A stretch of DNA of 64,000 nt. Source: Adlercreutzia caecimuris B7 (GTDB taxonomy: Bacteria > Actinomycetota > Coriobacteriia > Coriobacteriales > Eggerthellaceae). The notes below the pieces were generated by a model. That model made no database searches. It was not told where the DNA came from and saw nothing but the letters and a program-made list of their open reading frames with translations. The position numbers and the translations under genes are program-made. The number at the start of each line of letters is the position of its first letter. Position 1 is the stretch's first letter. Below are positions 1 through 64,000 of this stretch, piece after piece. The stretch lies in contig NZ_KE159646.1 of NCBI RefSeq assembly GCF_000403355.2, forward strand, positions 2,431,960 through 2,495,959, given 5' to 3'.

Positions 1-495
1 CCCCATATCCGTGACGGACGAGGTGTCGAACGAGCCGAGGTCGAGGGATGTGAGCGATGAGCACCTCTCGAACATATTACTCATATCCGTGACGGACGAA
101 GTGTCTAATTTTGATAAATCCATCGAAGTGCATTGGTCCAGGTAGGCGAAGGCATGAGGTAGACCAGAGGGGCGTAGTGTGTCCCGTACTATAACTTCCG
201 TGATGGCATGCTGCATTTCTATGTCGCCGACTAAGAGGCCAGAATCCGTAGCCGGCTCGCACTGAACTAGCCGACCATAGGAGGTATCAGCTGAGGGTGA
301 GGATTGCAGGACGAGGGCGTAGCCGTCGTCTCCGACTTTTTGGTATATAGCTGCATACCCCCATGTCGATCCCCATGCTTGACTGCCAGATGCGATGGCC
401 TCTGCCGGTACGCAGGCTATGGCCAGCAGAAGGGCTAGAGCCCCTCTTAAGAAAACATTTTTGAATTTCAGGGGCTGTTTAACTCTCGTCCTCAT
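1..495 (-). CDS. BspA-like leucine-rich-repeat surface protein, N-terminal part
   Basis: The gene runs off the left edge, so only its first 165 codons are visible. Translation from the ATG at 495 is open to base 1. A signal peptide lies at about residues 12-34: basic start, then a hydrophobic core FLRGALALLLAIACVPAEA. Near the edge the chain enters repeats of the BspA/DUF285 type: LDTSSVTDMSNMFERC is followed by FDTSSVTDMG. Proteins of this family are exported surface proteins used in adhesion. The ribosome binding site (AAGGAG) starts right after the stop codon of the DUF262 gene, with 11 bases between the genes, so the two are probably co-transcribed. Codon use is less GC-biased than in core genes here, which fits an accessory gene. 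What anchors the protein to the cell cannot be seen. Confidence 0.85.
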   Translation of the reverse strand, partial: MRTRVKQPLKFKNVFLRGALALLLAIACVPAEAIASGSQAWGSTWGYAAIYQKVGDDGYALVLQSSPSADTSYGRLVQCEPATDSGLLVGDIEMQHAITEVIVRDTLRPSGLPHAFAYLDQCTSMDLSKLDTSSVTDMSNMFERCSSLTSLDLGSFDTSSVTDMG

Positions 496-506
496 GATCC
501 TTCTCC

Positions 507-2159
507 TTACTCTCCCAGGTCCCATTTGTCTTTTAAGATTGCGAGCAGCTTTTTCTGCCGTCGCTCTGCCACCGCGGGCGTCCATTCCGGTTCGTTGAGT
601 ACTTGCGTGGTCAGGGCGAAGGAACAGGTGCCGTGCTTACCGGCGAAGTACTCGCGCTTCTTGCGATCGAACTCGTAGTTTCGAGCGGCAGAGTTGGTGC
701 GTCTGGTTAAGAGCGCCAAGTTCGCCAGCTTATGGAGCCATCGTTCGTGCTCCTCGGATGTCCACTGCTGCGCCCATTCGGAATCAGGCTTCACGGTTTG
801 CGGCAAAACGTGTTCGATGGTGATGGTGCCTTGCTGGGCGGAGTAGTCCGCAGCGCCGTCGGAGACCATCTCGCTCAAGCGTACAAGAAGGTATTTGCGG
901 CGATAGCTGGGGAGCAGGTAGATGTCTGAATTGAGCACCTCAAGAAACCGGGCTTTCTCTTCGGGAGTTAGTTCCAAAGAGACCGGAACGATGCTCGCCC
1001 CATCCGCCGCACGCAGTTCGTTCACGATTTTGCCGTAGCGCTCGATACGGGCGTTGACGTTGGCTCCCGTCGCCTGCAGGCAAGCGGCTAAGCGCTCCAT
1101 CTTCGTGAAGAACTCCAGGGCATGCTGCTCGCTGCGCTCCTTCATGAGGAACAGCATTGCCGGGGGCATCCAGTCGGAATTCTCGATCTTGTTCAGCCAC
1201 TTCAGAGAATTGTTGATGGGCTCCGGGTTGACAGCGGCGAGGTAGCGGTTGCTTTTCACAGTGCCATAGGCATCGGTGGCGGGCACGAGCCAGTCATCGA
1301 TGAATTCCTGAGAGCTCACCTTGGAACCGATAAGCCCGGATACTTCCTCGTAGATGGCGCGACGCCCTTTCGTGGGAATGAGCATGAAGCGCACGTGGGT
1401 GAGCACGCTGTTCATGCCGTCGGGGCCGACGGCTGCCTCGGCATCATCCCATTTTCCGTTGTAGACAACGCGCTCCTTTTCGGTAAAGTCTTTGAATAGC
1501 CGGGGCTTTACCAGGTCGATGGGCGACAGGTCGAGGCCGCGGCTGTTCAGCACCGAAAACATGCGGAAGGCGCTCTCGAGGTTGTCGGATATGACCTCGA
1601 CTACGTAACACTGCTCAAGGACGAAATCAATGAAGTCAAGCGTTTCGCTGCTGCTGTCTCCGATCCGCTCCTTGGCGAGAGTTCGGAGAAGGCTAACGTT
1701 CTTTGCGACCCGGCCAGGCTTGGCTGTGCTCGACGCAGACAGTTTGTCGAGCATGAAGGTTTGAACGAGCTCGAGGGATTTTCGGTCGTTGTCGCGCGCT
1801 GTGATGCGCGGAACGCGTTTGGCATCAGCGCGTCGGCTCATCTTGTCGTTGAGGAGAGCCTCGTAGTTGCCCTTTTTATCGGACGGCAGCGAATCTATGA
1901 GAACTGCGAGAAGAATGGCCAGCGTGCATAAGCGCTGCTGCCCGTCGACTACTTCGAAGTCGGTTTCCGACACCTTCACGAGCACAAGGCTGCCGAGGAA
2001 GTAGTCCGTCTCGCTTTCGGCGAATGCCTCGTAGAGGTCTTCGAACAGCTTTCCCGCCTGTTCTTCCTCCCACGCGTAGGGGCGCTGGTAGTCGGGAATG
2101 CGGTAGCGGCGTTTCGTGTCGAAGACGCCCTCGATCGTGCGCTCCTTCCCCTCGATCAT
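507..2159 (-). CDS. DUF262/DUF1524 (GmrSD-like) protein
   Basis: The 550-residue protein has the two halves of the GmrSD-like family. The N-terminal DUF262 domain has QRPYAW (25-30) and DGQQR (72-76), the ParB-like nucleotide-binding signature. The C-terminal DUF1524 domain has an HNH-type nuclease signature: IEHVLPQ with His450, then LANLALL and two Asn residues near 489-494. In the family these act as nucleotide-dependent restriction or phage-defence nucleases, some against modified DNA. Both domains keep their key residues and the length is normal, so it looks active. GGGAGGG upstream of the ATG serves as ribosome binding site. The substrate cannot be inferred. It is the promoter-proximal gene of a pair with the BspA-like gene. 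Confidence 0.85.
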   Translation of the reverse strand: MIEGKERTIEGVFDTKRRYRIPDYQRPYAWEEEQAGKLFEDLYEAFAESETDYFLGSLVLVKVSETDFEVVDGQQRLCTLAILLAVLIDSLPSDKKGNYEALLNDKMSRRADAKRVPRITARDNDRKSLELVQTFMLDKLSASSTAKPGRVAKNVSLLRTLAKERIGDSSSETLDFIDFVLEQCYVVEVISDNLESAFRMFSVLNSRGLDLSPIDLVKPRLFKDFTEKERVVYNGKWDDAEAAVGPDGMNSVLTHVRFMLIPTKGRRAIYEEVSGLIGSKVSSQEFIDDWLVPATDAYGTVKSNRYLAAVNPEPINNSLKWLNKIENSDWMPPAMLFLMKERSEQHALEFFTKMERLAACLQATGANVNARIERYGKIVNELRAADGASIVPVSLELTPEEKARFLEVLNSDIYLLPSYRRKYLLVRLSEMVSDGAADYSAQQGTITIEHVLPQTVKPDSEWAQQWTSEEHERWLHKLANLALLTRRTNSAARNYEFDRKKREYFAGKHGTCSFALTTQVLNEPEWTPAVAERRQKKLLAILKDKWDLGE

Positions 2160-2548
2160 GCGGCGGCCCTCCCTAGTCGGCCGCCGGTTTCGCCCCGGAG
2201 CGCGGGGGCGGGGCGTGGATCGGTTACGACATCACCTGGGGGGGGGTGTCCTTCTCTGTTCCATTGAGTCACCTTTCGACTTGCCTTGCGATATGTTCCA
2301 TTATAGGTATTGCCCCGCAGAGAAACAATGACTGACCAGCGCAGGAATCGGACGAGAGGAGAGAAGATGGGCGACTATGAACCTGGATTTGCCCATCTAC
2401 GATTCCAACGTGTTGTACGTTCTGCGCGCGGTCTTCCTCCCGGGCGCGGGGGTCCTAGGGGCGGTAATGGCGAAAGCTGCCATCGATCATCTCGTCGAAC
2501 GTGACGATGTGCACGTTGGCGGACGTGCAAAACTCAAATTCATTTTAG

Positions 2549-2562
2549 TAAAGTGCACTTTA
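2549..2562. promoter_or_regulatory. Perfect palindrome TAAAGTGCACTTTA
   Basis: This is a 14-bp perfect inverted repeat in an AT-rich patch. It looks like an operator for a dimeric DNA-binding protein. No intact gene starts directly after it, so it may be the surviving operator of a lost gene. That role is inferred. Confidence 0.4.
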
Positions 2563-2692
2563 GCTTTTGAGAGGCGGCCTTAGCCAGGGTAGTCCGTGGA
2601 GATAAAACCGAGGAGATAGAAAGTGCCGAGGTCTCGTTTGTGGTGCGCTTGCTGCAGGCGAGATATCTCGTGAATTACGGAGGCCGGAGGCA

Positions 2693-2819
2693 GCTGCGGC
2701 TTTGCTGCGAGGTGAGCGGGCCCCGGCTGGCTTGCTGCCGGGAGTGCCCTCCTCGCGGTCGGAAACGCCTCTTCGGCATTCGCGGCCCTTCTCGTGCCGC
2801 TTTGGCGCGGTCGGCGGGG
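2693..2819. repeat. 127-bp direct repeat, left copy
   Basis: It matches 4200-4326 with no gaps and 8 mismatches over 127 bases, about 94 percent. The two copies lie in the same orientation on either side of the Fic gene. Neither copy encodes a plausible protein. The copies could have mediated gain or loss of the Fic gene by recombination, or they may be members of a wider intergenic repeat family. Confidence 0.85.
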
Positions 2820-2882
2820 TGAGGACGGGCGTTCCGCGCGAATGAGACGAAGGCCGCTGCTTTCAGCTGAGAGGGTCCCGGT

Positions 2883-4082
2883 CTACCCTTGCGCCATCAG
2901 CCTGCGTATGCCGGCGATACTCGAAACGCTGTCGAGCATGTCCAGCATGGCCGGAGCCTGGTAGAAATCGCCGCGGCGGGCGTTGCCCAAGGGCCGCAAA
3001 ATGCCGTATTCGCAGGCGCGGTTTATGAGAGTGGTGGCCGCACGCTGGGTGATGCCCAGGTGTGAGGCCACGTAGGCGGAATCTACCACGGGCTGCTCCA
3101 CAAGCAGCGTCGGAAGCTCGTGGATTTTCGCTCCGGAGCGCTCCGTGATGCGGCCGTGCCAGTCGTTGATAATGCCCTGGGCAAGAGCAGAGGTTTTCTG
3201 CGCGATGGCCATGGCCAGATTGAGGGCGTCGGTCAGCTGCTCGATGATGGGAAGTGGGTTGCCTTGCTGGTATTGGGCGAGCGAGTCCATGTAATTGTCG
3301 ATGTCATGCAGAAGGCCAGCGGAAACGGGCACCGTGCTTTGGACCAGTACGCCGTCATTGCGAAGCATGCGGTGCAGCAGCGTTCGCCCCGTTCGTCCGT
3401 TGCCGTCGATGAAAGGGTGTATGGTTTCGAATTGCGCATGGGCAATGGCGGCTTTTGCCAGGGGGTCTATGGCACCCTGCTGAGAAAAGCGGCAGAGATC
3501 TGCCAGGCAATCGGGCACTCGCTCGGCTATGGGCGGCACGAAGAGCGCCCCATGGGGGCTATAGGCAGTACCACCCACCCACACTTGCTCCTGGCGAAGC
3601 TGCCCTGCGAAGTTGGCGCCGCTTTGCCCGAGAAGGGCGCGATGGATGTCACGCACGCTTTCGGGTGTGAGGGGGCCGCTCAGGCTGAGGGCGCAGCGCA
3701 TAGCCGCGATGTTGCCAGCGATGATCTGGGCGTTTTTCGGCGCTGAGGGGGAAAGCTCGGCCAAGGCAATGTTGCGTGCGCTTGAGGTGAGGTTTTCTAT
3801 CTGCGAACTGGCTGCCGACTCGCTTCGCAGAAGGAGGCTGGGCATGTTGAAGGGGAGTGCCGCCTGCCGCTCGTCGAAGCGAGTGAGAAGGCTGCGGGTT
3901 TCGCTGAGCTGCTCGATAAGCTCACTCGGAAGGGTGAACGTTCGCTCGCTAAGGAGGGCGGGGATAGCCGCCCGATAGGTTGCAGTGATCTTGCGGCGCT
4001 TTGCCTTGGGAATGAAAACGGCGTCATCGTCGCTGAGGTGCCAAGGAGTCTCTTCGCTTGATACAGCGGGCCAGCCGTTCAT
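2883..4082 (-). CDS. fic: Fic family protein, probable AMP transferase
   Basis: The 399-residue protein carries the complete Fic motif HPFIDGNGRTGR at 222-233, with catalytic His222. Such enzymes transfer AMP, or a related group, from a nucleotide to a hydroxyl side chain of a target protein. The substrate-clamp strand HGALFVPP lies at 177-184. An N-terminal helix has SSQIEN at 92-97, matching the inhibitory pattern S/T-x-x-x-E-G/N, so activity is probably self-inhibited as in class II Fic proteins. The last 90 residues look like a winged helix, which would let the protein bind DNA. Directly upstream are two identical-geometry palindromes, so autoregulation is plausible. The ribosome binding site is GGAAGGGG. 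The gene sits alone between two 127-bp repeats. Confidence 0.92.
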   Translation of the reverse strand: MNGWPAVSSEETPWHLSDDDAVFIPKAKRRKITATYRAAIPALLSERTFTLPSELIEQLSETRSLLTRFDERQAALPFNMPSLLLRSESAASSQIENLTSSARNIALAELSPSAPKNAQIIAGNIAAMRCALSLSGPLTPESVRDIHRALLGQSGANFAGQLRQEQVWVGGTAYSPHGALFVPPIAERVPDCLADLCRFSQQGAIDPLAKAAIAHAQFETIHPFIDGNGRTGRTLLHRMLRNDGVLVQSTVPVSAGLLHDIDNYMDSLAQYQQGNPLPIIEQLTDALNLAMAIAQKTSALAQGIINDWHGRITERSGAKIHELPTLLVEQPVVDSAYVASHLGITQRAATTLINRACEYGILRPLGNARRGDFYQAPAMLDMLDSVSSIAGIRRLMAQG

Positions 4083-4103
4083 AGATTCCCCTTCCGTTCT
4101 TCC

Positions 4104-4180
4104 GCAGTTTCACTTCCTCAAATTAGCATTATCGGAAGTGAAACTGCATTCACTTCCGCTAATTTTCCATAACGGAAGTG
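4104..4180. promoter_or_regulatory. Two CACTTCC-N16-GGAAGTG operators upstream of fic
   Basis: CACTTCC at 4111-4117 pairs with GGAAGTG at 4134-4140, and CACTTCC at 4151-4157 pairs with GGAAGTG at 4174-4180. Both pairs have exactly 16 bases between half-sites. The first pair extends to a perfect 14-bp inverted repeat, GCAGTTTCACTTCC at 4104-4117 against 4134-4147. The sites begin about 20 bases upstream of the Fic start codon. The winged-helix tail of the Fic protein is the obvious candidate ligand, which is inference. Confidence 0.75.
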
Positions 4181-4199
4181 AGTTGCGAAGAGCGGGGAT

Positions 4200-4326
4200 G
4201 CTGCGGTTTTGCTGTGAGGTGAGCGGGCCCCGGCTGGCTTGCTGCCGGGAGTGCCCTCCTCGCAGTCGGGAGCGCCTCTTCGGCATTCGCAGCCCGTCTC
4301 GTGACGCTTTGGCGCGGTCGGCGGGG
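4200..4326. repeat. 127-bp direct repeat, right copy
   Basis: This is the second copy of the repeat at 2693-2819, with 8 substitutions and no indels. It ends about 30 bases before the probable promoter of rlmB. Confidence 0.85.
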
Positions 4327-4355
4327 CGGGGGCGGGTGCGGGGCCGGGTGCGTGG

Positions 4356-4361
4356 TACACT
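4356..4361 (+). promoter_or_regulatory. Probable -10 box (TACACT) for rlmB
   Basis: GGTACACTGC lies about 95 bases before the rlmB start codon. It resembles other -10-like sites before genes in this window. No clear -35 box is visible. Confidence 0.35.
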
Positions 4362-4454
4362 GCTGCGAACGAACAAAAGGCCCCCGAGCGGCCGTCCGGG
4401 TGCCGGCGCGTGGCGCGGCGGAGGGCGGCGGCCCCAACCAACGAAAGCGAATCC

Positions 4455-5207
4455 ATGGCTGATTTCATTGAAGGCAAGCGCCCGGTTATCGAGGCACTGC
4501 GCACCCACGTGCCCCTGAAGTACATCCTCATGGCCGACAACCTGAGTCAGGGCGACAGCATCGTGCGCGATATCCAGCGCAAGGCGAAGAATCGCAACGT
4601 GCCCATTAAGAAGGTGTCGAAGAAGAAGCTCGACGAGATTTCCGAGCGCGGCAGCCACCAGGGTGTCATGGCCGAGGCCGAGCCCTTCGGCTACGTGAAC
4701 GTGACCACCATTCTGGAGGCGGCGGCGAAGTCGGCCGAGGAGCACGACGGGCGCGCGCTCATCGTGGTACTCGACCACATCACCGACGCCGGCAACCTGG
4801 GCGCCATCGCGCGCTCGGCTGAGTCGGTGGGTGCGGCGGGCCTCATCATTCCGAACAAGCGGGCGGCCCGGGTGACGGCGGCTACCTACAAGAGCTCGGC
4901 CGGGGCCATCTCGCACATTCCCGTGAGCCAGGTGGCGAACATCACGAGCACCCTGGACCGCCTGAAGGAAGAGGGCTTCTGGGTGGCCGCTGCCACCGAG
5001 CACGCGAGCGACTACATTTGGAATACGAACCTGAAGGGCAAGATCGTGCTCGTGATGGGCAACGAGGGCGAGGGCGTGTCGCGCCTGGTGCTGGAGAGCT
5101 GCGACTTCGGCGTGAAGCTGCCCCAGGTGGGCGAGATCTCCAGCCTGAACGTGGCCCAAGCCTCCACCGCCTGCATGTACGAGTGGCTCCGCCAGAACTG
5201 GAAATAA
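4455..5207 (+). CDS. rlmB: 23S rRNA (guanosine-2'-O-)-methyltransferase RlmB
   Basis: This SpoU/TrmH (SPOUT) family enzyme uses S-adenosylmethionine to methylate the 2'-OH of a conserved guanosine of 23S rRNA. The 250-residue length is normal. It has an N-terminal substrate-binding domain (EGKRPVIEAL at 6-15), then the three SPOUT motifs: NLGAIARS at 114-121, MGNEGEGVS at 201-209 and LNVAQA at 231-236, which form the knotted cofactor pocket. The ATG at 4455 is preferred over the one at 4410 because family members begin a few residues before the G-x-x-PV-EAL motif. The YacP-like gene follows after 15 bases, an order also found in Bacillus subtilis (yacO-yacP), so they are probably one operon. 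Confidence 0.92.
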   Translation: MADFIEGKRPVIEALRTHVPLKYILMADNLSQGDSIVRDIQRKAKNRNVPIKKVSKKKLDEISERGSHQGVMAEAEPFGYVNVTTILEAAAKSAEEHDGRALIVVLDHITDAGNLGAIARSAESVGAAGLIIPNKRAARVTAATYKSSAGAISHIPVSQVANITSTLDRLKEEGFWVAAATEHASDYIWNTNLKGKIVLVMGNEGEGVSRLVLESCDFGVKLPQVGEISSLNVAQASTACMYEWLRQNWK

Positions 5208-5222
5208 CTCGCAGGTCGCAGT

Positions 5223-5765
5223 ATGGCCAAGCAACGGAAAAGGCTCCTTATCGTCGATGGGTACAACGTGCTGCGGTCGGGCAGCCGGTACCGGTGGCAG
5301 CCGCGGGCCGATGAGGACTACACCGACGACTTCTTCAACACGGCGCGCGAGCGGCTCATCAACGACGTGGTGAACTTCGCCGGGCGCGACATGGGCGCCG
5401 TCATCGTGTTCGACGCGGGCGACAACGAGCTTTCCCAGGGAAGCCGCACCAAGGTGGGCGGTGTGGACGTGGTCTTCTCGCCGGCGGGGCAGTCGGCCGA
5501 CAAGGTGATCGAGAAGCTGGCCTACGACGCCGGCAAGCGCGGTGTGGAGACCATGGTGGTCACGAGCGATGCCGCCATCCAGGACACGGTGTTCGGTGGC
5601 GGCGTGGATCGCATGAGCGCCGAGGGGTTCTCCCATGAGATGGGCGAGTATTACGAGGACGCGCGGCTCGACGACACCCCGAAGGTGGCCCCCAAGCGCA
5701 CGGTGGCCGACCGCATTCCCGCCGACACCTTGGCGAAGCTGAAGGCGCTGCGCGACAAGAAGTAG
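5223..5765 (+). CDS. NYN-domain RNase of the YacP/Rae1 type
   Basis: The 180-residue protein starts with the NYN (PIN-like) signature LLIVDGYNVLRSG, where Asp12 would be the first metal-binding residue. A second acidic strand, VIVFDAGDNE, and a third, MVVTSDAAIQ, complete the usual metal site. In B. subtilis the relative Rae1 is a ribosome-associated endonuclease that cuts mRNA in the A site. The same gene order behind rlmB supports this family assignment. The C-terminus is basic. The gene is probably translated from the rlmB transcript. Whether it cuts the same type of target is unknown. Confidence 0.85.
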   Translation: MAKQRKRLLIVDGYNVLRSGSRYRWQPRADEDYTDDFFNTARERLINDVVNFAGRDMGAVIVFDAGDNELSQGSRTKVGGVDVVFSPAGQSADKVIEKLAYDAGKRGVETMVVTSDAAIQDTVFGGGVDRMSAEGFSHEMGEYYEDARLDDTPKVAPKRTVADRIPADTLAKLKALRDKK

Positions 5766-5837
5766 ATGGCGGCCGGCCAGCATCGTGGTGTTTGGCGGTG
5801 GGCCCTGTCGGCAGTATTCGCACAAGAGAGGGCGGTG

Positions 5838-5878
5838 TTTTCCCAGATCAGACATTCCGCAACCAATAATTGCGGGAA
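5838..5878. promoter_or_regulatory. Inverted repeat upstream of the first XRE gene
   Basis: TTTTCCCAGAT at 5838 is followed by TTCCGCAA (5855-5862) and TTGCGGGAA (5870-5878), an inverted repeat with a one-base bulge. It sits about 95 bases before the XRE start codon. The same TTTTCCCAG core recurs at 7168, 9273 and 44830. It could be an operator or part of a repeat family. Confidence 0.4.
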
Positions 5879-5969
5879 ATGACAACGGGAATTGGTCGCG
5901 CGGGCGGCGGCGTTTCGGTAGGCTCGAAGGCAGTCGAGGAAGGCAAACGCAGAAGAAAGGGACCACATC

Positions 5970-6941
5970 ATGAACGTTGAGATTGCCGAGCGCCTGGCCG
6001 CGCGCCGTAAGCAGGCGGGGCTGTCCCAGGAGGCCCTGGCGGAGAAGCTGGGCGTGTCGCGCCAGGCCGTCTCCAAGTGGGAGCGGTCGGAGTCGTCGCC
6101 CGACACCGACAACCTCATTGCCCTGGCGAAGCTGTACGGGGTATCGCTGGACGAGCTGCTGTACGTGGACGACGCCATTGCCGACGATGTGGCCTTCGAG
6201 GCGGCCGACCGGTCCGCGGGCCGCCAGGGCGCGGCGGGCATGGCGGCTGGCGGGAGCGCGGCGGGCGCGGTGCTGACGACCGCCGATGCCGCTGGCGGCG
6301 CAGGCGAATCTGCGGCCGACGTCCGCGATAATACGTTGTTCGGCCCCGACGGAATCAACTTCGAGAAGGAAGGTCGAGGGCATGTGCACGTGGGACCCGA
6401 CGGCATCCGCGTGAACGACGGCAAAGATCACGTGCTGGTGAGCTGGGCCGACGGCGTGCACGTGCGCGACCGCTACGGCCAGGAAGTGCACGTGGGCTGG
6501 GACGGCGTGCGCGTGAACACCACCGAGCCTGGGGCCGCCGACCACATCTTCGAGCGCGCCTCCTTCGACGACATCGATTCCGACTTTGCCAAGCGGTGGA
6601 TGAAGTTTCCCTTCTGGGGCATCGTGCTGGCAGCCTACCTGCTGCTCGGCCTCGTGAGCGGCGCGTGGTGGCAGGGGCTGTTCCTGCTGTTCCTCATTCC
6701 CGTGTACTACATCGTGGGCGCGGCCATCGTGTCGCGCCGCGTGGCGCCCATGCTCTGCGGCCTGTATCCCGTCGGAGCTACGGCATGGTTCTTCTGGATG
6801 GCCTTCGTGGTGGGCCAGTGGCATCCGGCATGGGTCATCTTCTTCACCATCCCGCTCGTGGAGATGATCATCGTGAAAACCTCCGAGCGCTGGCACCGCC
6901 GGCATGATGCGGGCGAGGTTGTCGTCGAGGAGCTGTCTTAG
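5970..6941 (+). CDS. XRE-type regulator with membrane tail
   Basis: The first 65 residues are a Cro/CI-type helix-turn-helix (LSQEALAEKLGVSRQAVSKW, then the usual ESSPDTDNLIALAKLYGVS). An Ala/Gly-rich linker follows. Residues of about 120-190 contain three short repeats of the form x-DG-I/V-x-V (GPDGIRV, WADGVHV, WDGVRV). The last 110 residues contain three to four membrane helices, including PFWGIVLAAYLLLGLV. The protein is therefore a DNA-binding domain tied to the membrane, and probably senses the envelope. The ribosome binding site AGAAAGGGA precedes ATG 5970. A second protein of the same design begins 380 bases downstream. No ligand can be inferred. Confidence 0.8.
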   Translation: MNVEIAERLAARRKQAGLSQEALAEKLGVSRQAVSKWERSESSPDTDNLIALAKLYGVSLDELLYVDDAIADDVAFEAADRSAGRQGAAGMAAGGSAAGAVLTTADAAGGAGESAADVRDNTLFGPDGINFEKEGRGHVHVGPDGIRVNDGKDHVLVSWADGVHVRDRYGQEVHVGWDGVRVNTTEPGAADHIFERASFDDIDSDFAKRWMKFPFWGIVLAAYLLLGLVSGAWWQGLFLLFLIPVYYIVGAAIVSRRVAPMLCGLYPVGATAWFFWMAFVVGQWHPAWVIFFTIPLVEMIIVKTSERWHRRHDAGEVVVEELS

Positions 6942-7319
6942 ACGCGTGCCGTGCCGACGGCTCGAAGAGACGACGTTGCGCCGAAGCCGACCGTCGCCTT
7001 TCCCGAACGGCCCGCTGTTGCTCCGAGCGAGTCTCCGCTGCCTCGAACGGGCCGCTATCTCGCAGTCGGGCGACACCGCCTTCCCTCAGCGCTTGGGCAC
7101 CCCCGGTTCCTCGGAACGCAGGGGGCTTTTCTTTGGTATGCTGGTATCGTTGAGAAAGTGACTGGCATTTTCCCAGGTGGCATATGGGGCAACCGCTGGT
7201 TGTCGCGGCAATGTTCCGCAGGATTTTGAAATTGACCACAAAGGGTGCTGGTGCAACTTCCAGGGAAACCATAGGGTGAAAGGCGAGCAGTGACCACACG
7301 CAGGACACGAAAGGGAACC
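6942..7319. other. Intergenic region with terminator and TTTTCCCAGGT site
   Basis: This 378-base gap holds a terminator-like hairpin at 7100-7130 and the shared motif TTTTCCCAGGT at 7168-7178. No gene is seen. The second XRE gene probably has its own promoter here. Confidence 0.5.
7100..7130 (+). terminator. Terminator after the first XRE gene
   Basis: CCCCC (7100-7104) and GGTTCC pair with GGAAC and GGGGG (7121-7125), followed by CTTTTCTTT. It lies 160 bases after the stop codon. Confidence 0.55.
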
Positions 7320-8243
7320 ATGATGAACGTGGAGATCGCCCAACGCCTTGCCGAGCTGCGCCGCGAGCGTGGTTTCTCCCAAGAAGGCTTGGCCGAGCAG
7401 TTGGGGCTGTCGCGCCAGGCCGTTTCCAAATGGGAACGCGCCGAGTCGGCGCCCGATATGGGGAACCTCATTGCCTTGGCCGACTTGTATGGCGTGACGC
7501 TCGACGAGCTGTTGCGCGTGAGCCCCGAAGTTGAGGAAGACGTGCGCTACGAGTCGCAGGAGCGCGCCGAATCGGCCGAGAGCCAGGCGGCGGAAGCGGC
7601 CGAAGCGGCTCGCGCGGCGGCCGAGCGCGCCGAGACGGCAGCCGTGGCGGCCTCGGCGGCTGCCGAGAGCGATGGCGCCCAGAAGGTGGTCGTGGAGGTG
7701 AGCGCCCCGGCGCCGGGGGTCGGAGCGAGCGCGGGCGCCCGCGGAGTCGGTGCAGCCATGGGCGCTGGCTCGATGGCCGGCGGTGTGCCCGGGGTTGCCG
7801 GTGCGCCTGCTGCGCCGCCTTATCCGCAGGCCGCTTCCCCCGGCGGACCGTCGGTGCCGGGCGGCATGCCGGGCGGGGCGATGCCCGGCTACGGCGCTCC
7901 GCAGGCTCCCGTGCCGCCAGTGGGGGCAGCACCCTTCGGGGGCTCAGCCCCAATTCCCCCGGCGGCTGCGGTACCCATTGCGCCGCCCGCGCCGCCCCAA
8001 CCGAAAGACCCGCTGCGCAGCTTCCCCTACCCGCTGCTGTGCGCTGTGCTCTTCTTGCTGGCCGGTTTCTGCTTCGGATGGTGGCATCCGGGCTGGATTA
8101 TCTTCCTTACCATTCCGTTCTACTACTGGATTGTGGGCACGCTGGAATCCGACCCCGCCTATCGCGAATGGGTCGTCGAGCGTGGGCGCGCGGCGCAGGA
8201 TGCGGCCCGTGAAGACGCTTCGTCTGAGGGAGGTGCCCGATGA
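7320..8243 (+). CDS. XRE-type regulator with Ala/Pro-rich linker and membrane tail
   Basis: It is a paralogue of the gene at 5970. The N-terminal helix-turn-helix (FSQEGLAEQLGLSRQAVSKW) is nearly the same, followed by a long Ala-rich stretch that may be coiled coil (about 80-125) and a Gly/Pro-rich linker. Two membrane helices lie near the C-terminus (PLLCAVLFLLAGFCFGWW and GWIIFLTIPFYYWIVG). The start is ATG 7320 or 7323, both next to AAAGGGAACC; the GTG at 7290 is less likely. The stop codon overlaps the start of the next gene by four bases (ATGA), so translation is coupled and the two products probably act together, for instance in envelope monitoring. Confidence 0.8.
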   Translation: MMNVEIAQRLAELRRERGFSQEGLAEQLGLSRQAVSKWERAESAPDMGNLIALADLYGVTLDELLRVSPEVEEDVRYESQERAESAESQAAEAAEAARAAAERAETAAVAASAAAESDGAQKVVVEVSAPAPGVGASAGARGVGAAMGAGSMAGGVPGVAGAPAAPPYPQAASPGGPSVPGGMPGGAMPGYGAPQAPVPPVGAAPFGGSAPIPPAAAVPIAPPAPPQPKDPLRSFPYPLLCAVLFLLAGFCFGWWHPGWIIFLTIPFYYWIVGTLESDPAYREWVVERGRAAQDAAREDASSEGGAR

Positions 8244-9172
8244 AGCTGGCAACGAGCACCTGGGTGAAGATCGCGCTCATCGGGCTTCTGTGCCTGGGCG
8301 TGTGCGGATGGCTCGGCGGCTGCGGACGGGGTGTGTGGTTCGCGAGCTCGCCGCTGTGGCCCGGCGGCGTGCTGGGTTGTGCTGGTATCAACGCCGTAGA
8401 TGGCGCGCTGTCCGGCCTGGCCCAGCCTGGCAACTACGAAACCACCACCGAGGGAACCCGCTTCGAGGCGGATGCCTCCGAGGTGAGCGCCATCGAGGTG
8501 AATTGGCTGGCCGGCTCGGGACAGGTGCGGGTGGCGCCCGATAGCGAGACGGGCGGCAAGGTGATCGTGGAGGAGACGGTGCGCGGTGGCTCGTGCCCCG
8601 TGATGGTGTGCGAGGTTGAAGACGGTACCCTGTCCGTTTCCTACATGGAGGGCCATGGCGGCCTGTCCGGGTGCTCGCAGAGCTGGTTCGGCCAGAAGGA
8701 CCTGACGGTCACGGTGCCCGCGTCCCTTGGCGAGAAGCTGGAGCTGTTCGGCTTGGAGGCGGCTTCGGGCCGCTATACCGTGGAGAATCTCAACTGTGGT
8801 GAGCTGGAGCTGGGCGTGGCCTCGGGCGAGGTGGATATGACGGGGCTTGCGGCCAAGCGCGCGGAGCTCAGCGTGGCGAGCGGTCGGGTGCACGTCCAGG
8901 GTGCCATCACCGAGAACATCGGCCTCGACCAGGCATCGGGCGACGTGAGCCTCTCGCTGCCCGACGCAGCGCCTGCGGAGGTGACGGGCAGCATGGCTTC
9001 GGGCTCGTTGACGTTGGAGCTGCCCGCCGACACGCAGCTGGCGGCCGAGGTCGACAAGACGAGCGGCAACTTCAACAACGAGTTTGCGAACCAGGGAAAT
9101 GGCAACGGAAAGCCGTGCAGCCTCTCTTTCGCCATGATCAGCGGTGCCTTCACGGTGCGTCCCGCAGCTTAG
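8240..9172 (+). CDS. DUF4097-type envelope protein, possible lipoprotein
   Basis: The 310-residue protein starts with an export signal (WVKIALIGLLCLGVCGWL) ending in LGGCG, which could be a lipobox. The rest is rich in short beta strands of the DUF4097 type (ASGRYTVENLNCGELELGVA, SGEVDMTG, SGRVHVQG, SGDVSLSL, SGSLTLEL): repeating SG-x-V/L units about 20 residues apart that would build a beta-solenoid. DUF4097 proteins are often found next to small regulators with membrane domains, as here. The four-base overlap with the XRE gene links it to that regulator. No catalytic residues are apparent. A structural or sensory role outside the membrane is likely but unproved. Confidence 0.75.
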   Translation: MKLATSTWVKIALIGLLCLGVCGWLGGCGRGVWFASSPLWPGGVLGCAGINAVDGALSGLAQPGNYETTTEGTRFEADASEVSAIEVNWLAGSGQVRVAPDSETGGKVIVEETVRGGSCPVMVCEVEDGTLSVSYMEGHGGLSGCSQSWFGQKDLTVTVPASLGEKLELFGLEAASGRYTVENLNCGELELGVASGEVDMTGLAAKRAELSVASGRVHVQGAITENIGLDQASGDVSLSLPDAAPAEVTGSMASGSLTLELPADTQLAAEVDKTSGNFNNEFANQGNGNGKPCSLSFAMISGAFTVRPAA

Positions 9173-9229
9173 GGGCGATGGGAGCGGCAATTCGCCTCGG
9201 CGCCAGGACGTACGGGCCCAGATTGCGAG

Positions 9230-9338
9230 GAAAATGACGGTTCTCGTAGTTTCGGCGAGAGAGGTACGGGCGTTTTCCCAGGTCGCTTCTTCGACTCGCG
9301 GCGCTTTCGGCGAAAAAGCTACGAGAAACGGCATTTTC
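9230..9338. repeat. 109-bp element with 20-bp inverted ends
   Basis: The left end GAAAATGACGGTTCTCGTAG (9230-9249) matches the reverse complement of 9319-9338 at 18 of 20 positions, and weaker pairing continues outward. The centre contains TTTTCCCAGGT (9273-9283). It lies between two convergent genes and encodes nothing. It looks like a small non-autonomous inverted-repeat element. Confidence 0.65.
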
Positions 9339-9367
9339 GTCGCATTTCAGCAAGCGCAAAAGGAAGC

Positions 9368-9383
9368 GCCCTCCGCGGAGGGC
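9368..9383. terminator. Bidirectional terminator between the DUF4097 gene and htrA
   Basis: GCCCTCCGCGGAGGGC is a perfect 16-bp palindrome flanked by AAGC and ACTT, placed between convergent genes. Confidence 0.6.
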
Positions 9384-9427
9384 ACTTCTGCGTTTCGGGC
9401 TTGGTTGGTGCGCGTTGGCTGTGCGGC

Positions 9428-10837
9428 TTAGCGCTGGCCGAAGAGGTCGTCCAGGTTCAGGCCGCGGCCGTCCTGGCCGTAGGGGTCGCCGTAACCGTAG
9501 CCGTTGCCGCCGTCCTGGCCGTAGCCGTAGCCGTCGCCCTGCTCGGGCATCGACTGCTCCAGCTGCTTCTTGGCCTCGGCCGCGGCCTTCTGGCTGGCGG
9601 CGTCATCGCCGAGGGTCACCTGGATCTCCTGCTCCTGGCCGTTGCGGTTCACGGTCAGCGTCACGGTGTCGCCCGGCTTCTCGCCGCGCACGGCCAGCAT
9701 AAGGTCGCTCGCGCCTTCCACCTTCTCGCCGTTGAGGGCCGTGATGATGTCGCCCTCGGCCAGGCCCGCGGCCTCGGCACCGGAGCCCTGGGCCACGCTG
9801 GCCACGTAGGCGCCGCTCTCGGCGGGCAGGTTGTAGCTGCCGGCCATCTGGTCGTTCACCGTGGACAGGCTCACGCCGAGCTGGGCGTGGGTCGGGGTCT
9901 CGCCGGCGATGATCTGGTTCGCGAGATTCACCGCATAATTTGCGGGAATGGCGAAGCCCACGCCGGAGTAGTTGCCGGAATAGGAGGTGATCAGCGTGTT
10001 GATGCCGATGAGCTTGCCGTCGGCGTCCACCATGGCGCCGCCGGAGTTGCCCGGGTTGATGGCCGCATCGGTTTGGATCATGTTCGGGTAGATGGTAGCC
10101 TCGCCCGATCCGCCGGCCTGGGCTGACTCGCTTGCGTCCATGATCTGGGAACGGCTCGTGGCCGACACGATGCCCGTGGCCACGGACTGCTCCAGGCCGA
10201 AGGGAGCGCCCAGGGTCATAACCCACTGGCCCACGGTAAGGTCGTCGGAATTGCCGATCTCCATGGGGGTGAGGCCCTTGGCGTCCTTGGCCTTCAGCAC
10301 GGCCACGTCGGAGGACGGGTCGGCGCCCACCAGCTCGGCGTCGTAGGTGTTGCCCTCGATGGTCACCTTGAAGGCCTGGCCGCCGTCTACCACGTGGTTG
10401 TTGGTGATGAGGTAGCCGTCCTGGGTCATGACGACGCCGGAACCGGTGCCCATGGCCTGGAGCTGGCCGCCCGCATCGGCGTAGGTTTCCACGAACACCA
10501 CCGACGGCAGGCACTTGGCCGCCACGGCCTCGGCGAGGGTCTCGCCATTCTGGGGCGTGAGGGCCGCCTGGCTCATGGGGGCGGGCTCGTTTGCGGCCTC
10601 GGCGGTGGCGGGGTTGATGACGGCGCCGTTGATGCCGAGGGCCAGCATGCAGGCCATGGCCGCACCGGCGAAGCCCGTGAGGAAGGTGCGGCTGCGCTTC
10701 GACTGGGCGCCGGGCACGGTCTCGGCCACCGACGCGGCCACCGAGCGGTCGATGTCGAAGGCGGCGCTGTCCGCGATGAGCTCGGCGGGGCGAGCGTGGT
10801 TGCCGCGAGGAGAGGGATTCGTGTTGAAGTTCGTCAT
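9428..10837 (-). CDS. HtrA/DegP-type serine protease with PDZ domain
   Basis: The 469-residue protein is a membrane-anchored trypsin-like protease that would degrade damaged proteins outside the membrane. A single membrane helix lies at about 52-73 (FLTGFAGAAMACMLALGING). The protease domain has the triad His148 (ITNNHVV), Asp177 (SSDVAVL) and Ser265 (NPGNSGGA). One PDZ domain follows (YVASVAQGSGAEAAGLAEGD). The tail is rich in Gly, Tyr, Asp and Gln, with GYGYG repeats, and ends DDLFGQR. The ATG at 10837 is chosen because AAAGGAG stands seven bases before it; the ORF extends further upstream without such a site. It stands alone on its strand, convergent with the DUF4097 gene. Confidence 0.9.
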   Translation of the reverse strand: MTNFNTNPSPRGNHARPAELIADSAAFDIDRSVAASVAETVPGAQSKRSRTFLTGFAGAAMACMLALGINGAVINPATAEAANEPAPMSQAALTPQNGETLAEAVAAKCLPSVVFVETYADAGGQLQAMGTGSGVVMTQDGYLITNNHVVDGGQAFKVTIEGNTYDAELVGADPSSDVAVLKAKDAKGLTPMEIGNSDDLTVGQWVMTLGAPFGLEQSVATGIVSATSRSQIMDASESAQAGGSGEATIYPNMIQTDAAINPGNSGGAMVDADGKLIGINTLITSYSGNYSGVGFAIPANYAVNLANQIIAGETPTHAQLGVSLSTVNDQMAGSYNLPAESGAYVASVAQGSGAEAAGLAEGDIITALNGEKVEGASDLMLAVRGEKPGDTVTLTVNRNGQEQEIQVTLGDDAASQKAAAEAKKQLEQSMPEQGDGYGYGQDGGNGYGYGDPYGQDGRGLNLDDLFGQR

Positions 10838-11155
10838 GATGGCTCCTTTTGGAAGGGGTCTGTCTTTTGCTGGAGCGCAGACTATCACGGCGAAACACGG
10901 ACGATCGGCTGCGGCAACCCCTCGTCATGCTCCCGACACGCAGATACACCAGCGGGAGTAGTCCGCACGGATGAGGGGGCTGCCCTTCCCCGGTGAGCAT
11001 GGATCACTGTTCCGAAAGAGGGACACCTGATAGAGCAAGGAGCCGGGACGCTCTTACCGGGTAAGAGCGTCCCGGTGCGCCCGATGGCGGTCGAGTGTGA
11101 TGTGGCCGCCACTTTTGCGTCGCTACCATCCTGGGGCGGCGGTGACGTCGGCAGC
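10838..11155. other. Intergenic region upstream of the HtrA gene
   Basis: This 318-base gap would contain the promoter of the protease gene and the 3' flank of the LuxR gene. The only clear structure is the 33-bp palindrome at 11043-11075. No gene is seen. Confidence 0.5.
11043..11075. repeat. 33-bp perfect palindrome, TTACC-G-GGTAA core
   Basis: CCGGGACGCTCTTACC (11043-11058), a single G, then its exact reverse complement (11060-11075). The core and flanking GGGAC are shared with the palindromes at 17257-17283 and 17313-17343, while the arm bases differ in a compensated way. Confidence 0.7.
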
Positions 11156-11533
11156 TCAGTACTTGTCCACGAGGTCGATGAGCTCCTGCTTGGAATGGAT
11201 GCAGGTTTTCTCGAAGATGCGGCGGGTGTGGGTGCGGATGGTGGATTCCGATACGAACAGCGCCTCGGCGATAACCTTGGCGGAGCGGCCGCGGGCCAGG
11301 TAGGGGAGCACTTCGGCTTCCCGGCGCGTCAGGCCGTAATCCTCGGCGATGAGGGCGAAGACGGCCTCATCGGGGGTATCGTCGACCGGGGGCTCCTTTT
11401 CGGCGCCTGCAGCGTCGGCCGTGGCATTTGCCATGGCAGCTTCGGCATTTGCCGAGGCGATTTCGGCGCCTTCGGCTGAGAAAGTGCCATCGGTGCCGTT
11501 CTCGCTCGCAGTCGGTTTGCTGCCGAGGTTCAC
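11156..11533 (-). CDS. LuxR-type DNA-binding protein (split regulator, output half)
   Basis: The 125-residue protein has a low-complexity Ala/Glu-rich N-terminus and a C-terminal LuxR/GerE helix-turn-helix: LTRREAEVLPYLARGRSAKV, then SESTIRTHTRRIFEKTCIHS. Related regulators in this window carry this domain fused behind about twelve membrane helices. Here the membrane half is a separate ORF just upstream, and the two overlap in GTGA, where GTG starts this gene and TGA ends the other. The gene is either a coupled second subunit or the product of a frameshift in the variable linker. It would control the divergent reductase operon at 12957. The GTG start has no strong ribosome binding site of its own, which fits coupling. 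Confidence 0.75.
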   Translation of the reverse strand: MNLGSKPTASENGTDGTFSAEGAEIASANAEAAMANATADAAGAEKEPPVDDTPDEAVFALIAEDYGLTRREAEVLPYLARGRSAKVIAEALFVSESTIRTHTRRIFEKTCIHSKQELIDLVDKY

Positions 11534-12801
11534 GCAACCGTAGACGATGGCGGGCCGGTCAAGGAGGGGGCAGGCTCTGCGTCGTCGTCATCCTCGGGAA
11601 CCTCGAAGGACGGGTGCTTGGCGCTGTGCCAGAGGAACCACAAGAGCATGACCAGGAGATACACCGCCGCAATGCAGACGCCCACGATGGCGCCGCTGGC
11701 TACCTCGGGTACGAGCATGACCAAATAACCGATGCCAATGCCGATGAGCCGCGCCAGAATGGAGAGGGCGCGCACGAGGCCGCCCACCACGAAGCCAGAT
11801 ACAGCGAAGTCGTAGGCTGTAGTCGCCACCATGTACCAGATGATGACGTCAAAGACGCCGTAGATGGCGCTCATGATGGCGTTCAGGATCACCGGATGCA
11901 CGGTCCAGAAGAAGGGAACGACGGCGAAGAGCACGATAGAGATGGGAATGAGCAGCTGGTAGGTCCAGGACAGGTTGATGTGACGTCGCGAGGCGATGAC
12001 GAAGATGAACAGGCCGAGGGCCGCGACCAAGTTCAGCACCAGGGGAAAGCCGTGGGCGTCGGTGGCTGAATCCACGCTGAGCACGGCGGTTTCCCACATG
12101 AACCCGAACAGGCAGGAAAATACGAGGGTGGCGATGATGAGCGGCACCAGGGACGTGAGGGCGGTCAGGTAGCGTCTGCCTTCTGCCTGGGGCTCGGGCT
12201 CGCAGGCGCTATCGGTGCGACAGCGTATAAGGCAGAGCAGCGAGATGACGGGCAGAGGCGCCATGAGTAGCACCGGTGGTATGGCGGCCAGCGATACTGC
12301 CAGGCTGATGCCGAGGAAGAGAACGGTAGTGAGCAGGAGCGCTGCGGGCGCGTAGAGCACGGTGCGCGAAGGATGCATGCGCCCGAGCACGTCGGCCCAG
12401 CTTCCCCAGAAGTAGCCGTAGCCCACCCCGGCAAGGGCCGAGCCGGCCACGAGGGCGGCCACGAGACCGCTGCCTTCGAAACGGGCGCCTGCTAAATGGA
12501 TGAGGGCGATACCGGCGATGATGGCGCCGCAGAATAGCCACGGGGAGAACTTCGCCAGGTTCTCCGGTGTGCGTTCCACGAGGGCCGAGATACTGAACAA
12601 AGTGGTCATGTTCGCGAGGAACGAGACAACTACCACCAAGGTGTTGAATTCCGGTGTGTCGGCGTTGCCGGTCAGCAAAATGGCGCTGCGGAAGGTGAGC
12701 ATGCTGCACGCCCAGAAGAAGGCAAGGCCGAGATAGCGCAGCCGCAGAGAACGCGGGGATGACACATCGCCCGTGCGGGAGAACTCAATCATCGTTGCCA
12801 T
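11530..12801 (-). CDS. Twelve-helix membrane protein (split LuxR regulator, sensor half)
   Basis: The 423-residue protein is almost entirely hydrophobic, with about twelve predicted helices. It resembles the N-terminal membrane part of the large LuxR regulators at 24440 and 32055, and ends in a short acidic tail (EVPEDDDDAEPAP). These membrane parts look like transporter (MFS-type) folds and probably sense a small molecule. Its stop codon overlaps the start of the LuxR-domain gene. Translation starts at ATG 12801 next to a purine-rich GGAGGGGGAGGG. The gene is divergent from the TorD/molybdoenzyme operon with 155 bases between start codons. The ligand is unknown. Confidence 0.75.
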   Translation of the reverse strand: MATMIEFSRTGDVSSPRSLRLRYLGLAFFWACSMLTFRSAILLTGNADTPEFNTLVVVVSFLANMTTLFSISALVERTPENLAKFSPWLFCGAIIAGIALIHLAGARFEGSGLVAALVAGSALAGVGYGYFWGSWADVLGRMHPSRTVLYAPAALLLTTVLFLGISLAVSLAAIPPVLLMAPLPVISLLCLIRCRTDSACEPEPQAEGRRYLTALTSLVPLIIATLVFSCLFGFMWETAVLSVDSATDAHGFPLVLNLVAALGLFIFVIASRRHINLSWTYQLLIPISIVLFAVVPFFWTVHPVILNAIMSAIYGVFDVIIWYMVATTAYDFAVSGFVVGGLVRALSILARLIGIGIGYLVMLVPEVASGAIVGVCIAAVYLLVMLLWFLWHSAKHPSFEVPEDDDDAEPAPSLTGPPSSTVA

Positions 12802-12850
12802 TGGCCCTCCCCCTCCTCATACCATGCTCTATCTGGGCATTTGCTGGCGT

Positions 12851-12902
12851 GTCATCTATTATGACCGACTTGCTTTCAGGTAAATCATCAGAAACTGATG
12901 AT
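12851..12902. promoter_or_regulatory. Two palindromes between the regulator and the reductase operon
   Basis: GTCAT-N5-ATGAC lies at 12851-12865 and ATCATCAG-AAA-CTGATGAT at 12884-12902. Both are perfect inverted repeats in the short divergent promoter region, so they are candidate operators for the LuxR-type regulator. Confidence 0.55.
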
Positions 12903-12956
12903 ATAGAGCGAGGCCGACGATTCTAGCATGGGTCGCCATCGAGAGGAGGTGCGATC

Positions 12957-13586
12957 ATGCAGAAGCGGGCAAATTACGTGAGGGCCTTAGGAGCGTTGTT
13001 CGCGCTCTGGGGTGCCGATTATCCCGCGGCCTATGAAGGAGCTCAAGCGGCGGCGGTCGATGGCCTTGCCGCTCCCGCACCCCCCTCGGCGGCAGTGCGT
13101 CGCCGTCTTGAGGACGAGGTGCTCACCTTGGGGGCCCTGGCCGCAACCCTTCCCGTGGAATCTCTCTATAAGCCGTGGGCCTCTATGTCGGGAGGTGACG
13201 GGGACGGCCCGGCGCAGTTCGGTGCCGCGCGGAATCTGCTGCTCGGAGATAGCGCCCAGCATATGCGCGCGCTCTACGATGGGCTGGAGTTGGAGGTTCC
13301 TCCCGCCTACGAGGCCATGCCCGACCATGTGGCCCTGCTGACCGAAGTAGCGTGCCTGTACGCAGAGGCGGGCAATGGCGAAGCGGTGCGCGCTCTGCTG
13401 GCCGACCACCTCGATTGGCTCGGCGCTTACGAGGACGCCCTGGCAACCCGACTTGCGACCCTCGGGGCGCGCCCGTTGCCCGTGGCACAGCACCACGATG
13501 AGCTGACGGCTGCCCTGGCCCACGGCCGCGAACTGACGGGGGCCCTGACCCGGGCGATTCACAATCTTTCCCAGAGCCTTCGGTAA
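12957..13586 (+). CDS. TorD-family chaperone for the downstream molybdoenzyme
   Basis: The 209-residue, mostly helical protein fits the TorD/DmsD family. It has the mid-protein segment with a Leu/Pro-rich loop (LELEVPPAYEAMPDHVALLTE) and a later DHLDWLGAYEDAL segment, matching family positions where a His and Trp-Leu occur. Such chaperones bind the Tat signal of a molybdoenzyme and hold it until the cofactor is inserted. The gene is first in the operon, 37 bases before the molybdoenzyme gene, whose Tat signal it would recognise. GAGGAGGT stands nine bases before the ATG. Confidence 0.75.
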   Translation: MQKRANYVRALGALFALWGADYPAAYEGAQAAAVDGLAAPAPPSAAVRRRLEDEVLTLGALAATLPVESLYKPWASMSGGDGDGPAQFGAARNLLLGDSAQHMRALYDGLELEVPPAYEAMPDHVALLTEVACLYAEAGNGEAVRALLADHLDWLGAYEDALATRLATLGARPLPVAQHHDELTAALAHGRELTGALTRAIHNLSQSLR

Positions 13587-13623
13587 AACGCCGAAGGGCT
13601 TCAGAGACAAGGAGAACGCAGAC

Positions 13624-15828
13624 ATGCAAGAGAAGGAGGCTTTAATGCGCTGCAATCCCACCAGGCGGACCTTTCTGAAGGGCACCGCCGCCACCGCCGC
13701 GCTGGCTGCCGTGGGCACCTGCTCGGTGGCCACGTGGCAGGCCGAGCGGGCCGAGGCTGCCGGGGCGAAGACCCAGGGGGCGTCGCTGTGCAACGGCTGC
13801 TCAAGCAAGTGCGGTCTGGTCGCCACTACCCTCGATGGGCGCCTGTGGACCGTGGAGGGCATGGAAGAGCATCCCTATTCCAAGGGAACGCTGTGCGGTC
13901 GCGGTCACGGTACGGCCCAGTGGGCCTATTCCGATGGTCGCCTGACCCAGCCCATGAAGCGGGCCGAAGACGGCAGCTTTGCCCCCATCAGCTGGGACGA
14001 TGCCTTTGCCGAGATCGGGGCCAAGGTGCAGGAGATCCTGGCCGAGGCGGGACCTGAGGCCCTGGCCATCGTTCAGGATCCCCGTCCCTCGGGCAAGTAC
14101 TACAGCAAGCGCTTCATGAATGCGCTCGGTTCGGCCAATGTGTACACCCACGCCGCTGCCTGCAACCTGTCTAAGGAAAGTGGCATCCAGGAGGCCACGG
14201 GCGCATCGAACTATTCCGTGGATTTCCCGAACACCAAGATGGTGGTCTTCATTGGTCGCAGCTACGGCGATGGTATCCGCCCCTCGTCGGTGAAGAGCCT
14301 GGCCGGGGCTGCCGACAAGGGCGCTCGCGTGGTCATCGTGGATCCGCGCCTGAACAACACCGGCATCTTCGCCACCGATTGGGTGCCCATCAAGCCTGGC
14401 ACCGACATCGCCCTTCTGCTGGGCATTGCCAACGTGCTGGTGACGAACGATTTGTATGACCACGAGTTCATCGAGCAGTTCACTGTGGGCTTCCCGGAGT
14501 TCGCGGCCCAGGTGGCCGAGTACACGCCGGCATGGGCCGAGGGCATTTGCGACGTGCCGGCCGACACCATTGTGGAGCTGGCCGAGGCCCTGGCTGCCGC
14601 AGCGCCCGCCTGCGCCATCGAGCCCTCCTGGCGCGCGGCTTTCGGGTGCGCCTACCAGAACTCCTTCGAGACGGCCCGCGCGGTATGCGCCGTGAATGCG
14701 CTTCTGGGCTGCTGGGGCCAGAAGGGCGGTGCGCTTATCACCTCCTCGCCCAAGGCCGGCGACGTGGACCCGGTGAAGTTCCCCAAGGTACCCGAGCCTG
14801 CGGTCAAGCGCGTGGGCGACGCCGAGTTCCCCCTGGCGCTGTCCGGCACCGGCACCAACCTGGCCGTGCTGAACGGCTGCAACGACGGCACCGTGCAGGG
14901 CGTGTTCTTCTACAACTCCAATGCGGTACAGGGCTATGCCCAGCCGGCGAAGTGGCGCGAGGCTCTGGCCAAGGCCAAGCTGGTGGTGACTATCGACGTG
15001 CAGATGAGCGAGACGGCCCTCGTCTCCGATTACGTACTGCCCGAGTGCACCGTGCTCGAGCGTATGGAACTGCCCGAGTTCATCGGCGGCAAGAAGCACT
15101 ATGTGGCGCTGCGCACGCCGGTGATCGATCGCGTGCACCCCGAGACCAAGCCCTGCGACGAGATCTTCGTCGGTCTGGCCGAGGCCTGCGGCGTGGGGCA
15201 GTACTTCCCCTTCACCATAGAGGAGCTGGCCGATGCTCAGTTGGCCACGGTGGGCACCTCCCTTGATGCGGTGCGCGAGGCCGGCATCGTGGAGTTGGCC
15301 GACCCGGGCTTCGAGTTCGGCACGCCCACGTTCAAAACTCCCACGGAGAAGTTCCAGTTCACCTCGGCGAAGGTGGCCGAAGCGGGCTTGAACCCGGTTA
15401 TCGGCTATGTGCCGCGGCTGGTGGAGCCGGCGGCGGGGGAGTTCTCCCTTATCGGTGGCAAGCAGGGCATCCACTCCCACACCATGACGCTGAACCTGGA
15501 GGCCCTGAACGCCATTTCCCGCGAGTACCAGCTCGAGCGTTTGTGGATGGCCGCCTCCGATGCCGCTGAGCTGGGCATTGCCGATGGCGACACGGTGGAG
15601 CTGTCCTCGAGCGAGGCTTCGGGTCGTGTGGCCGTGAAAGTGACCGAGCGCTTGAAGCCCGGCGTGCTGTTCTTGCCCACGCACTACGGCAGCACGTCGC
15701 CCTATCTCACCCGCGCCCAGGGCTTCGGCCTGAACATGATGGACTTCATCCCGCTGCATCTCGAGCCCGCCGTGGGCTCCACCATGAGCCAGGAAGTGGC
15801 GGTTACGGTTAGGAAGGTGGAAGACTGA
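13624..15828 (+). CDS. Tat-exported molybdopterin oxidoreductase, catalytic subunit
   Basis: This member of the DMSO reductase superfamily is the catalytic subunit of a three-part respiratory complex. The Tat signal RRTFLKG is followed by a hydrophobic stretch. A [4Fe-4S] site CNGCSSKC is completed by GTLCGRG. Counting from ATG 13645, the cysteines are 49, 52, 56 and 84, and Cys173 (AAACNLSKE) is at the place of the molybdenum ligand in polysulfide/thiosulfate reductases. Both ATG 13624 and ATG 13645 are possible starts; GAAGGAGG before 13645 is the stronger site. With the ferredoxin and NrfD subunits behind it the layout is PsrABC/PhsABC-like. The acceptor could be polysulfide, thiosulfate or another compound. 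The stop codon overlaps the next start. Confidence 0.85.
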   Translation: MQEKEALMRCNPTRRTFLKGTAATAALAAVGTCSVATWQAERAEAAGAKTQGASLCNGCSSKCGLVATTLDGRLWTVEGMEEHPYSKGTLCGRGHGTAQWAYSDGRLTQPMKRAEDGSFAPISWDDAFAEIGAKVQEILAEAGPEALAIVQDPRPSGKYYSKRFMNALGSANVYTHAAACNLSKESGIQEATGASNYSVDFPNTKMVVFIGRSYGDGIRPSSVKSLAGAADKGARVVIVDPRLNNTGIFATDWVPIKPGTDIALLLGIANVLVTNDLYDHEFIEQFTVGFPEFAAQVAEYTPAWAEGICDVPADTIVELAEALAAAAPACAIEPSWRAAFGCAYQNSFETARAVCAVNALLGCWGQKGGALITSSPKAGDVDPVKFPKVPEPAVKRVGDAEFPLALSGTGTNLAVLNGCNDGTVQGVFFYNSNAVQGYAQPAKWREALAKAKLVVTIDVQMSETALVSDYVLPECTVLERMELPEFIGGKKHYVALRTPVIDRVHPETKPCDEIFVGLAEACGVGQYFPFTIEELADAQLATVGTSLDAVREAGIVELADPGFEFGTPTFKTPTEKFQFTSAKVAEAGLNPVIGYVPRLVEPAAGEFSLIGGKQGIHSHTMTLNLEALNAISREYQLERLWMAASDAAELGIADGDTVELSSSEASGRVAVKVTERLKPGVLFLPTHYGSTSPYLTRAQGFGLNMMDFIPLHLEPAVGSTMSQEVAVTVRKVED

Positions 15829-16364
15829 TGACCCGCTATGGCATGCTCATCAATACGAAGAAGTGCGTCGGCTGCTATGCCTGCCGCATCGCCTGCCAGA
15901 TGGTGAACGGCCTCGATCACGAGGAGGCGTTCATCAAGTTCGACGAGGTGGAGCAAGGCGCGTATCCCAATGTGTACGCGGAAGTGGTGCCGGTGCAGTG
16001 CATGCACTGTGAGGACGCCCCCTGCGAGGCCGTGTGCCCCACCCACGCTACCTACACCACCGATTCCGGCGTGGTGCTGGTGGACGAGGGCAAGTGCATC
16101 GGCTGCAAGTACTGCATGGCCGCCTGCCCCTACGGCGTGCGCGTGCAGATCGAAAAGACCGGCGTGATCGAGAAGTGCCGCTTCTGTTGGTACGAGGGCC
16201 AGCCGGGCAACCCGCCGCGCTGTGTGAACACCTGCGTCTCCGGTGCCCGCATCTTCGGTGACCTGGACGATCCCGAAAGCGAGATCTGCCAGGAGATCGC
16301 CCGCACGAACGCTCAGCCTCTGGCGAGCGACTTGACCGCCGCGAAAATCTACTACGTGAGGTGA
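15828..16364 (+). CDS. Four-cluster [4Fe-4S] ferredoxin subunit (PsrB/DmsB-like)
   Basis: The 178-residue protein carries four cysteine groups: CVGCYACRIAC, CMHCEDAPCEAVC, CIGCKYCMAAC, and CRFCW with CVNTC. This is the pattern of electron-transfer subunits that hold four [4Fe-4S] clusters between a membrane quinol oxidase and the molybdoenzyme. It has no signal of its own and would be exported with the Tat-bearing partner. Its start overlaps the stop of the catalytic gene in TGATG, so translation is coupled. The NrfD-type membrane gene follows after six bases. Confidence 0.9.
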   Translation: MTRYGMLINTKKCVGCYACRIACQMVNGLDHEEAFIKFDEVEQGAYPNVYAEVVPVQCMHCEDAPCEAVCPTHATYTTDSGVVLVDEGKCIGCKYCMAACPYGVRVQIEKTGVIEKCRFCWYEGQPGNPPRCVNTCVSGARIFGDLDDPESEICQEIARTNAQPLASDLTAAKIYYVR

Positions 16365-16370
16365 TGACCA

Positions 16371-17237
16371 ATGGTTTGGGGATCTATGATCGCATGGTAC
16401 CTGTTCTTGGCGGGCGCGTCCGCCGGGGCCTTCCTCACTTCGGCCTTTGTGGAGGCGAAGTACCCCGATAGCGTGAAGATGCGCGTCGCAGGCCGCATTA
16501 TCGCGCCGATCTTCCTCGGCATCGGGCTGCTCATGCTCATGCTGGATGCGGAGGCGGGGCTGCATAACCCGCTGCGCTTCTTCTACCTGGTGATGAACCC
16601 GGGTTCCGTAATGACCCTCGGCGTGTATTTCATCTGCGTGTTCATGCCGGTATCGGTGGTTGCCGCTCTGCTTGAGGTGCTGCGCCGTCCCGTGCCCAAG
16701 GGGCTGACCTGGGTGGGCATCGTGTCCGCCTTCTGCGTGGCCGCCTACACCGGTTTCCTGCTGGGCGTCGTGAAGGCCTATCCGCTGTGGAACAACGCCA
16801 TTCTGCCGGTGCTGTTCGTGGTGTCGGCTCTCTCGGCCGGTCTTGCCGCCACGAGCTTGGTGGGCCTGGTGACCGACCGGGAGCGCTTCGAGCGCATGTG
16901 GCTCATCAAGAAGAGCCATGTGATCCTGTCGGCCATCGAGATGGTGGTGCTCGTGACCATGCTCATCATCGTGAGCTCGGGCAGCGCCGAGGGCGCCGCA
17001 TCGGTGGCCTCGCTGGTGTCGGGCCAGTACGCGCCCATGTTCTGGGGCGGCCTGGTGCTGCTCGGCCTGGTGGCGCCCTTCGCCATCGAGGGATACCCCG
17101 TGTTCATCACGCGGAAGGTGGAGACGTCCACCACGTCTATGGTGGTGAGCGTCATTGGCGAGGGCGGCGTGCTCGTGGGCGGCTTCATGCTGCGCCTGCT
17201 GGTTATTTTGGCGGCCCTGCCGGTGGTGTACCTGTAG
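16371..17237 (+). CDS. NrfD/PsrC-type membrane subunit
   Basis: The 288-residue protein has eight or so membrane helices, starting MIAWYLFLAGASAGAFLTSA, the typical opening of NrfD/PsrC proteins. In the family this subunit oxidises menaquinol and passes electrons to the ferredoxin subunit, without haem. The later helices (MVVLVTMLIIVSSG, FWGGLVLLGLVAPFAIEG) fit the fold. It is the last gene of the operon. Two hairpin-forming palindromes follow within 110 bases. Confidence 0.88.
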   Translation: MVWGSMIAWYLFLAGASAGAFLTSAFVEAKYPDSVKMRVAGRIIAPIFLGIGLLMLMLDAEAGLHNPLRFFYLVMNPGSVMTLGVYFICVFMPVSVVAALLEVLRRPVPKGLTWVGIVSAFCVAAYTGFLLGVVKAYPLWNNAILPVLFVVSALSAGLAATSLVGLVTDRERFERMWLIKKSHVILSAIEMVVLVTMLIIVSSGSAEGAASVASLVSGQYAPMFWGGLVLLGLVAPFAIEGYPVFITRKVETSTTSMVVSVIGEGGVLVGGFMLRLLVILAALPVVYL

Positions 17238-17256
17238 ACCCTTCAATGATGGGGCC

Positions 17257-17343
17257 GGGACACCTTGCCGGGTAAAGTGCCCCAAAGTGTTCCAGCCCTC
17301 GAATCCTGCACAGTGGGACACCTTACCCGGTAAGGTGTCCCAC
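17257..17343. repeat. Two adjacent hairpin palindromes after the reductase operon
   Basis: The first runs 17257-17283 with arms GGGACACCTTGCC and GGTAAAGTGCCCC, which pair with three G-T wobbles. The second, 17313-17343, is a perfect 15-1-15 palindrome, GTGGGACACCTTACC around a single C. Both share the TTRCC-N-GGTAA core with 11043-11075. They lie between convergent genes, so they may end transcription, though there is no T-run. Confidence 0.7.
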
Positions 17344-17361
17344 TTCTATCGGGGTGCGCCC

Positions 17362-18885
17362 CTACTCCTCTTCCAGGGTGATGCGGTCGATGCGGGCGGC
17401 CAGGTCGCTGCCGCGCTCGTAGAACTGGAGGTTCTGGTTGTGGGCGAAGTAGCGCTCGCAGCCGTGGTCGTTAATGAAGGCCATGCCGGCGCGGTTGACC
17501 GATAGGTCGGTTACCAGCATGAGCATCTCCTGGCCCTCGCCGAAGGCCTCTTCCACGAACCTGAATACGTTGTCCAGGGCGGCTGCGGCACCGTCGATGC
17601 TGCCGTCCAGCGCGTCCAGCCGCGCATTGAAGCGCTCCCGCAGCAGGTTGAACGTGGGCCCCTCCGGTCGTTCGGCCCCGGTGCGCAGCACCTCGTCCAG
17701 CAGGCCGATGGCCCGCTCGAAGGAGCGGTAGCGCTCCTCGGTAAGCAGGCTCGCGGCCCGCTCCGTATCGCGGTCGTGGGCGAGGGCCGTGGCGGTGGCG
17801 CGCATGAGATCGGCCCCGTTGTCGTTCTCGGCCACGCCTGCGGCAGCCAGGCGCGCCTTCAGATCGGCCAGCACGCCGTGGGTGAACGCCGCGGCCTTCT
17901 CCTCCATAACGGCTTGGCGCAAACGGCCCACCGTGGCATCCACGATGAGCCCCATGACGGCCACGCGCTCGTCGAAGGGCGCCCGCCGTGCCCGCTCGGC
18001 CAGGCCCGTATCGGCCGTGCCCTCGAGAATGCGGTCGATCTGGTAATCGCTGCGATACTTCGTGAACAGGTCGTAGTACATCGCGAACCGCTTCGCGATG
18101 TCGCCGTTCTGCACGTACTGCTCCACGAGCAGCTCGTCGACGGCCAAGCCCTGGGCCTCGTAGAGCTTGATCATGGCCGACAGGTCGTCCCAGCCGCGGG
18201 CCGTGACGAAGGATGCGCCGTCGGGCGTGGCCTCCACGGCGTAGAAGTGGTTGCGCTCGATATCGAGATAGGTGATGACGGCCGGGTGCACTTCCGCTGA
18301 CACGGCGAATTCGCGCCACACGTCGTAGTCGGGCTCCACCTCGATGCGCTTCAGGCGGTCCCAGGTGGCGATGTCGAAATCGTGAGCCGTGCGGTTGTAC
18401 TCGGGCGGGTTGCCCGCGGTCACCACGATCCATCCATCGGGCACGGCGTGGCGGCCGAACACCTTGTACTGCAAGAATTGCAGCATGGCCGGGGTAAGGG
18501 TCTCCGACACGCAGTTGATCTCGTCCAGAAACAGGATGCCCTCGGGACGGCCCGTGGATTCCATGGCCTCGTAGACCGAGGCGATGATCTCGCTCATGGT
18601 GTACTCGGACACCTGGTATTCCACGCCGCCATAGATCTTCGTGGCGATAAAGGGCAGGCCTAAGGCGCTTTGGCGCGTGTGGTGGGTCATGGAATAGGAC
18701 ACGAAGCCCACTTCCAGCTCCTGGGCGATCTGCTCCATAATGGCCGTTTTGCCGATGCCTGGGGCGCCGAGCAGAAACACCGGGCGCTGCCGGGCGGCCG
18801 GCAGCCGGTAGTTGCCGAACTCGTCCTTGGTGAAATAGGCTACCATGGCGTTTTTGATCTGCTGTTTCGCTTCGCGGATGTTCAT
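17362..18885 (-). CDS. MoxR-type AAA+ ATPase
   Basis: The 507-residue protein has Walker A GAPGIGKT (40-47), Walker B ILFLDE (117-122), sensor 1 TAGNP (156-160) and nearby basic DRLKR (177-181). MoxR ATPases remodel proteins or insert metals and usually work with a VWA-domain partner, here the gene directly upstream. The C-terminal 250 residues are helical and family-specific. AAAGGAG precedes the ATG at 18885, so the longer ORF is not used. The stop codon of the VWA gene lies 56 bases upstream, so the two form an operon. The client protein is unknown. Confidence 0.88.
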   Translation of the reverse strand: MNIREAKQQIKNAMVAYFTKDEFGNYRLPAARQRPVFLLGAPGIGKTAIMEQIAQELEVGFVSYSMTHHTRQSALGLPFIATKIYGGVEYQVSEYTMSEIIASVYEAMESTGRPEGILFLDEINCVSETLTPAMLQFLQYKVFGRHAVPDGWIVVTAGNPPEYNRTAHDFDIATWDRLKRIEVEPDYDVWREFAVSAEVHPAVITYLDIERNHFYAVEATPDGASFVTARGWDDLSAMIKLYEAQGLAVDELLVEQYVQNGDIAKRFAMYYDLFTKYRSDYQIDRILEGTADTGLAERARRAPFDERVAVMGLIVDATVGRLRQAVMEEKAAAFTHGVLADLKARLAAAGVAENDNGADLMRATATALAHDRDTERAASLLTEERYRSFERAIGLLDEVLRTGAERPEGPTFNLLRERFNARLDALDGSIDGAAAALDNVFRFVEEAFGEGQEMLMLVTDLSVNRAGMAFINDHGCERYFAHNQNLQFYERGSDLAARIDRITLEEE

Positions 18886-18941
18886 AGGGGGCTCCTTTAC
18901 GGACGGCGGTTCGTGAAATGGCGGCGAGGGAAGAGCTATGG

Positions 18942-20486
18942 TCAGAGGGGCTCCTCTTCTAATACGAAGGTCTCGTCCAAAACGACTTTCATGGCCCACG
19001 GAGGTACCGGGGCGCTGGCGGCGGCATCGTCGGAATCGAGGAAAACGAAGGCGGTCTCAAAGGCGGGGCGCCGGGTGGGATAGGTGCCCTGGCCGTCGGT
19101 GAAGTAGATGAGGCCGCCGAGGTCGTTCAGCTCGCCAGCAGCGAGCGCTTCGTCCACGTAGGCGAACACGGGACGGAAATCGGTGCCCCCCAGACCCTTG
19201 ATGACGGGATTTTCCAGGTAGTCTTCCAAATCGCGCAGGCAGGTGATGCGGGCCACGTCGGTCACGGCGGCATCGCACTGGATGATGAGCACGTTCATCT
19301 TCGAGAAGAAACTCGTCTCGTCGGCGAGGATGGAATAGGTGCGCTCGATGAAGCGCCGCACGAGGCCGTCTTTGGTGGAGGCCGAGGTGTCGATGGCGAT
19401 GACGAAGTCGCGGATGCGCTTCTCCTCGGCGAATTCCACCGGCTCCACGAGGGGCAGGTTGCCGTACAGCTGAAGGCCGTAGGTGTAGAAGACGTAGTCG
19501 AACTCGTCGTCGTTCACGCGAATCTGCTCGCCCATGCGGGAGAACTTGCGCAGGAAGGCGCGGTAGTCGTGCTTCTCGCGGGTGACCTTGCGCAGGTTCA
19601 TGGCCAAGTTCGAGCCCTCGATGCCCCACAGCTTCGCGTAGGCGTCCAGCTGAATGCCCATTTCCAGGGCGGCGTTCTCCCACTGCTCGCGGGAGCGGTC
19701 CAGCTGCACCGTATCGGCGAAGCGCTCGCCGATGGCCCGGGCGGCGTGCTCGGGGGCCTCCTTTTGGGTGATGTCGGCGGCATCCATGGCCCGGTGGGCC
19801 TTGTGGCTGTAGGGAACATCGGCGGCCTCGTCGGGGATATCCATATCGGTGCCGGGGGTGTCGGCCGCACCGGCGGCGGCTCCGCGTTGGCCCTCGCCCT
19901 CGGCGGCCTCGCCCTCGGCCAGGTTGCCGTCGTCTCCCTCGGCCACGGTGGCGGCGTGCCAGGGGCGATGGTCGTCCACGGAGAAGCGGGCTGCGAGGCG
20001 AGCAAGTTCCTCGGCGCTTGCGCCCGCAGCGCGGCGCTCGCGCAGGGCCGCGTAGACGCGCTCGGCGGTCATAAGGCCGGCTTCTTCGGCCATGCGCTCT
20101 AGCTCGGGGCGCGAGGCGGCGGCCGTTGCCGTGCGCGTAGCGGGAAGATCCAACTGGTCGATGACTGATTCCACCACCATATCGCAGGCAATGTCCCACA
20201 GATCGGGCTCCACATTCGCGCCAGGATACAGGTGCAGGAACACGTTGTGCAGCACCACGTGCAGGTAGGAACGGGTGGCCTCGGCGCTGTCGCGGGCATA
20301 GGTGCGGGCCCAGGTGGCCGGGTCGAAGCGCAGGTGGGCGCCATCGGTGGCGAAGGTGGCGCCGGGAGTGGGCAGGGGGGCCAGCCGCGCGAAGGCGGCG
20401 CTCATGAAGCGCAGGTTCACCAGAAGGCCGTTGCGCACCAGGTCGAGCGCATCGAGGGCGAGGGCTTCCATGTCGTTGCTGCGCAC
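18942..20486 (-). CDS. VWA-like protein of the DUF2201 type
   Basis: Counting from the GTG at 20486 the protein has 514 residues. The N-terminal half contains LHVVLHNVFLHLY and CDMVVESVIDQL, the His-rich segment of the DUF2201 N-terminal domain. A low-complexity Gly/Ala/Glu/Asp-rich stretch follows. The C-terminal VWA-like domain has the metal-ion site DTSAS (366-370), a Thr/Asp pair GGTDF, and YFTDG. Such proteins pair with MoxR ATPases as adaptors. AAAGGAGG stands five bases before the GTG; an ATG five codons later is an alternative start. The gene leads the operon with the MoxR gene and faces the LRR gene across 183 bases. Confidence 0.85.
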   Translation of the reverse strand: MRSNDMEALALDALDLVRNGLLVNLRFMSAAFARLAPLPTPGATFATDGAHLRFDPATWARTYARDSAEATRSYLHVVLHNVFLHLYPGANVEPDLWDIACDMVVESVIDQLDLPATRTATAAASRPELERMAEEAGLMTAERVYAALRERRAAGASAEELARLAARFSVDDHRPWHAATVAEGDDGNLAEGEAAEGEGQRGAAAGAADTPGTDMDIPDEAADVPYSHKAHRAMDAADITQKEAPEHAARAIGERFADTVQLDRSREQWENAALEMGIQLDAYAKLWGIEGSNLAMNLRKVTREKHDYRAFLRKFSRMGEQIRVNDDEFDYVFYTYGLQLYGNLPLVEPVEFAEEKRIRDFVIAIDTSASTKDGLVRRFIERTYSILADETSFFSKMNVLIIQCDAAVTDVARITCLRDLEDYLENPVIKGLGGTDFRPVFAYVDEALAAGELNDLGGLIYFTDGQGTYPTRRPAFETAFVFLDSDDAAASAPVPPWAMKVVLDETFVLEEEPL

Positions 20487-20669
20487 CGTGGCCTCCTTTC
20501 GCTGCGCGATTCCCGCGAAGCCGGGGTTTCTGCTCTGCGCACTGCGCGGGTTTCCGGCCAAAAATTCTCTCGGTTTTGAAAGTTGTTCCCGCTTGCGGGG
20601 TAGTGTAGCATGGGGCACACGCGGGGTAAACATCCCTGCAGCCTCCAAATTGGGAAGGTGCACAAAACT

Positions 20670-23015
20670 ATGAACGCTGGAACGCTGGTATTTCGTGATG
20701 AGGTCACTCCGATAAGAGATCTTGTTGCGCAGGCGCAAGAAAATCCGCTTCGACTTTCCCTCGATGAGGTGACCGTCGAGGAGCCGGGGCATCCCATTGA
20801 GGGTGAGAACTGGCGCCCGCAGCTGGCTCCCTACAAGCCGTGGGTGCACGATGCGGCGCTCGATGAGACCGACGAGCTAGAGGGCACTGACGGCGACTTG
20901 CTCATTGTGGGGGCCCTTGGCATGGGCATAACCGACGAGGAGCGCATGGCCCTTATCGGAGATGCCGTGCACGGAGAAGGGGCGGCAGGCACGGAGGAGG
21001 ATGCGGCGGACGTCTCTGCCCGCGCGCTGACGCCCCATGAGCTGTGGACGTTGGGGCAAACCCCGCGTTGGAATCCCGGCCAGTCGCAGGATGAGGCGTC
21101 ATCAATTACGGATAGCGCAGCCTTATGTGAAACATTAGAATGCCGTGAAACATCCAATACCATCCGCTCGCAGACGAATAGATACCGTGAAACATCAGAA
21201 AGTTTTTGTGAAACAACGGAAGAGCTGTCGGCGAGCCTAGCGGGTGAGCTGGCGGGTGGCTCGACAGGCGGCCTGGGGCATGGCGACGTGGACGGCCTGA
21301 GGGGCGGTGCTGCAGGTGAGTCGGAGGACGGTCAGGCAGGTGAGCCGGGGGAAGACGCGCTGAGGCACTTCGCCCTCAACGTACCGCTGACGGTGCGACG
21401 CGACGGCGAGGGGTTCGCGGTGTCGGCAGTGCATCTGGCGGCTTTGGCCGAGAACGGGCTTCCTGCCGACAACTTAATCGTGGTGGTGCCGTCGTATATC
21501 GATGATGCGCCGGTGAAGCGCATCGCCTCCGAGGCGTTCGCGCGGCGTTACACGAGCGGTGTGCAAGTGCGTCTGCTGGTGGTGCCCGATACCGTGGAAG
21601 TGGTGGGTGCCCAGGCGTTCGGCTCGGTATGCGCCGAGACGATCTCTCTCGGGGCGAGAGTGCGCACCTACGATCCCGCCCCGTTGGACATGGCGCTTCC
21701 CAATCCGCGTTTGGAACGTCGCCGCTATCTGGTGAGCGCGGCCAACGAGCGGCTCGCAGTGCGAGGCGGCTGTCTGCTGGAGCGCTTGGGCGAAGCGGCT
21801 GGTGCTGCCGGGCCCTCCGGCAAGAACCCCCAAGGCTCCTGGCGACTGCTGTTCGCAGAGGCTCCCGCGCCTGAGCGCCTTGCCATTTCCCAGGGCGTGC
21901 GCGTTGTGGGCTCGGCAGCCTTCGCCAAGGGTTGCCCGCCGCCTCGGGTGCTGGATACGCCCGGCACCCTGGAACGCGTGGACGGCACCGTGCACCCCGA
22001 GACGATTTGGCGCGGTGCCGACCTGGCTGCGCTTGCTCGCATTGTGCAGCGCTGCGGTGGCCGTGTAACCGATTTTGACGCCGTTGAGCAAGACGGCTGC
22101 TGGTACGACTTCGCCGACGGCGCGGCTCGGCTTGTCGCGGGGCCGCCGGCACCGGATTCGGTGTCGCGACAGTTCTCGTCAGCGGCCCATGCTCGGGTGC
22201 GCGGTGGCGCGGCCCTCTCGCCCCGCGAGATCGCTGCCGAGGCCGCTGTCACCATGGCAGCGCCGGCATCGGCGGCCGACCGTCTGGCATTGCCCCGGGC
22301 GGTAGAGGGCGCCCCGCTCACGGTCATCGCCGAGCGAGCGCTCATCACGGCTCCAGCCACCCTCGTCTTGCCCGACACGGTGCGCACGGTGCGCGACGGC
22401 AACGCCTGCAAGGGCACGCGCAAGCTCATGCTGCCCGAGGGCCTGCGTACCATTGGCGCCCACTGCTTCTGCTCGCGCACGCTAGTGGGGCCGGTGCTCA
22501 TTCCGGCCAGCGTCACCAGCATCGGCGAGGGCAGCTTCGAGTACGCCGTAGTGCGTCTGGCCGCGGCCGATGCCGTGGTGCACATCACCTCCGACCAGCT
22601 TATGAGCTGCTTTTTGGAAGCGCCCGACGATGGCATTCCCTTCGATTTCACCCGCTACGACGATCAGCTGCTTGTGGGCCGCGGCCTACCCGACCACCTG
22701 GGCGCTCTGCTGCACCGCGTGGCCGCCCCCTTCCGCCTGGCGCCCGCGATGCGCGACCGCATCGTGGAAGCCCTGCGCGAGCGAGCGGCCGATGCAGTGG
22801 CCGCCGTGGCGCGCGAGGGCGATATTACCTGCGTGCGCGCCCTGGCCGAGGCCGGCTTCCTCGACGACGGCGAGCTGTTCGACCGTCAGATCGAGCGCCT
22901 CCGCGCCAGCAACCGCACCGACTGCGTCTTGTTCCTCATGAACTGGCAACATGACCGCGCCGAGGCCTCGCGCGCCACCATCCCGAAGCGCGCCCGCGAC
23001 CGCTTCGCGCTGTAG
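20670..23015 (+). CDS. Large LRR_5-type (BspA-like repeat) protein beside MoxR/VWA
   Basis: The 781-residue protein has no signal peptide or membrane helix, so it is probably cytoplasmic. The middle and later parts contain repeats of the leucine-rich LRR_5 kind: LVVPDTVEVVGAQAF, LVLPDTVRTVRDG, LMLPEGLRTIGAHCF, LIPASVTSIGEGSF. The first 200 residues are acidic and of no recognised family. The C-terminal 130 residues are helical. It is divergent from the VWA-MoxR operon and could be their partner or client, which is inference from position only. ATG 20670 follows GGAAGGTG; ATG 20610 is an alternative. A 110-bp AT-richer patch inside the gene holds four GTGAAACA repeats. Confidence 0.65.
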   Translation: MNAGTLVFRDEVTPIRDLVAQAQENPLRLSLDEVTVEEPGHPIEGENWRPQLAPYKPWVHDAALDETDELEGTDGDLLIVGALGMGITDEERMALIGDAVHGEGAAGTEEDAADVSARALTPHELWTLGQTPRWNPGQSQDEASSITDSAALCETLECRETSNTIRSQTNRYRETSESFCETTEELSASLAGELAGGSTGGLGHGDVDGLRGGAAGESEDGQAGEPGEDALRHFALNVPLTVRRDGEGFAVSAVHLAALAENGLPADNLIVVVPSYIDDAPVKRIASEAFARRYTSGVQVRLLVVPDTVEVVGAQAFGSVCAETISLGARVRTYDPAPLDMALPNPRLERRRYLVSAANERLAVRGGCLLERLGEAAGAAGPSGKNPQGSWRLLFAEAPAPERLAISQGVRVVGSAAFAKGCPPPRVLDTPGTLERVDGTVHPETIWRGADLAALARIVQRCGGRVTDFDAVEQDGCWYDFADGAARLVAGPPAPDSVSRQFSSAAHARVRGGAALSPREIAAEAAVTMAAPASAADRLALPRAVEGAPLTVIAERALITAPATLVLPDTVRTVRDGNACKGTRKLMLPEGLRTIGAHCFCSRTLVGPVLIPASVTSIGEGSFEYAVVRLAAADAVVHITSDQLMSCFLEAPDDGIPFDFTRYDDQLLVGRGLPDHLGALLHRVAAPFRLAPAMRDRIVEALRERAADAVAAVAREGDITCVRALAEAGFLDDGELFDRQIERLRASNRTDCVLFLMNWQHDRAEASRATIPKRARDRFAL
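21127..21215. repeat. Four in-frame GTGAAACA repeats
   Basis: GTGAAACA occurs at 21127, 21145, 21187 and 21208, spaced 18, 42 and 21 bases apart, all multiples of three. They encode Cys/Arg-Glu-Thr each time. The patch is clearly less GC-rich than the rest of the gene. The octamer equals a half-site of the ParB-binding sequence parS, but no full palindrome is present. Confidence 0.6.
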
Positions 23016-23057
23016 GGAGGCCGGTGGGCGCATCTTTGGGCGCAAGGCGGTCGGTTG

Positions 23058-24029
23058 CTAGGTGTTGTGTGCCAATAGGTTGTTTACGCCGACGATGCGC
23101 GACATGGGCGGCAGGCCCCCGCAGGCGCTGTGCGGCCTGTCCCAATTATAATGCTCGATGAAGGCGGGGAGGGCGGCGGCCCTCCCCGCCTCGCTCTCCC
23201 ACGCCCTGCCGTACTGCCACTCCTGGGCGAGCGTGCGGTTCATGCGCTCGACCTTGCCGTTCTGCCAGGGGCTGAAGGGCCTCGTGTAGACGTGGCGGAC
23301 CCCGCGCCCCTCGAGCAGCGCGTTGAACTCGCCGCTGCGGTAGCCCGGCCCGTTGTCGGTCATCACGCGCTCGACCGAGACGCCCATCTCCCCGAAGAAG
23401 CCCAGGCAGCGGCCCATGAAGGCCGCGCAGGTGCCCTTGCGCTCGTCGGGCAGCAGCTCGGCGTAGGCCACGCGGCTGAAGTCGTCGACGGCGACGTGCA
23501 GGCACGCCGTGCCCGCCCCCGGCCTCGGCCGGCCGGCGCGGCCGCGCGCCCGCCAGCCCCCGCCGTCGGGGACGCGGGCCACCTTCTTGACGTCGACGTG
23601 CAGCAGCTCGCCGGGGGCCTCGCGCTCGTAGCGCACCGGCGTCGCGGGGCCGCGGCGCCGGACCTCGCCGGTCACACGGTCGACGTCGGCGAGGCGCGGC
23701 ATCCCGCGGCGGGCCACTATCCTGGCGCAGGTGCGGGCGGGGACGCCGGTGGCCGCCGCCAGCGCGAGCGGCGCGAGCAGCATGGACGCGCGGGCCTCGG
23801 CGACGCGCTCCTCGGCGTCGGGCGGCGTGAGCCTGGCGAGCCTGCGCGGCCGGCTGCTGCGGTCCGCCAGCCCCTCGCCGCGCCGGCTGCGGCGCAGCCA
23901 CTTGCACGCGGTCTGGCGGCTGACGCCCATCTGGCGGGCGGCGTCGGCCACGCCGACGCCGGATTCTATGCGGGAAACGAGGGTTTCCCGCCCCCTCGGG
24001 GTCAGCTTTGCGTTAGGATGCGATGGCAT
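23058..24029 (-). CDS. IS481-family DDE transposase
   Basis: The 323-residue protein has an N-terminal helix-turn-helix (GVADAARQMGVSRQTACKWL) and an integrase core with Asp146 (LLHVDVKKV), Asp225 (VMTDNGPGY) and Glu261 (QNGKVERMN), a DD35E spacing. All catalytic residues are present, so the element may be active. ATG 24029 follows AAGGGGG; a GTG at 24065 is possible. The reading frame leaves the element at its left end, and the TAG stop codon lies in the duplicated target GCTAGG. Confidence 0.92.
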   Translation of the reverse strand: MPSHPNAKLTPRGRETLVSRIESGVGVADAARQMGVSRQTACKWLRRSRRGEGLADRSSRPRRLARLTPPDAEERVAEARASMLLAPLALAAATGVPARTCARIVARRGMPRLADVDRVTGEVRRRGPATPVRYEREAPGELLHVDVKKVARVPDGGGWRARGRAGRPRPGAGTACLHVAVDDFSRVAYAELLPDERKGTCAAFMGRCLGFFGEMGVSVERVMTDNGPGYRSGEFNALLEGRGVRHVYTRPFSPWQNGKVERMNRTLAQEWQYGRAWESEAGRAAALPAFIEHYNWDRPHSACGGLPPMSRIVGVNNLLAHNT

Positions 24030-24128
24030 GGGAGGCCCCCTTCGCTGCGAATCTAGACAACTCACAGCTTGGCGGAGGCCTCCCTATTTGTCACCACCCG
24101 GATGTAAACAACGTCTTGGCACTAAACA
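23063..24128 (-). mobile_element. IS481-family insertion sequence, complete
   Basis: The element is 1,066 bp. Its ends match at 21 of 25 positions as inverted repeats (left TGTTGTGTGCCAATAG, right reads TGTTTAGTGCCAAGAC inward). A 6-bp target duplication GCTAGG lies at 23057-23062 and 24129-24134, which fits the NCTAGN target known for IS481. One transposase gene fills it. It landed in the space after the LRR gene and disrupts no gene that I can see. Confidence 0.9.
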
Positions 24129-24439
24129 GCTAGGCGACGAGCCGGTGGGCGCAGCTGACGACTCCTCTCGGTCTGCATTGCTTGGAAAACATGCTTTTCT
24201 GGGCAGAACTGGCTGGAATATCTGCTTTTTTGTACGTATGAGAAATTAGCTATGACCTGGCAATATACAAGAAATATCCAGGTCAGAGCCGTGTACAAAA
24301 AATCATACTTTCCAACTTACGGCAATGCGAAAGGCGAAGAGGATGCAGGCGCGCGGGCGCGCACTGGTGCGCGCGAGGCGGGGGAACGCAGGCGCGCGCG
24401 GGCGCGCAGGCGCGCGAGAGGCGAGGGGGCGCAGGCGGG
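24129..24439. other. Intergenic region with palindromic element and GCGC-rich tract
   Basis: After the insertion-sequence target duplication come the palindromic element at 24182-24315 and, at about 24345-24440, a tract dominated by GCGCG and GGCGC runs with alternating purine and pyrimidine. The tract ends at the stop codon of the LuxR gene. No gene is seen. Confidence 0.55.
24182..24315. repeat. 134-bp palindromic element, copy A
   Basis: The outer ends TTGGAAAA (24182) and its approximate reverse complement (ending 24315) enclose two tandem left arms (GGAAAACATGCTTTTCTGGG, GGAATATCTGCTTTTTTG). The centre is a hairpin with stem GACCTGG (24254-24260) / CCAGGTC (24278-24284). A 133-bp relative lies at 31127-31259 with the same order of parts. 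Both copies sit at the 3' side of minus-strand genes and encode nothing. Confidence 0.7.
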
Positions 24440-25972
24440 CTAGCCTTCGCGCTCGAACAGGTCGAGCAGCTCCTGGCGGGTGCCGACGGCGCACTTGCGG
24501 TAGATGTGCTTGACGTGGGTTTTCACTGTGCCAGTGGTGACGAACAGCGTATCGGCGATATAGGGAAGGCTTCGGCCGCGCACCAGGTATTCCAGTACCT
24601 CCGCCTCGCGCTTGGTCAGCTTGAAGTGCTCTGCGAAGGCGGCAGCATGGTTCTCCTTGTTTGGGGCTGGCGCCTGGCGGCCGGGTACGCCAGGTGTCTC
24701 GGCTGTCGCAAGATCGTCTGAAGCTCCCCCTGCTTTCGTGTTCACTACAACGCAGAACAGCAGGAGCACGCCGATGGCGCAGGCAATCTCGAAGGGTGCG
24801 AGCGCCCCACCGGCGAGGTAGTAGAACTGCTTGCCCAGAATGTTTCCCGCCAGCACCACCGCCGAGATGAGCCCCTGGCCCACGCTGAACGAGAGCAGCG
24901 GCGCCAGGCCCTCCCGCTGGGTGCTTTGCGTGACGAGCACGTACACAAGCACCTGCAGGAACATGGCGCACCCCTGCACGAGCGCGCCGCCCATGGGGAC
25001 GCCTGCGCCTCCCAGCGCGAGGATGATCAGCAGTCCCGCCACGGCGAAGGTAACGGTGGTGCGGTAGAGGCTCAGCGCCGAGAAATCGTGCTTCTCAAGC
25101 GTGAAAGGCACCAGCGCCAGCACGGCGATGATGAAGCAGACGGCCACGCCGCCGGCGAACAGGCTGGCGGCCTGCTCGTAGGTCGTGCCCATAATGGCGG
25201 AGGATATGAAGTTGCCGATGAGCGCGGCGAGGATGATGGGAGCCATCGACCTCCAGGGGAGCAGGCGCGCCTCCCAGCTTCCGGCGACGATCTCGCCGGG
25301 CATCGCGTCGGGGGCGATCGCCGCCTTCGAGGGAAAGACATCGAGCGACACATGATGGCGCCGAGCGGCCTCGTCGGTTCTCAGCCCCATGGAGACAAGG
25401 GGCAGCGCAGCGACGGCAACTACGGCGAAAGGCCCCGCTTCTATATGAGAGATGGCAAGATAGAGCACGTAGGCGAAGAGGAACGACAGGATGATGACGC
25501 CGGGAGCATCGCGGAAATCGAGGGAATAGCGAGCGCCCCACGCGGCACCGCACAGTGTGCCCGCTATGCCGGTGATCACGCCAGCTAGGATAACGAACGC
25601 CAGCATTTGCCGGGCGAGCAGCCAGGGAAGAACAACGGTCGCCGCTCCCATCACGACCGCGGCGATGATGAGGGGCGTCGGTCCCATGGCCATCGTGTTC
25701 CGCCGTGATCCCGCGACCAAAAGGAGCGCCGTGGCGATGACGGCGGCTTGGGACGTGAAAAAGCCGTATTCGAGGCCGACGCTGGACGATGCGTCGGGGG
25801 TAGAGATGAGCACGGGACTGAGGTAGCACAGAAACCCCCACGCCCACAGCGCACCCGATCCTACGATGGCCTCGAGGGCCGAGCCTCGCCGTGCCCCCTT
25901 TGCCCGATGCGCCTTGAGCTTGCCCGACGGATCTGTTGGCCGCTGCCCCTGCGTCCTCTCGTTCATTCCCAC
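24440..25972 (-). CDS. LuxR-type regulator with twelve membrane helices
   Basis: About 510 residues. Roughly twelve hydrophobic helices fill residues 30-420 (for example GALWAWGFLCYLSPVLI and GVITGIAGTLCGAAWGA), and a LuxR helix-turn-helix ends the protein (LTKREAEVLEYLVRGRSLPY, TTGTVKTHVKHIYRKCAVGT). This one-piece membrane regulator is typical of Eggerthellaceae. It would bind a ligand in the membrane part and activate the divergent FAD reductase gene. GTG 25972 follows GGGAGGG at a good distance; ATG 25966 is the alternative. The gene is divergent from 26211 across 238 bases. Confidence 0.85.
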   Translation of the reverse strand: MGMNERTQGQRPTDPSGKLKAHRAKGARRGSALEAIVGSGALWAWGFLCYLSPVLISTPDASSSVGLEYGFFTSQAAVIATALLLVAGSRRNTMAMGPTPLIIAAVVMGAATVVLPWLLARQMLAFVILAGVITGIAGTLCGAAWGARYSLDFRDAPGVIILSFLFAYVLYLAISHIEAGPFAVVAVAALPLVSMGLRTDEAARRHHVSLDVFPSKAAIAPDAMPGEIVAGSWEARLLPWRSMAPIILAALIGNFISSAIMGTTYEQAASLFAGGVAVCFIIAVLALVPFTLEKHDFSALSLYRTTVTFAVAGLLIILALGGAGVPMGGALVQGCAMFLQVLVYVLVTQSTQREGLAPLLSFSVGQGLISAVVLAGNILGKQFYYLAGGALAPFEIACAIGVLLLFCVVVNTKAGGASDDLATAETPGVPGRQAPAPNKENHAAAFAEHFKLTKREAEVLEYLVRGRSLPYIADTLFVTTGTVKTHVKHIYRKCAVGTRQELLDLFEREG

Positions 25973-26210
25973 TATGTTCCCTCCCTTGTCCGCGTGGGAA
26001 TATCCTATCGCACTAATGAGGTAGAGAGAGGAGGAACTTGTGGCAAAACAATGCGATTGATCAGCGGAAATGTAAAAATCTCCCGTTTCGGAAGATGTGA
26101 TTTCCCGCAGCAACTGCTACACTTTCGGGCCGTAAGGTCCACGCATATGAGAGATCGCGGCCCGGCTGATGCCACCGCCGGGGGACCCTGAGTCATTGGA
26201 GGGAACATCT
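25973..26210. promoter_or_regulatory. Divergent promoter region between LuxR gene and FAD reductase
   Basis: The region is AT-rich at its centre. TGC-TACACT at 26115-26123 is a possible extended -10 box for the reductase gene. GGGCCG and CGGCCC flank a purine-rich stretch downstream of it, which could form a leader hairpin. GGAGGG precedes the reductase start codon. Confidence 0.45.
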
Positions 26211-27938
26211 ATGGAAAACGAGAAGAACACGACGCAAGCCAATCTGCCGGAAGCCCGTCGTGGTGTGAGCCGCCGCGGCTTCCTGTCGGGCGCCGCCCTG
26301 GCCGCCGGCGCCGCCGCGGTAGCCGGGTTGGCCGGCTGCGCGCCCCAGGCCGCGGGCGAGGCCGCGGGCGAGGCGTCGACCGCCGGTGGCGACGCCATGG
26401 CCGCCACCGGGGCCATGCAGACCACCGACCCCTCGAAGGCCGTGTGGCCCGTGGTGGAGGAAGTGGAAGTGGGCTCTGCCGGCGAGGGCGAGATCGCCTT
26501 CGTGGCCGAGCCCATCGCTGCCGACGAGATCACCGCCACCCACGATGTGGACGTAGTGGTATGCGGCCTGGGGCCGGCTGGCGATGCCGCTGCTCTGGCC
26601 TGCGCCGAGCAGGGGCTGAAGGTGGTGGCCGTGGAGAAGCAGAACCGCGGCAACTACAACTCTGCCACCATCGGCGGCACGAACTCCAAGCTGCACGAGC
26701 ACTGGGGCATGACCTACGACACCGACGCGTGGATCGCCGACGCCATGGTGGACAACGCCTTCCAGGGCGACATGACCCTGTTCAAGCACTTCCTGGAGAA
26801 GAACGGCGAGGCGGTGGACTGGTACATCAGCCACTTCGACAACCAGAATCTGGATGACTACCCGCTCACCTTCGCTGCCGGCGACTTCCCGGACTTTCGC
26901 GACGAGTGGGACAAGACCGCGCTGTCGCGCTCGTGGAACACGTCGCTGAACCTGCCGTACCCGCCGGGCGAGCTGGCCGACATTCTGGCGGGCATCCTGA
27001 CCGAGGCCGGGGTGGAGATTCGCTTCAACACGCCGGCCTGTCAGCTGGTGACCGACGACGCCGGCAAGGTGACGGGCGTCATCGTGAAGGGCGAGGGCGG
27101 CTACGAGCAGTACAACTGCGCCAAGGGCGTGGTGCTTGCCACGGGCGGCTACGAGTTCAACCAGCAGATGCTGAAGGAGCGCTGCCGTCCCCGCGGGGTG
27201 CCGGGGGCGTGGCTGACGGGTGCCTTCGGCAACACCGGCGACGGCCTGCAGATGGGTATTGCCGTCGGTGCGGCGGAAGACGAGTTCCCCCAGCCCATCA
27301 TGTTGGATCCCGAGCAGCTCATGCCCTACCTGCGCGTGAACAAGCTGGGAAAGCGCTTTACGCCCGAGTATGAGCCCTATGGGCATCTGGCCATGGCCAT
27401 CCAGGCCCAGCCCGGCACCTACGACTTCTACGTGGTCGATGGCGCCATCGCCGAGAAGATCGACAAGATCTGGACGCCGAGCTCGTCGTGCTACGGTCCC
27501 AAGGAAGTGTGGGTCGGCGCCGCCACGAGCGAGAACGCCCTGAAGGCCGACACGTTGGAAGAGCTGGCCGAGCTCATGAAGGTGCCTGCCGACGAGTTCG
27601 TGGCCACCATCAACCGCTGGAACGAGATGGCGGCGGCCGGCAAGGACGGGGACTTCAACTTCCCTGGTGAGATGATGATGACCATCGACACGCCGCCGTT
27701 CTACGCCACCAAGGAACATGCCGACGGCCTGTGCACGGCGGGCGGCCTGCTGGTGGATACGGCCTGCCGCGTGCTTGACAAGGAGCGCCAGCCCATCGAG
27801 GGCCTGTTCGCGGCCGGTATCGTGTCGGGCGGCATGTTCTACAACACCTATCCGCACAACCTGAACTGCCTCTCCCACACGCGCAACTGTCTGATGGGCT
27901 ACACCATCGGCCAAGTGCTCGGCGGCAAGGAGGCCTAA
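26211..27938 (+). CDS. Tat-exported FAD-dependent reductase (fumarate-reductase-like)
   Basis: The 575-residue protein has a Tat signal (SRRGFLSGAALAAGAA) running into AGLAGC, so it may be a Tat lipoprotein. The FAD-binding fold starts at 114 (VDVVVCGLGPAGDAAALA; GLGPAG at 119-124). Later motifs (GVVLATGGYE, AFGNTGDGLQMG, LCTAGGLLVD, GLFAAGIVSGG) belong to the flavocytochrome c / fumarate reductase family. It has no haem-binding CXXCH, so electrons must come from another protein. Family members reduce fumarate, urocanate, cinnamates and similar alkenes. ATG 26211 follows TTGGAGGG. A terminator lies 100 bases after the stop. Regulation by the divergent LuxR gene is likely. The substrate is unknown. 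Confidence 0.85.
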   Translation: MENEKNTTQANLPEARRGVSRRGFLSGAALAAGAAAVAGLAGCAPQAAGEAAGEASTAGGDAMAATGAMQTTDPSKAVWPVVEEVEVGSAGEGEIAFVAEPIAADEITATHDVDVVVCGLGPAGDAAALACAEQGLKVVAVEKQNRGNYNSATIGGTNSKLHEHWGMTYDTDAWIADAMVDNAFQGDMTLFKHFLEKNGEAVDWYISHFDNQNLDDYPLTFAAGDFPDFRDEWDKTALSRSWNTSLNLPYPPGELADILAGILTEAGVEIRFNTPACQLVTDDAGKVTGVIVKGEGGYEQYNCAKGVVLATGGYEFNQQMLKERCRPRGVPGAWLTGAFGNTGDGLQMGIAVGAAEDEFPQPIMLDPEQLMPYLRVNKLGKRFTPEYEPYGHLAMAIQAQPGTYDFYVVDGAIAEKIDKIWTPSSSCYGPKEVWVGAATSENALKADTLEELAELMKVPADEFVATINRWNEMAAAGKDGDFNFPGEMMMTIDTPPFYATKEHADGLCTAGGLLVDTACRVLDKERQPIEGLFAAGIVSGGMFYNTYPHNLNCLSHTRNCLMGYTIGQVLGGKEA

Positions 27939-28243
27939 GGGTCGGATGCTCTGGCTTCCGCCCATTGGCGCAAGCTGATCGGTCGCTGCCCTTGCCAGCG
28001 CCAACCCGTCGGGCGTCCTCCCTCCCCGCGCCCGATTCCGCGGCCCGCATCTCATCTGAGGTGCGGGCCTTTTGGCGGCCTCCGTCTTTAAGTCCGGAAT
28101 GCGGGGAGGACTCGGGGCCAACAGACCTTTTTCGCACGCTCGGGGCCGTCTTCTGCTATAGAATGGGCGGCAAACAGCAAGAGGCAGGCGCGGAGCGGCA
28201 AGCGACAAGCATCACCCGGTGCGACGCAAAACAGGAGGCGGAA
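27939..28243. other. Intergenic region with terminator and promoter of the CLC gene
   Basis: It holds the terminator at 28042-28073 and, at 28154-28162, TGC-TATAGA, a possible extended -10 box for the CLC gene. An ORF reading through here in frame with the CLC gene lacks family features and is not used. Confidence 0.5.
28042..28073 (+). terminator. Terminator after the FAD reductase gene
   Basis: GGCCCGCA (28042-28049) pairs with TGCGGGCC (28062-28069), with an inner CTCA/TGAG stem, followed by TTTT. Confidence 0.75.
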
Positions 28244-29512
28244 ATGGGAAAGCTGGCGGCGAAAGCGGGGCACGGGGCGCTGTTCGGGGTGCTCACGGTG
28301 GCGCTCGGCGGGTTTGCGGGGGCCTTTGCCTGGGCGTTCTTCTTTCTCATGAACCTCGGTATCGATCTTTTGTGGGTGAAGGCCCCGGCTGCCCTGGAGG
28401 CTCAGGGACTTCCCGCCGTCGTGTATCCGCTGGCGTTCTGCCTGGCGGGCGGCGTGATCATCGGGCTCTTCCAGAAGCGATGCGGGGCCTATCCCGAAGA
28501 TATGAACACGGTGATGGCCCAGGTGAAGACCACGGGCCGCTACGAGTACCGCCATCTGGGCGCATCGTTCACAGGTGCGCTGCTGCCGCTTTTGTTCGGC
28601 GGCTCCATCGGCCCCGAGGCGGGGCTCACGGGTGTGATCGCGGGGCTCGCCACCTGGGTGGGCGACAAGATGCGCTTCATGAGGTCGCAGGTGCGCGAGC
28701 TGTCGCAGGTGGGCGTGGCGGCCGTGGTGTCGGCCACGTTCTCGGCGCCCCTGTTCGGTCTGGCTGCGCCTCTGGCGGGGTATGCCGACGAGTCTGCGGG
28801 AGCGGCTCCGTCGACCATCGAGGTGCCCCGGGCGACGAAGCTGGTTGCCTACCTGCTCGCCATCGCCGGGGCCCTGGGGGCCATGGTCGGGCTCGGGTCT
28901 CTGTTCGGCCAAGGAGGAGGCCTGCCCCATTTCTCCACCATCGCCATTGGCGCTTTGGAACTGGCCTGGGGCATTCCCCTTGCGTTGCTGGGGGCAGCAG
29001 CTGGATGGCTCTTCCACGGCAGCGGCCGGGCCGTGCGCGGGCTGGCCAGCCGCCTGGGGGATCGCCCCGTGGCGAAGGCGGTGGCGGCCGGTGCGTTCCT
29101 CGGCGCCGCGGGCGTCGTGCTTCCTTTCACGATGTTCGCCGGCGAGGCCCAAACCGAGCAGCTCGCGGCCACGTGGACCACGTTCAGCGCGGCGGCCCTC
29201 ATGGCCACGGGGTTCCTGAAGGTGATCGTCACCCAGGTGTGCCTGGGCCTGGGCTGGCGCGGCGGCCACTTCTTCCCGATCATCTTCGCCGGCATCGCCA
29301 TCGGCTACGGCGCCGCGGTGCTCACGGGCATCGACCCCGTCTTCGCCCTGTGCGCCACCACTGCCGGCCTGACCGGTTGTGTCATGCGCCAACCGCTCAT
29401 GACGGCGCTGCTGCTGTTTCTGGTGTTTCCCGTGAAGGCCGTCTTCGTGCTTTTGGCCGCTGCGGCCATTGGCGCTCTCATCCCCGTGCCGAAAGGCTGG
29501 CTGGAGCGATAG
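28244..29512 (+). CDS. CLC-type chloride channel or exchanger
   Basis: The 422-residue membrane protein has the CLC signature GGSIGPEAG (119-127), where Glu125 occupies the gating-glutamate position, and a later GWRGGHFFPIIFAGIAIGYG segment equivalent to the G-x-F-x-P anion-binding loop. CLC proteins move chloride, fluoride or other anions, as channels or proton exchangers. The first motif deviates from the common GREGP, as in distant family branches. There is no C-terminal CBS domain. AGGAGG stands six bases before ATG 28244. It is monocistronic, and the acetyltransferase gene follows after 101 bases. Confidence 0.85.
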   Translation: MGKLAAKAGHGALFGVLTVALGGFAGAFAWAFFFLMNLGIDLLWVKAPAALEAQGLPAVVYPLAFCLAGGVIIGLFQKRCGAYPEDMNTVMAQVKTTGRYEYRHLGASFTGALLPLLFGGSIGPEAGLTGVIAGLATWVGDKMRFMRSQVRELSQVGVAAVVSATFSAPLFGLAAPLAGYADESAGAAPSTIEVPRATKLVAYLLAIAGALGAMVGLGSLFGQGGGLPHFSTIAIGALELAWGIPLALLGAAAGWLFHGSGRAVRGLASRLGDRPVAKAVAAGAFLGAAGVVLPFTMFAGEAQTEQLAATWTTFSAAALMATGFLKVIVTQVCLGLGWRGGHFFPIIFAGIAIGYGAAVLTGIDPVFALCATTAGLTGCVMRQPLMTALLLFLVFPVKAVFVLLAAAAIGALIPVPKGWLER

Positions 29513-29613
29513 CGATCGCACCCCAGAGTGGGGCCTTGTGCGGGCCGGCGTTTCATCCCGGCGTGGTAGAGTGGGCGAAGAGCATTCAACGCGGAGAAGA
29601 GAGGGGTGGCGCG

Positions 29614-30243
29614 ATGTTGGAGGTGCGCAAGGCGCGAGTCGATGAGCTGGATGCGGTGTTCGAATTCTACGGGCAGATGGCTGACCAGATGGAAGACACC
29701 GATTTCGACGTGCAATGGCGTCGCGGCGGCCACCCGTCCGCAGCGCTTCTGCGAGAGTCGGTGGAAGCCGGTCAGATGATCATCGGCGTGCTCACCGGGG
29801 ATGCCGAAGGGGAGGGCGTGGAAGCGGGTGCGTGCGCTTCGGGCGCCGGCGGGGCTATGGACGCCCGGGCCGAAGGCGGCAAGGGCGCTGCCGGTTCCCA
29901 TCCCGTCATCGCGAGCGCCATGGTGGTGAACCACGAGGGGTCGTCCGGCTACGAGGCGGTGCCCTGGGCTGTGGATGCGGCGCCCGAGTGTGTGGGCGTG
30001 CTGCACGTGGTGGCTACGCTGCCGGTCTATCACGGTCGCGGCTTCGCGCGACAGCTTCTGACCCGGGGCATTGAGGTTTCCCGCGCCGATGGGCTCGTGG
30101 TTCTGCGCCTGGACACCTTCCCCCACAACAAGCGGGCCCGCAGTCTCTACGAATCCTGCGGCTTCGAGGATCGGGGTGACTGGACCGTCTACTACCCGGC
30201 CCTCGGCGACATCCAGGTGTCCATGTACGAGCTGCCGCTGTAA
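29614..30243 (+). CDS. GNAT-family acetyltransferase
   Basis: The 209-residue protein has the acetyl-CoA site of GNAT enzymes (LHVVATLPVYHGRGFARQLL) and the final strand-helix FPHNKRARSLYESCGFEDRG, typical of N-acetyltransferases. Between strands 3 and 4 a stretch of about 35 residues rich in Ala, Gly and Glu is inserted (near 70-100), which other family members lack. ATG 29614 follows GAGAGGGG. The target is unknown. It stands alone before a zone of gene relics. Confidence 0.82.
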   Translation: MLEVRKARVDELDAVFEFYGQMADQMEDTDFDVQWRRGGHPSAALLRESVEAGQMIIGVLTGDAEGEGVEAGACASGAGGAMDARAEGGKGAAGSHPVIASAMVVNHEGSSGYEAVPWAVDAAPECVGVLHVVATLPVYHGRGFARQLLTRGIEVSRADGLVVLRLDTFPHNKRARSLYESCGFEDRGDWTVYYPALGDIQVSMYELPL

Positions 30244-30249
30244 GGGGTG

Positions 30250-30466
30250 CTACGAGCCCTGGCGCTCCCGCTCGATAAGGCCGAACATCTCGCGCTTGGA
30301 GTGGATGCCGAGTTTTGGTAGACGTGCTTCAGGTACGTGTGTGCCGTATCGCGGGAGATGCAGAGCTTCTCGCGGATGTAGCCGGAGTCGCGTTCGGCGG
30401 CGAACAACCGGAATACCTCGGTCTCGCACCGTGTGAGTTTGCAGCGCTCGATAAGCTGTGCTCGTC
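30250..30466 (-). pseudogene. Remnant of a LuxR-type regulator gene
   Basis: Read on the minus strand, the segment encodes a LuxR helix-turn-helix: LTRCETEVFRLFAAERDSGY, then SRDTAHTYLKHVYQ. After that the frame must shift by one base near 30313-30316 (a run of four A on the coding strand where five would fit) to continue LGIHSKREMFGLIERERQGS and a stop. No membrane part remains upstream. It is the decayed 3' end of a regulator like the three intact ones. Confidence 0.8.
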
Positions 30467-30477
30467 CGAAACGACCG

Positions 30478-30629
30478 AAAACACCCTGCTGGCGTCTCCC
30501 GCCGGGGCGACGCTCTTCGTGGCGAACAGCGCCACGGGCGAGGTGTTCGTGGTGGACGCAGCCGCGCTGACGGTCACAGCGACGGTAACGGGACTCGCGA
30601 GCCCCAAGGGCATGGCCGTGGTGGCCTGA
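30478..30629 (+). pseudogene. Remnant of a YVTN-type beta-propeller gene
   Basis: The plus strand encodes one blade of a YVTN/40-residue propeller (SPAGATLFVANSATGEVFVV, then TVTGLASPKGMAVVA and a stop). The rest of the gene is missing; upstream it abuts the LuxR remnant, which lies on the other strand. It is the 3' end of a deleted surface or periplasmic protein gene. Confidence 0.7.
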
Positions 30630-30708
30630 GAGGGGAGCGCCCGTGTCATCCTGGGCGAGCGGAACGAGCGGAAGAGCCTCGCCGCTACGTACCTAAGAAA
30701 GGAGACCC

Positions 30709-31026
30709 ATGAAGAAGGTACCTCTGATCGCGCAGATTATATCGCTGGCCTGCGCCCTCGTGGCGGTGGGCGCCGTGCTGTTGTGGGCCGCGCCCTGCGC
30801 CGGCTCACTGGAGTTGGCGAACGGGAACATGGTGCCCATGCGCTGCGCCTACACCGGTAAGGTCGCTGTGCTGTTGGCGCTTATGCTGGCTGTGGTGTGC
30901 ACGGCCGGCCTGGCAACGAGGCGCCCGCTGGCCGCGACTGTGGCGCTGCTGTCGGCGGCCCTCATCCTCATGACCTTCGACACGCCGCAGTCGGCGGGCT
31001 GGCGAACCCCAATCGCAAGCGCATAA
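30709..31026 (+). CDS. Small membrane protein, DUF4418-like
   Basis: The 105-residue protein has three membrane helices (LIAQIISLACALVAVGAVLL, VAVLLALMLAVVCTAGLA, LAATVALLSAALILM). Between the first two is PMRCAYTGK, resembling the Met-x-Cys-x-x-Thr signature of DUF4418 proteins. Family members I recall are somewhat longer and end in a second Cys-containing motif, which is missing here, so this one may be truncated. AAAGGAGACCC precedes ATG 30709. The function is unknown. It lies downstream of the relic zone. Confidence 0.6.
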   Translation: MKKVPLIAQIISLACALVAVGAVLLWAAPCAGSLELANGNMVPMRCAYTGKVAVLLALMLAVVCTAGLATRRPLAATVALLSAALILMTFDTPQSAGWRTPIASA

Positions 31027-31054
31027 GGGCTTAGGGCGGCCAAGTCAGAAGCCG

Positions 31055-31106
31055 GGAGCGTCCGCACGGGGCCAGAAGCTGGAGCGTCCGCATGGGGCCA
31101 GAAGCT
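31055..31106. repeat. Two tandem copies of a 26-bp repeat
   Basis: The unit begins GGAGCGTCCGCA and ends GGGGCCAGAAGCT. The copies at 31055-31080 and 31081-31106 differ at one base. It is non-coding and directly precedes the palindromic element. Confidence 0.75.
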
Positions 31107-31126
31107 CGATGTGCCCGCGTTCCAAC

Positions 31127-31259
31127 ATGGAAAATCTGCTTTTTTGGGCCCTGTAGCATGGAAAATATGATTTTCTGGGCCTGAAAAATACCTATCTTGA
31201 CCTGGTGTTTCGCGAGAAATACCAGGTCATAGGCCTGTCAAAAAAAGCATATTTTCCAA
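31127..31259. repeat. 133-bp palindromic element, copy B
   Basis: It has the same build as the element at 24182-24315: two tandem left arms (GGAAAATCTGCTTTTTTGGG and GGAAAATATGATTTTCTGGG), a central hairpin with a 12-bp stem GACCTGGTGTTT / AAATACCAGGTC (one G-T pair), and a right arm ending GCATATTTTCCAA. It lies just after the stop codon side of the CPBP gene. Confidence 0.7.
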
Positions 31260-31280
31260 ATTCTGAAGCTCCGAAGCAGA

Positions 31281-31976
31281 TCAGTGGGGTTCGGGAAAGC
31301 CGAGGGAGAGGCTGCTTTCGGGAAAACGGAGGGCACAGGCGGCGGGGATGGTCAAGATGAGGGTTGCCGCGGCCAGGGAGGCGAAGCCGGCGGGAGCGGT
31401 GACCACGTAGCTGGCGGGGAAGTCGCCGCCGACGAGCACGGGGCCGGCGAAGTAGATGATGTCGAATACCGCGTGCAGCGCGATGACGAGGGGTAAAGTG
31501 CCGCCCCGGAAGAGCATGGCGGCCAGCACGATGCCGAAGGCGAGGGCCTCCAAAAATTTCAGGGTAAGCGACGCGGCGACCAGCTCGGCGGCCGGGTCGC
31601 CCTCGATGCCGATGGGCAGTCCGTGCAGGGCGGCGAACACGACAGCCGTCGCGACGATGGTGGCCTTGGGGCCGCATACGTGCCGTACCGCGCGCAGGAG
31701 CAGGCTGCGGAAGACGAGCTCTTCCACGACCGCCACGAGCACGCAGGTTCCCACGAGGTAGAGCCACCGCGGGCAGCTTTCGGCACCCGCGCCGGCCGCG
31801 CCGGCCCCGAGCGCGTCAGCCGCGCCGGTTGCGCCGCCTGCGCCGGTCGCGGGCAGGTCGGGGAGCGCCAGCAGCGCGGCCGCCAGCGCGGCGAGCACCA
31901 CGCAGGCCGACGCCACCACAAGGTAGCGCCACTGCACCCACGGCGTCTCCTTCGCTCTGTTCGTGCTTTCCGTCAT
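31281..31976 (-). CDS. CPBP-family intramembrane metalloprotease
   Basis: The 231-residue membrane protein has the CPBP (Abi/CAAX) motifs: EELVFR with Glu85, Glu86 and Arg90, FAALH with His118, and HAVFD with His168 and Asp172. These residues bind the metal in the Rce1-like family, which cleaves proteins inside the membrane. A Gly/Ala-rich loop (about 43-66) lies before the third helix. ATG 31976 is preferred over the longer ORF, whose first residues are basic and unlike the family. Its substrate is unknown; some family members process bacteriocins or give immunity. It is 21 bases from the third palindromic element. Confidence 0.85.
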   Translation of the reverse strand: MTESTNRAKETPWVQWRYLVVASACVVLAALAAALLALPDLPATGAGGATGAADALGAGAAGAGAESCPRWLYLVGTCVLVAVVEELVFRSLLLRAVRHVCGPKATIVATAVVFAALHGLPIGIEGDPAAELVAASLTLKFLEALAFGIVLAAMLFRGGTLPLVIALHAVFDIIYFAGPVLVGGDFPASYVVTAPAGFASLAAATLILTIPAACALRFPESSLSLGFPEPH

Positions 31977-32054
31977 GGCCCCATGGTAGCAAGCGCGGCC
32001 CCGCCTGCGCCCCGCGTTCCGCCCGCGCGTCACGCCCCGTCGCGAAACGGCGGC

Positions 32055-33893
32055 CTAGCGTCCTTCGGGGCCGAAGCTCTCCACGAGCTCGATAAGCTCC
32101 TGGCGCTTGTGAATGCCCAGTTTCACGTAGATGCGCTTGGAATGGGTGCGCACGGTGTTCTCCGACACGAACAGCAGCTCGGCGATGTGGGCCACGGTGT
32201 TGCCCCGGGCAATGAGCTCGGCCACCTCGGCTTCGCGCGCTGATAGTCCGAAGCTCTCGCGCACTGCTGCCATCTGCTTCGAGAATCGATCGCGGTATGT
32301 GGCTTCCGCCTCGTGCCCGTCGCGGGATGGAGGGGCGCCTCTTCCGGCAAGGGTGTTTTGGGCTCCGGGGAAGGGGTCGGCCGTGCGCCCGGCGCCCTGC
32401 TTGCGCGGCAAAGCGGCTCCGTCCCCGTTCTCGCCAGCGTGCGGCGATGCGACTGAGCCCGCATCTTCGGTTCGCGCAGGCCCCTCCGAAGCGCCTGCGC
32501 CCTCATGCTGCGCCTCCGGCCCTTTCGCCTCGGGCCTTCCCTCCTTGGCAACGCGCCCGCCCTTCGCCGCTCCGCTTGGTTGAGAGCTCGGCCCAGGGCG
32601 GTGCCCGTCGCCCGTCTTGCGGCGCAGCGCCAAAAGCTCGATCTCGTCGGGAGCCCCGGTGGACAAGGCCCGCCGGAAGCCCCCTTGGCCGACGAAGTAC
32701 ATGATGCCCAGCAAGTACAGCGCCCCGATGGTGATGAGCGCAAGCGGCGAGAGTCCCCCGAAGGGCAGCTCGCCCAGCGGGAGCGACTCGATGAGGCGGC
32801 CGCCGATGAAGCCCACGTCGTGCAGGCCGTACATGATGCCGCCGAAGGCGCCGTAGATAAACACGGGGTTGATGCCGCCGTCACGCGATACCTGGGCGCA
32901 CTGGATCATCATCAGCATGATGGTAACCGACCACAGCGCGTACAGCCCCGCCGCCAGAGCTCCGGCGTAGCCGCGGCCCAGAAGCGGCAGCAGCAGAAAC
33001 GCCGTGGTCACCACAGGGAAGAACAGCCGGTAGCTCGTGGCCACGTTGATACGCAGGTTCTTCTTGGCCCACACGGCGAGCAGCGCCACGGCTGCTGCGC
33101 ACGAGGCTGCCATGGACAGCGCGTTCACGATGGTGCCCACCGCCGGATCGCCTACGGCCAACGACCGCATGACGCCGGTGCAGAAGCCCAGGGTGCCGAG
33201 GGTGAGCGCCGTGCGCCAGATGGTGGACAGCACGTGCCGATAGGTGCGCGGATGCTCGCGCGGCGCGTCTTGGAACATAGGCTGGTCGAGGTCGATGGTG
33301 CGACTTTTCAACACCACGGCCAGGCCGAACAGGGGCAGAAACACGCAGGGGATGAGATAGGCCGTCACCGCCACGGGAATGAGGTACAGCGCGAAGTACA
33401 GCACTGCGGCCCAGGCTGTGCCGGCGATGAGGTTGCCCATGCCCTCGCGTGCGTCTTGGCTGGCGAACAGCCGCTGCCACAGCATGTAGAAGCCCGCCGA
33501 TCCCACGCCGAGGAGCGCTCCGCCCGCGCCCGCCAGGGCAACGGCGATGCTGCGCGCGTACATGGCGCCGATGAGCAGGCACCAGCCGCCCATGTAGGGC
33601 ACCGCCACGGCTTTCACCATGAAGTGCCGGGTCTCGGCGGGGAAGAGGTAGGTGCCGGCGGCGCTAGCCAGGAAGGTGAGGGCGAACGCGAGCGATTCGG
33701 CCCCGAAGAACCACAGCATCACCTCGGGGGTTTGGAAGGAGAGGGGTAGAAACGGGAACACACCGCCCCATACGCTGGCGGCGTTGATGGCAAGGAACAA
33801 CCCATAGCCGAGCGAGGCCGTATTCGGCCGCAGCAGGCTGAGCAATGCCGATGCCCTCACAGACCTTCCCTCCCCTTGCGCGGTAGACGCCAT
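32055..33893 (-). CDS. LuxR-type regulator with twelve membrane helices
   Basis: The 612-residue protein begins with about twelve helices (LGYGLFLAINAASVWGG, LAFALTFLASAAGTYLF and so on), continues with a long linker of about 130 residues rich in Gly, Pro, Glu and Ala, and ends with a LuxR helix-turn-helix (LSAREAEVAELIARGNTVAH, SENTVRTHSKRIYVKLGIHK). It is divergent from the dmsA operon and is its likely regulator. ATG 33893 fits the start of the membrane domain, but no good ribosome binding site is close. An ORF extending to 35132 overlaps dmsA on the other strand and is an artefact. Confidence 0.82.
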   Translation of the reverse strand: MASTAQGEGRSVRASALLSLLRPNTASLGYGLFLAINAASVWGGVFPFLPLSFQTPEVMLWFFGAESLAFALTFLASAAGTYLFPAETRHFMVKAVAVPYMGGWCLLIGAMYARSIAVALAGAGGALLGVGSAGFYMLWQRLFASQDAREGMGNLIAGTAWAAVLYFALYLIPVAVTAYLIPCVFLPLFGLAVVLKSRTIDLDQPMFQDAPREHPRTYRHVLSTIWRTALTLGTLGFCTGVMRSLAVGDPAVGTIVNALSMAASCAAAVALLAVWAKKNLRINVATSYRLFFPVVTTAFLLLPLLGRGYAGALAAGLYALWSVTIMLMMIQCAQVSRDGGINPVFIYGAFGGIMYGLHDVGFIGGRLIESLPLGELPFGGLSPLALITIGALYLLGIMYFVGQGGFRRALSTGAPDEIELLALRRKTGDGHRPGPSSQPSGAAKGGRVAKEGRPEAKGPEAQHEGAGASEGPARTEDAGSVASPHAGENGDGAALPRKQGAGRTADPFPGAQNTLAGRGAPPSRDGHEAEATYRDRFSKQMAAVRESFGLSAREAEVAELIARGNTVAHIAELLFVSENTVRTHSKRIYVKLGIHKRQELIELVESFGPEGR

Positions 33894-34220
33894 CGAGCTG
33901 CTTGCGCTCTCCGTTGCGCCGCGACCGATGCCGATCGGTACGTTTCTCGCTGCGGCGTCTCCTTCTTTTCGCTGATGCCCAGTATAGCGTCTCGCAAGGA
34001 AGAATGTCCGTCGACAGGGGAAACAGGTGACACGACACAAGGCTGTGAACAGGTATAATGCGAAATTCACACGGAGTATGTGACACGCCTTCCGCCCGCA
34101 GCGGGCTATGATGCGGCCCGTCGACGAGGCCGAGGAGACCCTCGCCGACCGTTCCGCCGATGCTCTGTCGGGCGTTGCCGGAATGCCCCATACTGTTTCG
34201 AGAGAAGAGAGGGAGGGACC
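33894..34220. promoter_or_regulatory. Divergent promoter region of the dms operon
   Basis: TATAAT at 34054-34059 is a good -10 box pointing toward dmsA. It is spanned by the inverted repeat GTGAA (34045-34049) / TTCAC (34066-34070). GTGACACG occurs twice in direct orientation, at 34027 and 34080, on both sides of the -10 box. These are candidate binding sites for the LuxR-type regulator. The dmsA leader is then about 155 bases. Confidence 0.55.
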
Positions 34221-36656
34221 ATGACGATCACGAAGGAGCATTCGTTGTCCCGTCGCACGTTCATGAAAGGCTCGGCGCTCGCCGGCCTCGGCGCCGCCGC
34301 CGTCGGCACGGCCGGTCTGTTCGGCTGCGCGCCTGCTACCGACTCCGGCGCCGCCGGCGGAGGGCTGGCCGATACGGCGGCAGTTGAAGAGAAGGTCTGC
34401 TGGGGCCATTGCTCGGTGAATTGCGAGACCCGCTGTGCTCTGCGCTTCCATGTGGTGGACGACGAGGTGAAGTGGGTGGAGACCGACAACACCGGTAACG
34501 ACGAGTACGGCGATCACCAGCTGCGCGCCTGCCAGCGCGGACGCACCATCCGCCGCTGGCTCAATCACCCCGACCGCCTGAATGTCCCCATGAAGCGCGT
34601 GGGCAAGCGCGGCGAGGGCAAGTTCGAGGAGATCAGCTGGGACGAGGCCATCGAGACCATCGCCAGTGAGTACCGGCGCATCTTGGATGCCTACGGTCCT
34701 GAATCGGTGTACGTGCAGTACGCCTCGGGCGTGAACGCCGGTAACATCGGCGGCTTTCTCAACCGTTTGGTGAACATGAACGGAGGCTGTCTCGGGCGCT
34801 ACGGTTCCTACAGCTCCGCCCAGATCTCCCAGGCGCTGCCTTTCCTTTATGGTGGCCGTGCAGCCAACGGCAACTCGGATGTGGCCAACTCCAAGCTTGT
34901 CGTGCTTTTCGGCGACAACAGCTGCGAGACCAAGATGTCCGGCGCCGGTCCCACCTACCACTATATGCAGGGCCTGGAGAAGTCGGGCGCGAAGGTGATT
35001 GTCGTCGACCCGCGCTACACCGATACGGCTGCCGTCCATGCCGATCAGTGGATCGCTATCCGCCCCGGCACCGATGCGGCGCTGGTGGACGCTTGCGCCT
35101 ACGTGATGATCACCGAGGATTTGGTGGATCACGACTTCCTGAGCACCTACTGCATCGGCTACGACGATGCCACCATGCCCGAGGAACTGCGCGGTACGGG
35201 CGCTTCCTATGTGGACTACATCACTGGCAAGGGAGCCGACGCCACGCCGAAGACGCCCGAGTGGGCCGCGGCTATTACGCTCGTGCCCGCCGCTACCATC
35301 GAGGCGCTTGCGCGCGAGATCGCCACGGCCAAACCCTGCGCTATCTACCAGGGAAAAGGCCCTCAGCGTCGCGGCAACGGCGAGCAGACGGCCCGCGCCA
35401 TCTGCATGCTGGCGGTGCTGACGGGCAATGTGGGCATCAACGGCGGTAACACAGGCAGCGACCTGGATGGCTACTACATGCCTGCCTGGTTCGGCGTGCC
35501 GGCTGAGGACAACCCGGTGGAGGTGTCCATCGCCTCATTCACCTGGACTGACGCGGTCGATCACGGCGAGCAGATGACGGCCACGCGCGACGGCGTGCGC
35601 GGTGCCGACAAACTCTCCGTGCCCATCAAAATGATCTGGAACTACGCTGGCAACTGCATGACGAATCAGCACGGCGACATCAATCATGCCCACGAGGTGC
35701 TCTCCGACGAGTCGAAGTGCGAGTTCATCGTGCTGTGGGACACGTTCATGACCGACTCCGCGAAGTACGCCGACATTCTGCTGCCCGATCTCATGGCGGT
35801 GGAGCAGCCCAACATCATCCAGAGCGAGTACGCTGGCAACATGGCCTACTACATTGCCGGTGACGCCATCACCTCTCCGAAGTTCGAGCGCCGCACGCTG
35901 TATTCGGTGCTTACCGACGTGGCCGATAAGCTCGGTCAAAAGGAGGCTTTCACCGAAGGGCTCGATGAAATGGGCTGGCTGCGTCGCATCTACGAGGAGC
36001 AGGCCCTGCCCGGCGACCCGGGTGCGCCCACCTTCGACGAGATGATGGAACAGCACATCTACAAGAAGCAGTGTCCCGAGGGCGAGCACGTGGCCTTTAA
36101 GGACTTCCGCGACGACCCCGAGGCCAATCCGCTGGAGACGCCGTCGGGCAAGATCGAGATCTACTCGCAGGCCCTGATGGACACCGTGGCCGATTGGGAG
36201 CTGGCCGAGGGCGACCTCATTCACCCGCTGCCGGTGTACTGCCCCGAGGCGGAGGGCTATGCCGACCCGCTGGCCGAGAAGTATCCTCTGCAGTTGACGG
36301 GCTTTCACTTCAAGGGCCGCACCCATTCCTCCTACGGCTGCATCGAGGTGCTGAAGGCGGCCAATCCGCAGGAGCTGTGGATGAATCCGCTCGATGCCGA
36401 GGAGCGTTCCATCGTCGATGGTGACACCGTGCGTGTGACCAACGATCGCGGCACCGTGGAGATCGTCGTGAAGGTGACGCCCCGTATCATCCCCGGTACT
36501 GTGGCCATGGGCCAAGGTGCATGGCATGACGCCGACATGAGCGGCGACAAGGTGGATCGTGGAGGCTGCATCAACACGCTGACGTCCCACCGCCCCTCGC
36601 CCTACGCGAAGGCCAACCCGCAGCACACCAATCTCGTCGAAGTGGCCCGTGCCTAA
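34221..36656 (+). CDS. dmsA: Dimethyl sulfoxide reductase catalytic subunit DmsA
   Basis: The 811-residue protein is the molybdopterin subunit that reduces DMSO or similar S- and N-oxides outside the membrane. A Tat signal (SRRTFMKGSALAGLGAAA) begins the chain. The [4Fe-4S] site is formed by CWGHCSVNC (60-68) and Cys104 (LRACQRGR). Long stretches match E. coli DmsA as I recall it, such as YGSYSSAQI, where a Ser binds molybdenum, IKMIWNYAGNC, and QLTGFHFKGR. GAGGGAGGACC precedes ATG 34221. The dmsB gene follows after 27 bases. The physiological oxide cannot be told; DmsA-type enzymes have a broad range. Confidence 0.93.
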   Translation: MTITKEHSLSRRTFMKGSALAGLGAAAVGTAGLFGCAPATDSGAAGGGLADTAAVEEKVCWGHCSVNCETRCALRFHVVDDEVKWVETDNTGNDEYGDHQLRACQRGRTIRRWLNHPDRLNVPMKRVGKRGEGKFEEISWDEAIETIASEYRRILDAYGPESVYVQYASGVNAGNIGGFLNRLVNMNGGCLGRYGSYSSAQISQALPFLYGGRAANGNSDVANSKLVVLFGDNSCETKMSGAGPTYHYMQGLEKSGAKVIVVDPRYTDTAAVHADQWIAIRPGTDAALVDACAYVMITEDLVDHDFLSTYCIGYDDATMPEELRGTGASYVDYITGKGADATPKTPEWAAAITLVPAATIEALAREIATAKPCAIYQGKGPQRRGNGEQTARAICMLAVLTGNVGINGGNTGSDLDGYYMPAWFGVPAEDNPVEVSIASFTWTDAVDHGEQMTATRDGVRGADKLSVPIKMIWNYAGNCMTNQHGDINHAHEVLSDESKCEFIVLWDTFMTDSAKYADILLPDLMAVEQPNIIQSEYAGNMAYYIAGDAITSPKFERRTLYSVLTDVADKLGQKEAFTEGLDEMGWLRRIYEEQALPGDPGAPTFDEMMEQHIYKKQCPEGEHVAFKDFRDDPEANPLETPSGKIEIYSQALMDTVADWELAEGDLIHPLPVYCPEAEGYADPLAEKYPLQLTGFHFKGRTHSSYGCIEVLKAANPQELWMNPLDAEERSIVDGDTVRVTNDRGTVEIVVKVTPRIIPGTVAMGQGAWHDADMSGDKVDRGGCINTLTSHRPSPYAKANPQHTNLVEVARA

Positions 36657-36683
36657 GCGCACTGTGAACGGAGGAGAGCCATT

Positions 36684-37304
36684 ATGACTTACGGATTCTA
36701 TTTCAACGGCACGCGCTGCACGGGCTGCAAGACCTGTGTGCTGGCCTGCAAAGATAAGAACGACCTGTCCGAGTCCATCAACTTCCGCAACGTGTACGAG
36801 TACGGCGGCGGTACGTGGACGAAGGGCAATGACGGCTGCTGGACGAACGACACCTTCGCCTACAGCGTGTCGGTAGCTTGCAATCATTGTGATATGCCGG
36901 TGTGCATGGCGAACTGCCCTCAGGGCGCTATCGAGAAGGACGCCGATACCGGCGCGGTGCGAAGCGATCCTGAGAAGTGCATCGGCTGTGGTACCTGCGC
37001 GAACGCGTGCCCCTATGGTGCGCCCAAGGTTGATACCGAGATTATGAAGAGCGTGAAGTGCGATATGTGCGCCGACAAGGTGGCTGCCGGCGAGAAGCCG
37101 GTGTGCGTGGAGGCGTGCCCCCTGCGCGCGCTGGATTTCGGCGACATTGACGAGCTGCGTGCCACCTACGGCGATGTGGCCGAGTTGGCTCCGCTGCCGG
37201 CGGCCAGCGAGACGAGCCCCAATTTGGTGATCACGCCGCCTGCGACGGCAAAGCCGGCAGGCGACACGACCGGCGCGGTGCTGAACCCGCGCGAGATCAG
37301 CTAA
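36684..37304 (+). CDS. dmsB: DmsB-type four-cluster ferredoxin subunit, first copy
   Basis: The 206-residue protein has the four cysteine groups of DmsB: CTGCKTCVLAC (near 14), CNHCDMPVCMANC, CIGCGTCANAC, and CDMC with CVEAC. It passes electrons from DmsC to DmsA through [4Fe-4S] clusters. The ending NPREIS matches the other copy and family members. It is close behind dmsA. A hairpin and a new promoter-like site follow before the second copy. Confidence 0.92.
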   Translation: MTYGFYFNGTRCTGCKTCVLACKDKNDLSESINFRNVYEYGGGTWTKGNDGCWTNDTFAYSVSVACNHCDMPVCMANCPQGAIEKDADTGAVRSDPEKCIGCGTCANACPYGAPKVDTEIMKSVKCDMCADKVAAGEKPVCVEACPLRALDFGDIDELRATYGDVAELAPLPAASETSPNLVITPPATAKPAGDTTGAVLNPREIS

Positions 37305-37326
37305 CGCCTTGCCGGAAGGGAAATCG

Positions 37327-37354
37327 CGGAGGGTAGTCGCACGGCTGCCCTCCG
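37327..37354 (+). terminator. Hairpin between the two dmsB genes
   Basis: CGGAGGGTAGTCG (37327-37339) pairs with CGGCTGCCCTCCG (37342-37354) with two G-T pairs. No T-run follows, so it may reduce rather than end transcription or protect the upstream mRNA end. GGTAGTAT just after it could serve as a -10 box for the distal genes. Confidence 0.45.
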
Positions 37355-37417
37355 TGGTAGTATGCCGAGGCGAAGGGCTGCTCGCAGCGGTCGGGGGTAT
37401 GAGGGAAGGGAGTGGCC

Positions 37418-38044
37418 ATGCAGTACGGGTTTCACTTCAACGGGCGGCGGTGCACGGGCTGTAAGACCTGCGTGCTCGCCTGCAAGGACTTCCACGACCT
37501 GCCTTCCGATATCGCCTTCCGCCAGGTATACGAGTACGGCGGCGGAACGTGGCGGCGAGCGGACGACGGCACGGTGACCCAGGACACCTTCGCCTACCAC
37601 CTGTCGGTGGCCTGTAACCACTGCGGCAATGCTGCCTGCGTGCGCGTGTGCCCTACCGGCGCCATGCACAAAGACGAGCGCGGGCTTGTGCGGGTGGATG
37701 CCGACCGTTGCATCGGTTGCGGCTATTGTGCGCTGTCATGCCCCTACCGTGCCCCGAAGGTCGATCGCGTGGCGGGCCGCTCGGCGAAATGCGACGGCTG
37801 CGCCGAGCGTGTGGCCGAGGGCAGACAGCCCATCTGTGTGGAGGCCTGCCCCCTGCGCGCGCTCGATTTCGGGCCGATAGACGAGCTGCGGGCTGCCTGG
37901 GGCACGGTGGCCGACGTGCCGCCGCTGCCAGCCGCGACGGCTACGGCGCCGAATCTGGTGGTGTCGCCGCCGCGCATCTTCAAGGACGACCCCGGGCGCG
38001 TGCGCGCCGAGGGCCGCGTGCAGAACGCGCGGGAAATTGTATAG
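37418..38044 (+). CDS. dmsB: DmsB-type four-cluster ferredoxin subunit, second copy
   Basis: The 208-residue protein is a close paralogue of the gene at 36684, with the same cysteine groups (CTGCKTCVLAC, CNHCGNAACVRVC, CIGCGYCALSC, CDGC and CVEAC) and ending (NAREIV). The ribosome binding site AAGGGAG stands before ATG 37418. The two copies have diverged, mainly in the middle, so the duplication is not recent. One may serve DmsA at 34221 and the other another DmsA encoded elsewhere, or they may be alternatives in one complex. The dmsD gene follows after nine bases. Confidence 0.9.
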   Translation: MQYGFHFNGRRCTGCKTCVLACKDFHDLPSDIAFRQVYEYGGGTWRRADDGTVTQDTFAYHLSVACNHCGNAACVRVCPTGAMHKDERGLVRVDADRCIGCGYCALSCPYRAPKVDRVAGRSAKCDGCAERVAEGRQPICVEACPLRALDFGPIDELRAAWGTVADVPPLPAATATAPNLVVSPPRIFKDDPGRVRAEGRVQNAREIV

Positions 38045-38053
38045 GAGCCTGTC

Positions 38054-38734
38054 ATGACCCACTGTGTTGATAATGCTTCCACGGCGACGAAGACGGCCGC
38101 CGACCCTGCTGCCGTGGAGGCCATTGCCTTCGTTGGGGCGGTCCTGGCGCCGTTCTTCCTGAACGACCCGCGTACCGGCCAGGCCCCCGACGCCTTCGCT
38201 GCTCTGGCCGAGCTAGACGTGGACGCAGCTGCGGCCGAGTGGCCCTTCGCCGATGAGTCCGAGGCTCGTGCAGCCCTGGCGCTGATGCGCGCCGGTTTGG
38301 CTGCGGGCGCCGATCACGACGACCTGGTTTGGGAGTACCGCCGTCTGTTCGTGGGCCCGGGGCGCCTTCCCGCGCCGCCGTGGGGGTCGGTCTACACCGA
38401 TCACGACTGCGTCATCTTCGGCGAGAGCACCCTGGCGCTGCGGGCCTGGATGCGCGCCCGCGGAATCCAGCGCCTCGGCGACGAGCGCACCCCGGAAGAC
38501 CACATCGGCCTCATGCTGGCCCTGCTGTCCTTTCTCGCTGCCGAGCGCCCCGAGCTGGTTGACGAGTACCTGCGCGATCACCTGCTCACCTGGGCGCCTC
38601 ATTACCTGGAAGGGCTCGCCGAGGCGGCCGATCACCCCTTCTACCGTGGCCTTGCTCGCCTGACTCGGGCGACGCTGCTCAGCATGCAGCAGGAACGCGA
38701 GCTGGCGGTAAACCTGCCGCGCTTCTATCGCTAG
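38054..38734 (+). CDS. dmsD: TorD/DmsD-family chaperone for DmsA
   Basis: The 226-residue helical protein has the family motifs WEYRRLFVGPGRLPAPPWGS, YTDHDCVIF and ERTPEDHIGLMLALLS, close to the Y-x-x-LF-x-GP ... PPWGS-Y-D ... PEDH-G pattern of DmsD. It would bind the Tat signal of DmsA during molybdenum cofactor insertion. It lies between the second dmsB and dmsC, with nine bases on each side, so it is part of the operon. Confidence 0.88.
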   Translation: MTHCVDNASTATKTAADPAAVEAIAFVGAVLAPFFLNDPRTGQAPDAFAALAELDVDAAAAEWPFADESEARAALALMRAGLAAGADHDDLVWEYRRLFVGPGRLPAPPWGSVYTDHDCVIFGESTLALRAWMRARGIQRLGDERTPEDHIGLMLALLSFLAAERPELVDEYLRDHLLTWAPHYLEGLAEAADHPFYRGLARLTRATLLSMQQERELAVNLPRFYR

Positions 38735-38743
38735 GGGCGTTTC

Positions 38744-39796
38744 GTGACCGGCTTTTCCTTCGCTTTCGACGAGATCACCCTGGTACTCTTCACCACGCTC
38801 GCCCCCTCGGGCGCGGTGGCCTACCTTCTCATGAGCCTGCCGGTGATGCTCGGTCGGGCGACGGGAGATGCGGCGCGGCGCCTGAATCAGCTGACGTGTC
38901 TGCCGCTGGTCATTGCCATGGTGGGGCTCGTGGCTTCGGCAACGCATCTGGGCAATCCCTCGAACGCGCTCTACGTGTTCACCGGTGTGGGCCGCAGCCC
39001 GCTTTCCACCGAGGTGGGATGCGCGGTAGCGTTTCTGGCGCTTGCGGGTATCTACTGGCTGTACTCTTTCGCCGAGCATCCGCGTAGGGGACTGCAACGG
39101 GGGCTGCTCGCGGCCATTGACGTGGCCATTGTCGCCTTCGTCGTGGCCGTGGCCTTCGCCTACCACGTGGACACCATCATTACCTGGAGCCTGCCGCTCG
39201 TGCCGGCGTCGCTGGTGCTGAATTCCCTGGTGGGAGGGCCGCTTATTGCGCTGGTGGGTTTCGCGCTGGCCCGCTGGCCCGTGTCGAGAGCGGCACTGTG
39301 CGGTCTGGCTGCTGCGGCGTTTGTGGCGAATACGGTGGTGTACGTGGTGCTAGGCGCATGGCTGCATCCGCTTGCCAACGAGCTTGCGACGGTCGGGCAG
39401 CTTGTGCCGGCTTACCCGGCTTTCGCGGCGACCTTCGTTCTGCTGAGCGCCAGCGGCATCGCGCTGTCCTGGCGTGCCGCTGATGGGGCGCAGGGCCGCA
39501 AGGCTGCCAGCTCCGGTCAGGCCATGTCCGCGCCTGCCGCCGAGCCGCTTGCTGTTGCCGATGCGCCCGCTGCCACGCCCGCCGAGCCGCTTACTGTTGC
39601 AGCCGCGCCCGCTGCCGCGCCCACCGAGCAGGGCGCCGCCACCGAGCAGGGCGACGCGCCCGCTGCGAACGGTTTGCCCGGCGACCTGCATTGCGTCGTC
39701 GTTCGATCCATCGGTGCCTTGCTCGCGCTGGCGGGTATCTTCGTCATGCGCTTCGTTTTCTACATGACCCACCTCACCGTCGGCTTGGGGGTGTAG
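38744..39796 (+). CDS. dmsC: DmsC-type membrane anchor with extra linker
   Basis: The 350-residue protein has eight membrane helices in the DmsC pattern and would oxidise menaquinol. It starts at GTG 38744, nine bases after the dmsD stop. Between helices seven and eight is an insertion of about 65 residues made mainly of Ala, Pro, Glu and Thr (for example PAAEPLAVADAPAATPAEPL), which DmsC proteins usually lack. The last helix follows (ALLALAGIFVMRFVFYM). The stop codon is five bases from the stop of the convergent phosphodiesterase gene. Confidence 0.85.
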   Translation: MTGFSFAFDEITLVLFTTLAPSGAVAYLLMSLPVMLGRATGDAARRLNQLTCLPLVIAMVGLVASATHLGNPSNALYVFTGVGRSPLSTEVGCAVAFLALAGIYWLYSFAEHPRRGLQRGLLAAIDVAIVAFVVAVAFAYHVDTIITWSLPLVPASLVLNSLVGGPLIALVGFALARWPVSRAALCGLAAAAFVANTVVYVVLGAWLHPLANELATVGQLVPAYPAFAATFVLLSASGIALSWRAADGAQGRKAASSGQAMSAPAAEPLAVADAPAATPAEPLTVAAAPAAAPTEQGAATEQGDAPAANGLPGDLHCVVVRSIGALLALAGIFVMRFVFYMTHLTVGLGV

Positions 39797-39801
39797 CTAT
39801 C

Positions 39802-40320
39802 CTATGCCTCCAGCAGCGTCTTTCCGGTCAGATCCTCGATAGCGGTGCGCAGCACGCGGCCGTTTTCCACGTCCATCTTCGCGATGGTGCGGCCGAAGTC
39901 GCTGCGCGGGCGGAACACTGCGCCCGGACACATATATATGCTCGCGGGCCGCGCCTCGGGGCCGACCACCAGCTCTGGCACGTGGGTGTGCCCGTGCACG
40001 ATGACATCGGGGATGGGATCGCCCGGGCCGAGCCCGCGTGAGGCGCCTCCGCGACTGACCCGCACGTCGCCGGGCTTGTGTCCCACGAGGAACTTCACCC
40101 CGCCGAGCACCGGGCGCGCGAAGAGCCCCACGTCGCTGCCGTATTCCGCGAAGTCGTTATTGCCGAGCACCGCCGTCACAGGCGCGAGCGTCTCCAGTTC
40201 GCGCAGGATAGCCGGCCCGCCGATGTCTCCTGCGTGGATGATGTGGTCGCAGTCGGCGAGTGCCGCATAGGCCTGCGGGCTCAAACTGCCGTGAGTGTCG
40301 GAAATGATGCCGATGCGCAT
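39802..40320 (-). CDS. YfcE-type metallophosphodiesterase
   Basis: The 172-residue protein belongs to the calcineurin-like YfcE/MJ0936 family: MRIGIISDTHGS (Asp8, His10), HAGDIG, GNNDF, and GHTHVPE form the two-metal site. Such enzymes split phosphodiester bonds of small substrates; the natural substrate is generally unknown. The ATG at 40320 follows AAGGAAG, so the ATG at 40335 is less likely. It is convergent with dmsC, and an element with inverted ends lies 46 bases upstream. Confidence 0.85.
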   Translation of the reverse strand: MRIGIISDTHGSLSPQAYAALADCDHIIHAGDIGGPAILRELETLAPVTAVLGNNDFAEYGSDVGLFARPVLGGVKFLVGHKPGDVRVSRGGASRGLGPGDPIPDVIVHGHTHVPELVVGPEARPASIYMCPGAVFRPRSDFGRTIAKMDVENGRVLRTAIEDLTGKTLLEA

Positions 40321-40724
40321 AAGGCTTCCTTCCATGGATGGTTTTCTACCGAAGATAGCCGATTCTGTGCAGTAAACGCCGCGAAGTAGACATGCGCGGC
40401 TCCATTCCGTAAGAAAAACGCGTTCCGATACGCAAAAAGGGCCGAAATGCACTGTTTTCTAATTATCTACGAGTCAGGACAATCTATCTCGCGGCGTTTA
40501 CTGCACAAAAAACGGAGAAAGAGAAACAGAGGCGGCCCCCGATGCTGCTTTTGCTATGATGCTGCTAGAAAAGTGCCGTGCTTGCGGGCGAAGTTGCCGT
40601 CGAAATGGTGCGGAAACCGCCGAAGGGTTCCGCGCGATCTGCCAGGCGCGGCCGCAGAAGGCCATCGCCCGCCCGAGGGTGATTGCCGAGGAAGGTCATT
40701 GCCCCCACGAGAACAGGAGCATCC
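40321..40724. other. Divergent intergenic region with inverted-repeat element and long leader
   Basis: This 404-base gap holds the 142-bp element at 40366-40507 and, at 40552-40560, TGC-TATGAT, a probable extended -10 box for the gene at 40725. That leaves a leader of about 160 bases with several short GC-rich inverted repeats but no riboswitch class that I recognise. Confidence 0.5.
40366..40507. repeat. 142-bp element with perfect 19-bp inverted ends
   Basis: TGTGCAGTAAACGCCGCGA (40366-40384) is the exact reverse complement of 40489-40507. Weaker pairing continues about seven bases inward. The inside is 104 bases without an ORF. It has the form of a miniature inverted-repeat element. A target duplication is not evident. 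Confidence 0.75.
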
Positions 40725-41042
40725 ATGGGTAAGAAGGACGTTGAGGCGCTGGACATCACCATCGACGAGCTGCCCACCTACCTGCACACGAACCATTCGG
40801 TGTACATGGAAGTGGCCGACGGGCTGTACTACCTCACCGACGTGAACGACCAGTACTGGCGCGCCCAGGATACCAACCGGTTCAACGAGAAGGGGCACTA
40901 CGTCGACTGCAGCCCGCTCGTGCCCACCATCGCCGAGTTCCTCGACCTGCCCTTCCACGACGGGAAGTCGGTGCGCGCCATGGCCGGCGAAGCCACGTTC
41001 TACGCGTCCGGCGACGGCAAGGACATGCCCGAGGACTTCTAG
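40725..41042 (+). CDS. Small acidic protein of unknown function
   Basis: The 105-residue protein, MGKKDVEALDITIDELPTYL and on, is acidic and soluble, with no membrane helix or signal. A tract rich in Tyr and Asp (MEVADGLYYLTDVNDQYWRA) is its most marked part. One Cys (YVDCSPLVP) is present. I do not recognise a family. CAGGAGC stands before ATG 40725. It has its own promoter-like site and a leader of about 160 bases. The Mrp gene downstream has a separate promoter-like site, so they need not be linked. Confidence 0.75.
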   Translation: MGKKDVEALDITIDELPTYLHTNHSVYMEVADGLYYLTDVNDQYWRAQDTNRFNEKGHYVDCSPLVPTIAEFLDLPFHDGKSVRAMAGEATFYASGDGKDMPEDF

Positions 41043-41248
41043 GCTGCAAGCTCCGCGGCGAGGCGGCGCCAATGACCGCCGGCTATGCGACGAGGGCAGA
41101 GACGCCAACGAGTCGCAGGATCCTTTGCGCCATCGCCTTGGTCGCCAGTCCTGCGATGGGGGATTGATGGGGCGATAGCGCCAGGGGCGGCAGCCTCTCT
41201 TTGGTGCAACAGTAGCGATAATCAGGGGGTTTGCAAGGCACGAGGTTG

Positions 41249-41257
41249 TGCTATGAT
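41249..41257 (+). promoter_or_regulatory. Probable extended -10 box (TGC-TATGAT) for the Mrp gene
   Basis: TGCTATGAT lies 61 bases before ATG 41319. TTTGCA stands about 16 bases upstream as a weak -35. The same TGC-TATGAT occurs before the gene at 40725. Confidence 0.5.
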
Positions 41258-41318
41258 GCCCCACGAGCTATCTTGGTTGCGAATAATGCAGCCGCTGAGA
41301 GAAAAGAAAGAAGGAATC

Positions 41319-42182
41319 ATGGCAGAAGAATGCTCCCACGAGTGCTCCAGCTGCGGCGTGTCCGGCTGCGGCGACCGTACCGCTGAGGCGGGTCCCTCCA
41401 CCCTGGCACCCAACAAGCGCTCCAACGTGAAGCACGTCATCGGCGTGGTATCGGGCAAGGGCGGCGTGGGCAAGTCCCTCGTCACGAGCCTGCTCGCCTC
41501 CGAGATGAACAAGCGCGGCCATAAGGTGGCCATCCTGGACGCCGACATCACCGGTCCGTCCATCCCGAAGTCCTTCGGCGTGGATTCTCGCCTGACCGCC
41601 GACGCCGACGGCATCAACCCGGCGAAGTCGGCCAGCGGCATCGAGGTGATGTCCGTGAACCTCATGCTGCCCGAAGGCGACATGCCCGTGGCCTGGCGCG
41701 GCCCGGTGGTTACCGGCGCCATCAAGCAGTTCTGGCAGGAAGTGAACTGGGGCGATGTGGACTACATGTTCGTCGACATGCCTCCGGGAACCTCGGATGT
41801 GTTCCTCACCGTGTTCCAGTCGCTGCCCGTGGACGGCATCGTCACCGTGTCGGCCCCGCAGGAGCTGGTGGCCATGATCGTGGGCAAGGCTGTGAACCTG
41901 GCGAAGTCGCTCGAGGTGCCGGTGGTGGGCCTCGTGGAGAACATGGCCTACTTCAAGTGCGACGACTGCGGCAAGGAGCATCACATCTTCGGCGAGCCCC
42001 AGGGCGCAGCCGTGGCTGAGAAGTACGGCATCCCCGCCGTGGCCACCCTGCCGATGGATCCCTCCTTCGCCCGCCTGGTGGACGAGGGCCGCGTGGAGGC
42101 CTACAACGTGGAAGGCGCGCTGGACGGTATCATCGACGAGGTGGAGAAGGTCGCCGCAGCAGCTGAGACGGCTGCGGAATAG
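41319..42182 (+). CDS. mrp: Mrp/NBP35-type ATPase, iron-sulfur carrier
   Basis: The 287-residue protein is a P-loop ATPase of the Mrp/ApbC family that assembles and carries Fe-S clusters. Walker A is GKGGVGKS (46-53), Walker B region VDYMFVDMPPGTSD, and the metal-binding CDDC pair lies at Cys214 and Cys217. The N-terminus adds Cys5, Cys9, Cys12 and Cys17 (CSHECSSCGVSGC), as in the NBP35 branch. Many Fe-S enzymes here would need such a carrier. AGAAGGA precedes ATG 41319. tRNA-Ala follows about 200 bases after the stop. Confidence 0.9.
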   Translation: MAEECSHECSSCGVSGCGDRTAEAGPSTLAPNKRSNVKHVIGVVSGKGGVGKSLVTSLLASEMNKRGHKVAILDADITGPSIPKSFGVDSRLTADADGINPAKSASGIEVMSVNLMLPEGDMPVAWRGPVVTGAIKQFWQEVNWGDVDYMFVDMPPGTSDVFLTVFQSLPVDGIVTVSAPQELVAMIVGKAVNLAKSLEVPVVGLVENMAYFKCDDCGKEHHIFGEPQGAAVAEKYGIPAVATLPMDPSFARLVDEGRVEAYNVEGALDGIIDEVEKVAAAAETAAE

Positions 42183-42378
42183 GCGGTTGGCCGGCGAGGG
42201 CCGACGACGCGAGGGCTGGCGGCGCGGGGGACATCCTCGATGTTGCCGCATGGAGGCCGTGGCGCCAACAGGCGCGAGAAGGGCTCTTCGGAGGCGCGAT
42301 AACAGGGCGCGAGAAATTTTTTCAAAAAAGTTCTTGCGCGCCCGAGCCATTGTGCTAATATAGTCCTCGCACTTTTTC

Positions 42379-42454
42379 GGGGCCTTAGCTCAGCTGGGAG
42401 AGCGCATGGCTGGCAGCCATGAGGTCAGGGGTTCGATCCCCCTAGGCTCCACCA
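42379..42454 (+). tRNA. tRNA-Ala (anticodon GGC)
   Basis: All arms fold: acceptor GGGGCCT with AGGCTCC, D arm GCTC/GAGC, anticodon stem CATGG/CCATG with loop CTGGCAG, T arm around GGTTCGATC. The anticodon is GGC, which reads GCC alanine codons. The CCA end is encoded. A 13-bp hairpin terminator AGAAGCCGGGTCA/TGACCCGGCTTCT follows. Confidence 0.95.
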
Positions 42455-42497
42455 ATAATTTCAGAAGCCGGGTCATGTGACCCGGCTTCTTGTATGT
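42436..42497 (+). repeat. tRNA-Ala 3' end plus hairpin, first copy of a 62-bp repeat
   Basis: This segment (the last 19 bases of the tRNA, then the terminator hairpin) recurs at 42605-42666 with three changes, all in the hairpin loop region. Confidence 0.85.
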
Positions 42498-42528
42498 AAG
42501 AGCTCCTTGGGATCGAACCCCGCGAGGG

Positions 42529-42586
42529 GCGAACAGCCCAGTGGGCTGTTCGCGGCCGAGGCCGAAGGCCGAGGTCTTGAAGACCT
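42529..42586. repeat. Tandem perfect hairpins between the tRNA 3'-end copies
   Basis: GCGAACAGCCCA-G-TGGGCTGTTCGC (42529-42553) is a perfect 12-1-12 palindrome and AGGTCTT-G-AAGACCT (42572-42586) a perfect 7-1-7 palindrome; the bases between them also fold (GGCCGAGGCC). Just before, 42509-42521 is a 13-bp inverted copy of the tRNA T arm. Confidence 0.65.
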
Positions 42587-42604
42587 GCGCAGCAGGGCTT
42601 CCGT

Positions 42605-42666
42605 ATCCCCCTAGGCTCCACCAATAATTTCAGAAGCCGGGTCATAGGGCCCGGCTTCTTGTATGT
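42605..42666 (+). repeat. Second copy of the tRNA-Ala 3' end and hairpin
   Basis: 59 of 62 bases match 42436-42497. Only the last part of the tRNA is duplicated, so it is not a tRNA gene. This is the arrangement left by site-specific integration into a tRNA 3' end. Confidence 0.8.
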
Positions 42667-42784
42667 GAAGCCCCGCTAGGGAGCCGTCTTCTGTGGCGGC
42701 GGGATGCCCCAGTCGCCGTCCACTGGCCCTTTGCTGTGGCGTCGACCGCAGAGCGCGGGTCTTCGGGGCTTGTTTTGAGACGTT

Positions 42785-42901
42785 CTCTCGCCGCTCTCGA
42801 GCGGGCTCTCTGTTTGCTCTCGAAAATGCTCTCTAATTACTCTCGAAAATGCTCTCTATAGAGAGTAAAATATAGAGAGCAGATAGAGAGCAACGAGAGA
42901 G
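42785..42901. promoter_or_regulatory. CTCTC/GAGAG array upstream of the AlbA-domain gene
   Basis: CTCTC starts at 42785, 42794, 42806, 42817, 42829, 42840 and 42852, and GAGAG at 42861, 42875, 42886 and 42895. Intervals are 9, 12, 11, 12, 11, 12 and then 14, 11, 9, so the whole array is roughly mirror-symmetrical and in phase with the DNA helix. It ends 32 bases before the start codon. Its first 39 bases belong to a 56-bp direct repeat that starts at 42768. Confidence 0.7.
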
Positions 42902-42933
42902 TGGGCGGGTAGGCGCTCAGAAAAGGTGGCTGC

Positions 42934-44634
42934 ATGACTCCAGAAGCGCTTGAAAGCACGGTAGCAAGGCTGCGCAAGCAGGGATGTGATGACGCCCAGG
43001 TGGAAGTCAAAGCGTGCAAGAGCGCTTTGTCGAAAGACATTTGGGAGAGCGTGAGCGCTTTTGGGAATACACGTGGCGGCACGCTCATTTTGGGTCTGGA
43101 GGAAAACGAGGGCTTCAAACCTGTTGAGGGGTTCGATCTCAACAAAGTGCGCGACCAGTTCATCTCCGGTTTGGAAGACGGAGGGAATGCCAAACCCAAA
43201 ATAGCCAATATGCCCCAGTACGACTTGGAGCGCATGGATTTTGAGGGCGCGCAGGTTCTCGTCGTAGAGATTGCGGAGGTTGAGCCTCGGTTCAAGCCGT
43301 GCTACGTGCAAGCGAGGGGGCTGTCGAACGGCGCTTTCAAGCGCGTCGACGATAAGGATATCAAGCTTTCCTCAACCGAGATTTTCGAGCTGAAGCACCT
43401 GCTGGAGCCTTCTCCCGCCGACCGCGAGGCAGTGGGCGGCTCGTCTCAAGATGATCTTGACGCGACACTGACTGACCGCCTGCTCGCCCGCGAAAAGGAG
43501 CGCGGGTCGCGTGCGCTGCGCGGCACCGATGACCGCAATGTGCATCTCAAGCGGCTGGGCGTTGTCACCGCATCGGGTGCCCTCAGCTTTGCAGGTCTGA
43601 TGAGCCTGGGGGCCTATCCCCAGGAGTTTTTTCCGAAGCTTATCGTGGATGTGACGGTTCATCCGGGAATAGAGAAGTCCGAGCCCGATGGCCCTCGTTT
43701 TCTCGACCGTGTTCTGTGCGAGGGGCCTATCGGCGAAGCAGTGGACGAGGCGGTGCTCGCGGTGGCGCGAAACCTGCGAACGTATTCCTATGTAGAGGGC
43801 ACGGGTCGTCGCGATGAGCTGGAGATTCCCCGCGATGTTTTGCGCGAGGCCATAGCTAATGCCGTCATTCATCGCGAGTACTCGAGCTCATTCGTCGGCC
43901 AGGCGGTATCGGTAGATGTTTTCGCCGATAGGGTTGAGATTACCAATCCCGGTGGGCTGTGGGGCGGCAAGACGCTGGAAACGCTGGGCGATGGGCAATC
44001 ACGCTGCCGAAACAGCTCCCTTATGCAGCTTGCGTCGCGCATCGACTATTCCGCCGAGGGTGCCCCGGCGGAAGGGCAGGGATCGGGAGTGCGTCTCATG
44101 ATTCGAGAGATGCGGTCGCATGCTCTCGATGAGCCGCGTTTCGAGGCGGGAATAGATTACTTCAAGGTTGTTTTACAAAGAGGCGGGATGGAGATAGCCG
44201 CGAATCGGGAATGGATGGGCACGGTGACAGCGCGGCCCTTGAGCTCGGTTGAGCGCGCGGTGCTCTTAGAGGCGCGGCGCGAACAGGCAATTTCCGTCAA
44301 GGAGCTTCATCGACAACTTGGCTACGACTCCGACGAGATTAGAGAGGCCCTCAAGACGCTCGAGGAAGATGGCCTGATAAAGCCCTTGTCGAAGGACAAA
44401 TATGAGTTCGCGAACAACTCTGGTAAGTCGTCAAGATCGGTTTCGGCCCGGGAGGCCATTCTCGATGTTTTGGGAGAAAGCGACGAGCCTGTTGGTATGC
44501 GAGACATAGAGGAGAAAACGGGCAAGAAGATCGCTACCCTGAGAGCGCAGATGGCGCGTATGGTAGATGAGGGCATCGTCGTTCCCACGGCGCCCCCGAC
44601 TGACCAGTCAAGAAAGTACATGCTGAAGAGGTAG
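42934..44634 (+). CDS. AlbA_2 (Schlafen-like) / ATP-binding transcriptional regulator
   Basis: The 566-residue protein starts with an AlbA_2 domain (VEVKACKSALSKDIWESV, then SAFGNTRGGTLILGLEENEG), followed from about 285 by a GHKL-like ATP-binding region (LREAIANAVIHREYSS, VDVFADRVEITNPGGLWGGK) of the HATPase_c_4 type. The C-terminal 130 residues look like two winged helices (LEARREQAISVKELHRQLGY; VLGESDEPVGMRDIEEKTGK). The family is usually called a putative transcriptional regulator, and some members act in phage defence. AAAAGGTGG precedes ATG 42934. The gene lies alone between two CTCTC/GAGAG arrays, which it probably binds. Codon use is less GC-rich than in nearby core genes. Confidence 0.85.
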   Translation: MTPEALESTVARLRKQGCDDAQVEVKACKSALSKDIWESVSAFGNTRGGTLILGLEENEGFKPVEGFDLNKVRDQFISGLEDGGNAKPKIANMPQYDLERMDFEGAQVLVVEIAEVEPRFKPCYVQARGLSNGAFKRVDDKDIKLSSTEIFELKHLLEPSPADREAVGGSSQDDLDATLTDRLLAREKERGSRALRGTDDRNVHLKRLGVVTASGALSFAGLMSLGAYPQEFFPKLIVDVTVHPGIEKSEPDGPRFLDRVLCEGPIGEAVDEAVLAVARNLRTYSYVEGTGRRDELEIPRDVLREAIANAVIHREYSSSFVGQAVSVDVFADRVEITNPGGLWGGKTLETLGDGQSRCRNSSLMQLASRIDYSAEGAPAEGQGSGVRLMIREMRSHALDEPRFEAGIDYFKVVLQRGGMEIAANREWMGTVTARPLSSVERAVLLEARREQAISVKELHRQLGYDSDEIREALKTLEEDGLIKPLSKDKYEFANNSGKSSRSVSAREAILDVLGESDEPVGMRDIEEKTGKKIATLRAQMARMVDEGIVVPTAPPTDQSRKYMLKR

Positions 44635-45104
44635 GACCCCTCCTTGCAGATCGTTACTGCAGCTTGTTTCGGGGCGTTCTCTCGCCGCTCTCGAACGGGC
44701 TCTCTCCTTGCTCTCGATACAGCTCTCGATATGGCTCTCTATATCGAGAGGCATATCGAGAGGCATATCGAGAGACCCGAGGGCGGTTTTCGAGAGCGAT
44801 TGTCTCTCGCTGCTCTTTTCTGAAAAGAGTTTTCCCAGGTAAATAGTGACTTCATTCCTTAAGATTTCAGCTAGTTTACAGGAATATGTGCGTTTCGTTG
44901 CGGGGGTGTGCGGTCTTCGTGAGTCGCTTTTTCATGGAGAAGGCCATTGACATAATATCGACCTGACCACACTAAGGGTACACTATCTCGTTGCGCTCTG
45001 GCGATGATGGGGCACAGGGCCCGGTTGGGAGGGCCGTGCTTTGTGGCAGTACAGGGCTAGGATGCGCGGACATGGGGTTCGCGCAGCGTTCGAAAGGTTG
45101 AGGG
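44635..45104. other. Intergenic region after the AlbA-domain gene
   Basis: It contains the second CTCTC/GAGAG array, the TTTTCCCAGGT motif at 44830-44840, and an AT-rich stretch to about 44985 that should hold the promoter of the foldase gene. No gene is seen. Confidence 0.5.
44679..44783. promoter_or_regulatory. CTCTC/GAGAG array downstream of the AlbA-domain gene
   Basis: CTCTC starts at 44679, 44688, 44700, 44711, 44723 and 44735, GAGAG at 44746, 44758 and 44770, and a variant GAGGG at 44779. Intervals are 9, 12, 11, 12, 12 and then 12, 12, 9. The 56 bases from 44662 match 42768-42823 at 50 positions, in the same orientation. Confidence 0.7.
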
Positions 45105-46523
45105 ATGAAATTTACCTCGTTTGTTAAGAGCTCTGCTCTGAAGCGCGTGGGGGCGGTTTCGCTCACGCTCGCTCTCGGTGCCGGCCTGGTGGGCTGCGGC
45201 GGCAACGGTGCCGGCGGTGCTGTGGCCGCTACCGTCAATGGCCAGAACATCATGGAGCAGACCGTTACCGATTATGTGGCCCAGTTCCGCGCCGATAGCG
45301 GCCTGGAAAGCGACGAGGCCTGGGGCGAGTGGATGGTGGCCAACAACTACACCCCCGAGACGGTGCGCGAAGAGGTTATCGAGTATTACGTGAAGCAGGA
45401 TCTGTACGATCAGGCCGCGGCTGAGTACAACGTTGCCGTGGAGCAGGCCGATATTGACGAGGCCATGGAGCAGACCAAGGCCATGTTCGAGAGCGACGAG
45501 GCCTTCCAGCAGGCCCTCGAGGCCAGCGGCATGACCGAGGAAACCTACATCGAGACCAACCTGCGCCCCCGCCTCATGGAGTCGAAGCTGGCTGAGGCCG
45601 TGGCGAATGCCGAGAACGGCGGTGGCGATGAGGCCCTGCTCGCCCAGGCTCAGTCGGCAAGCGACCAGTTCAACGGCGCGAAGCGCACGAGCCACATCCT
45701 GCTGACTGCCGAGGGCGACGAGACCGACGAGGCTCTGCAGGCCCGCGCCCAGGCTCTGATCGACCAGATTAACGCTGGCGAGATCTCCTTCGAGGACGCC
45801 GTGTCCCAGAACTCCCAGGACAGCGGCTCCGCTGCCAAGGGCGGTGATGTGGGTTGGAACGTGCTCAACAACTTTGTGACCGAGTACACCGATGCGGTGG
45901 CCGGCCTGAACAAGGGCGACATGACCGCTTCCCCGGTGAAGAGCGAGTTCGGCTACCACATCATCAAGTGCACCGATGTCTTCGAGGTTCCCGAGGGCGG
46001 CATTACTTCCCTCGATCAGCTTCCCACGGAGTTCGTGGATGCCCTGCGCAATATGCAGTCCGCCGCGGCCGGTCAGAACTTCACCACCTGGTATCAGGAG
46101 TATCGTGAGAACGCCGAGGTGACGGTGAACCCGATGCCCGAGGGCCTGCCCTACGCCATCGACATCGCCCCGTATCAGAAGGCCGCTGAAGAGAAGGCCG
46201 CTGCGGCCGAGGGCGAGCCTGCTGCCGATCCGACTGCGCAAGACGCTCAGGCTGCTGAGGGCGACCAGGCTCCCGCCGAGGGCGATGCCGCTGGTGCCGA
46301 CCAGGCTCCCGCCGAGGGCGACGCCGCTGGTGCCGAGGGCGATACCGCTCCCGCCGAGGGCGACCAGGCTCCCGCCGAGGGTGACGCCGCTCCCGCCGAG
46401 GGTGCCGACCAGGCTCCCGCCGAGGGCGATGCCGCTGGTGCCGACCAGGCTCCCGCCGAGGGCGACGCCGCTGGTGCCGACCAGGCTCCCGCCGAGGGCG
46501 GCCAGGCTCCCGAGCAGCAGTAA
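45105..46523 (+). CDS. PrsA/SurA-type peptidyl-prolyl isomerase lipoprotein
   Basis: The 472-residue protein has a lipoprotein signal (VSLTLALGAGLVGCGGN), an N-terminal SurA_N-like helical domain (VNGQNIMEQTVTDYVAQFR), and a parvulin domain (TSHILLTAEGDE, then SFEDAVSQNSQDSGSAAKGG and SEFGYHIIKCTDVF). It would help exported proteins fold outside the membrane. The last 90 residues are a repeat tail of units such as APAEGDAAGADQ, rich in Ala, Glu, Asp and Pro, not part of the enzyme. A terminator follows. The giant surface protein encoded next is an obvious possible client, which is inference. Confidence 0.88.
   Translation: MKFTSFVKSSALKRVGAVSLTLALGAGLVGCGGNGAGGAVAATVNGQNIMEQTVTDYVAQFRADSGLESDEAWGEWMVANNYTPETVREEVIEYYVKQDLYDQAAAEYNVAVEQADIDEAMEQTKAMFESDEAFQQALEASGMTEETYIETNLRPRLMESKLAEAVANAENGGGDEALLAQAQSASDQFNGAKRTSHILLTAEGDETDEALQARAQALIDQINAGEISFEDAVSQNSQDSGSAAKGGDVGWNVLNNFVTEYTDAVAGLNKGDMTASPVKSEFGYHIIKCTDVFEVPEGGITSLDQLPTEFVDALRNMQSAAAGQNFTTWYQEYRENAEVTVNPMPEGLPYAIDIAPYQKAAEEKAAAAEGEPAADPTAQDAQAAEGDQAPAEGDAAGADQAPAEGDAAGAEGDTAPAEGDQAPAEGDAAPAEGADQAPAEGDAAGADQAPAEGDAAGADQAPAEGGQAPEQQ
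46250..46513 (+). repeat. Tandem repeat tail of the foldase gene
   Basis: Units such as GACCAGGCTCCCGCCGAGGG followed by CGATGCCGCTGGTGC recur with small changes, encoding APAEGDAAGADQ-like units. The longest identical blocks are about 36 bp. Repeat number could change by recombination. Confidence 0.75.
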
Positions 46524-46560
46524 CCGCTGCTCTAAAGAACCCGAGCACAGCGCTCGTTTC

Positions 46561-46591
46561 AAAGCCCGCACCTTTCGGTGCGGGCTTTTTT
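46561..46591 (+). terminator. Rho-independent terminator after the foldase gene
   Basis: AAGCCCGCACC (46562-46572), loop TTTC, GGTGCGGGCTT (46577-46587), then a run of six T starting inside the stem. Confidence 0.9.
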
Positions 46592-47164
46592 ATATCTGCA
46601 ACACCGCTGAGTGGTAAATATGACTCATTTGCCTATTCAGAATAATATCTTTACCCTGTCAAATCCGCCGTGAGCGTGGATTTGCTTCATAATGACACCA
46701 GCGCATCTCAGCTGCTCTCTGGAGCAAGGCCTCTGCGGCTCGTTCGTCGGTGTTCCGGCGCGGGCAGCCCCTTGCTCGGCAGCGCGCGTTCCAAAGTCTC
46801 GGCCCGGCACATGAGCGCCAAAGGGCGAGGCGGGCTGCGGGAGCTTCTTCGAAGCCAAGCGCTCCGCATCTAGGTCCCGAATGGGACATCAAAGGGGAGG
46901 GATCCTGCAAGGATGCCGCTCCAAGTAACGTCTCAGTAACGTGGCCGTTTGCTTCCCGTTACCTAGTGGACAACATCCTGAAAAGTTATACAATGGAATA
47001 TTAAGTATAAGACTGCCCTTAGTCTACTTTCGGAGGGAAAACGCCCCCTGAAAGTGCGGGGGGGGGGGGCACTAAAAATGACCCTTTACCTTGCAATTTA
47101 AGAGTTGAAGGAAGACAGTACGAGGATGTTGCGAAACATGGCGAATGACAAACGGAGCACCACT
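46592..47164. promoter_or_regulatory. Promoter and leader of the giant surface-protein gene, with a G12 tract
   Basis: No gene is convincing in the first 300 bases. TGGACA (46967) and TACAAT (46989), 16 bases apart, make a plausible promoter. In the leader, ACTTTCGGAGGG (47026-47037) pairs with CCCCCTGAAAGT (47044-47055), and directly after the hairpin comes a run of twelve G at 47058-47069, about 100 bases before the start codon. Homopolymers of this length are prone to slippage. Confidence 0.55.
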
Positions 47165-50100
47165 ATGGCCAATACTACGCAAAATCATCATGATTATACG
47201 AAAGACGACGTCAGAGCGTCTTCGGGTCCGAGTGTCGGAGTGGCCGCGCCGCCCGAGGGCGCGCCTGCAGTAGCCGAAACGGCTGCATCTCCGACGCCTG
47301 CGGCGACGTCTGCGCCGTCTCGGGCGTCGCGTGCCCGCGCCGCCACGCCCCACGATTCCAACGCGCATTGGCATACCCAGGTGTCGGCCCAAACGGCCCC
47401 GGTGAACTCCTTTGCCGTGAAGCCCTGGGTACGCTTGCTGTCGGTGTGCTTGTCGCTGCTGCTGGCGCTCACCATGTTCGATGCTACGGCGCTGACCTCC
47501 TATGCCGACGAGTTGGCAGACGACAGCACGCCTATGGCGAACACTGCCGGCGAGGGCGACGAGGGTGCCGATCGCGCGGCCGAGGCCCAGAAGAATGCCT
47601 GGGCCGCCACGGTGCAGGCCCAGGAGCTGGACGAGAAGGTGCTCGCCAGCTTGAAGCCCGCGAAGCTGACGGCCGCGGCCGAGGTGCTACCCCAAATCAC
47701 CACGACCACCGAGGGCGTGAAGAAGAAGGACGTGGCCGACCTTGCCAGCCGCGTGCGACCCAACTTGGTGGCGTCGGGCGTGCCCTACGGCGCGGCCGAG
47801 GGCCTGTTCGTGAAGGGCAGCCGTGCGAAGGCCTCCTTTGAGCTGGGCAATCTGGCTGCGCTGCTGAAGGGCGGCTACCTGGCCGGCTCGAAGCCCGGCG
47901 ACCGCTTCGTGCTGACCTTGGACGTGCCCTACCTGTATACCGACGACGAGGGCAATCTGGCCACTACCTCTTCCCAGGAGGAGTGGAAGCTGCGCTGTGC
48001 CCTGGCCGACCAGGCATCTCGCGCCACCTCCGGCGCCGAGGGCGCCCCTGCAAGCTTGGCTGCCGCCCAAGAGGCCGCCGCTAAGGCCGCTGCCGACCCG
48101 TCTACGACCGAGCGCGCCATGCGCGCGGCCCTGTTCGCCAACGAGATACCGGCCGGTTGGTCGCTGTGGCAGGAGCACGACGGCTCCTATGTGCAGCTGA
48201 CTGCTGGCGACTTGAAGAAGGGCGTTTCCGGTCGCTTGGTGCTGCGCTACGACGCCAACGGCGGCAAGCTGGACGCAAGCGCCGAACTGCCGGCCTTCGA
48301 GATGGGCTTTGTGGGCGGCGTACCTGAAGGTACGCCCGTATCCATATACTATGGATACGAAGTCCATTCCTTCACTGCCGCTGCACCGGTCGCTCGGGAG
48401 GCCGGCGACAAGGCCGAGGCCCCGAAGGCCGTCTACGGCGACCTGAAGCGCGGCGCTGCCGGCTCCTACGCCCTCGTCAACGAGCGTAATGACGCTACGG
48501 CGAAGTTCTCCGCCACGGCGACGAGCGCGGCTATGCCCCGCACGAGCGCGGGCGATGGTATCGGCTACCTGACCCACCTCGTGCGCTACGAGGTTCCCCA
48601 GAATGCACCGAATGCAACGGCCTTCGCTCTGGGCGCGGCCTTCCCGGTGAACGCCGCGGGTGCCATGGGCGTGCCGGCCGAGGTCCTCATGGCCTATAAG
48701 GTGGACAAGGACGGCAAGGCCGAGGCCAATACCACCGAGGACGCCGTGGACACCTCCAACGAAGCCCGCAAGGAGAACACCTTTGTGGGCGTGCCCGGCA
48801 AGGGCGGCGTCATCGTGCTGGACGTTACAGGCCTCACCGACGAGCAGATCGCCTCCATCAACCCCGCGAAGGCCTCTACTCTGAAGGCCCTGCACCTGGA
48901 CCCCATCCCCTACACCGTGACCGCCGATGACCGCATCCAGCTGGCCCGCACCGGCAAGGACGGGGCCATCGACGCCGGCGAGAGCCGCACGTTGTACGTG
49001 GCTGCCCCCTTTGCCGAGAAGGCTGTGGCCTTCCCGAAGGAGAGCGACACGTCCGACGCGGTGACGGCGGTGTTCGACGTGCAGGTGGCTACGGGCCAGG
49101 GTGCCGCCAGCGTGGTGTATGCCGAGTGCGTGGAAACGAGCACGGCGTTCACGGCTAAGGAAATGGGCCTCGAGTTTATGACCGATGCCCAGGAAAAGGC
49201 CCAGGAGGAAGCCGAAAAGCCCACCGAGCCCACCGAGCCGGCGGAGCCCGAGACCCCCGGCCTTCTGACTGAGTCGCGCGACCCGCTGACTCCTGCCGAT
49301 CCGAACGTCCAGGAGCCCGCCGACGAGCCGACGGCCGAGCCCGCGCCCTCCGACGACCCGTCGACCGACGAGCCGGCTAACGAGCCCGCCGACGAGCCGG
49401 CGGCCGAGGAAGCTGACGAGCCGGCCCCGGGCTACCGCGAGCACCCGGAGATGGCACCCACGCTGCTGCTCACCGCGCAGGCCGGCGCGGCGCTGTTCAC
49501 TAACCAGATGCGGGCGATGGCCACGCCGTTCTCCACGGTGGAAATGCTCGCTGACAACTACCTGGACCCCAACCTGCATGTGGGCGGCGGCACGCCGGTG
49601 GACGGCCAGCTGAACACCTACATGATTAAGACGAGCGAGCAGGTGTGGCTTACCCTGCAGCCCAACTACCGCTACGCCGACGGCTTCATGGGCCGCAGCT
49701 ACGAGCTGTTCGGCTTGGAAGAGGCGCGCGACAATGCCGTTATCTTCCGTCTCGATATCCCGTACCTGTACTTCAACCAGAAGGGCTCGGTGGAGACCAT
49801 CGACGCCGCCGAGTGGGAGAAGAACCAGCTCGAGGGCATGAAGTTCAAGAACGACCATCAGCGCTTGGCCTACTTCCCGAACACCGACGCGCTGAACTCC
49901 TACGACTTCGGTCAGAAGATCAACGGCGAGATGCGCTGGTACACCACCGAGGAGATGAGCGACCCCGAGGACGGTCCTTTGGCCGCGGGCCTTTCGGGCA
50001 CTTGGTACATGCGCTACAAGGGCAAATCCTCCGAGCACCAGTACGAGCTGGGCCCGGGCGCCCAGTCCATGGAAGGCCAGGTGCGCTTTGTGGGCACCGT

Positions 50101-53100
50101 GCCGGACAACACCGGCGCCACGGCGCTTCTGGGCTACGAGTACATTAACTATACCGACGCCGACGGCGTGGAGAAGACGGGCATGAAGCCCACCGAGGTA
50201 GAGCCGGGCCGCAAGCGCGCCGAGGGCGCGAAGAACGTGCTGCGCGCCACCTTCATCCAGACGAATCTCCAGTGGGATCTGAACGTGCGCTCCGAGAACA
50301 CGCCGGTGCTGTGGGACCACTACAACTACGCGGTGTACACGGTGCAGGTGAAGAACCGTTCCGACACGCGTGACTCCGAGATCGACTTCTTGAACTACGT
50401 GTTCATGTTCCCCGGCGCCACCGGTTCCACCTCCGGCGTGCGCGCCGAGGACTTGCTGCGTTGGAAGAGCAAGAACAACGGCGCGAGCTTCGAGGCGAAC
50501 AACAGGCCCAATGCCGCAGAGACCAACGCCATCTACACCGGCAAGCCGAAGGACGGCGGCGCGCTCGTCTACGACGTGTCGAAGCTGTCCAACGAGGAAA
50601 TCCAGGGCATCGTGAAGTCCATCGACGCCAATGATTTCGACTATCAGAAAGAGCTCGGCCTTGCTCCTATGCCCTACGCCACCGGCGGCAAGGATGGCCA
50701 GATTACCGTCGACATCCACGAGGACGATATGCCCTACGGCAAGCATTTGTTCTCTCATACCGACAAGGCCAACCAGTCGGTATCGCCCACCTATACGCCG
50801 CCCGAGGACGAGTCCGATGTGCATACGCTGCTGGTGGCCATGCCCTACACCACCAATTATGGCGATGGCTCGGGCGGCTACACCCAGGCCTATCTGCATC
50901 CCTACGCCACCGTGAACTTCGGCAACCGCGGCTACGACAGTGCGGGCAACTCCAACGACTACCAGTGGATGAAGGACACCACGGTGCGCTCCAGTTTTGC
51001 CAGGCCGGAGCCGGGCGTGACGGTGAACAAGCGCGCCCGCAACGTGAAGACCCCCACGACGCTGTCCGACCGTCAGAGCGCGCCGTTGGGCGAGATGGTC
51101 ACTTACTGCATCGACGGCATGACCAACAAGTCGAACATACCCCTGTTCGGGCAGAGCGAGGGCGCCTCATACGGTGCGGTGCTGGCCGACCAGCTGCCAA
51201 GCGGTTTCCAGCTGACGGGCATCACCTTAAAGGTAGATGCCTCCAGCGAATCGGATACCATCGTGGATGTGCCCGCCCAGCCCGGCAAGCCGGCGGAAGG
51301 CGACAACCCGGCGGTGGATCCGGTACCGGCGGTCACCCACCAGAAGGCGGCCTTGAAAGACTGGTTCGACATGACGGGCACCGTCGTGGAGTTCGAGGCG
51401 CGCGACAGCGCTGGCAAATCCACGTGGGTGGGCCTGAACGTACCTGTGGAAGTTGATCGGGCCACGGATGACTCCTCGGCAACCTATCGCCTGGGCAGTG
51501 TAGAGAACTCGGCCGACGGCATCGCCGAGATGCTGGAGGCCAAGGGCATCGCTGCCGTGCCCGGGCGCAAGCACGCGGCGAACACCCCCACCTTCACCGG
51601 CGCCTTCCGCATTCTTTTCAAGGATGCCATCCCCGCCAAGACGAGCATTCCCGTGACCGTGGATGTGACCGGCCTTATGATGGAGCGTCAGTCCAACGGC
51701 ACCAACGGGTGGTACGACAACAAGGCCGAGATTGCCTACGGCAAGAAGCTGTGGGACTCGGGCACCAACACCTATAGCGTCACGCCGGCTACCCAGGCGG
51801 CCCCCAAAGCCACCTTCCAGCCCGTGGACCCGGTTCCGCTGGACGAGGCCCGCGTATTCTCGGAGTTCGACGGCTCCGGCACGTCGGACCCCACCATGTC
51901 CACCGAGGCGAAGCGTCGCAACGCGCTCGTGAACACGGCCAACGCCGGCTACCGCTTCCGCTTCGGCGATACGTCTGACTCGCGCATGGCGCCGGCGGTC
52001 ATCAACATCGGCCCCATCCCCGACGGCATGAGGCGTATCACCGGCTCCAACGGCCAGCTGGTGCCCGACCCCGCCACGCCGAAGAAGGCGCAGTTCACGG
52101 CCAGCGCGGTGAAGCTGGGCCCGGGCTTTTTCGGGGATGACCCCGTGGCGAAGATCGATACGATCACGCTGACCTACTACAGCACCGAGGCGGCGGGCGA
52201 CCTTACCGTGCAGACCATGACCATTCCGGCGAACCGGGTGGCCTCCTACTTCAAGCCGGAAATGAACGCCGGCGTGGCTACGGGCAACTACGTGATGGAC
52301 ATGGGGAGCGCCGGCATCGGGTATCTGCTCGGTGTGAAGATCGACCTGGAAACCTTCCGGGCCAACCACACCATCGCCCAGGCTCAGGCGATGGTAGAGA
52401 TCATCGGCACGCCGAAGGACGTGGGCGACATCACGGTGTCCTCCTCCTTCCGCACCGATTACGAGAACGCCAGCTCCAACGTGTCGAAGAGCGACTCGGC
52501 CACGCTGCATTCCATGTACGTGCCCATCAAGCCGACGGTGTCGGCCTCTTTCGGCTACGTTGACGACAACGGCGTGCGCCGCCACAACGCCGCGGTGCCC
52601 TATCGTTGGGGCGACATGGAGGACGAGACCGCCTACTTCCGCTACGACCTCACCAACGATTCGAAGTACAGCATCGAAAAATTCGACACCGACCTGGTGG
52701 TGAACAACCCTGCGGGCACGAAGAGCGACGGCACGCGCAACGTGTACCGCGGCTTCCTCACTCGGGCGGTAGTCATTCCCGGATTTGTGTACGGCCCCAC
52801 CAATGTGCTGGATGCCAACGGAAACCCGTCTAAGGACGAGCTGGGCAATCCCATTATGGAGACGCGCTGGCACTACGCCTACGGCTCGGTGGCCTCTATC
52901 GACGTGTTCGACCAGAACAACAGCACGGCTACCATCATGAAGGCCGAGGACGAGATTGACCCGAATAAGTCCTACGCCATCGAGGAGACCATCCGTGCGC
53001 TGCCCGCGGCCGGCGGTACGAAGGACATGGGCGATGGCTCGAAGCTTACCTTGTCTGCCGATGGCGTGGTGACGCTGAAGGTGGCCACCGACGGCATCGT

Positions 53101-56100
53101 CAACGGCAAGACCTCCGCCGGTGCCTCCGAGAAATCGCCGGTAAAGATGGTGCGCGTGCGCTATGGCAAGGTCAACGAGAATGCCACGGCGGCGGACACC
53201 ACCAACACCATGACGGTGCCCGCGAGCAACAAGGCGCCTGTGGTGTATCTGGTGGGTCGCGCCGACAGCCATGACAGGGTGACGACCGACATCCAGGGTT
53301 TCGCCACCACGCCGGTCTACGGTCCCGACATGCAGCTGCCCCGTGGCATCCGGGTGGATACCACCAACGGCCCGAACCGTATGAAGGCAAGCGCTACGAT
53401 GAGCTTCGGCACCTTCGGCTCCGACATTCAGTGGACGGTGACCAAGGCCAAGGACGTGCGCCCGAACGCCGGCACCGAGCAGACGGGCCAGAACGTGGCC
53501 GTGGCCAACTTCTCCGACGGCCATTCCTACAACTTCACCCTGAAGAACACGGGTCTCAACCGCGCCGACGATGCCACCGTGTCGGTGAACATCGACGACT
53601 TGAGCCCGTATTTGAAGAAGCCCGTGAACGACGTGCAGGGCTTCAAGACCGGCACGGTCACGCTTTCCGAGGCCCTGTTCAAGTTCGGTTCCACCGTGCG
53701 CGCGAACAACGACCCGGCTACGCTGAAGTCGTCGCTGAAGAGCGCCACGTTCTCCTTCCGCGACGTGGTGACCGAAGGCGGTGTGCAGGTGGCCAAGCCC
53801 AAGGCGAAGCAGGTCACGCTGACCGGCGACGAGATGCTGGCCCTGTGGTCGTCCACGAAGAAGGCCGACGGTACCTTCGTGCTGGATATGACCAAGGATA
53901 AGTTCGCCGACTGCGGCGACTTGTACCTCGAGAACATCGAGTTTGCCTACAGCGAGATTGACCCGCGCACCACCGCGGCCGGTACTACCAAGGACGTGAC
54001 GGTGAAGCTGACCGGCACGGTGAACCATTGGTTCAACAACGGCCCGCATAGCGAGGGCGCCGCCTACGGCAATGCGCCCAAGGAGTACTCGCAGGTGCGC
54101 GCTACCATGAAGATCGTGCAGACGGCGCCGCTGGACAACCCCAACAACGCCAAGGCGGCCACTGGCTTCTTCAAGGTGTACTACCCGGCCATGGCCATTC
54201 ACACCTACGGGCAGTACGGCCCCAACGCGGGCGAGTACATGAACAGCCACACCTATGGTAACGGCGGCTGCTCCGATGGCTCCTACACGCTGACGGCCGT
54301 GCCCTACGACCGCGACTTCAAGCTGTGGGCCAACCTGTACAACGAGTCGAACACGAGCCGTTTGGACGACGTGGACGTGACGCTCACGGTGCCTTTGGAG
54401 TACACCACGGGCGGCGTGACCCAGATGGACGGCTCGAAGAAGTACGACTACGTGGGTTTCCACACCACCAAGGTGACGGTGAACAAGGAGCTGTTCGAGA
54501 CCTTTAAGCACGGCACCGTGGGCACCATCGTGTTCACGGGCTATGGCGAGGGCACTGGCGCCAATACCGCCGGCCTGAAGACCTGGACCATCCAGCCCAA
54601 TGAAGCCTACCGCTTGCTCGACCGTAGCAACGTGCCGGCAGCCGAGGCGCTGCCCGACCACTTCGAGGATGCGACCGACCCTGCGAGCATCTTCGAGTTC
54701 AACGACGAGGGCGATCTCGTCATCGGCGAGGAGACGCTGCGCGCGCACGGCATCATGAACCTGCTGACGGTGCAGCTCGTCTCCTGGCAGGACATGGATG
54801 TGGATCCGTCCTCCAACCGCAATGAGCAGAACGTGGTGCTCGACGGCTTCAGCGACCAGGACTTCGAGACCTTCAAGAACATGACGGGCAAGGCGCAGAA
54901 CTACCTGCTGAAGCTGCGCAGCCTGGACCCGGCGACGAACAAGCCCCTCGGCGGCTCGCCGCTCGACGAGGTGACCAAGGCGGGCATGAAGAACACGCCG
55001 GTCACCCGTACCGACATCTCGCAGGTGTACCTGTCGAAGATGTACTTCGACACCATCAACCGCGCGGGCCTGTACGACTCCAACGCCGGGGGCACCACGA
55101 GCCCGGCTGCAGCGGGCCGCCGTTTCTCGCTGCTGAACTACGGCTCCAACGACAGCCACCACGGGCGCCATGGCGGCTATACCGACGGCGAGTACAACTA
55201 CGTGCTGGATGTGGGCTACAAGTCCCAGGTGTCGCTGTTGGCCGACTTCCGCCAGGTGAACAAGGACTACGGCGTGGGCGCCCCCGAGCGCACCTGCCAC
55301 TGGGAGCAGAACAACCGCAGCATGTCCTACACCGGCTCGAAGACCTACAACTCGGGCATGGTGCTTCACATAAGCCAGAACGTGCCCAACGGCTACTTCG
55401 ATTCCTACTATATTAAGATCCGCCGCAAGGCCGCCGCCTATGTGGACAAGATCACCGTGACCTACTCCGACGGCAAGAAGCTCGAGGTGGAGGGCAGCAA
55501 GATCAAGGAGCTGCTGGGCGGCACGAGCGCCGACTCGGTGCAGGCCGACAAGGACGGCAAGAAGTACTTCCGCCTGAACCTGCTCGCCCGCGATGCGGCC
55601 GGCAACCCCGTGGCCTCCTACGGCACGGGCGACGACCCGAGCGATTCCTACCGCCATCCCATGGACGACTATGAGAAGGTGGTGCCGACTGCTCCGGGCA
55701 CGCCGCTGTTCACGGTGTCGAAGATCGAGTACGACATTCGCATCAACCAGCATCAGTACGCCACGGGCGACAACCGCTACATCTCCGGCGCGGGCAACTG
55801 GACCGAGAGCGACACGGCGGGTGCTGCCCTGAACGTGCCCGACTACGGCACCTGGTTCGGCGTGACCAATGACAACCGCGAGGACATCGTGAACAACATG
55901 GCCCTCGAGGTGAACGGCCGTATGTACACCGAGACGAGCGCGGGCGGCATCAACATGTTCGTGGACACCGCCATGGAAGTGGGCGGCACGAACTCGGGCA
56001 ACGACCGTCCCGGTCACGTGGCCATGGTGCGCTGCGACAAGCCGACCAACGACCACGTGAAGAGCGGCTGGTCGTTCCAGGACTACCACCGCAACGGCAC

Positions 56101-59100
56101 CTACTACAGCCACACCCACGACGAGGCTTACATGCGCCATATCCGCAGCTACACCAATCTGGTGGCGCGCGTGGACGGCAACTACACCATGGAGGGCATC
56201 AACTGGAAGGGTGCCGACCACACCAAGCTGAACGACACCACCGATGGCTCCAACATGACCGAGCACGGCCTATTCGGCGGCGATGTAAACTTCGCCACGT
56301 CGTTCTACCGACATACTATATATAGAGGCATCTACTCGGGCGATCCCAGCTACAGCGGCAGCTACGACACCTACTACCCCAACGACTGGGGCTGGAACTA
56401 CACCGCCTTCACCGACAAGGTGATGCTCGGCGACACGCTGCCCTGGTGCCAGCCCGACGACGACCTGTCGTTCTACGGCTTCCTCTCCACGGGCATGAAG
56501 GTGCAAAACGGCGTGCTGGACCACCTGCGCGACTACGACCGCGCCTCCATTACCTTCACCACGAAGCAGTGGGTGGCGGGCAAGGAAGCCGACGGCTCCG
56601 ACAAGGTGAACGCTGAGGGCTTCCGCATCTTCGAGGAGGACGCCACGGCGGCTCGCACCTTCCGAATCGACCACGACGGCCTGCACGAGAAGCAGGGCGA
56701 CAACTGGGTGAAGATCTCCGATAACGGCCTGGATTTCCTGACCAACACTGCGAGCGGCGCCGGCGGCCTCATCGAGTTCGCCCGCCCCGACGAGGAAACG
56801 CACAAGGAGATCATCGACTACAAAAAGGCCCACGCCGCCGGTGTGGTGACCCTGCCGCTGAACACGAACGAGTTCGTGGCCTCCTATTCGATGGACTTGG
56901 GCCCCTACAACGGCAATGGCGACATCACCTCCGAGAACACGGGCGTGAAGGTGGATCGCGACGGCGATAGCAACGTAGTGGACATCCGTCTGTTCGGCCG
57001 ACCCTACATTTACAAGGGACAGAAGCACCCGAACATGACCCACAGCGGCTGCGGCGACAAGGCCGACGCGCTCAACCACGTGTCAACGAAATCCTTCCAC
57101 TTCAGCAACCTGCTGACGCCCATCGACAGCTACACCGGTGCCAACACGCCTATGGGTGCGCATCCCGGCGTGACCGACTGGCGTGGCAGCAGCAACGGCA
57201 GCGTGGACCATCGCAACCGCGACACGGCCTACTACCTGGGCTACCTCATTCCCTTCGGCTACCATTCGTCGCTGACGGTGAACCCCGACGGGAAGACCTA
57301 CAACAACACTGGGCACCCGAACATCTCGGATTACCAGAACGACAACCTCACGCCGAATATCGTGCGCTACGAGGCGCGTTTCCGCAACATCAACGACGTG
57401 AACGAGGGGCAGGACGACGAGAACCGCGCCGCCCACATCAGCGCCGTCACTCTGAAGGCCAGCTGGAACCCCATCCGCCGCGACCCGAATTCCGTGGGCG
57501 ACCCGAAGATCGACGCGCTGCGCGTGCAGAAGATCTACGTGCCGGCCCAGTTCGTCACCGTGGGCGGCCATGCCCGCAACGACAACTGGTTCCGCGCCCA
57601 GGACTTCACCTTCACGGTGTACAACGTAACGACCCACAGCACCGCTACGGTGAAGCTGACCTGGAACGACATGGTGAACCTCGGTATGCTGTCGGGTACT
57701 GTGTCGGGCACGGGCACGAGCGCCACCTTCACGGGCGACACGAACACGAGCGCAGCCTACCCGGGCACCTACGCCGTCGACCTTGAGAAGTACCTGCGCC
57801 TGACCGAGCTGAAGCAGGCGAAGCCCGGCCTGTCGGCCACCCAGCTCTTCGATGAGCTGGCGGCCAGCCACGGGCTGAACCTCGTGGGCCGCACGGGCGA
57901 TGCGGCTGCGGCCAAGGAGGCCGTGGTGGGCCTCATCCAGGGCGGCATCGTGGGCCACTACAAGGCGGCCGATGACACGGGCTACACCTACACCAACACG
58001 CTGGGCGGCAAGTACCTGACCGACGAGAAGGTGAACCTCACCTACGCGGCGCCCTATGTGACGAGCGCGCAGTTCACCTTCATTTCGCCCAACTCCTCCC
58101 GCGAGAAGCCCGAGACCATGCTGGATTCGGGCGAGTGGCTCGGCGCCAACTACCAGCGTCCGAGCGGCAAGTCCTACAACGAGGACTACCAGAACAACTT
58201 CGCCTTCGCCTATGACGGTGTGTACGCCGACCGCGAGGTGACCGACTTCCGCACCGCCAAGAAAACCGGCAATGACCTGGAGGATGGCAACTGGAATTAC
58301 TGGTCCACGCCGTCCTTCGACAAGATGGGCAACGCCTTCGCGGGCCAGGATATGTGGGATTACCTGACGGTGTCCAACGTGGTCACCCGCGACCCGAACA
58401 AGAAGACCATCGTCAAGCACGAGTCCAACGAGCGCGGCTACGACTTCTCGCACCAGCTAGGGGCGCTTACCACCGACATGCAGCGCGGCAAGAAGGTGAC
58501 GATGAACGGCAAAAGCCAGACCATCTTCGCCTACGACGCCGACGATTACTCGGTGACCACGCCGGCCAGCTACGCGCCCGACGCTACCCGCGGCGCCAAC
58601 GGCAACGGCATTCCCAACGGCGACTTGTACGCCGGCGACTACGTGGAGTACTCGCTGTACGTGGGTGCGGGCAACGAGAAGATCCGTACCGACCTCACCT
58701 ACGATGGTGGCGCCGGTTTCGAGCTCGCCGCCCTGCCGCTCCAACACGTGTCGGCCCGCTTCCAGGTGCCGCGTGGCCAGCGCATCGTGGGCTGGGAAGT
58801 GGAGAAGGCCTACGAGGGCGGTAAGTGGGTGGAGCGCAACACCACCGGTCTGCCCGTGACGGCCGTGCTCACCGACGACGGCAATGCCAACCCCGTGGCC
58901 GTGGATCCGCAGGTGGACCTGTCGCGCGCCACGGTGAACAGCGACGGCTCCCGCACTTTCGGTACGGGCGACGAGCAGTACGACCAGAACCGCAACCTCA
59001 TCTTCTCGGTGGGAGAGGCCTACGACGCCTCCAGGGACAACGCGGCTGCCGTGGGCAAGCAGGTGCAGCCGGGCTGCGGCGTGTACATCCGCGTCATCAC

Positions 59101-62100
59101 CCAGGTGACCGACGAGCTGCAGGTGGATGCCGAGGGCAACTACACCGGCGACGCCTACAACAGCAGCGAGAACCAGTCGAACCGCAGCGACAACCCGGTG
59201 TACCAGGGCGCATCCATCCCCGCGAACTTCTACGCCGTGGCGGCCCCGCTGCACGGTTTCACCCAGTACCGTACCTATAACAAGAGCGGTTCGGGCGGCG
59301 GCAACAACAAGGCCTCCAAGGACTTCGCAAGCGACACTGCCGAGGCTGGTTACATTACCGGTGCCCACACGACGGGCGCGGGCGTGGCCGACAACTGCGT
59401 GGCCAACGATTCCACGTTGCTGAAGTACAGCTTCACCCGCGACGTGTCCACGGAGCTTAATGGCTACGAGCAGCTGGCGGCCCACGACCACTCCAACGTG
59501 GTGTTCCACAACCATGTGAAGGAGAAGCAGGAGGCCTCCGGTTCCGAGAGTGACCAGAACCGCGTGGGCATCTACCCCGAGTTCTACGACTGGGAGCCCG
59601 CCCTGGCCGATCCCACGAAGCCGGGCATCCTGGACCCGAAGTCCGCTTCGGGCCGGCTGGCCAACGCCGACGGCAACCGCATGCGCCTGCGCATCACCAA
59701 CATCCGCAACAGCACCTGGCATGAGGCCTCCATGACCGTCACCGTGTCGTTCATGCGCTCGGTGGTCGGCGACACCCAGGTGAGCCAGGGCACCTACACC
59801 GATGGCACCATGGGCTTCGATGCCAACGGCAACCCGGCCGGTGAGCGCTACTTCGAGCTGACCCGCGTGCCCACCTACACGGCCGACGAGTCCATCCCCG
59901 CCCTCGGCTACCCGCTTGCGAAGGTGACGGGCAACGCCAAGTGGAACGACACCACCCCGGCCAAGCGCCTCGGCACCGATGCGGCGGCCAAGGACCAGGC
60001 TCTGCTGCCCGATTCCGTGGTCGGCCCCGACCACGATGCAAAGGGCCGCCCCGAGGTGAAGATCGAGTACTACGTGCCCGACTGGAACAAGACCACCACG
60101 CCTTCCTCGGTTCCGCTGGAAAGCCGCGAGACCGTGGTGCCCGTGGCCCTGGCCGCGGCGTCCAACGACGGCGCCTGGGTGTCCTACGAAGAGCTCGAGG
60201 CCCGCTACGGGTCGGCGGGTTCCGTGGAGACCCCCGAGGGCCACACCGCCAACGGCAACGTCTTCCGCGACGTGACCGGCGTGCGCTGGACCTACTACGA
60301 CCTGCCCGCCACCGCCGACGGCACCGCGGCCTTCCCGCTGGACGACGTGTCGCTGCTCGGCGTGGCCCGCTACGAGGACACGCGCCTGAACTCCACGGCC
60401 GTGAACCACAGCACCGGCGAGCAGCCGAATCTGTGGAGCCCCTTCGGCCAGGTGGACGTGGCCTTCACCCACACCGACCGCCAGAACACCGTGCTCGACT
60501 TCGTCGATGTGGCGAAGAGCGGCACCAGCGCCACGCCGACGCTTGTGGACAACGATGCCGTGCAGCACGACACCCTGCTGACCAAGCAGGACGAGGGCAA
60601 GCGCAAGCAGACCACCGTGTGGCGCCGCACCCCCGTCATGCGCTTCCAGAACCAGGTGTTCCAGACCGAGAAGGGCGCCAAGAAGCCGTACGATCCCAAC
60701 GCCATCCAGAAGACGGGCTACGTGGCCGGCGAGCAGTTCTGGTACAAGAACACGCTCGTGAACGTGCCGAAGAAGACCAACACGGGCGTGACCACCCTGG
60801 AAGGCGAGCTGTACAACCCCGTCTTCTACGAGATGGTTCCCACGAAATACCTGAAGAACGAGTCTAACGAAGAGATTGACGCGGAGTACTTGGCCAATCA
60901 CCTGACGGTGAAGTGGTACGAGAACTTCAACCATCAGACCGACCCGTCGCTGTCCACCAAGGACAAGGACGTCTACAACGCCCGCACTAACGGTATGAAG
61001 CTGGTGGTGGAGCCCGTGGCCGACTACACCGCGCCCGACTACGGCGGTGCCATGGTGTACAACAACGGCAGCTACCCGAACTACCGCGGCGGCCATGGCG
61101 ACTACTTCGCCGACCTGGATCCGCGCACGGCGGGCGTGAGCCAGAACACCGAGTTCACCCTGTTCAAGATTTCCTGGTACCCGAAGGACGCTGAGCTGCC
61201 CGAGGAGGCGGCGGTGGCCCGCGAGCCTGAGAGTACGACCGGTGCCAGCGGCTCGGTGATCGAGGACAAGCTGCAGTACGATCGTCCCATCGACGAGGTG
61301 ACCCCCGATTCCACCCGCATGGAGGTGGGCGACCGCATCGAGCTGTACTTCGACGTGTACGCCTCGGTGGACGACCTGCCCCAGGTGTACGCCCGCAACG
61401 GCGTGGTGAACACCGCGGCAGCCAACATTACCGGCTGGGGCGCACGCACGGGCGTGGGCACCACGGGGCTGGAGCCGGCTTACTTCCCCCGTGCGGGCGA
61501 GTACTACCAGGCCGACTACGCCTCCTGGAGCGGCAGCAACTGGTCGGGCCGTATCTTCCCGCTGTACGGCGACTGGACCGAGTCGGGCCAGAGCTACCAC
61601 CTGGCCGGCCTGCACGATACGTGGGGCGCGTTCAACTTCGCCACCAACGACGTGCTCATGGACATGGACTACCTCATGCTGGACTCGGCCTTCTCCGGCG
61701 ACAAGCCCGAGCAGACCGACACCTGGGAGATGTTCGACGGCTCCTACACCTACATTCCCGGCGAGAGCTCGTCCTACGGCCAGTACTCGTCCGGCTGGGA
61801 TGTGAACGGCTGGGGCGCCAACGGCATGGGCATGTACGCCTATCCCCACAGCACCGACGGCAACAACCAGAACTACCACAGCAACATTAGGAGTAGTGGC
61901 GGTACCGACAGCGTGTCGTCGGGCTATTTGTTGGACACCGACATGAAGGCGGCTAACAACAAGCAGGTGGTACGCTACACGCCGCGCCCGTACGAGGGCA
62001 CCAAGGGCAACGTGGCCACCAAGCTGCCCAACGACGCGCACTTCGTGTGGTGGTACGACGGTTCCAACGGCTGGAACCGCGGCGGAAGCGCCCAGCACGA

Positions 62101-64000
62101 GGAGAACAACCTCTCCCAGGGCGCCGGCTCGCTGCGCAACCGCCACCGCTACGTGCGCGACTGGTATCAGCTGGTGACCAAGGCCCGTACCCTCGGCACC
62201 GCTTCGGTGGACATGACGACCGAGACGGATGCCGAGACGGGCGAGGAGAAGCAGGTGGAAACGGGCACCCGTTGGCATTCCGATACCCCGCTCGTGTGGT
62301 CGGAGACGCGCCTGCACATGCAGAAGGCATGGCTGGCCACCTCGTCGCGCTTCATCTCGGCGGCGGCTGCCACCGATGGCTCGGGCGTGAGCAACTACGA
62401 GGCCCAGCGCTTCTACAACTCCGAGGACTCCCATGCCGGGTGGATTCCCGGCCGCTACGACTACTCGGGCCAGCACTACCGCGATCATCGCGGCGTATTC
62501 GTGGGCCAGTACACCACGGCGCTTCAGTACAACCAGGACTTCGTGACCGAGCTGACCGCCTACAACTACGGCGACCGCAACCTGGATGGCGTGGAGTTCA
62601 CCTACGTGATGCCCCGCGGCGTGGAACCGCTGCTGTCCGGGTCCTTCGTTCCCGACGCCGATGACGACGAGGAGCTCGAGGGCAACGTGGTCACCTACAA
62701 GGGCGCTGTCACCATGACGGTGAACGCCGAGGGCCTGACGGCCCCCATCAAGGTGAGCGTCGTGACGGCCACGGGCAACACGGTGCTGACCGACTTCGAG
62801 ATCACTCCGAACGAGCCCTGCGTGCTCGGCGGCGAGACCGACGCGGGCCCCTACACCTTCCCCGAGGGCGACTATTGGCTTGTGGTGACCGAGGTGGGCA
62901 CCACCGAGGAGGGCCTGCCCTTCGAGGAGGGCGAGTACAGCTACCGCGTACTTGTGACCGACGAGGACGGCAACGAGAGCGTGGAGGAGCGCACCTGCGC
63001 CTTCAAGCCGCTCAGCTTCCACGTGACCGCCCACGACTCTATGGAGGAGTCGAACCCGGCTACCGACAAGGACGGCAACTCCACAGGTATTTCCGCCTCG
63101 GTGGATAATGCCACCGAGGGCACCATGAAGGTGTACGCCGAGAATGGCGTGCCGGTGCGCCTGACCCGCTGGACCGGCGGCGTGACCAACGACAACACGA
63201 CCCCCGACGGGGTGGGTGTCATCACCATCGGCAAGAAGAACTACATCAAGGATGCGGCGGGCAAGTACGTGGAGTGCTCCGATGCGGGCCGCTTCGTGGA
63301 GGTGCCCCGCTACAATCCCGAGACGCCCTCGCAGGTGACCGCCGAGCTGACGCTCAACCGCATCGAGAAGCCGAGCGCGGTGTCGGTGACGGTGAACGCC
63401 GAGGGCGCGAGCCCCGACTTCCCGGCTACGGCCCAGATCGTCTCCATGATTGAGAAGCAGGTGGAGCGCGAGGTAGAGGTGCCGGAGCTGAACGAGGACG
63501 GCACGTCGAAGCTTGACGCGAACGGCAACCCCGTTACGACCACCGAGACCATCACCGAGACCGTCTACGAAGAGGGCGACGTGGTGGAAGGCTTCGAGAG
63601 CATTGCCGTGAAGGCCAACGAGCCGGTGCAGGTGGCCGAGCTGCCGCGCGGCCACTACGGCCTGAAGTTCTTGGCCGCGCCTCAGATGGATGCCGAGTAC
63701 GGCGGCGGTCGCGGCTTCACCCTGCCCGAGGGCACCCAGCACTTCTACGTGGTGGGCTTGGGCGATGCCATCGAGCTTGCCAGCTACACCCTCGACCACA
63801 TTTGGGACAAGGCGGCCGTGAACATGACCGTGTCGGCCTACGGTGCCGAGACCGAGGCCTCTTTTATCGTGCGCGATACGGCCGGCAATCCCATCGACCC
63901 GGCTACCGGGGAGGCGGTGGTGGCCGCCGAGGGCGAGACGATCGACGAGAGTGCCTACTATGTGAAGGTGGCCCCCGGCACGAAGACCCAGCTGATGGCT
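47165..64000 (+). CDS. Giant secreted surface protein, N-terminal 5,612 codons
   Basis: One reading frame runs from ATG 47165 to the right edge; I checked it at many points and saw no stop. It begins with about 85 residues rich in Ala, Pro and Ser, then a hydrophobic segment VRLLSVCLSLLLALTMF and a likely cleavage near TSYA-DE (114/115), so this is an export signal with a long leader. A Pro/Glu/Asp-rich linker lies at about 683-759 (repeats like ADEPAAEE). The rest is a long series of beta-rich segments with many Asn, Asp, Tyr, Trp and Gly and few Cys, as in bacterial adhesins. Near the edge are Ig-like segments (YSYRVLVTDEDGNESVEE). In-frame ATGs at 47126 and 47138 are alternative starts; CGGAG favours 47165. 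The C-terminus and cell-wall anchor lie outside the window. Confidence 0.85.
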   Translation, partial: MANTTQNHHDYTKDDVRASSGPSVGVAAPPEGAPAVAETAASPTPAATSAPSRASRARAATPHDSNAHWHTQVSAQTAPVNSFAVKPWVRLLSVCLSLLLALTMFDATALTSYADELADDSTPMANTAGEGDEGADRAAEAQKNAWAATVQAQELDEKVLASLKPAKLTAAAEVLPQITTTTEGVKKKDVADLASRVRPNLVASGVPYGAAEGLFVKGSRAKASFELGNLAALLKGGYLAGSKPGDRFVLTLDVPYLYTDDEGNLATTSSQEEWKLRCALADQASRATSGAEGAPASLAAAQEAAAKAAADPSTTERAMRAALFANEIPAGWSLWQEHDGSYVQLTAGDLKKGVSGRLVLRYDANGGKLDASAELPAFEMGFVGGVPEGTPVSIYYGYEVHSFTAAAPVAREAGDKAEAPKAVYGDLKRGAAGSYALVNERNDATAKFSATATSAAMPRTSAGDGIGYLTHLVRYEVPQNAPNATAFALGAAFPVNAAGAMGVPAEVLMAYKVDKDGKAEANTTEDAVDTSNEARKENTFVGVPGKGGVIVLDVTGLTDEQIASINPAKASTLKALHLDPIPYTVTADDRIQLARTGKDGAIDAGESRTLYVAAPFAEKAVAFPKESDTSDAVTAVFDVQVATGQGAASVVYAECVETSTAFTAKEMGLEFMTDAQEKAQEEAEKPTEPTEPAEPETPGLLTESRDPLTPADPNVQEPADEPTAEPAPSDDPSTDEPANEPADEPAAEEADEPAPGYREHPEMAPTLLLTAQAGAALFTNQMRAMATPFSTVEMLADNYLDPNLHVGGGTPVDGQLNTYMIKTSEQVWLTLQPNYRYADGFMGRSYELFGLEEARDNAVIFRLDIPYLYFNQKGSVETIDAAEWEKNQLEGMKFKNDHQRLAYFPNTDALNSYDFGQKINGEMRWYTTEEMSDPEDGPLAAGLSGTWYMRYKGKSSEHQYELGPGAQSMEGQVRFVGTVPDNTGATALLGYEYINYTDADGVEKTGMKPTEVEPGRKRAEGAKNVLRATFIQTNLQWDLNVRSENTPVLWDHYNYAVYTVQVKNRSDTRDSEIDFLNYVFMFPGATGSTSGVRAEDLLRWKSKNNGASFEANNRPNAAETNAIYTGKPKDGGALVYDVSKLSNEEIQGIVKSIDANDFDYQKELGLAPMPYATGGKDGQITVDIHEDDMPYGKHLFSHTDKANQSVSPTYTPPEDESDVHTLLVAMPYTTNYGDGSGGYTQAYLHPYATVNFGNRGYDSAGNSNDYQWMKDTTVRSSFARPEPGVTVNKRARNVKTPTTLSDRQSAPLGEMVTYCIDGMTNKSNIPLFGQSEGASYGAVLADQLPSGFQLTGITLKVDASSESDTIVDVPAQPGKPAEGDNPAVDPVPAVTHQKAALKDWFDMTGTVVEFEARDSAGKSTWVGLNVPVEVDRATDDSSATYRLGSVENSADGIAEMLEAKGIAAVPGRKHAANTPTFTGAFRILFKDAIPAKTSIPVTVDVTGLMMERQSNGTNGWYDNKAEIAYGKKLWDSGTNTYSVTPATQAAPKATFQPVDPVPLDEARVFSEFDGSGTSDPTMSTEAKRRNALVNTANAGYRFRFGDTSDSRMAPAVINIGPIPDGMRRITGSNGQLVPDPATPKKAQFTASAVKLGPGFFGDDPVAKIDTITLTYYSTEAAGDLTVQTMTIPANRVASYFKPEMNAGVATGNYVMDMGSAGIGYLLGVKIDLETFRANHTIAQAQAMVEIIGTPKDVGDITVSSSFRTDYENASSNVSKSDSATLHSMYVPIKPTVSASFGYVDDNGVRRHNAAVPYRWGDMEDETAYFRYDLTNDSKYSIEKFDTDLVVNNPAGTKSDGTRNVYRGFLTRAVVIPGFVYGPTNVLDANGNPSKDELGNPIMETRWHYAYGSVASIDVFDQNNSTATIMKAEDEIDPNKSYAIEETIRALPAAGGTKDMGDGSKLTLSADGVVTLKVATDGIVNGKTSAGASEKSPVKMVRVRYGKVNENATAADTTNTMTVPASNKAPVVYLVGRADSHDRVTTDIQGFATTPVYGPDMQLPRGIRVDTTNGPNRMKASATMSFGTFGSDIQWTVTKAKDVRPNAGTEQTGQNVAVANFSDGHSYNFTLKNTGLNRADDATVSVNIDDLSPYLKKPVNDVQGFKTGTVTLSEALFKFGSTVRANNDPATLKSSLKSATFSFRDVVTEGGVQVAKPKAKQVTLTGDEMLALWSSTKKADGTFVLDMTKDKFADCGDLYLENIEFAYSEIDPRTTAAGTTKDVTVKLTGTVNHWFNNGPHSEGAAYGNAPKEYSQVRATMKIVQTAPLDNPNNAKAATGFFKVYYPAMAIHTYGQYGPNAGEYMNSHTYGNGGCSDGSYTLTAVPYDRDFKLWANLYNESNTSRLDDVDVTLTVPLEYTTGGVTQMDGSKKYDYVGFHTTKVTVNKELFETFKHGTVGTIVFTGYGEGTGANTAGLKTWTIQPNEAYRLLDRSNVPAAEALPDHFEDATDPASIFEFNDEGDLVIGEETLRAHGIMNLLTVQLVSWQDMDVDPSSNRNEQNVVLDGFSDQDFETFKNMTGKAQNYLLKLRSLDPATNKPLGGSPLDEVTKAGMKNTPVTRTDISQVYLSKMYFDTINRAGLYDSNAGGTTSPAAAGRRFSLLNYGSNDSHHGRHGGYTDGEYNYVLDVGYKSQVSLLADFRQVNKDYGVGAPERTCHWEQNNRSMSYTGSKTYNSGMVLHISQNVPNGYFDSYYIKIRRKAAAYVDKITVTYSDGKKLEVEGSKIKELLGGTSADSVQADKDGKKYFRLNLLARDAAGNPVASYGTGDDPSDSYRHPMDDYEKVVPTAPGTPLFTVSKIEYDIRINQHQYATGDNRYISGAGNWTESDTAGAALNVPDYGTWFGVTNDNREDIVNNMALEVNGRMYTETSAGGINMFVDTAMEVGGTNSGNDRPGHVAMVRCDKPTNDHVKSGWSFQDYHRNGTYYSHTHDEAYMRHIRSYTNLVARVDGNYTMEGINWKGADHTKLNDTTDGSNMTEHGLFGGDVNFATSFYRHTIYRGIYSGDPSYSGSYDTYYPNDWGWNYTAFTDKVMLGDTLPWCQPDDDLSFYGFLSTGMKVQNGVLDHLRDYDRASITFTTKQWVAGKEADGSDKVNAEGFRIFEEDATAARTFRIDHDGLHEKQGDNWVKISDNGLDFLTNTASGAGGLIEFARPDEETHKEIIDYKKAHAAGVVTLPLNTNEFVASYSMDLGPYNGNGDITSENTGVKVDRDGDSNVVDIRLFGRPYIYKGQKHPNMTHSGCGDKADALNHVSTKSFHFSNLLTPIDSYTGANTPMGAHPGVTDWRGSSNGSVDHRNRDTAYYLGYLIPFGYHSSLTVNPDGKTYNNTGHPNISDYQNDNLTPNIVRYEARFRNINDVNEGQDDENRAAHISAVTLKASWNPIRRDPNSVGDPKIDALRVQKIYVPAQFVTVGGHARNDNWFRAQDFTFTVYNVTTHSTATVKLTWNDMVNLGMLSGTVSGTGTSATFTGDTNTSAAYPGTYAVDLEKYLRLTELKQAKPGLSATQLFDELAASHGLNLVGRTGDAAAAKEAVVGLIQGGIVGHYKAADDTGYTYTNTLGGKYLTDEKVNLTYAAPYVTSAQFTFISPNSSREKPETMLDSGEWLGANYQRPSGKSYNEDYQNNFAFAYDGVYADREVTDFRTAKKTGNDLEDGNWNYWSTPSFDKMGNAFAGQDMWDYLTVSNVVTRDPNKKTIVKHESNERGYDFSHQLGALTTDMQRGKKVTMNGKSQTIFAYDADDYSVTTPASYAPDATRGANGNGIPNGDLYAGDYVEYSLYVGAGNEKIRTDLTYDGGAGFELAALPLQHVSARFQVPRGQRIVGWEVEKAYEGGKWVERNTTGLPVTAVLTDDGNANPVAVDPQVDLSRATVNSDGSRTFGTGDEQYDQNRNLIFSVGEAYDASRDNAAAVGKQVQPGCGVYIRVITQVTDELQVDAEGNYTGDAYNSSENQSNRSDNPVYQGASIPANFYAVAAPLHGFTQYRTYNKSGSGGGNNKASKDFASDTAEAGYITGAHTTGAGVADNCVANDSTLLKYSFTRDVSTELNGYEQLAAHDHSNVVFHNHVKEKQEASGSESDQNRVGIYPEFYDWEPALADPTKPGILDPKSASGRLANADGNRMRLRITNIRNSTWHEASMTVTVSFMRSVVGDTQVSQGTYTDGTMGFDANGNPAGERYFELTRVPTYTADESIPALGYPLAKVTGNAKWNDTTPAKRLGTDAAAKDQALLPDSVVGPDHDAKGRPEVKIEYYVPDWNKTTTPSSVPLESRETVVPVALAAASNDGAWVSYEELEARYGSAGSVETPEGHTANGNVFRDVTGVRWTYYDLPATADGTAAFPLDDVSLLGVARYEDTRLNSTAVNHSTGEQPNLWSPFGQVDVAFTHTDRQNTVLDFVDVAKSGTSATPTLVDNDAVQHDTLLTKQDEGKRKQTTVWRRTPVMRFQNQVFQTEKGAKKPYDPNAIQKTGYVAGEQFWYKNTLVNVPKKTNTGVTTLEGELYNPVFYEMVPTKYLKNESNEEIDAEYLANHLTVKWYENFNHQTDPSLSTKDKDVYNARTNGMKLVVEPVADYTAPDYGGAMVYNNGSYPNYRGGHGDYFADLDPRTAGVSQNTEFTLFKISWYPKDAELPEEAAVAREPESTTGASGSVIEDKLQYDRPIDEVTPDSTRMEVGDRIELYFDVYASVDDLPQVYARNGVVNTAAANITGWGARTGVGTTGLEPAYFPRAGEYYQADYASWSGSNWSGRIFPLYGDWTESGQSYHLAGLHDTWGAFNFATNDVLMDMDYLMLDSAFSGDKPEQTDTWEMFDGSYTYIPGESSSYGQYSSGWDVNGWGANGMGMYAYPHSTDGNNQNYHSNIRSSGGTDSVSSGYLLDTDMKAANNKQVVRYTPRPYEGTKGNVATKLPNDAHFVWWYDGSNGWNRGGSAQHEENNLSQGAGSLRNRHRYVRDWYQLVTKARTLGTASVDMTTETDAETGEEKQVETGTRWHSDTPLVWSETRLHMQKAWLATSSRFISAAAATDGSGVSNYEAQRFYNSEDSHAGWIPGRYDYSGQHYRDHRGVFVGQYTTALQYNQDFVTELTAYNYGDRNLDGVEFTYVMPRGVEPLLSGSFVPDADDDEELEGNVVTYKGAVTMTVNAEGLTAPIKVSVVTATGNTVLTDFEITPNEPCVLGGETDAGPYTFPEGDYWLVVTEVGTTEEGLPFEEGEYSYRVLVTDEDGNESVEERTCAFKPLSFHVTAHDSMEESNPATDKDGNSTGISASVDNATEGTMKVYAENGVPVRLTRWTGGVTNDNTTPDGVGVITIGKKNYIKDAAGKYVECSDAGRFVEVPRYNPETPSQVTAELTLNRIEKPSAVSVTVNAEGASPDFPATAQIVSMIEKQVEREVEVPELNEDGTSKLDANGNPVTTTETITETVYEEGDVVEGFESIAVKANEPVQVAELPRGHYGLKFLAAPQMDAEYGGGRGFTLPEGTQHFYVVGLGDAIELASYTLDHIWDKAAVNMTVSAYGAETEASFIVRDTAGNPIDPATGEAVVAAEGETIDESAYYVKVAPGTKTQLMA
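48317..48358. repeat. Two adjacent perfect hairpins inside the giant gene
   Basis: GGCGTACC-TGAA-GGTACGCC at 48317-48336 is followed by GTATCCATA-TAC-TATGGATAC at 48338-48358. The second uses codons rare in this gene (ATA, GGA, GTA). The surrounding sequence is otherwise strongly GC-biased. Confidence 0.6.

What the first reader, a model, noticed from the sequence alone, without database searches (positions are those of the whole stretch)
42768..44783. AlbA-domain gene between two helically phased CTCTC/GAGAG arrays
Both sides carry arrays of CTCTC at 9, 12, 11 and 12 base steps that mirror into GAGAG. The 56 bases starting each array match at 50 positions. Such regular, symmetric arrays suggest cooperative binding by the gene's own winged helices, or the ends of a mobile cassette. 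I know of no described element with this form.
Basis: partly seen in the sequence, partly recalled or inferred. Interest (0 to 1): 0.65.

Follow-up and report, generated by a model that had tools for sequence, protein, structure and literature searches.

The report
Mobile Schlafen gene flanked by arrays
A bacterial gene related to antiviral Schlafen proteins sits between two matching arrays of short, evenly spaced DNA sites, and relatives in other bacteria suggest that this array-gene-array block is passed between genomes as one compact unit whose short word differs from lineage to lineage.

Summary
Arrays of 12 CTCTC/GAGAG words flank a 566-aa gene (42934-44634): left 42785-42901, right 44679-44808. 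The 56 bases from 42768 and 44662 match at 50 positions. The protein is SLFN_AlbA_2 + HATPase_c_4 + two winged helices.

It is a family trait. 45 of 105 relatives pass an array test, against 4 of 113 control ORFs. The word differs by lineage (CTCTC, AACACT, TTCCCA, TCACTC, CTTATTCA); half of the steps are 11-13 bp. All 45 have an upstream array; 16 have a downstream one too.

Two-sided units (1.5-2.1 kb) look like discrete transferred blocks. In three groups DNA homology between units fades within tens of bases of the arrays. In six genomes the array pattern occurs at two places only, a unit length apart. Five congeners lack the gene at this locus. In 5 of 6 groups the two arrays of a unit are more alike than arrays of related units, with slight overlap. 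A gene-less array lies between convergent genes in three congeners.

Best reading: a self-binding, self-regulating Schlafen gene spreading as a minimal cassette. Binding, way of moving and defence role are inferred.

The parts
42785..42901 (.). Left array: 12 CTCTC/GAGAG words, plus-strand half then minus-strand half; a promoter-like site lies inside it (42843-42871)
42768..42833 (+). Left copy of the direct repeat (66 nt, 86% identical to the right copy)
42934..44634 (+). Schlafen-type gene, 566 aa: SLFN_AlbA_2 - linker - HATPase_c_4 - two winged helices
42991..43368 (+). SLFN_AlbA_2 domain (aa 20-145); D19 just before it and E24, K26, E57 in it are invariant in the 12-member alignment
43897..44175 (+). 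HATPase_c_4 domain (aa 322-414)
   Evidence: weak fold matches to PDK-type ATPases
44239..44403 (+). First winged helix (aa about 436-490); absent from 9 of the 12 aligned members
44446..44589 (+). Second winged helix (aa about 505-552), present in all 12 aligned members; proposed reader of the array word
44662..44727 (+). Right copy of the direct repeat
44679..44808 (.). Right array: 12 CTCTC/GAGAG words; homology to the gene-less locus of congener G003 resumes at 44829

Best explanation
It is a minimal one-gene cassette: array, Schlafen-type gene, array. The protein's C-terminal winged helix reads the word of its own arrays, and many copies load side by side on one face of the helix (11-13 bp steps). 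On the upstream array, near the promoter, this would set the gene's own expression. The second array, in two-sided units usually a direct copy within about 120 bp of the stop codon, would let the two nucleoprotein stretches touch (looping) and marks the end of the unit. The block spreads between genomes and lands at unrelated places, and its two arrays are kept alike by being copied at insertion or by later gene conversion. Recombination between the arrays would remove the gene and leave a solo array. The AlbA_2 domain is probably an RNA-cutting Schlafen effector gated by the ATPase domain, so the gene is most likely a phage-defence gene. Shown by comparison: the arrays, their presence across the family, word diversity, unit borders in three groups, absence from this locus in congeners, likeness of the two arrays, a solo array. 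Inferred: protein binding, autoregulation, looping, enzyme activity, defence role, way of moving.
For: Array in 45 of 105 relatives (16 with a downstream array, 12 with two upstream, 0 downstream only) against 4 of 113 control ORFs from loci L031-L109. 194 of 389 steps are 11-13 bp. Paralogues of one genome differ (G011: L025 ATGATG, L028 GTACAA, L030 AAAAAT). Word similarity follows winged-helix similarity after allowing for the rest of the protein (42 proteins, partial r 0.18-0.20, 0 of 2000 permutations). Three genera of two orders share the unit at 84-87% DNA and 91-93% protein identity, with homology fading near the arrays, beside different neighbours (for L076 and L077, for L082); likewise L035/L119 and L015/L017. 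In L015/L017 both arrays are conserved (75-90% in most bins) while the DNA between array and gene is 40-70%. Array pattern at two places per genome, a unit length apart, in 6 of 6 genomes. Five congeners keep the neighbourhood without the gene. Within-unit array identity 0.94-1.00 against 0.57-0.96 between units in four groups. Solo array between convergent genes in 3 of 9 genomes of the genus.
Against: No binding or expression data. The word tracks the N-terminal part of the protein more than the winged helix (partial r 0.32-0.39), so much of the match is ancestry. 60 of 105 relatives show no array by my test, and 17 of 45 show just one. Eleven of the 12 'two upstream' loci are Collinsella. 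L133, with two upstream arrays and none downstream, shares homology with other Collinsella from its outer array to about the stop codon, so a right array is not needed to bound a unit. Third codon positions of the cross-order units are only 65-71% identical, so that transfer is not recent and neutral flanks could have faded. Other near-identical pairs (Collinsella, L012/L121) share flanks too and look like one locus in sister species. No recombinase, no target duplication. L035/L119 break the likeness rule, and L035 and L122 score higher inverted. The solo array's surroundings are 94% identical between G000 and G005 (purF end 96%, other congeners 88-91%), so it may have spread by exchange of that stretch.
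Confidence: 0.6

Rival explanations
1. Purely regulatory. The arrays are operators of an autoregulated gene; the second array arose by local duplication and is kept for looping or tighter repression. The gene is passed on by ordinary recombination, and the unit ends at the arrays only because nothing beyond them is under selection.
For: All 45 array-bearing loci have an upstream array and none a downstream array alone; a second array may lie upstream instead (12 loci). A promoter-like site lies inside the left array. L133 is bounded by an array on one side and about the stop codon on the other. Synonymous sites of the cross-order units are well diverged.
Against: Left and right arrays are alike in the spacers too, and in 5 of 6 groups more than arrays of related units, which selection on words alone does not give, though gene conversion could. 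In L076, L077 and L108 the next gene converges on the unit, so there the right array is not the neighbour's operator.
Confidence: 0.25
2. Self-mobile element of a new kind. The Schlafen protein itself cuts or joins DNA at its arrays (which can form hairpins) and drives insertion, copying the array at each event as LTRs are copied; solo arrays are the relics.
For: Likeness of the two arrays of a unit; solo array without gene; spacers mirror-complementary beyond the words (268 of 472 positions, 154 expected); the four arrays tested fold well as single strands (z -4.5 to -6.0); no other plus-strand ORF of 80 aa or more in the unit.
Against: No second near-identical copy in the match lists; no target duplication; Schlafen nucleases are known to cut RNA (recalled); no circle or excision product seen.
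Confidence: 0.12
3. RNA structures: the arrays are paired terminators or attenuators, and the regular words are a by-product of the hairpins.
For: Strong folding; 7 terminator-like sites in 44600-45100 against 0.6 expected, two of them in the end of the right array.
Against: Helical 11-13 bp spacing with a different word in each lineage and symmetric use of both strands fits DNA binding better.
Confidence: 0.03

Closest known systems
Bacterial Schlafen RNases fused to a minimal histidine kinase and winged helix, found in BREX loci (PMC12839542, passages read; it cites preprint 10.1101/2025.07.24.666596 on anti-phage defence, not read)
   Same: Same domain order
   Different: Here the gene stands between arrays beside a tRNA gene and a PPIase gene; no arrays appear in the passages read
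TrlG of Photorhabdus (PMC7554251, 12 of 14 passages seen)
   Same: AlbA_2 plus HATPase_c_4; growth-restricting gene
   Different: Part of a three-gene operon; the word palindrome does not occur in the text and no arrays appear in the passages seen
Cooperative DNA-array binders such as BldC on direct repeats or oligomeric winged-helix RdfS (PMC5859096, PMC11963761; search listing and start of abstract only)
   Same: Repeated short sites suited to side-by-side binding by small HTH domains
   Different: Those proteins lack AlbA_2/ATPase domains, and their sites are not matched repeats around their own gene (recalled)
LTR elements and REP/RAYT units (recalled)
   Same: Matched repeats around one or few genes, solo copies; palindromic ends
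   Different: No reverse transcriptase or HUH transposase domain found here; low copy number

Membership tests
SLFN_AlbA_2 / HATPase_c_4 protein family | Both Pfam domains above their curated cut-offs | tested here: met
   46.8 and 78.6 bits against cut-offs 25.3 and 26
Schlafen nuclease | Three acidic catalytic residues in the AlbA_2 domain | tested here: inconclusive
   D19, E24 and E57 are invariant in 12 members; the region matches Schlafen chains only weakly (profile E 0.001 and 0.009; Foldseek E 0.0017); equivalence to the catalytic residues is recalled, not aligned
Transposon (DDE type) | Transposase gene, terminal inverted repeats, target duplication | tested here: not met
   No transposase domain; repeats score higher direct than inverted in 18 of 20 units picked by eye; no target duplication
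Integrase-driven integrative element | Tyrosine or serine recombinase inside the unit | tested here: not met
   Single Schlafen-type gene; other ORFs of 80 aa or more in the unit are antisense
LTR-like unit | Direct terminal repeats more alike within a unit than between units, plus solo copies | tested here: inconclusive
   Holds in 5 of 6 groups with slight overlap in one, fails in L035/L119; one solo array; analogy only
Known anti-phage system (PADLOC) | Strong full-length match to a system model | tested here: not met
   Best hit a pAgo model, 34 bits, E 1e-9, over about a third of it; most others are winged-helix hits
Autoregulated operator array | Protein binds the array at its own promoter | not testable with these tools
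   Position and word covariation only

The most novel reading that the evidence does not exclude
A new class of mobile element: a single Schlafen-type protein that is at once cargo, self-regulator and mobility protein, bounded by direct arrays of its own binding word that are re-copied at each insertion, with word and winged helix diversifying together so that many mutually blind versions coexist.
Probability: 0.15. Interest if true: 0.9.

Novelty: new variant of a known kind. Interest (0 to 1): 0.64.

Why it matters
Bacterial Schlafen-ATPase-winged-helix genes are widespread, but in the papers searched I saw nothing on how the stand-alone ones are controlled or spread. The arrays give a testable handle: they predict the DNA word each protein reads, allow protein/word pairs to be compared across dozens of species, and mark the borders of what moves. 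If the unit moves by itself it would be a very small mobile element in need of a new mechanism.

Tried and rejected
Chance or simple repeat: rejected. Arrays as operators of the neighbouring gene: rejected where the neighbour converges on the unit (L076, L077, L108) and for the solo array between convergent ends. A dispersed regulon: not seen in six genomes, where the exact pattern (three words, no mismatch, so decayed arrays would be missed) occurs at two places only; in 60 relatives of the window the hits outside G000, G002, G005 and G044 (18) do not exceed the hits of the backwards control pattern in all 60 (25), and G000 and G005 also have a few isolated hits. That control is weak, as CTCTC reads the same backwards. 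Target duplication: none. Phage or plasmid carriage: 9 of 72,556 plasmid records, 9 of 50,697 phage records and 7 viral loci, mostly distant or partial. Exact empty site by L119's flank: the site is hypervariable in its genus and gave no clean junction. Integration of this unit through the duplicated tRNA-Ala end: part of that duplication is also in congener G003 without the gene (L135), so it looks older. One search's shared-word list contains some chance words and repeated flanks, and one search has likely false hits (L050, L085; for L110 it picked a GC word instead of its CTCTC arrays), so I rely on the control rate. The 20 units, and the words or array borders, were chosen by eye. Rows dropped: of 124 genes found, 114 were kept (identical proteins or flanks under 150 bp dropped) and 105 (under 440 aa, short flanks, or same first 200 aa dropped).

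Full report
WHAT IS THERE. The two arrays are as described. Left: 42785-42901; right: 44679-44808; twelve CTCTC/GAGAG words each, running from CTCTC into GAGAG. The repeat copies start at 42768 and 44662 and match at 50 of the first 56 bases. The 8 matches of CTCTC-N7-CTCTC in the window all lie in these arrays; 0.13 are expected. Between them is one gene, 566 aa, with SLFN_AlbA_2 (aa 20-145), HATPase_c_4 (aa 322-414) and two winged helices. The AlphaFold model (pLDDT 82.5, pTM 0.59) matches the C. diphtheriae protein 3lmm (E 1e-23) and the AlbA_2 domain 2kyy (E 1.5e-4), and more weakly Schlafen 13 (5yd0, E 0.0017) and PDK-type ATPases (E about 0.015); a profile finds Schlafen chains only weakly (E 0.001 and 0.009). 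The genome is most likely an Eggerthellaceae: G280, of the same family, is identical over 4.7 kb to Slackia isoflavoniconvertens DSM 22006 (the family name of Slackia is recalled).

FAMILY SURVEY. With a first test (exact 6-mers, 350-bp flanks, 100 shuffles) 56 of 114 loci had an upstream cluster, 17 a downstream one, and 27 a word shared by both sides, at 1 in 100 or less. With a second test (5-mer cluster of at least 5, above all 20 shuffles) 45 of 105 loci had an array: 17 one upstream, 15 one upstream and one downstream, 12 two upstream, 1 two upstream and one downstream, 0 downstream only. The same test on 113 control ORFs from loci L031-L109 gave 4, none with two arrays. Loci are not independent: 11 of the 12 two-upstream loci are Collinsella. 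Of 389 within-array steps, 194 are 11, 12 or 13 bp. Words include CTCTC/GAGAG, AACACT, CTTCCCA, TCACTC, CTTATTCA, CTTAAC, TGCGAC and others.

WHO READS THE WORD. Proteins with like C-terminal winged helices have like words: for example LSRTAVQ with TTCCCA/CCCAC, GGVRR or GTVRR with AACACT, LSRSTI or LSRSAI with CTTAAC (by eye). For 42 proteins the partial correlation of word with winged helix, given the N-terminal part, is 0.18-0.20 and is reached in 0 of 2000 permutations; but the partial correlation with the N-terminal part is larger (0.32-0.39), and among the 611 pairs with N-terminal identity under 0.45 the plain correlations are 0.16-0.18 (winged helix) and 0.23 (N-terminal part), so ancestry explains much. 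Paralogues in one genome carry different words (G011: L025, L028, L030). A promoter-like site lies in the left array (1 found, 0.1 expected); none passed the scan for L010.

A DISCRETE UNIT. Pseudoglutamicibacter albus, Brevibacterium mcbrellneri and Gleimia europaea (three families, two orders) share the unit at 84-87% DNA identity over about 1.65 kb and 91-93% protein identity, while third codon positions are 65-71% identical, so the transfer is not recent. In 20-bp bins identity falls to background (mostly 25-50%) within about 20-60 bp of the outer array edges; the same holds for L035/L119 and L015/L017. In the last pair the arrays are 75-90% conserved in most bins although the DNA between array and gene is 40-70%. 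Neighbour genes differ: AA_kinase/Lyase_1 in L076, DUF2268/Beta-lactamase in L077; in the AACACT group GH1/ADH (L066), ClpB/tRNA_edit (L070), Abhydrolase_3/Aminotran_4 (L108). In six genomes of these two groups the exact array pattern occurs at two places per genome, a unit length apart, and the control pattern nowhere. In 20 two-sided units, picked by eye, the length is 1.5-2.1 kb, the arrays score higher as direct than as inverted repeats in 18 (not L035 and L122), and the outer flanks show no target duplication (common word 3.85 against 3.83 between units). Other closely related pairs (most Collinsella, L012/L121) share flanks as well and look like one locus in sister species.

INSERTION AT THIS LOCUS. 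In five congeners (G001, G002, G003, G006, G007) the neighbourhood is kept without the gene; four show both the Mrp gene and tRNA-Ala upstream of the PPIase gene, while in G003 the contig starts inside the interval. In G004, G005 and G008 the Mrp and PPIase genes are on different contigs or about 10 kb or more apart, so they do not bear on this. Homology to G003 resumes at 44829, about 20 bp beyond the right array; the left junction cannot be placed to better than about 160 bp. In G005 the related unit (65% protein identity) sits elsewhere. Its left end starts at the first CTCTC, within a few bases of a sequence conserved in G001 and, by eye, G003; about 1.4 kb that G002 has between the same flanks is missing there.

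LIKENESS OF THE TWO ARRAYS. Within-unit identity of left and right arrays is 0.99 and 1.00 in L015 and L017 (0.82 between them); 1.00, 0.94, 0.98 in L066, L070, L108 (0.73-0.91 between); 0.98, 0.95, 0.95 in L076, L077, L082 (0.84-0.96 between, so one value overlaps); 0.96 and 1.00 in L068 and L072 (0.57-0.81 between); 0.68 and 0.78 in the window and L010 (0.50-0.64 between). L035/L119 is the exception: within 0.69 and 0.81 direct (0.94 inverted in L035), left-left 0.94. Stretches are short (30-132 columns). So the arrays are mostly copied or converted as DNA, spacers included. A gene-less array lies between the convergent 3' ends of purF and eamA in G000, G005 and G002 (gene names from my reading of the sequences). 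It is missing from that place in G001, G003, G007 and G008; G006 has a different neighbour there; in G004 the place was not found. G002 has no relative of the gene at E 1e-20. The solo array shares the gaaaatg spacer with the window's left array. Its surroundings are 94% identical between G000 and G005 (purF end 96% there, 88-91% in other congeners), so the stretch may have been exchanged between species.

HAIRPINS. As single strands the four arrays tested fold far better than shuffles (z -4.5 to -6.0). Mirror positions in spacers are complementary at 268 of 472, 154 expected, while successive spacers in one arm agree at 110 of 226 (27 arrays). This fits paired sites longer than the word, palindrome-correcting mutation, or a role for hairpins; it does not decide.

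LITERATURE. In eight searches (listings and starts of abstracts seen) nothing listed pointed to such arrays; no bioRxiv preprints are held. PMC12839542 (passages) reports Schlafen-kinase-winged-helix RNases in BREX loci of at least 1017 taxa and cites a preprint on defence by bacterial Schlafens (not read). PMC7554251 (12 of 14 passages) describes TrlG, an AlbA_2-HATPase_c_4 protein behind temperature restriction of growth.

VERDICT. Most likely: a self-binding, self-regulating Schlafen gene that spreads as an array-bounded cassette. Binding, regulation, mechanism of movement and defence function remain to be tested.

Noticed in passing
window 42436-42497 and 42605-42666: The 3' end of tRNA-Ala with its terminator hairpin is duplicated (62 nt, 95%). 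The second tRNA end and the stretch before it are also in congener G003 without the Schlafen unit (L135), so the duplication looks like an older event.
   Followed up: partly
L060 (Thermophilibacter mediterraneus), both sides of the gene: By eye, the relative is bracketed by two copies of what reads as a tRNA 3' end with its terminator, with short palindromic GGAAGTTAC-like arrays on both sides.
   Followed up: no
L022, upstream and downstream of the gene: By eye, a relative with a TACAAA/GTACAA array upstream is flanked by a direct repeat of roughly 100 bp that includes AAACGTACG words.
   Followed up: no
own genome G000, contig C1: 2254363, 2341663, 2319886, 2046195: Four more HATPase_c_4 matches in the same genome (one under the cut-off); the one at 2253421-2254659 (L027) has a different upstream word cluster (ATTTTA).
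   Followed up: no
window 45105-46523: The downstream PPIase-like lipoprotein has a long low-complexity C-terminus of PAEGD/AAGADQ repeats.
   Followed up: no
L148 (G005), L153 (G002), L165 (G000), between purF and eamA: The solo array differs in the number of CTCTC/GAGAG units between species, so arrays gain and lose units.
   Followed up: partly
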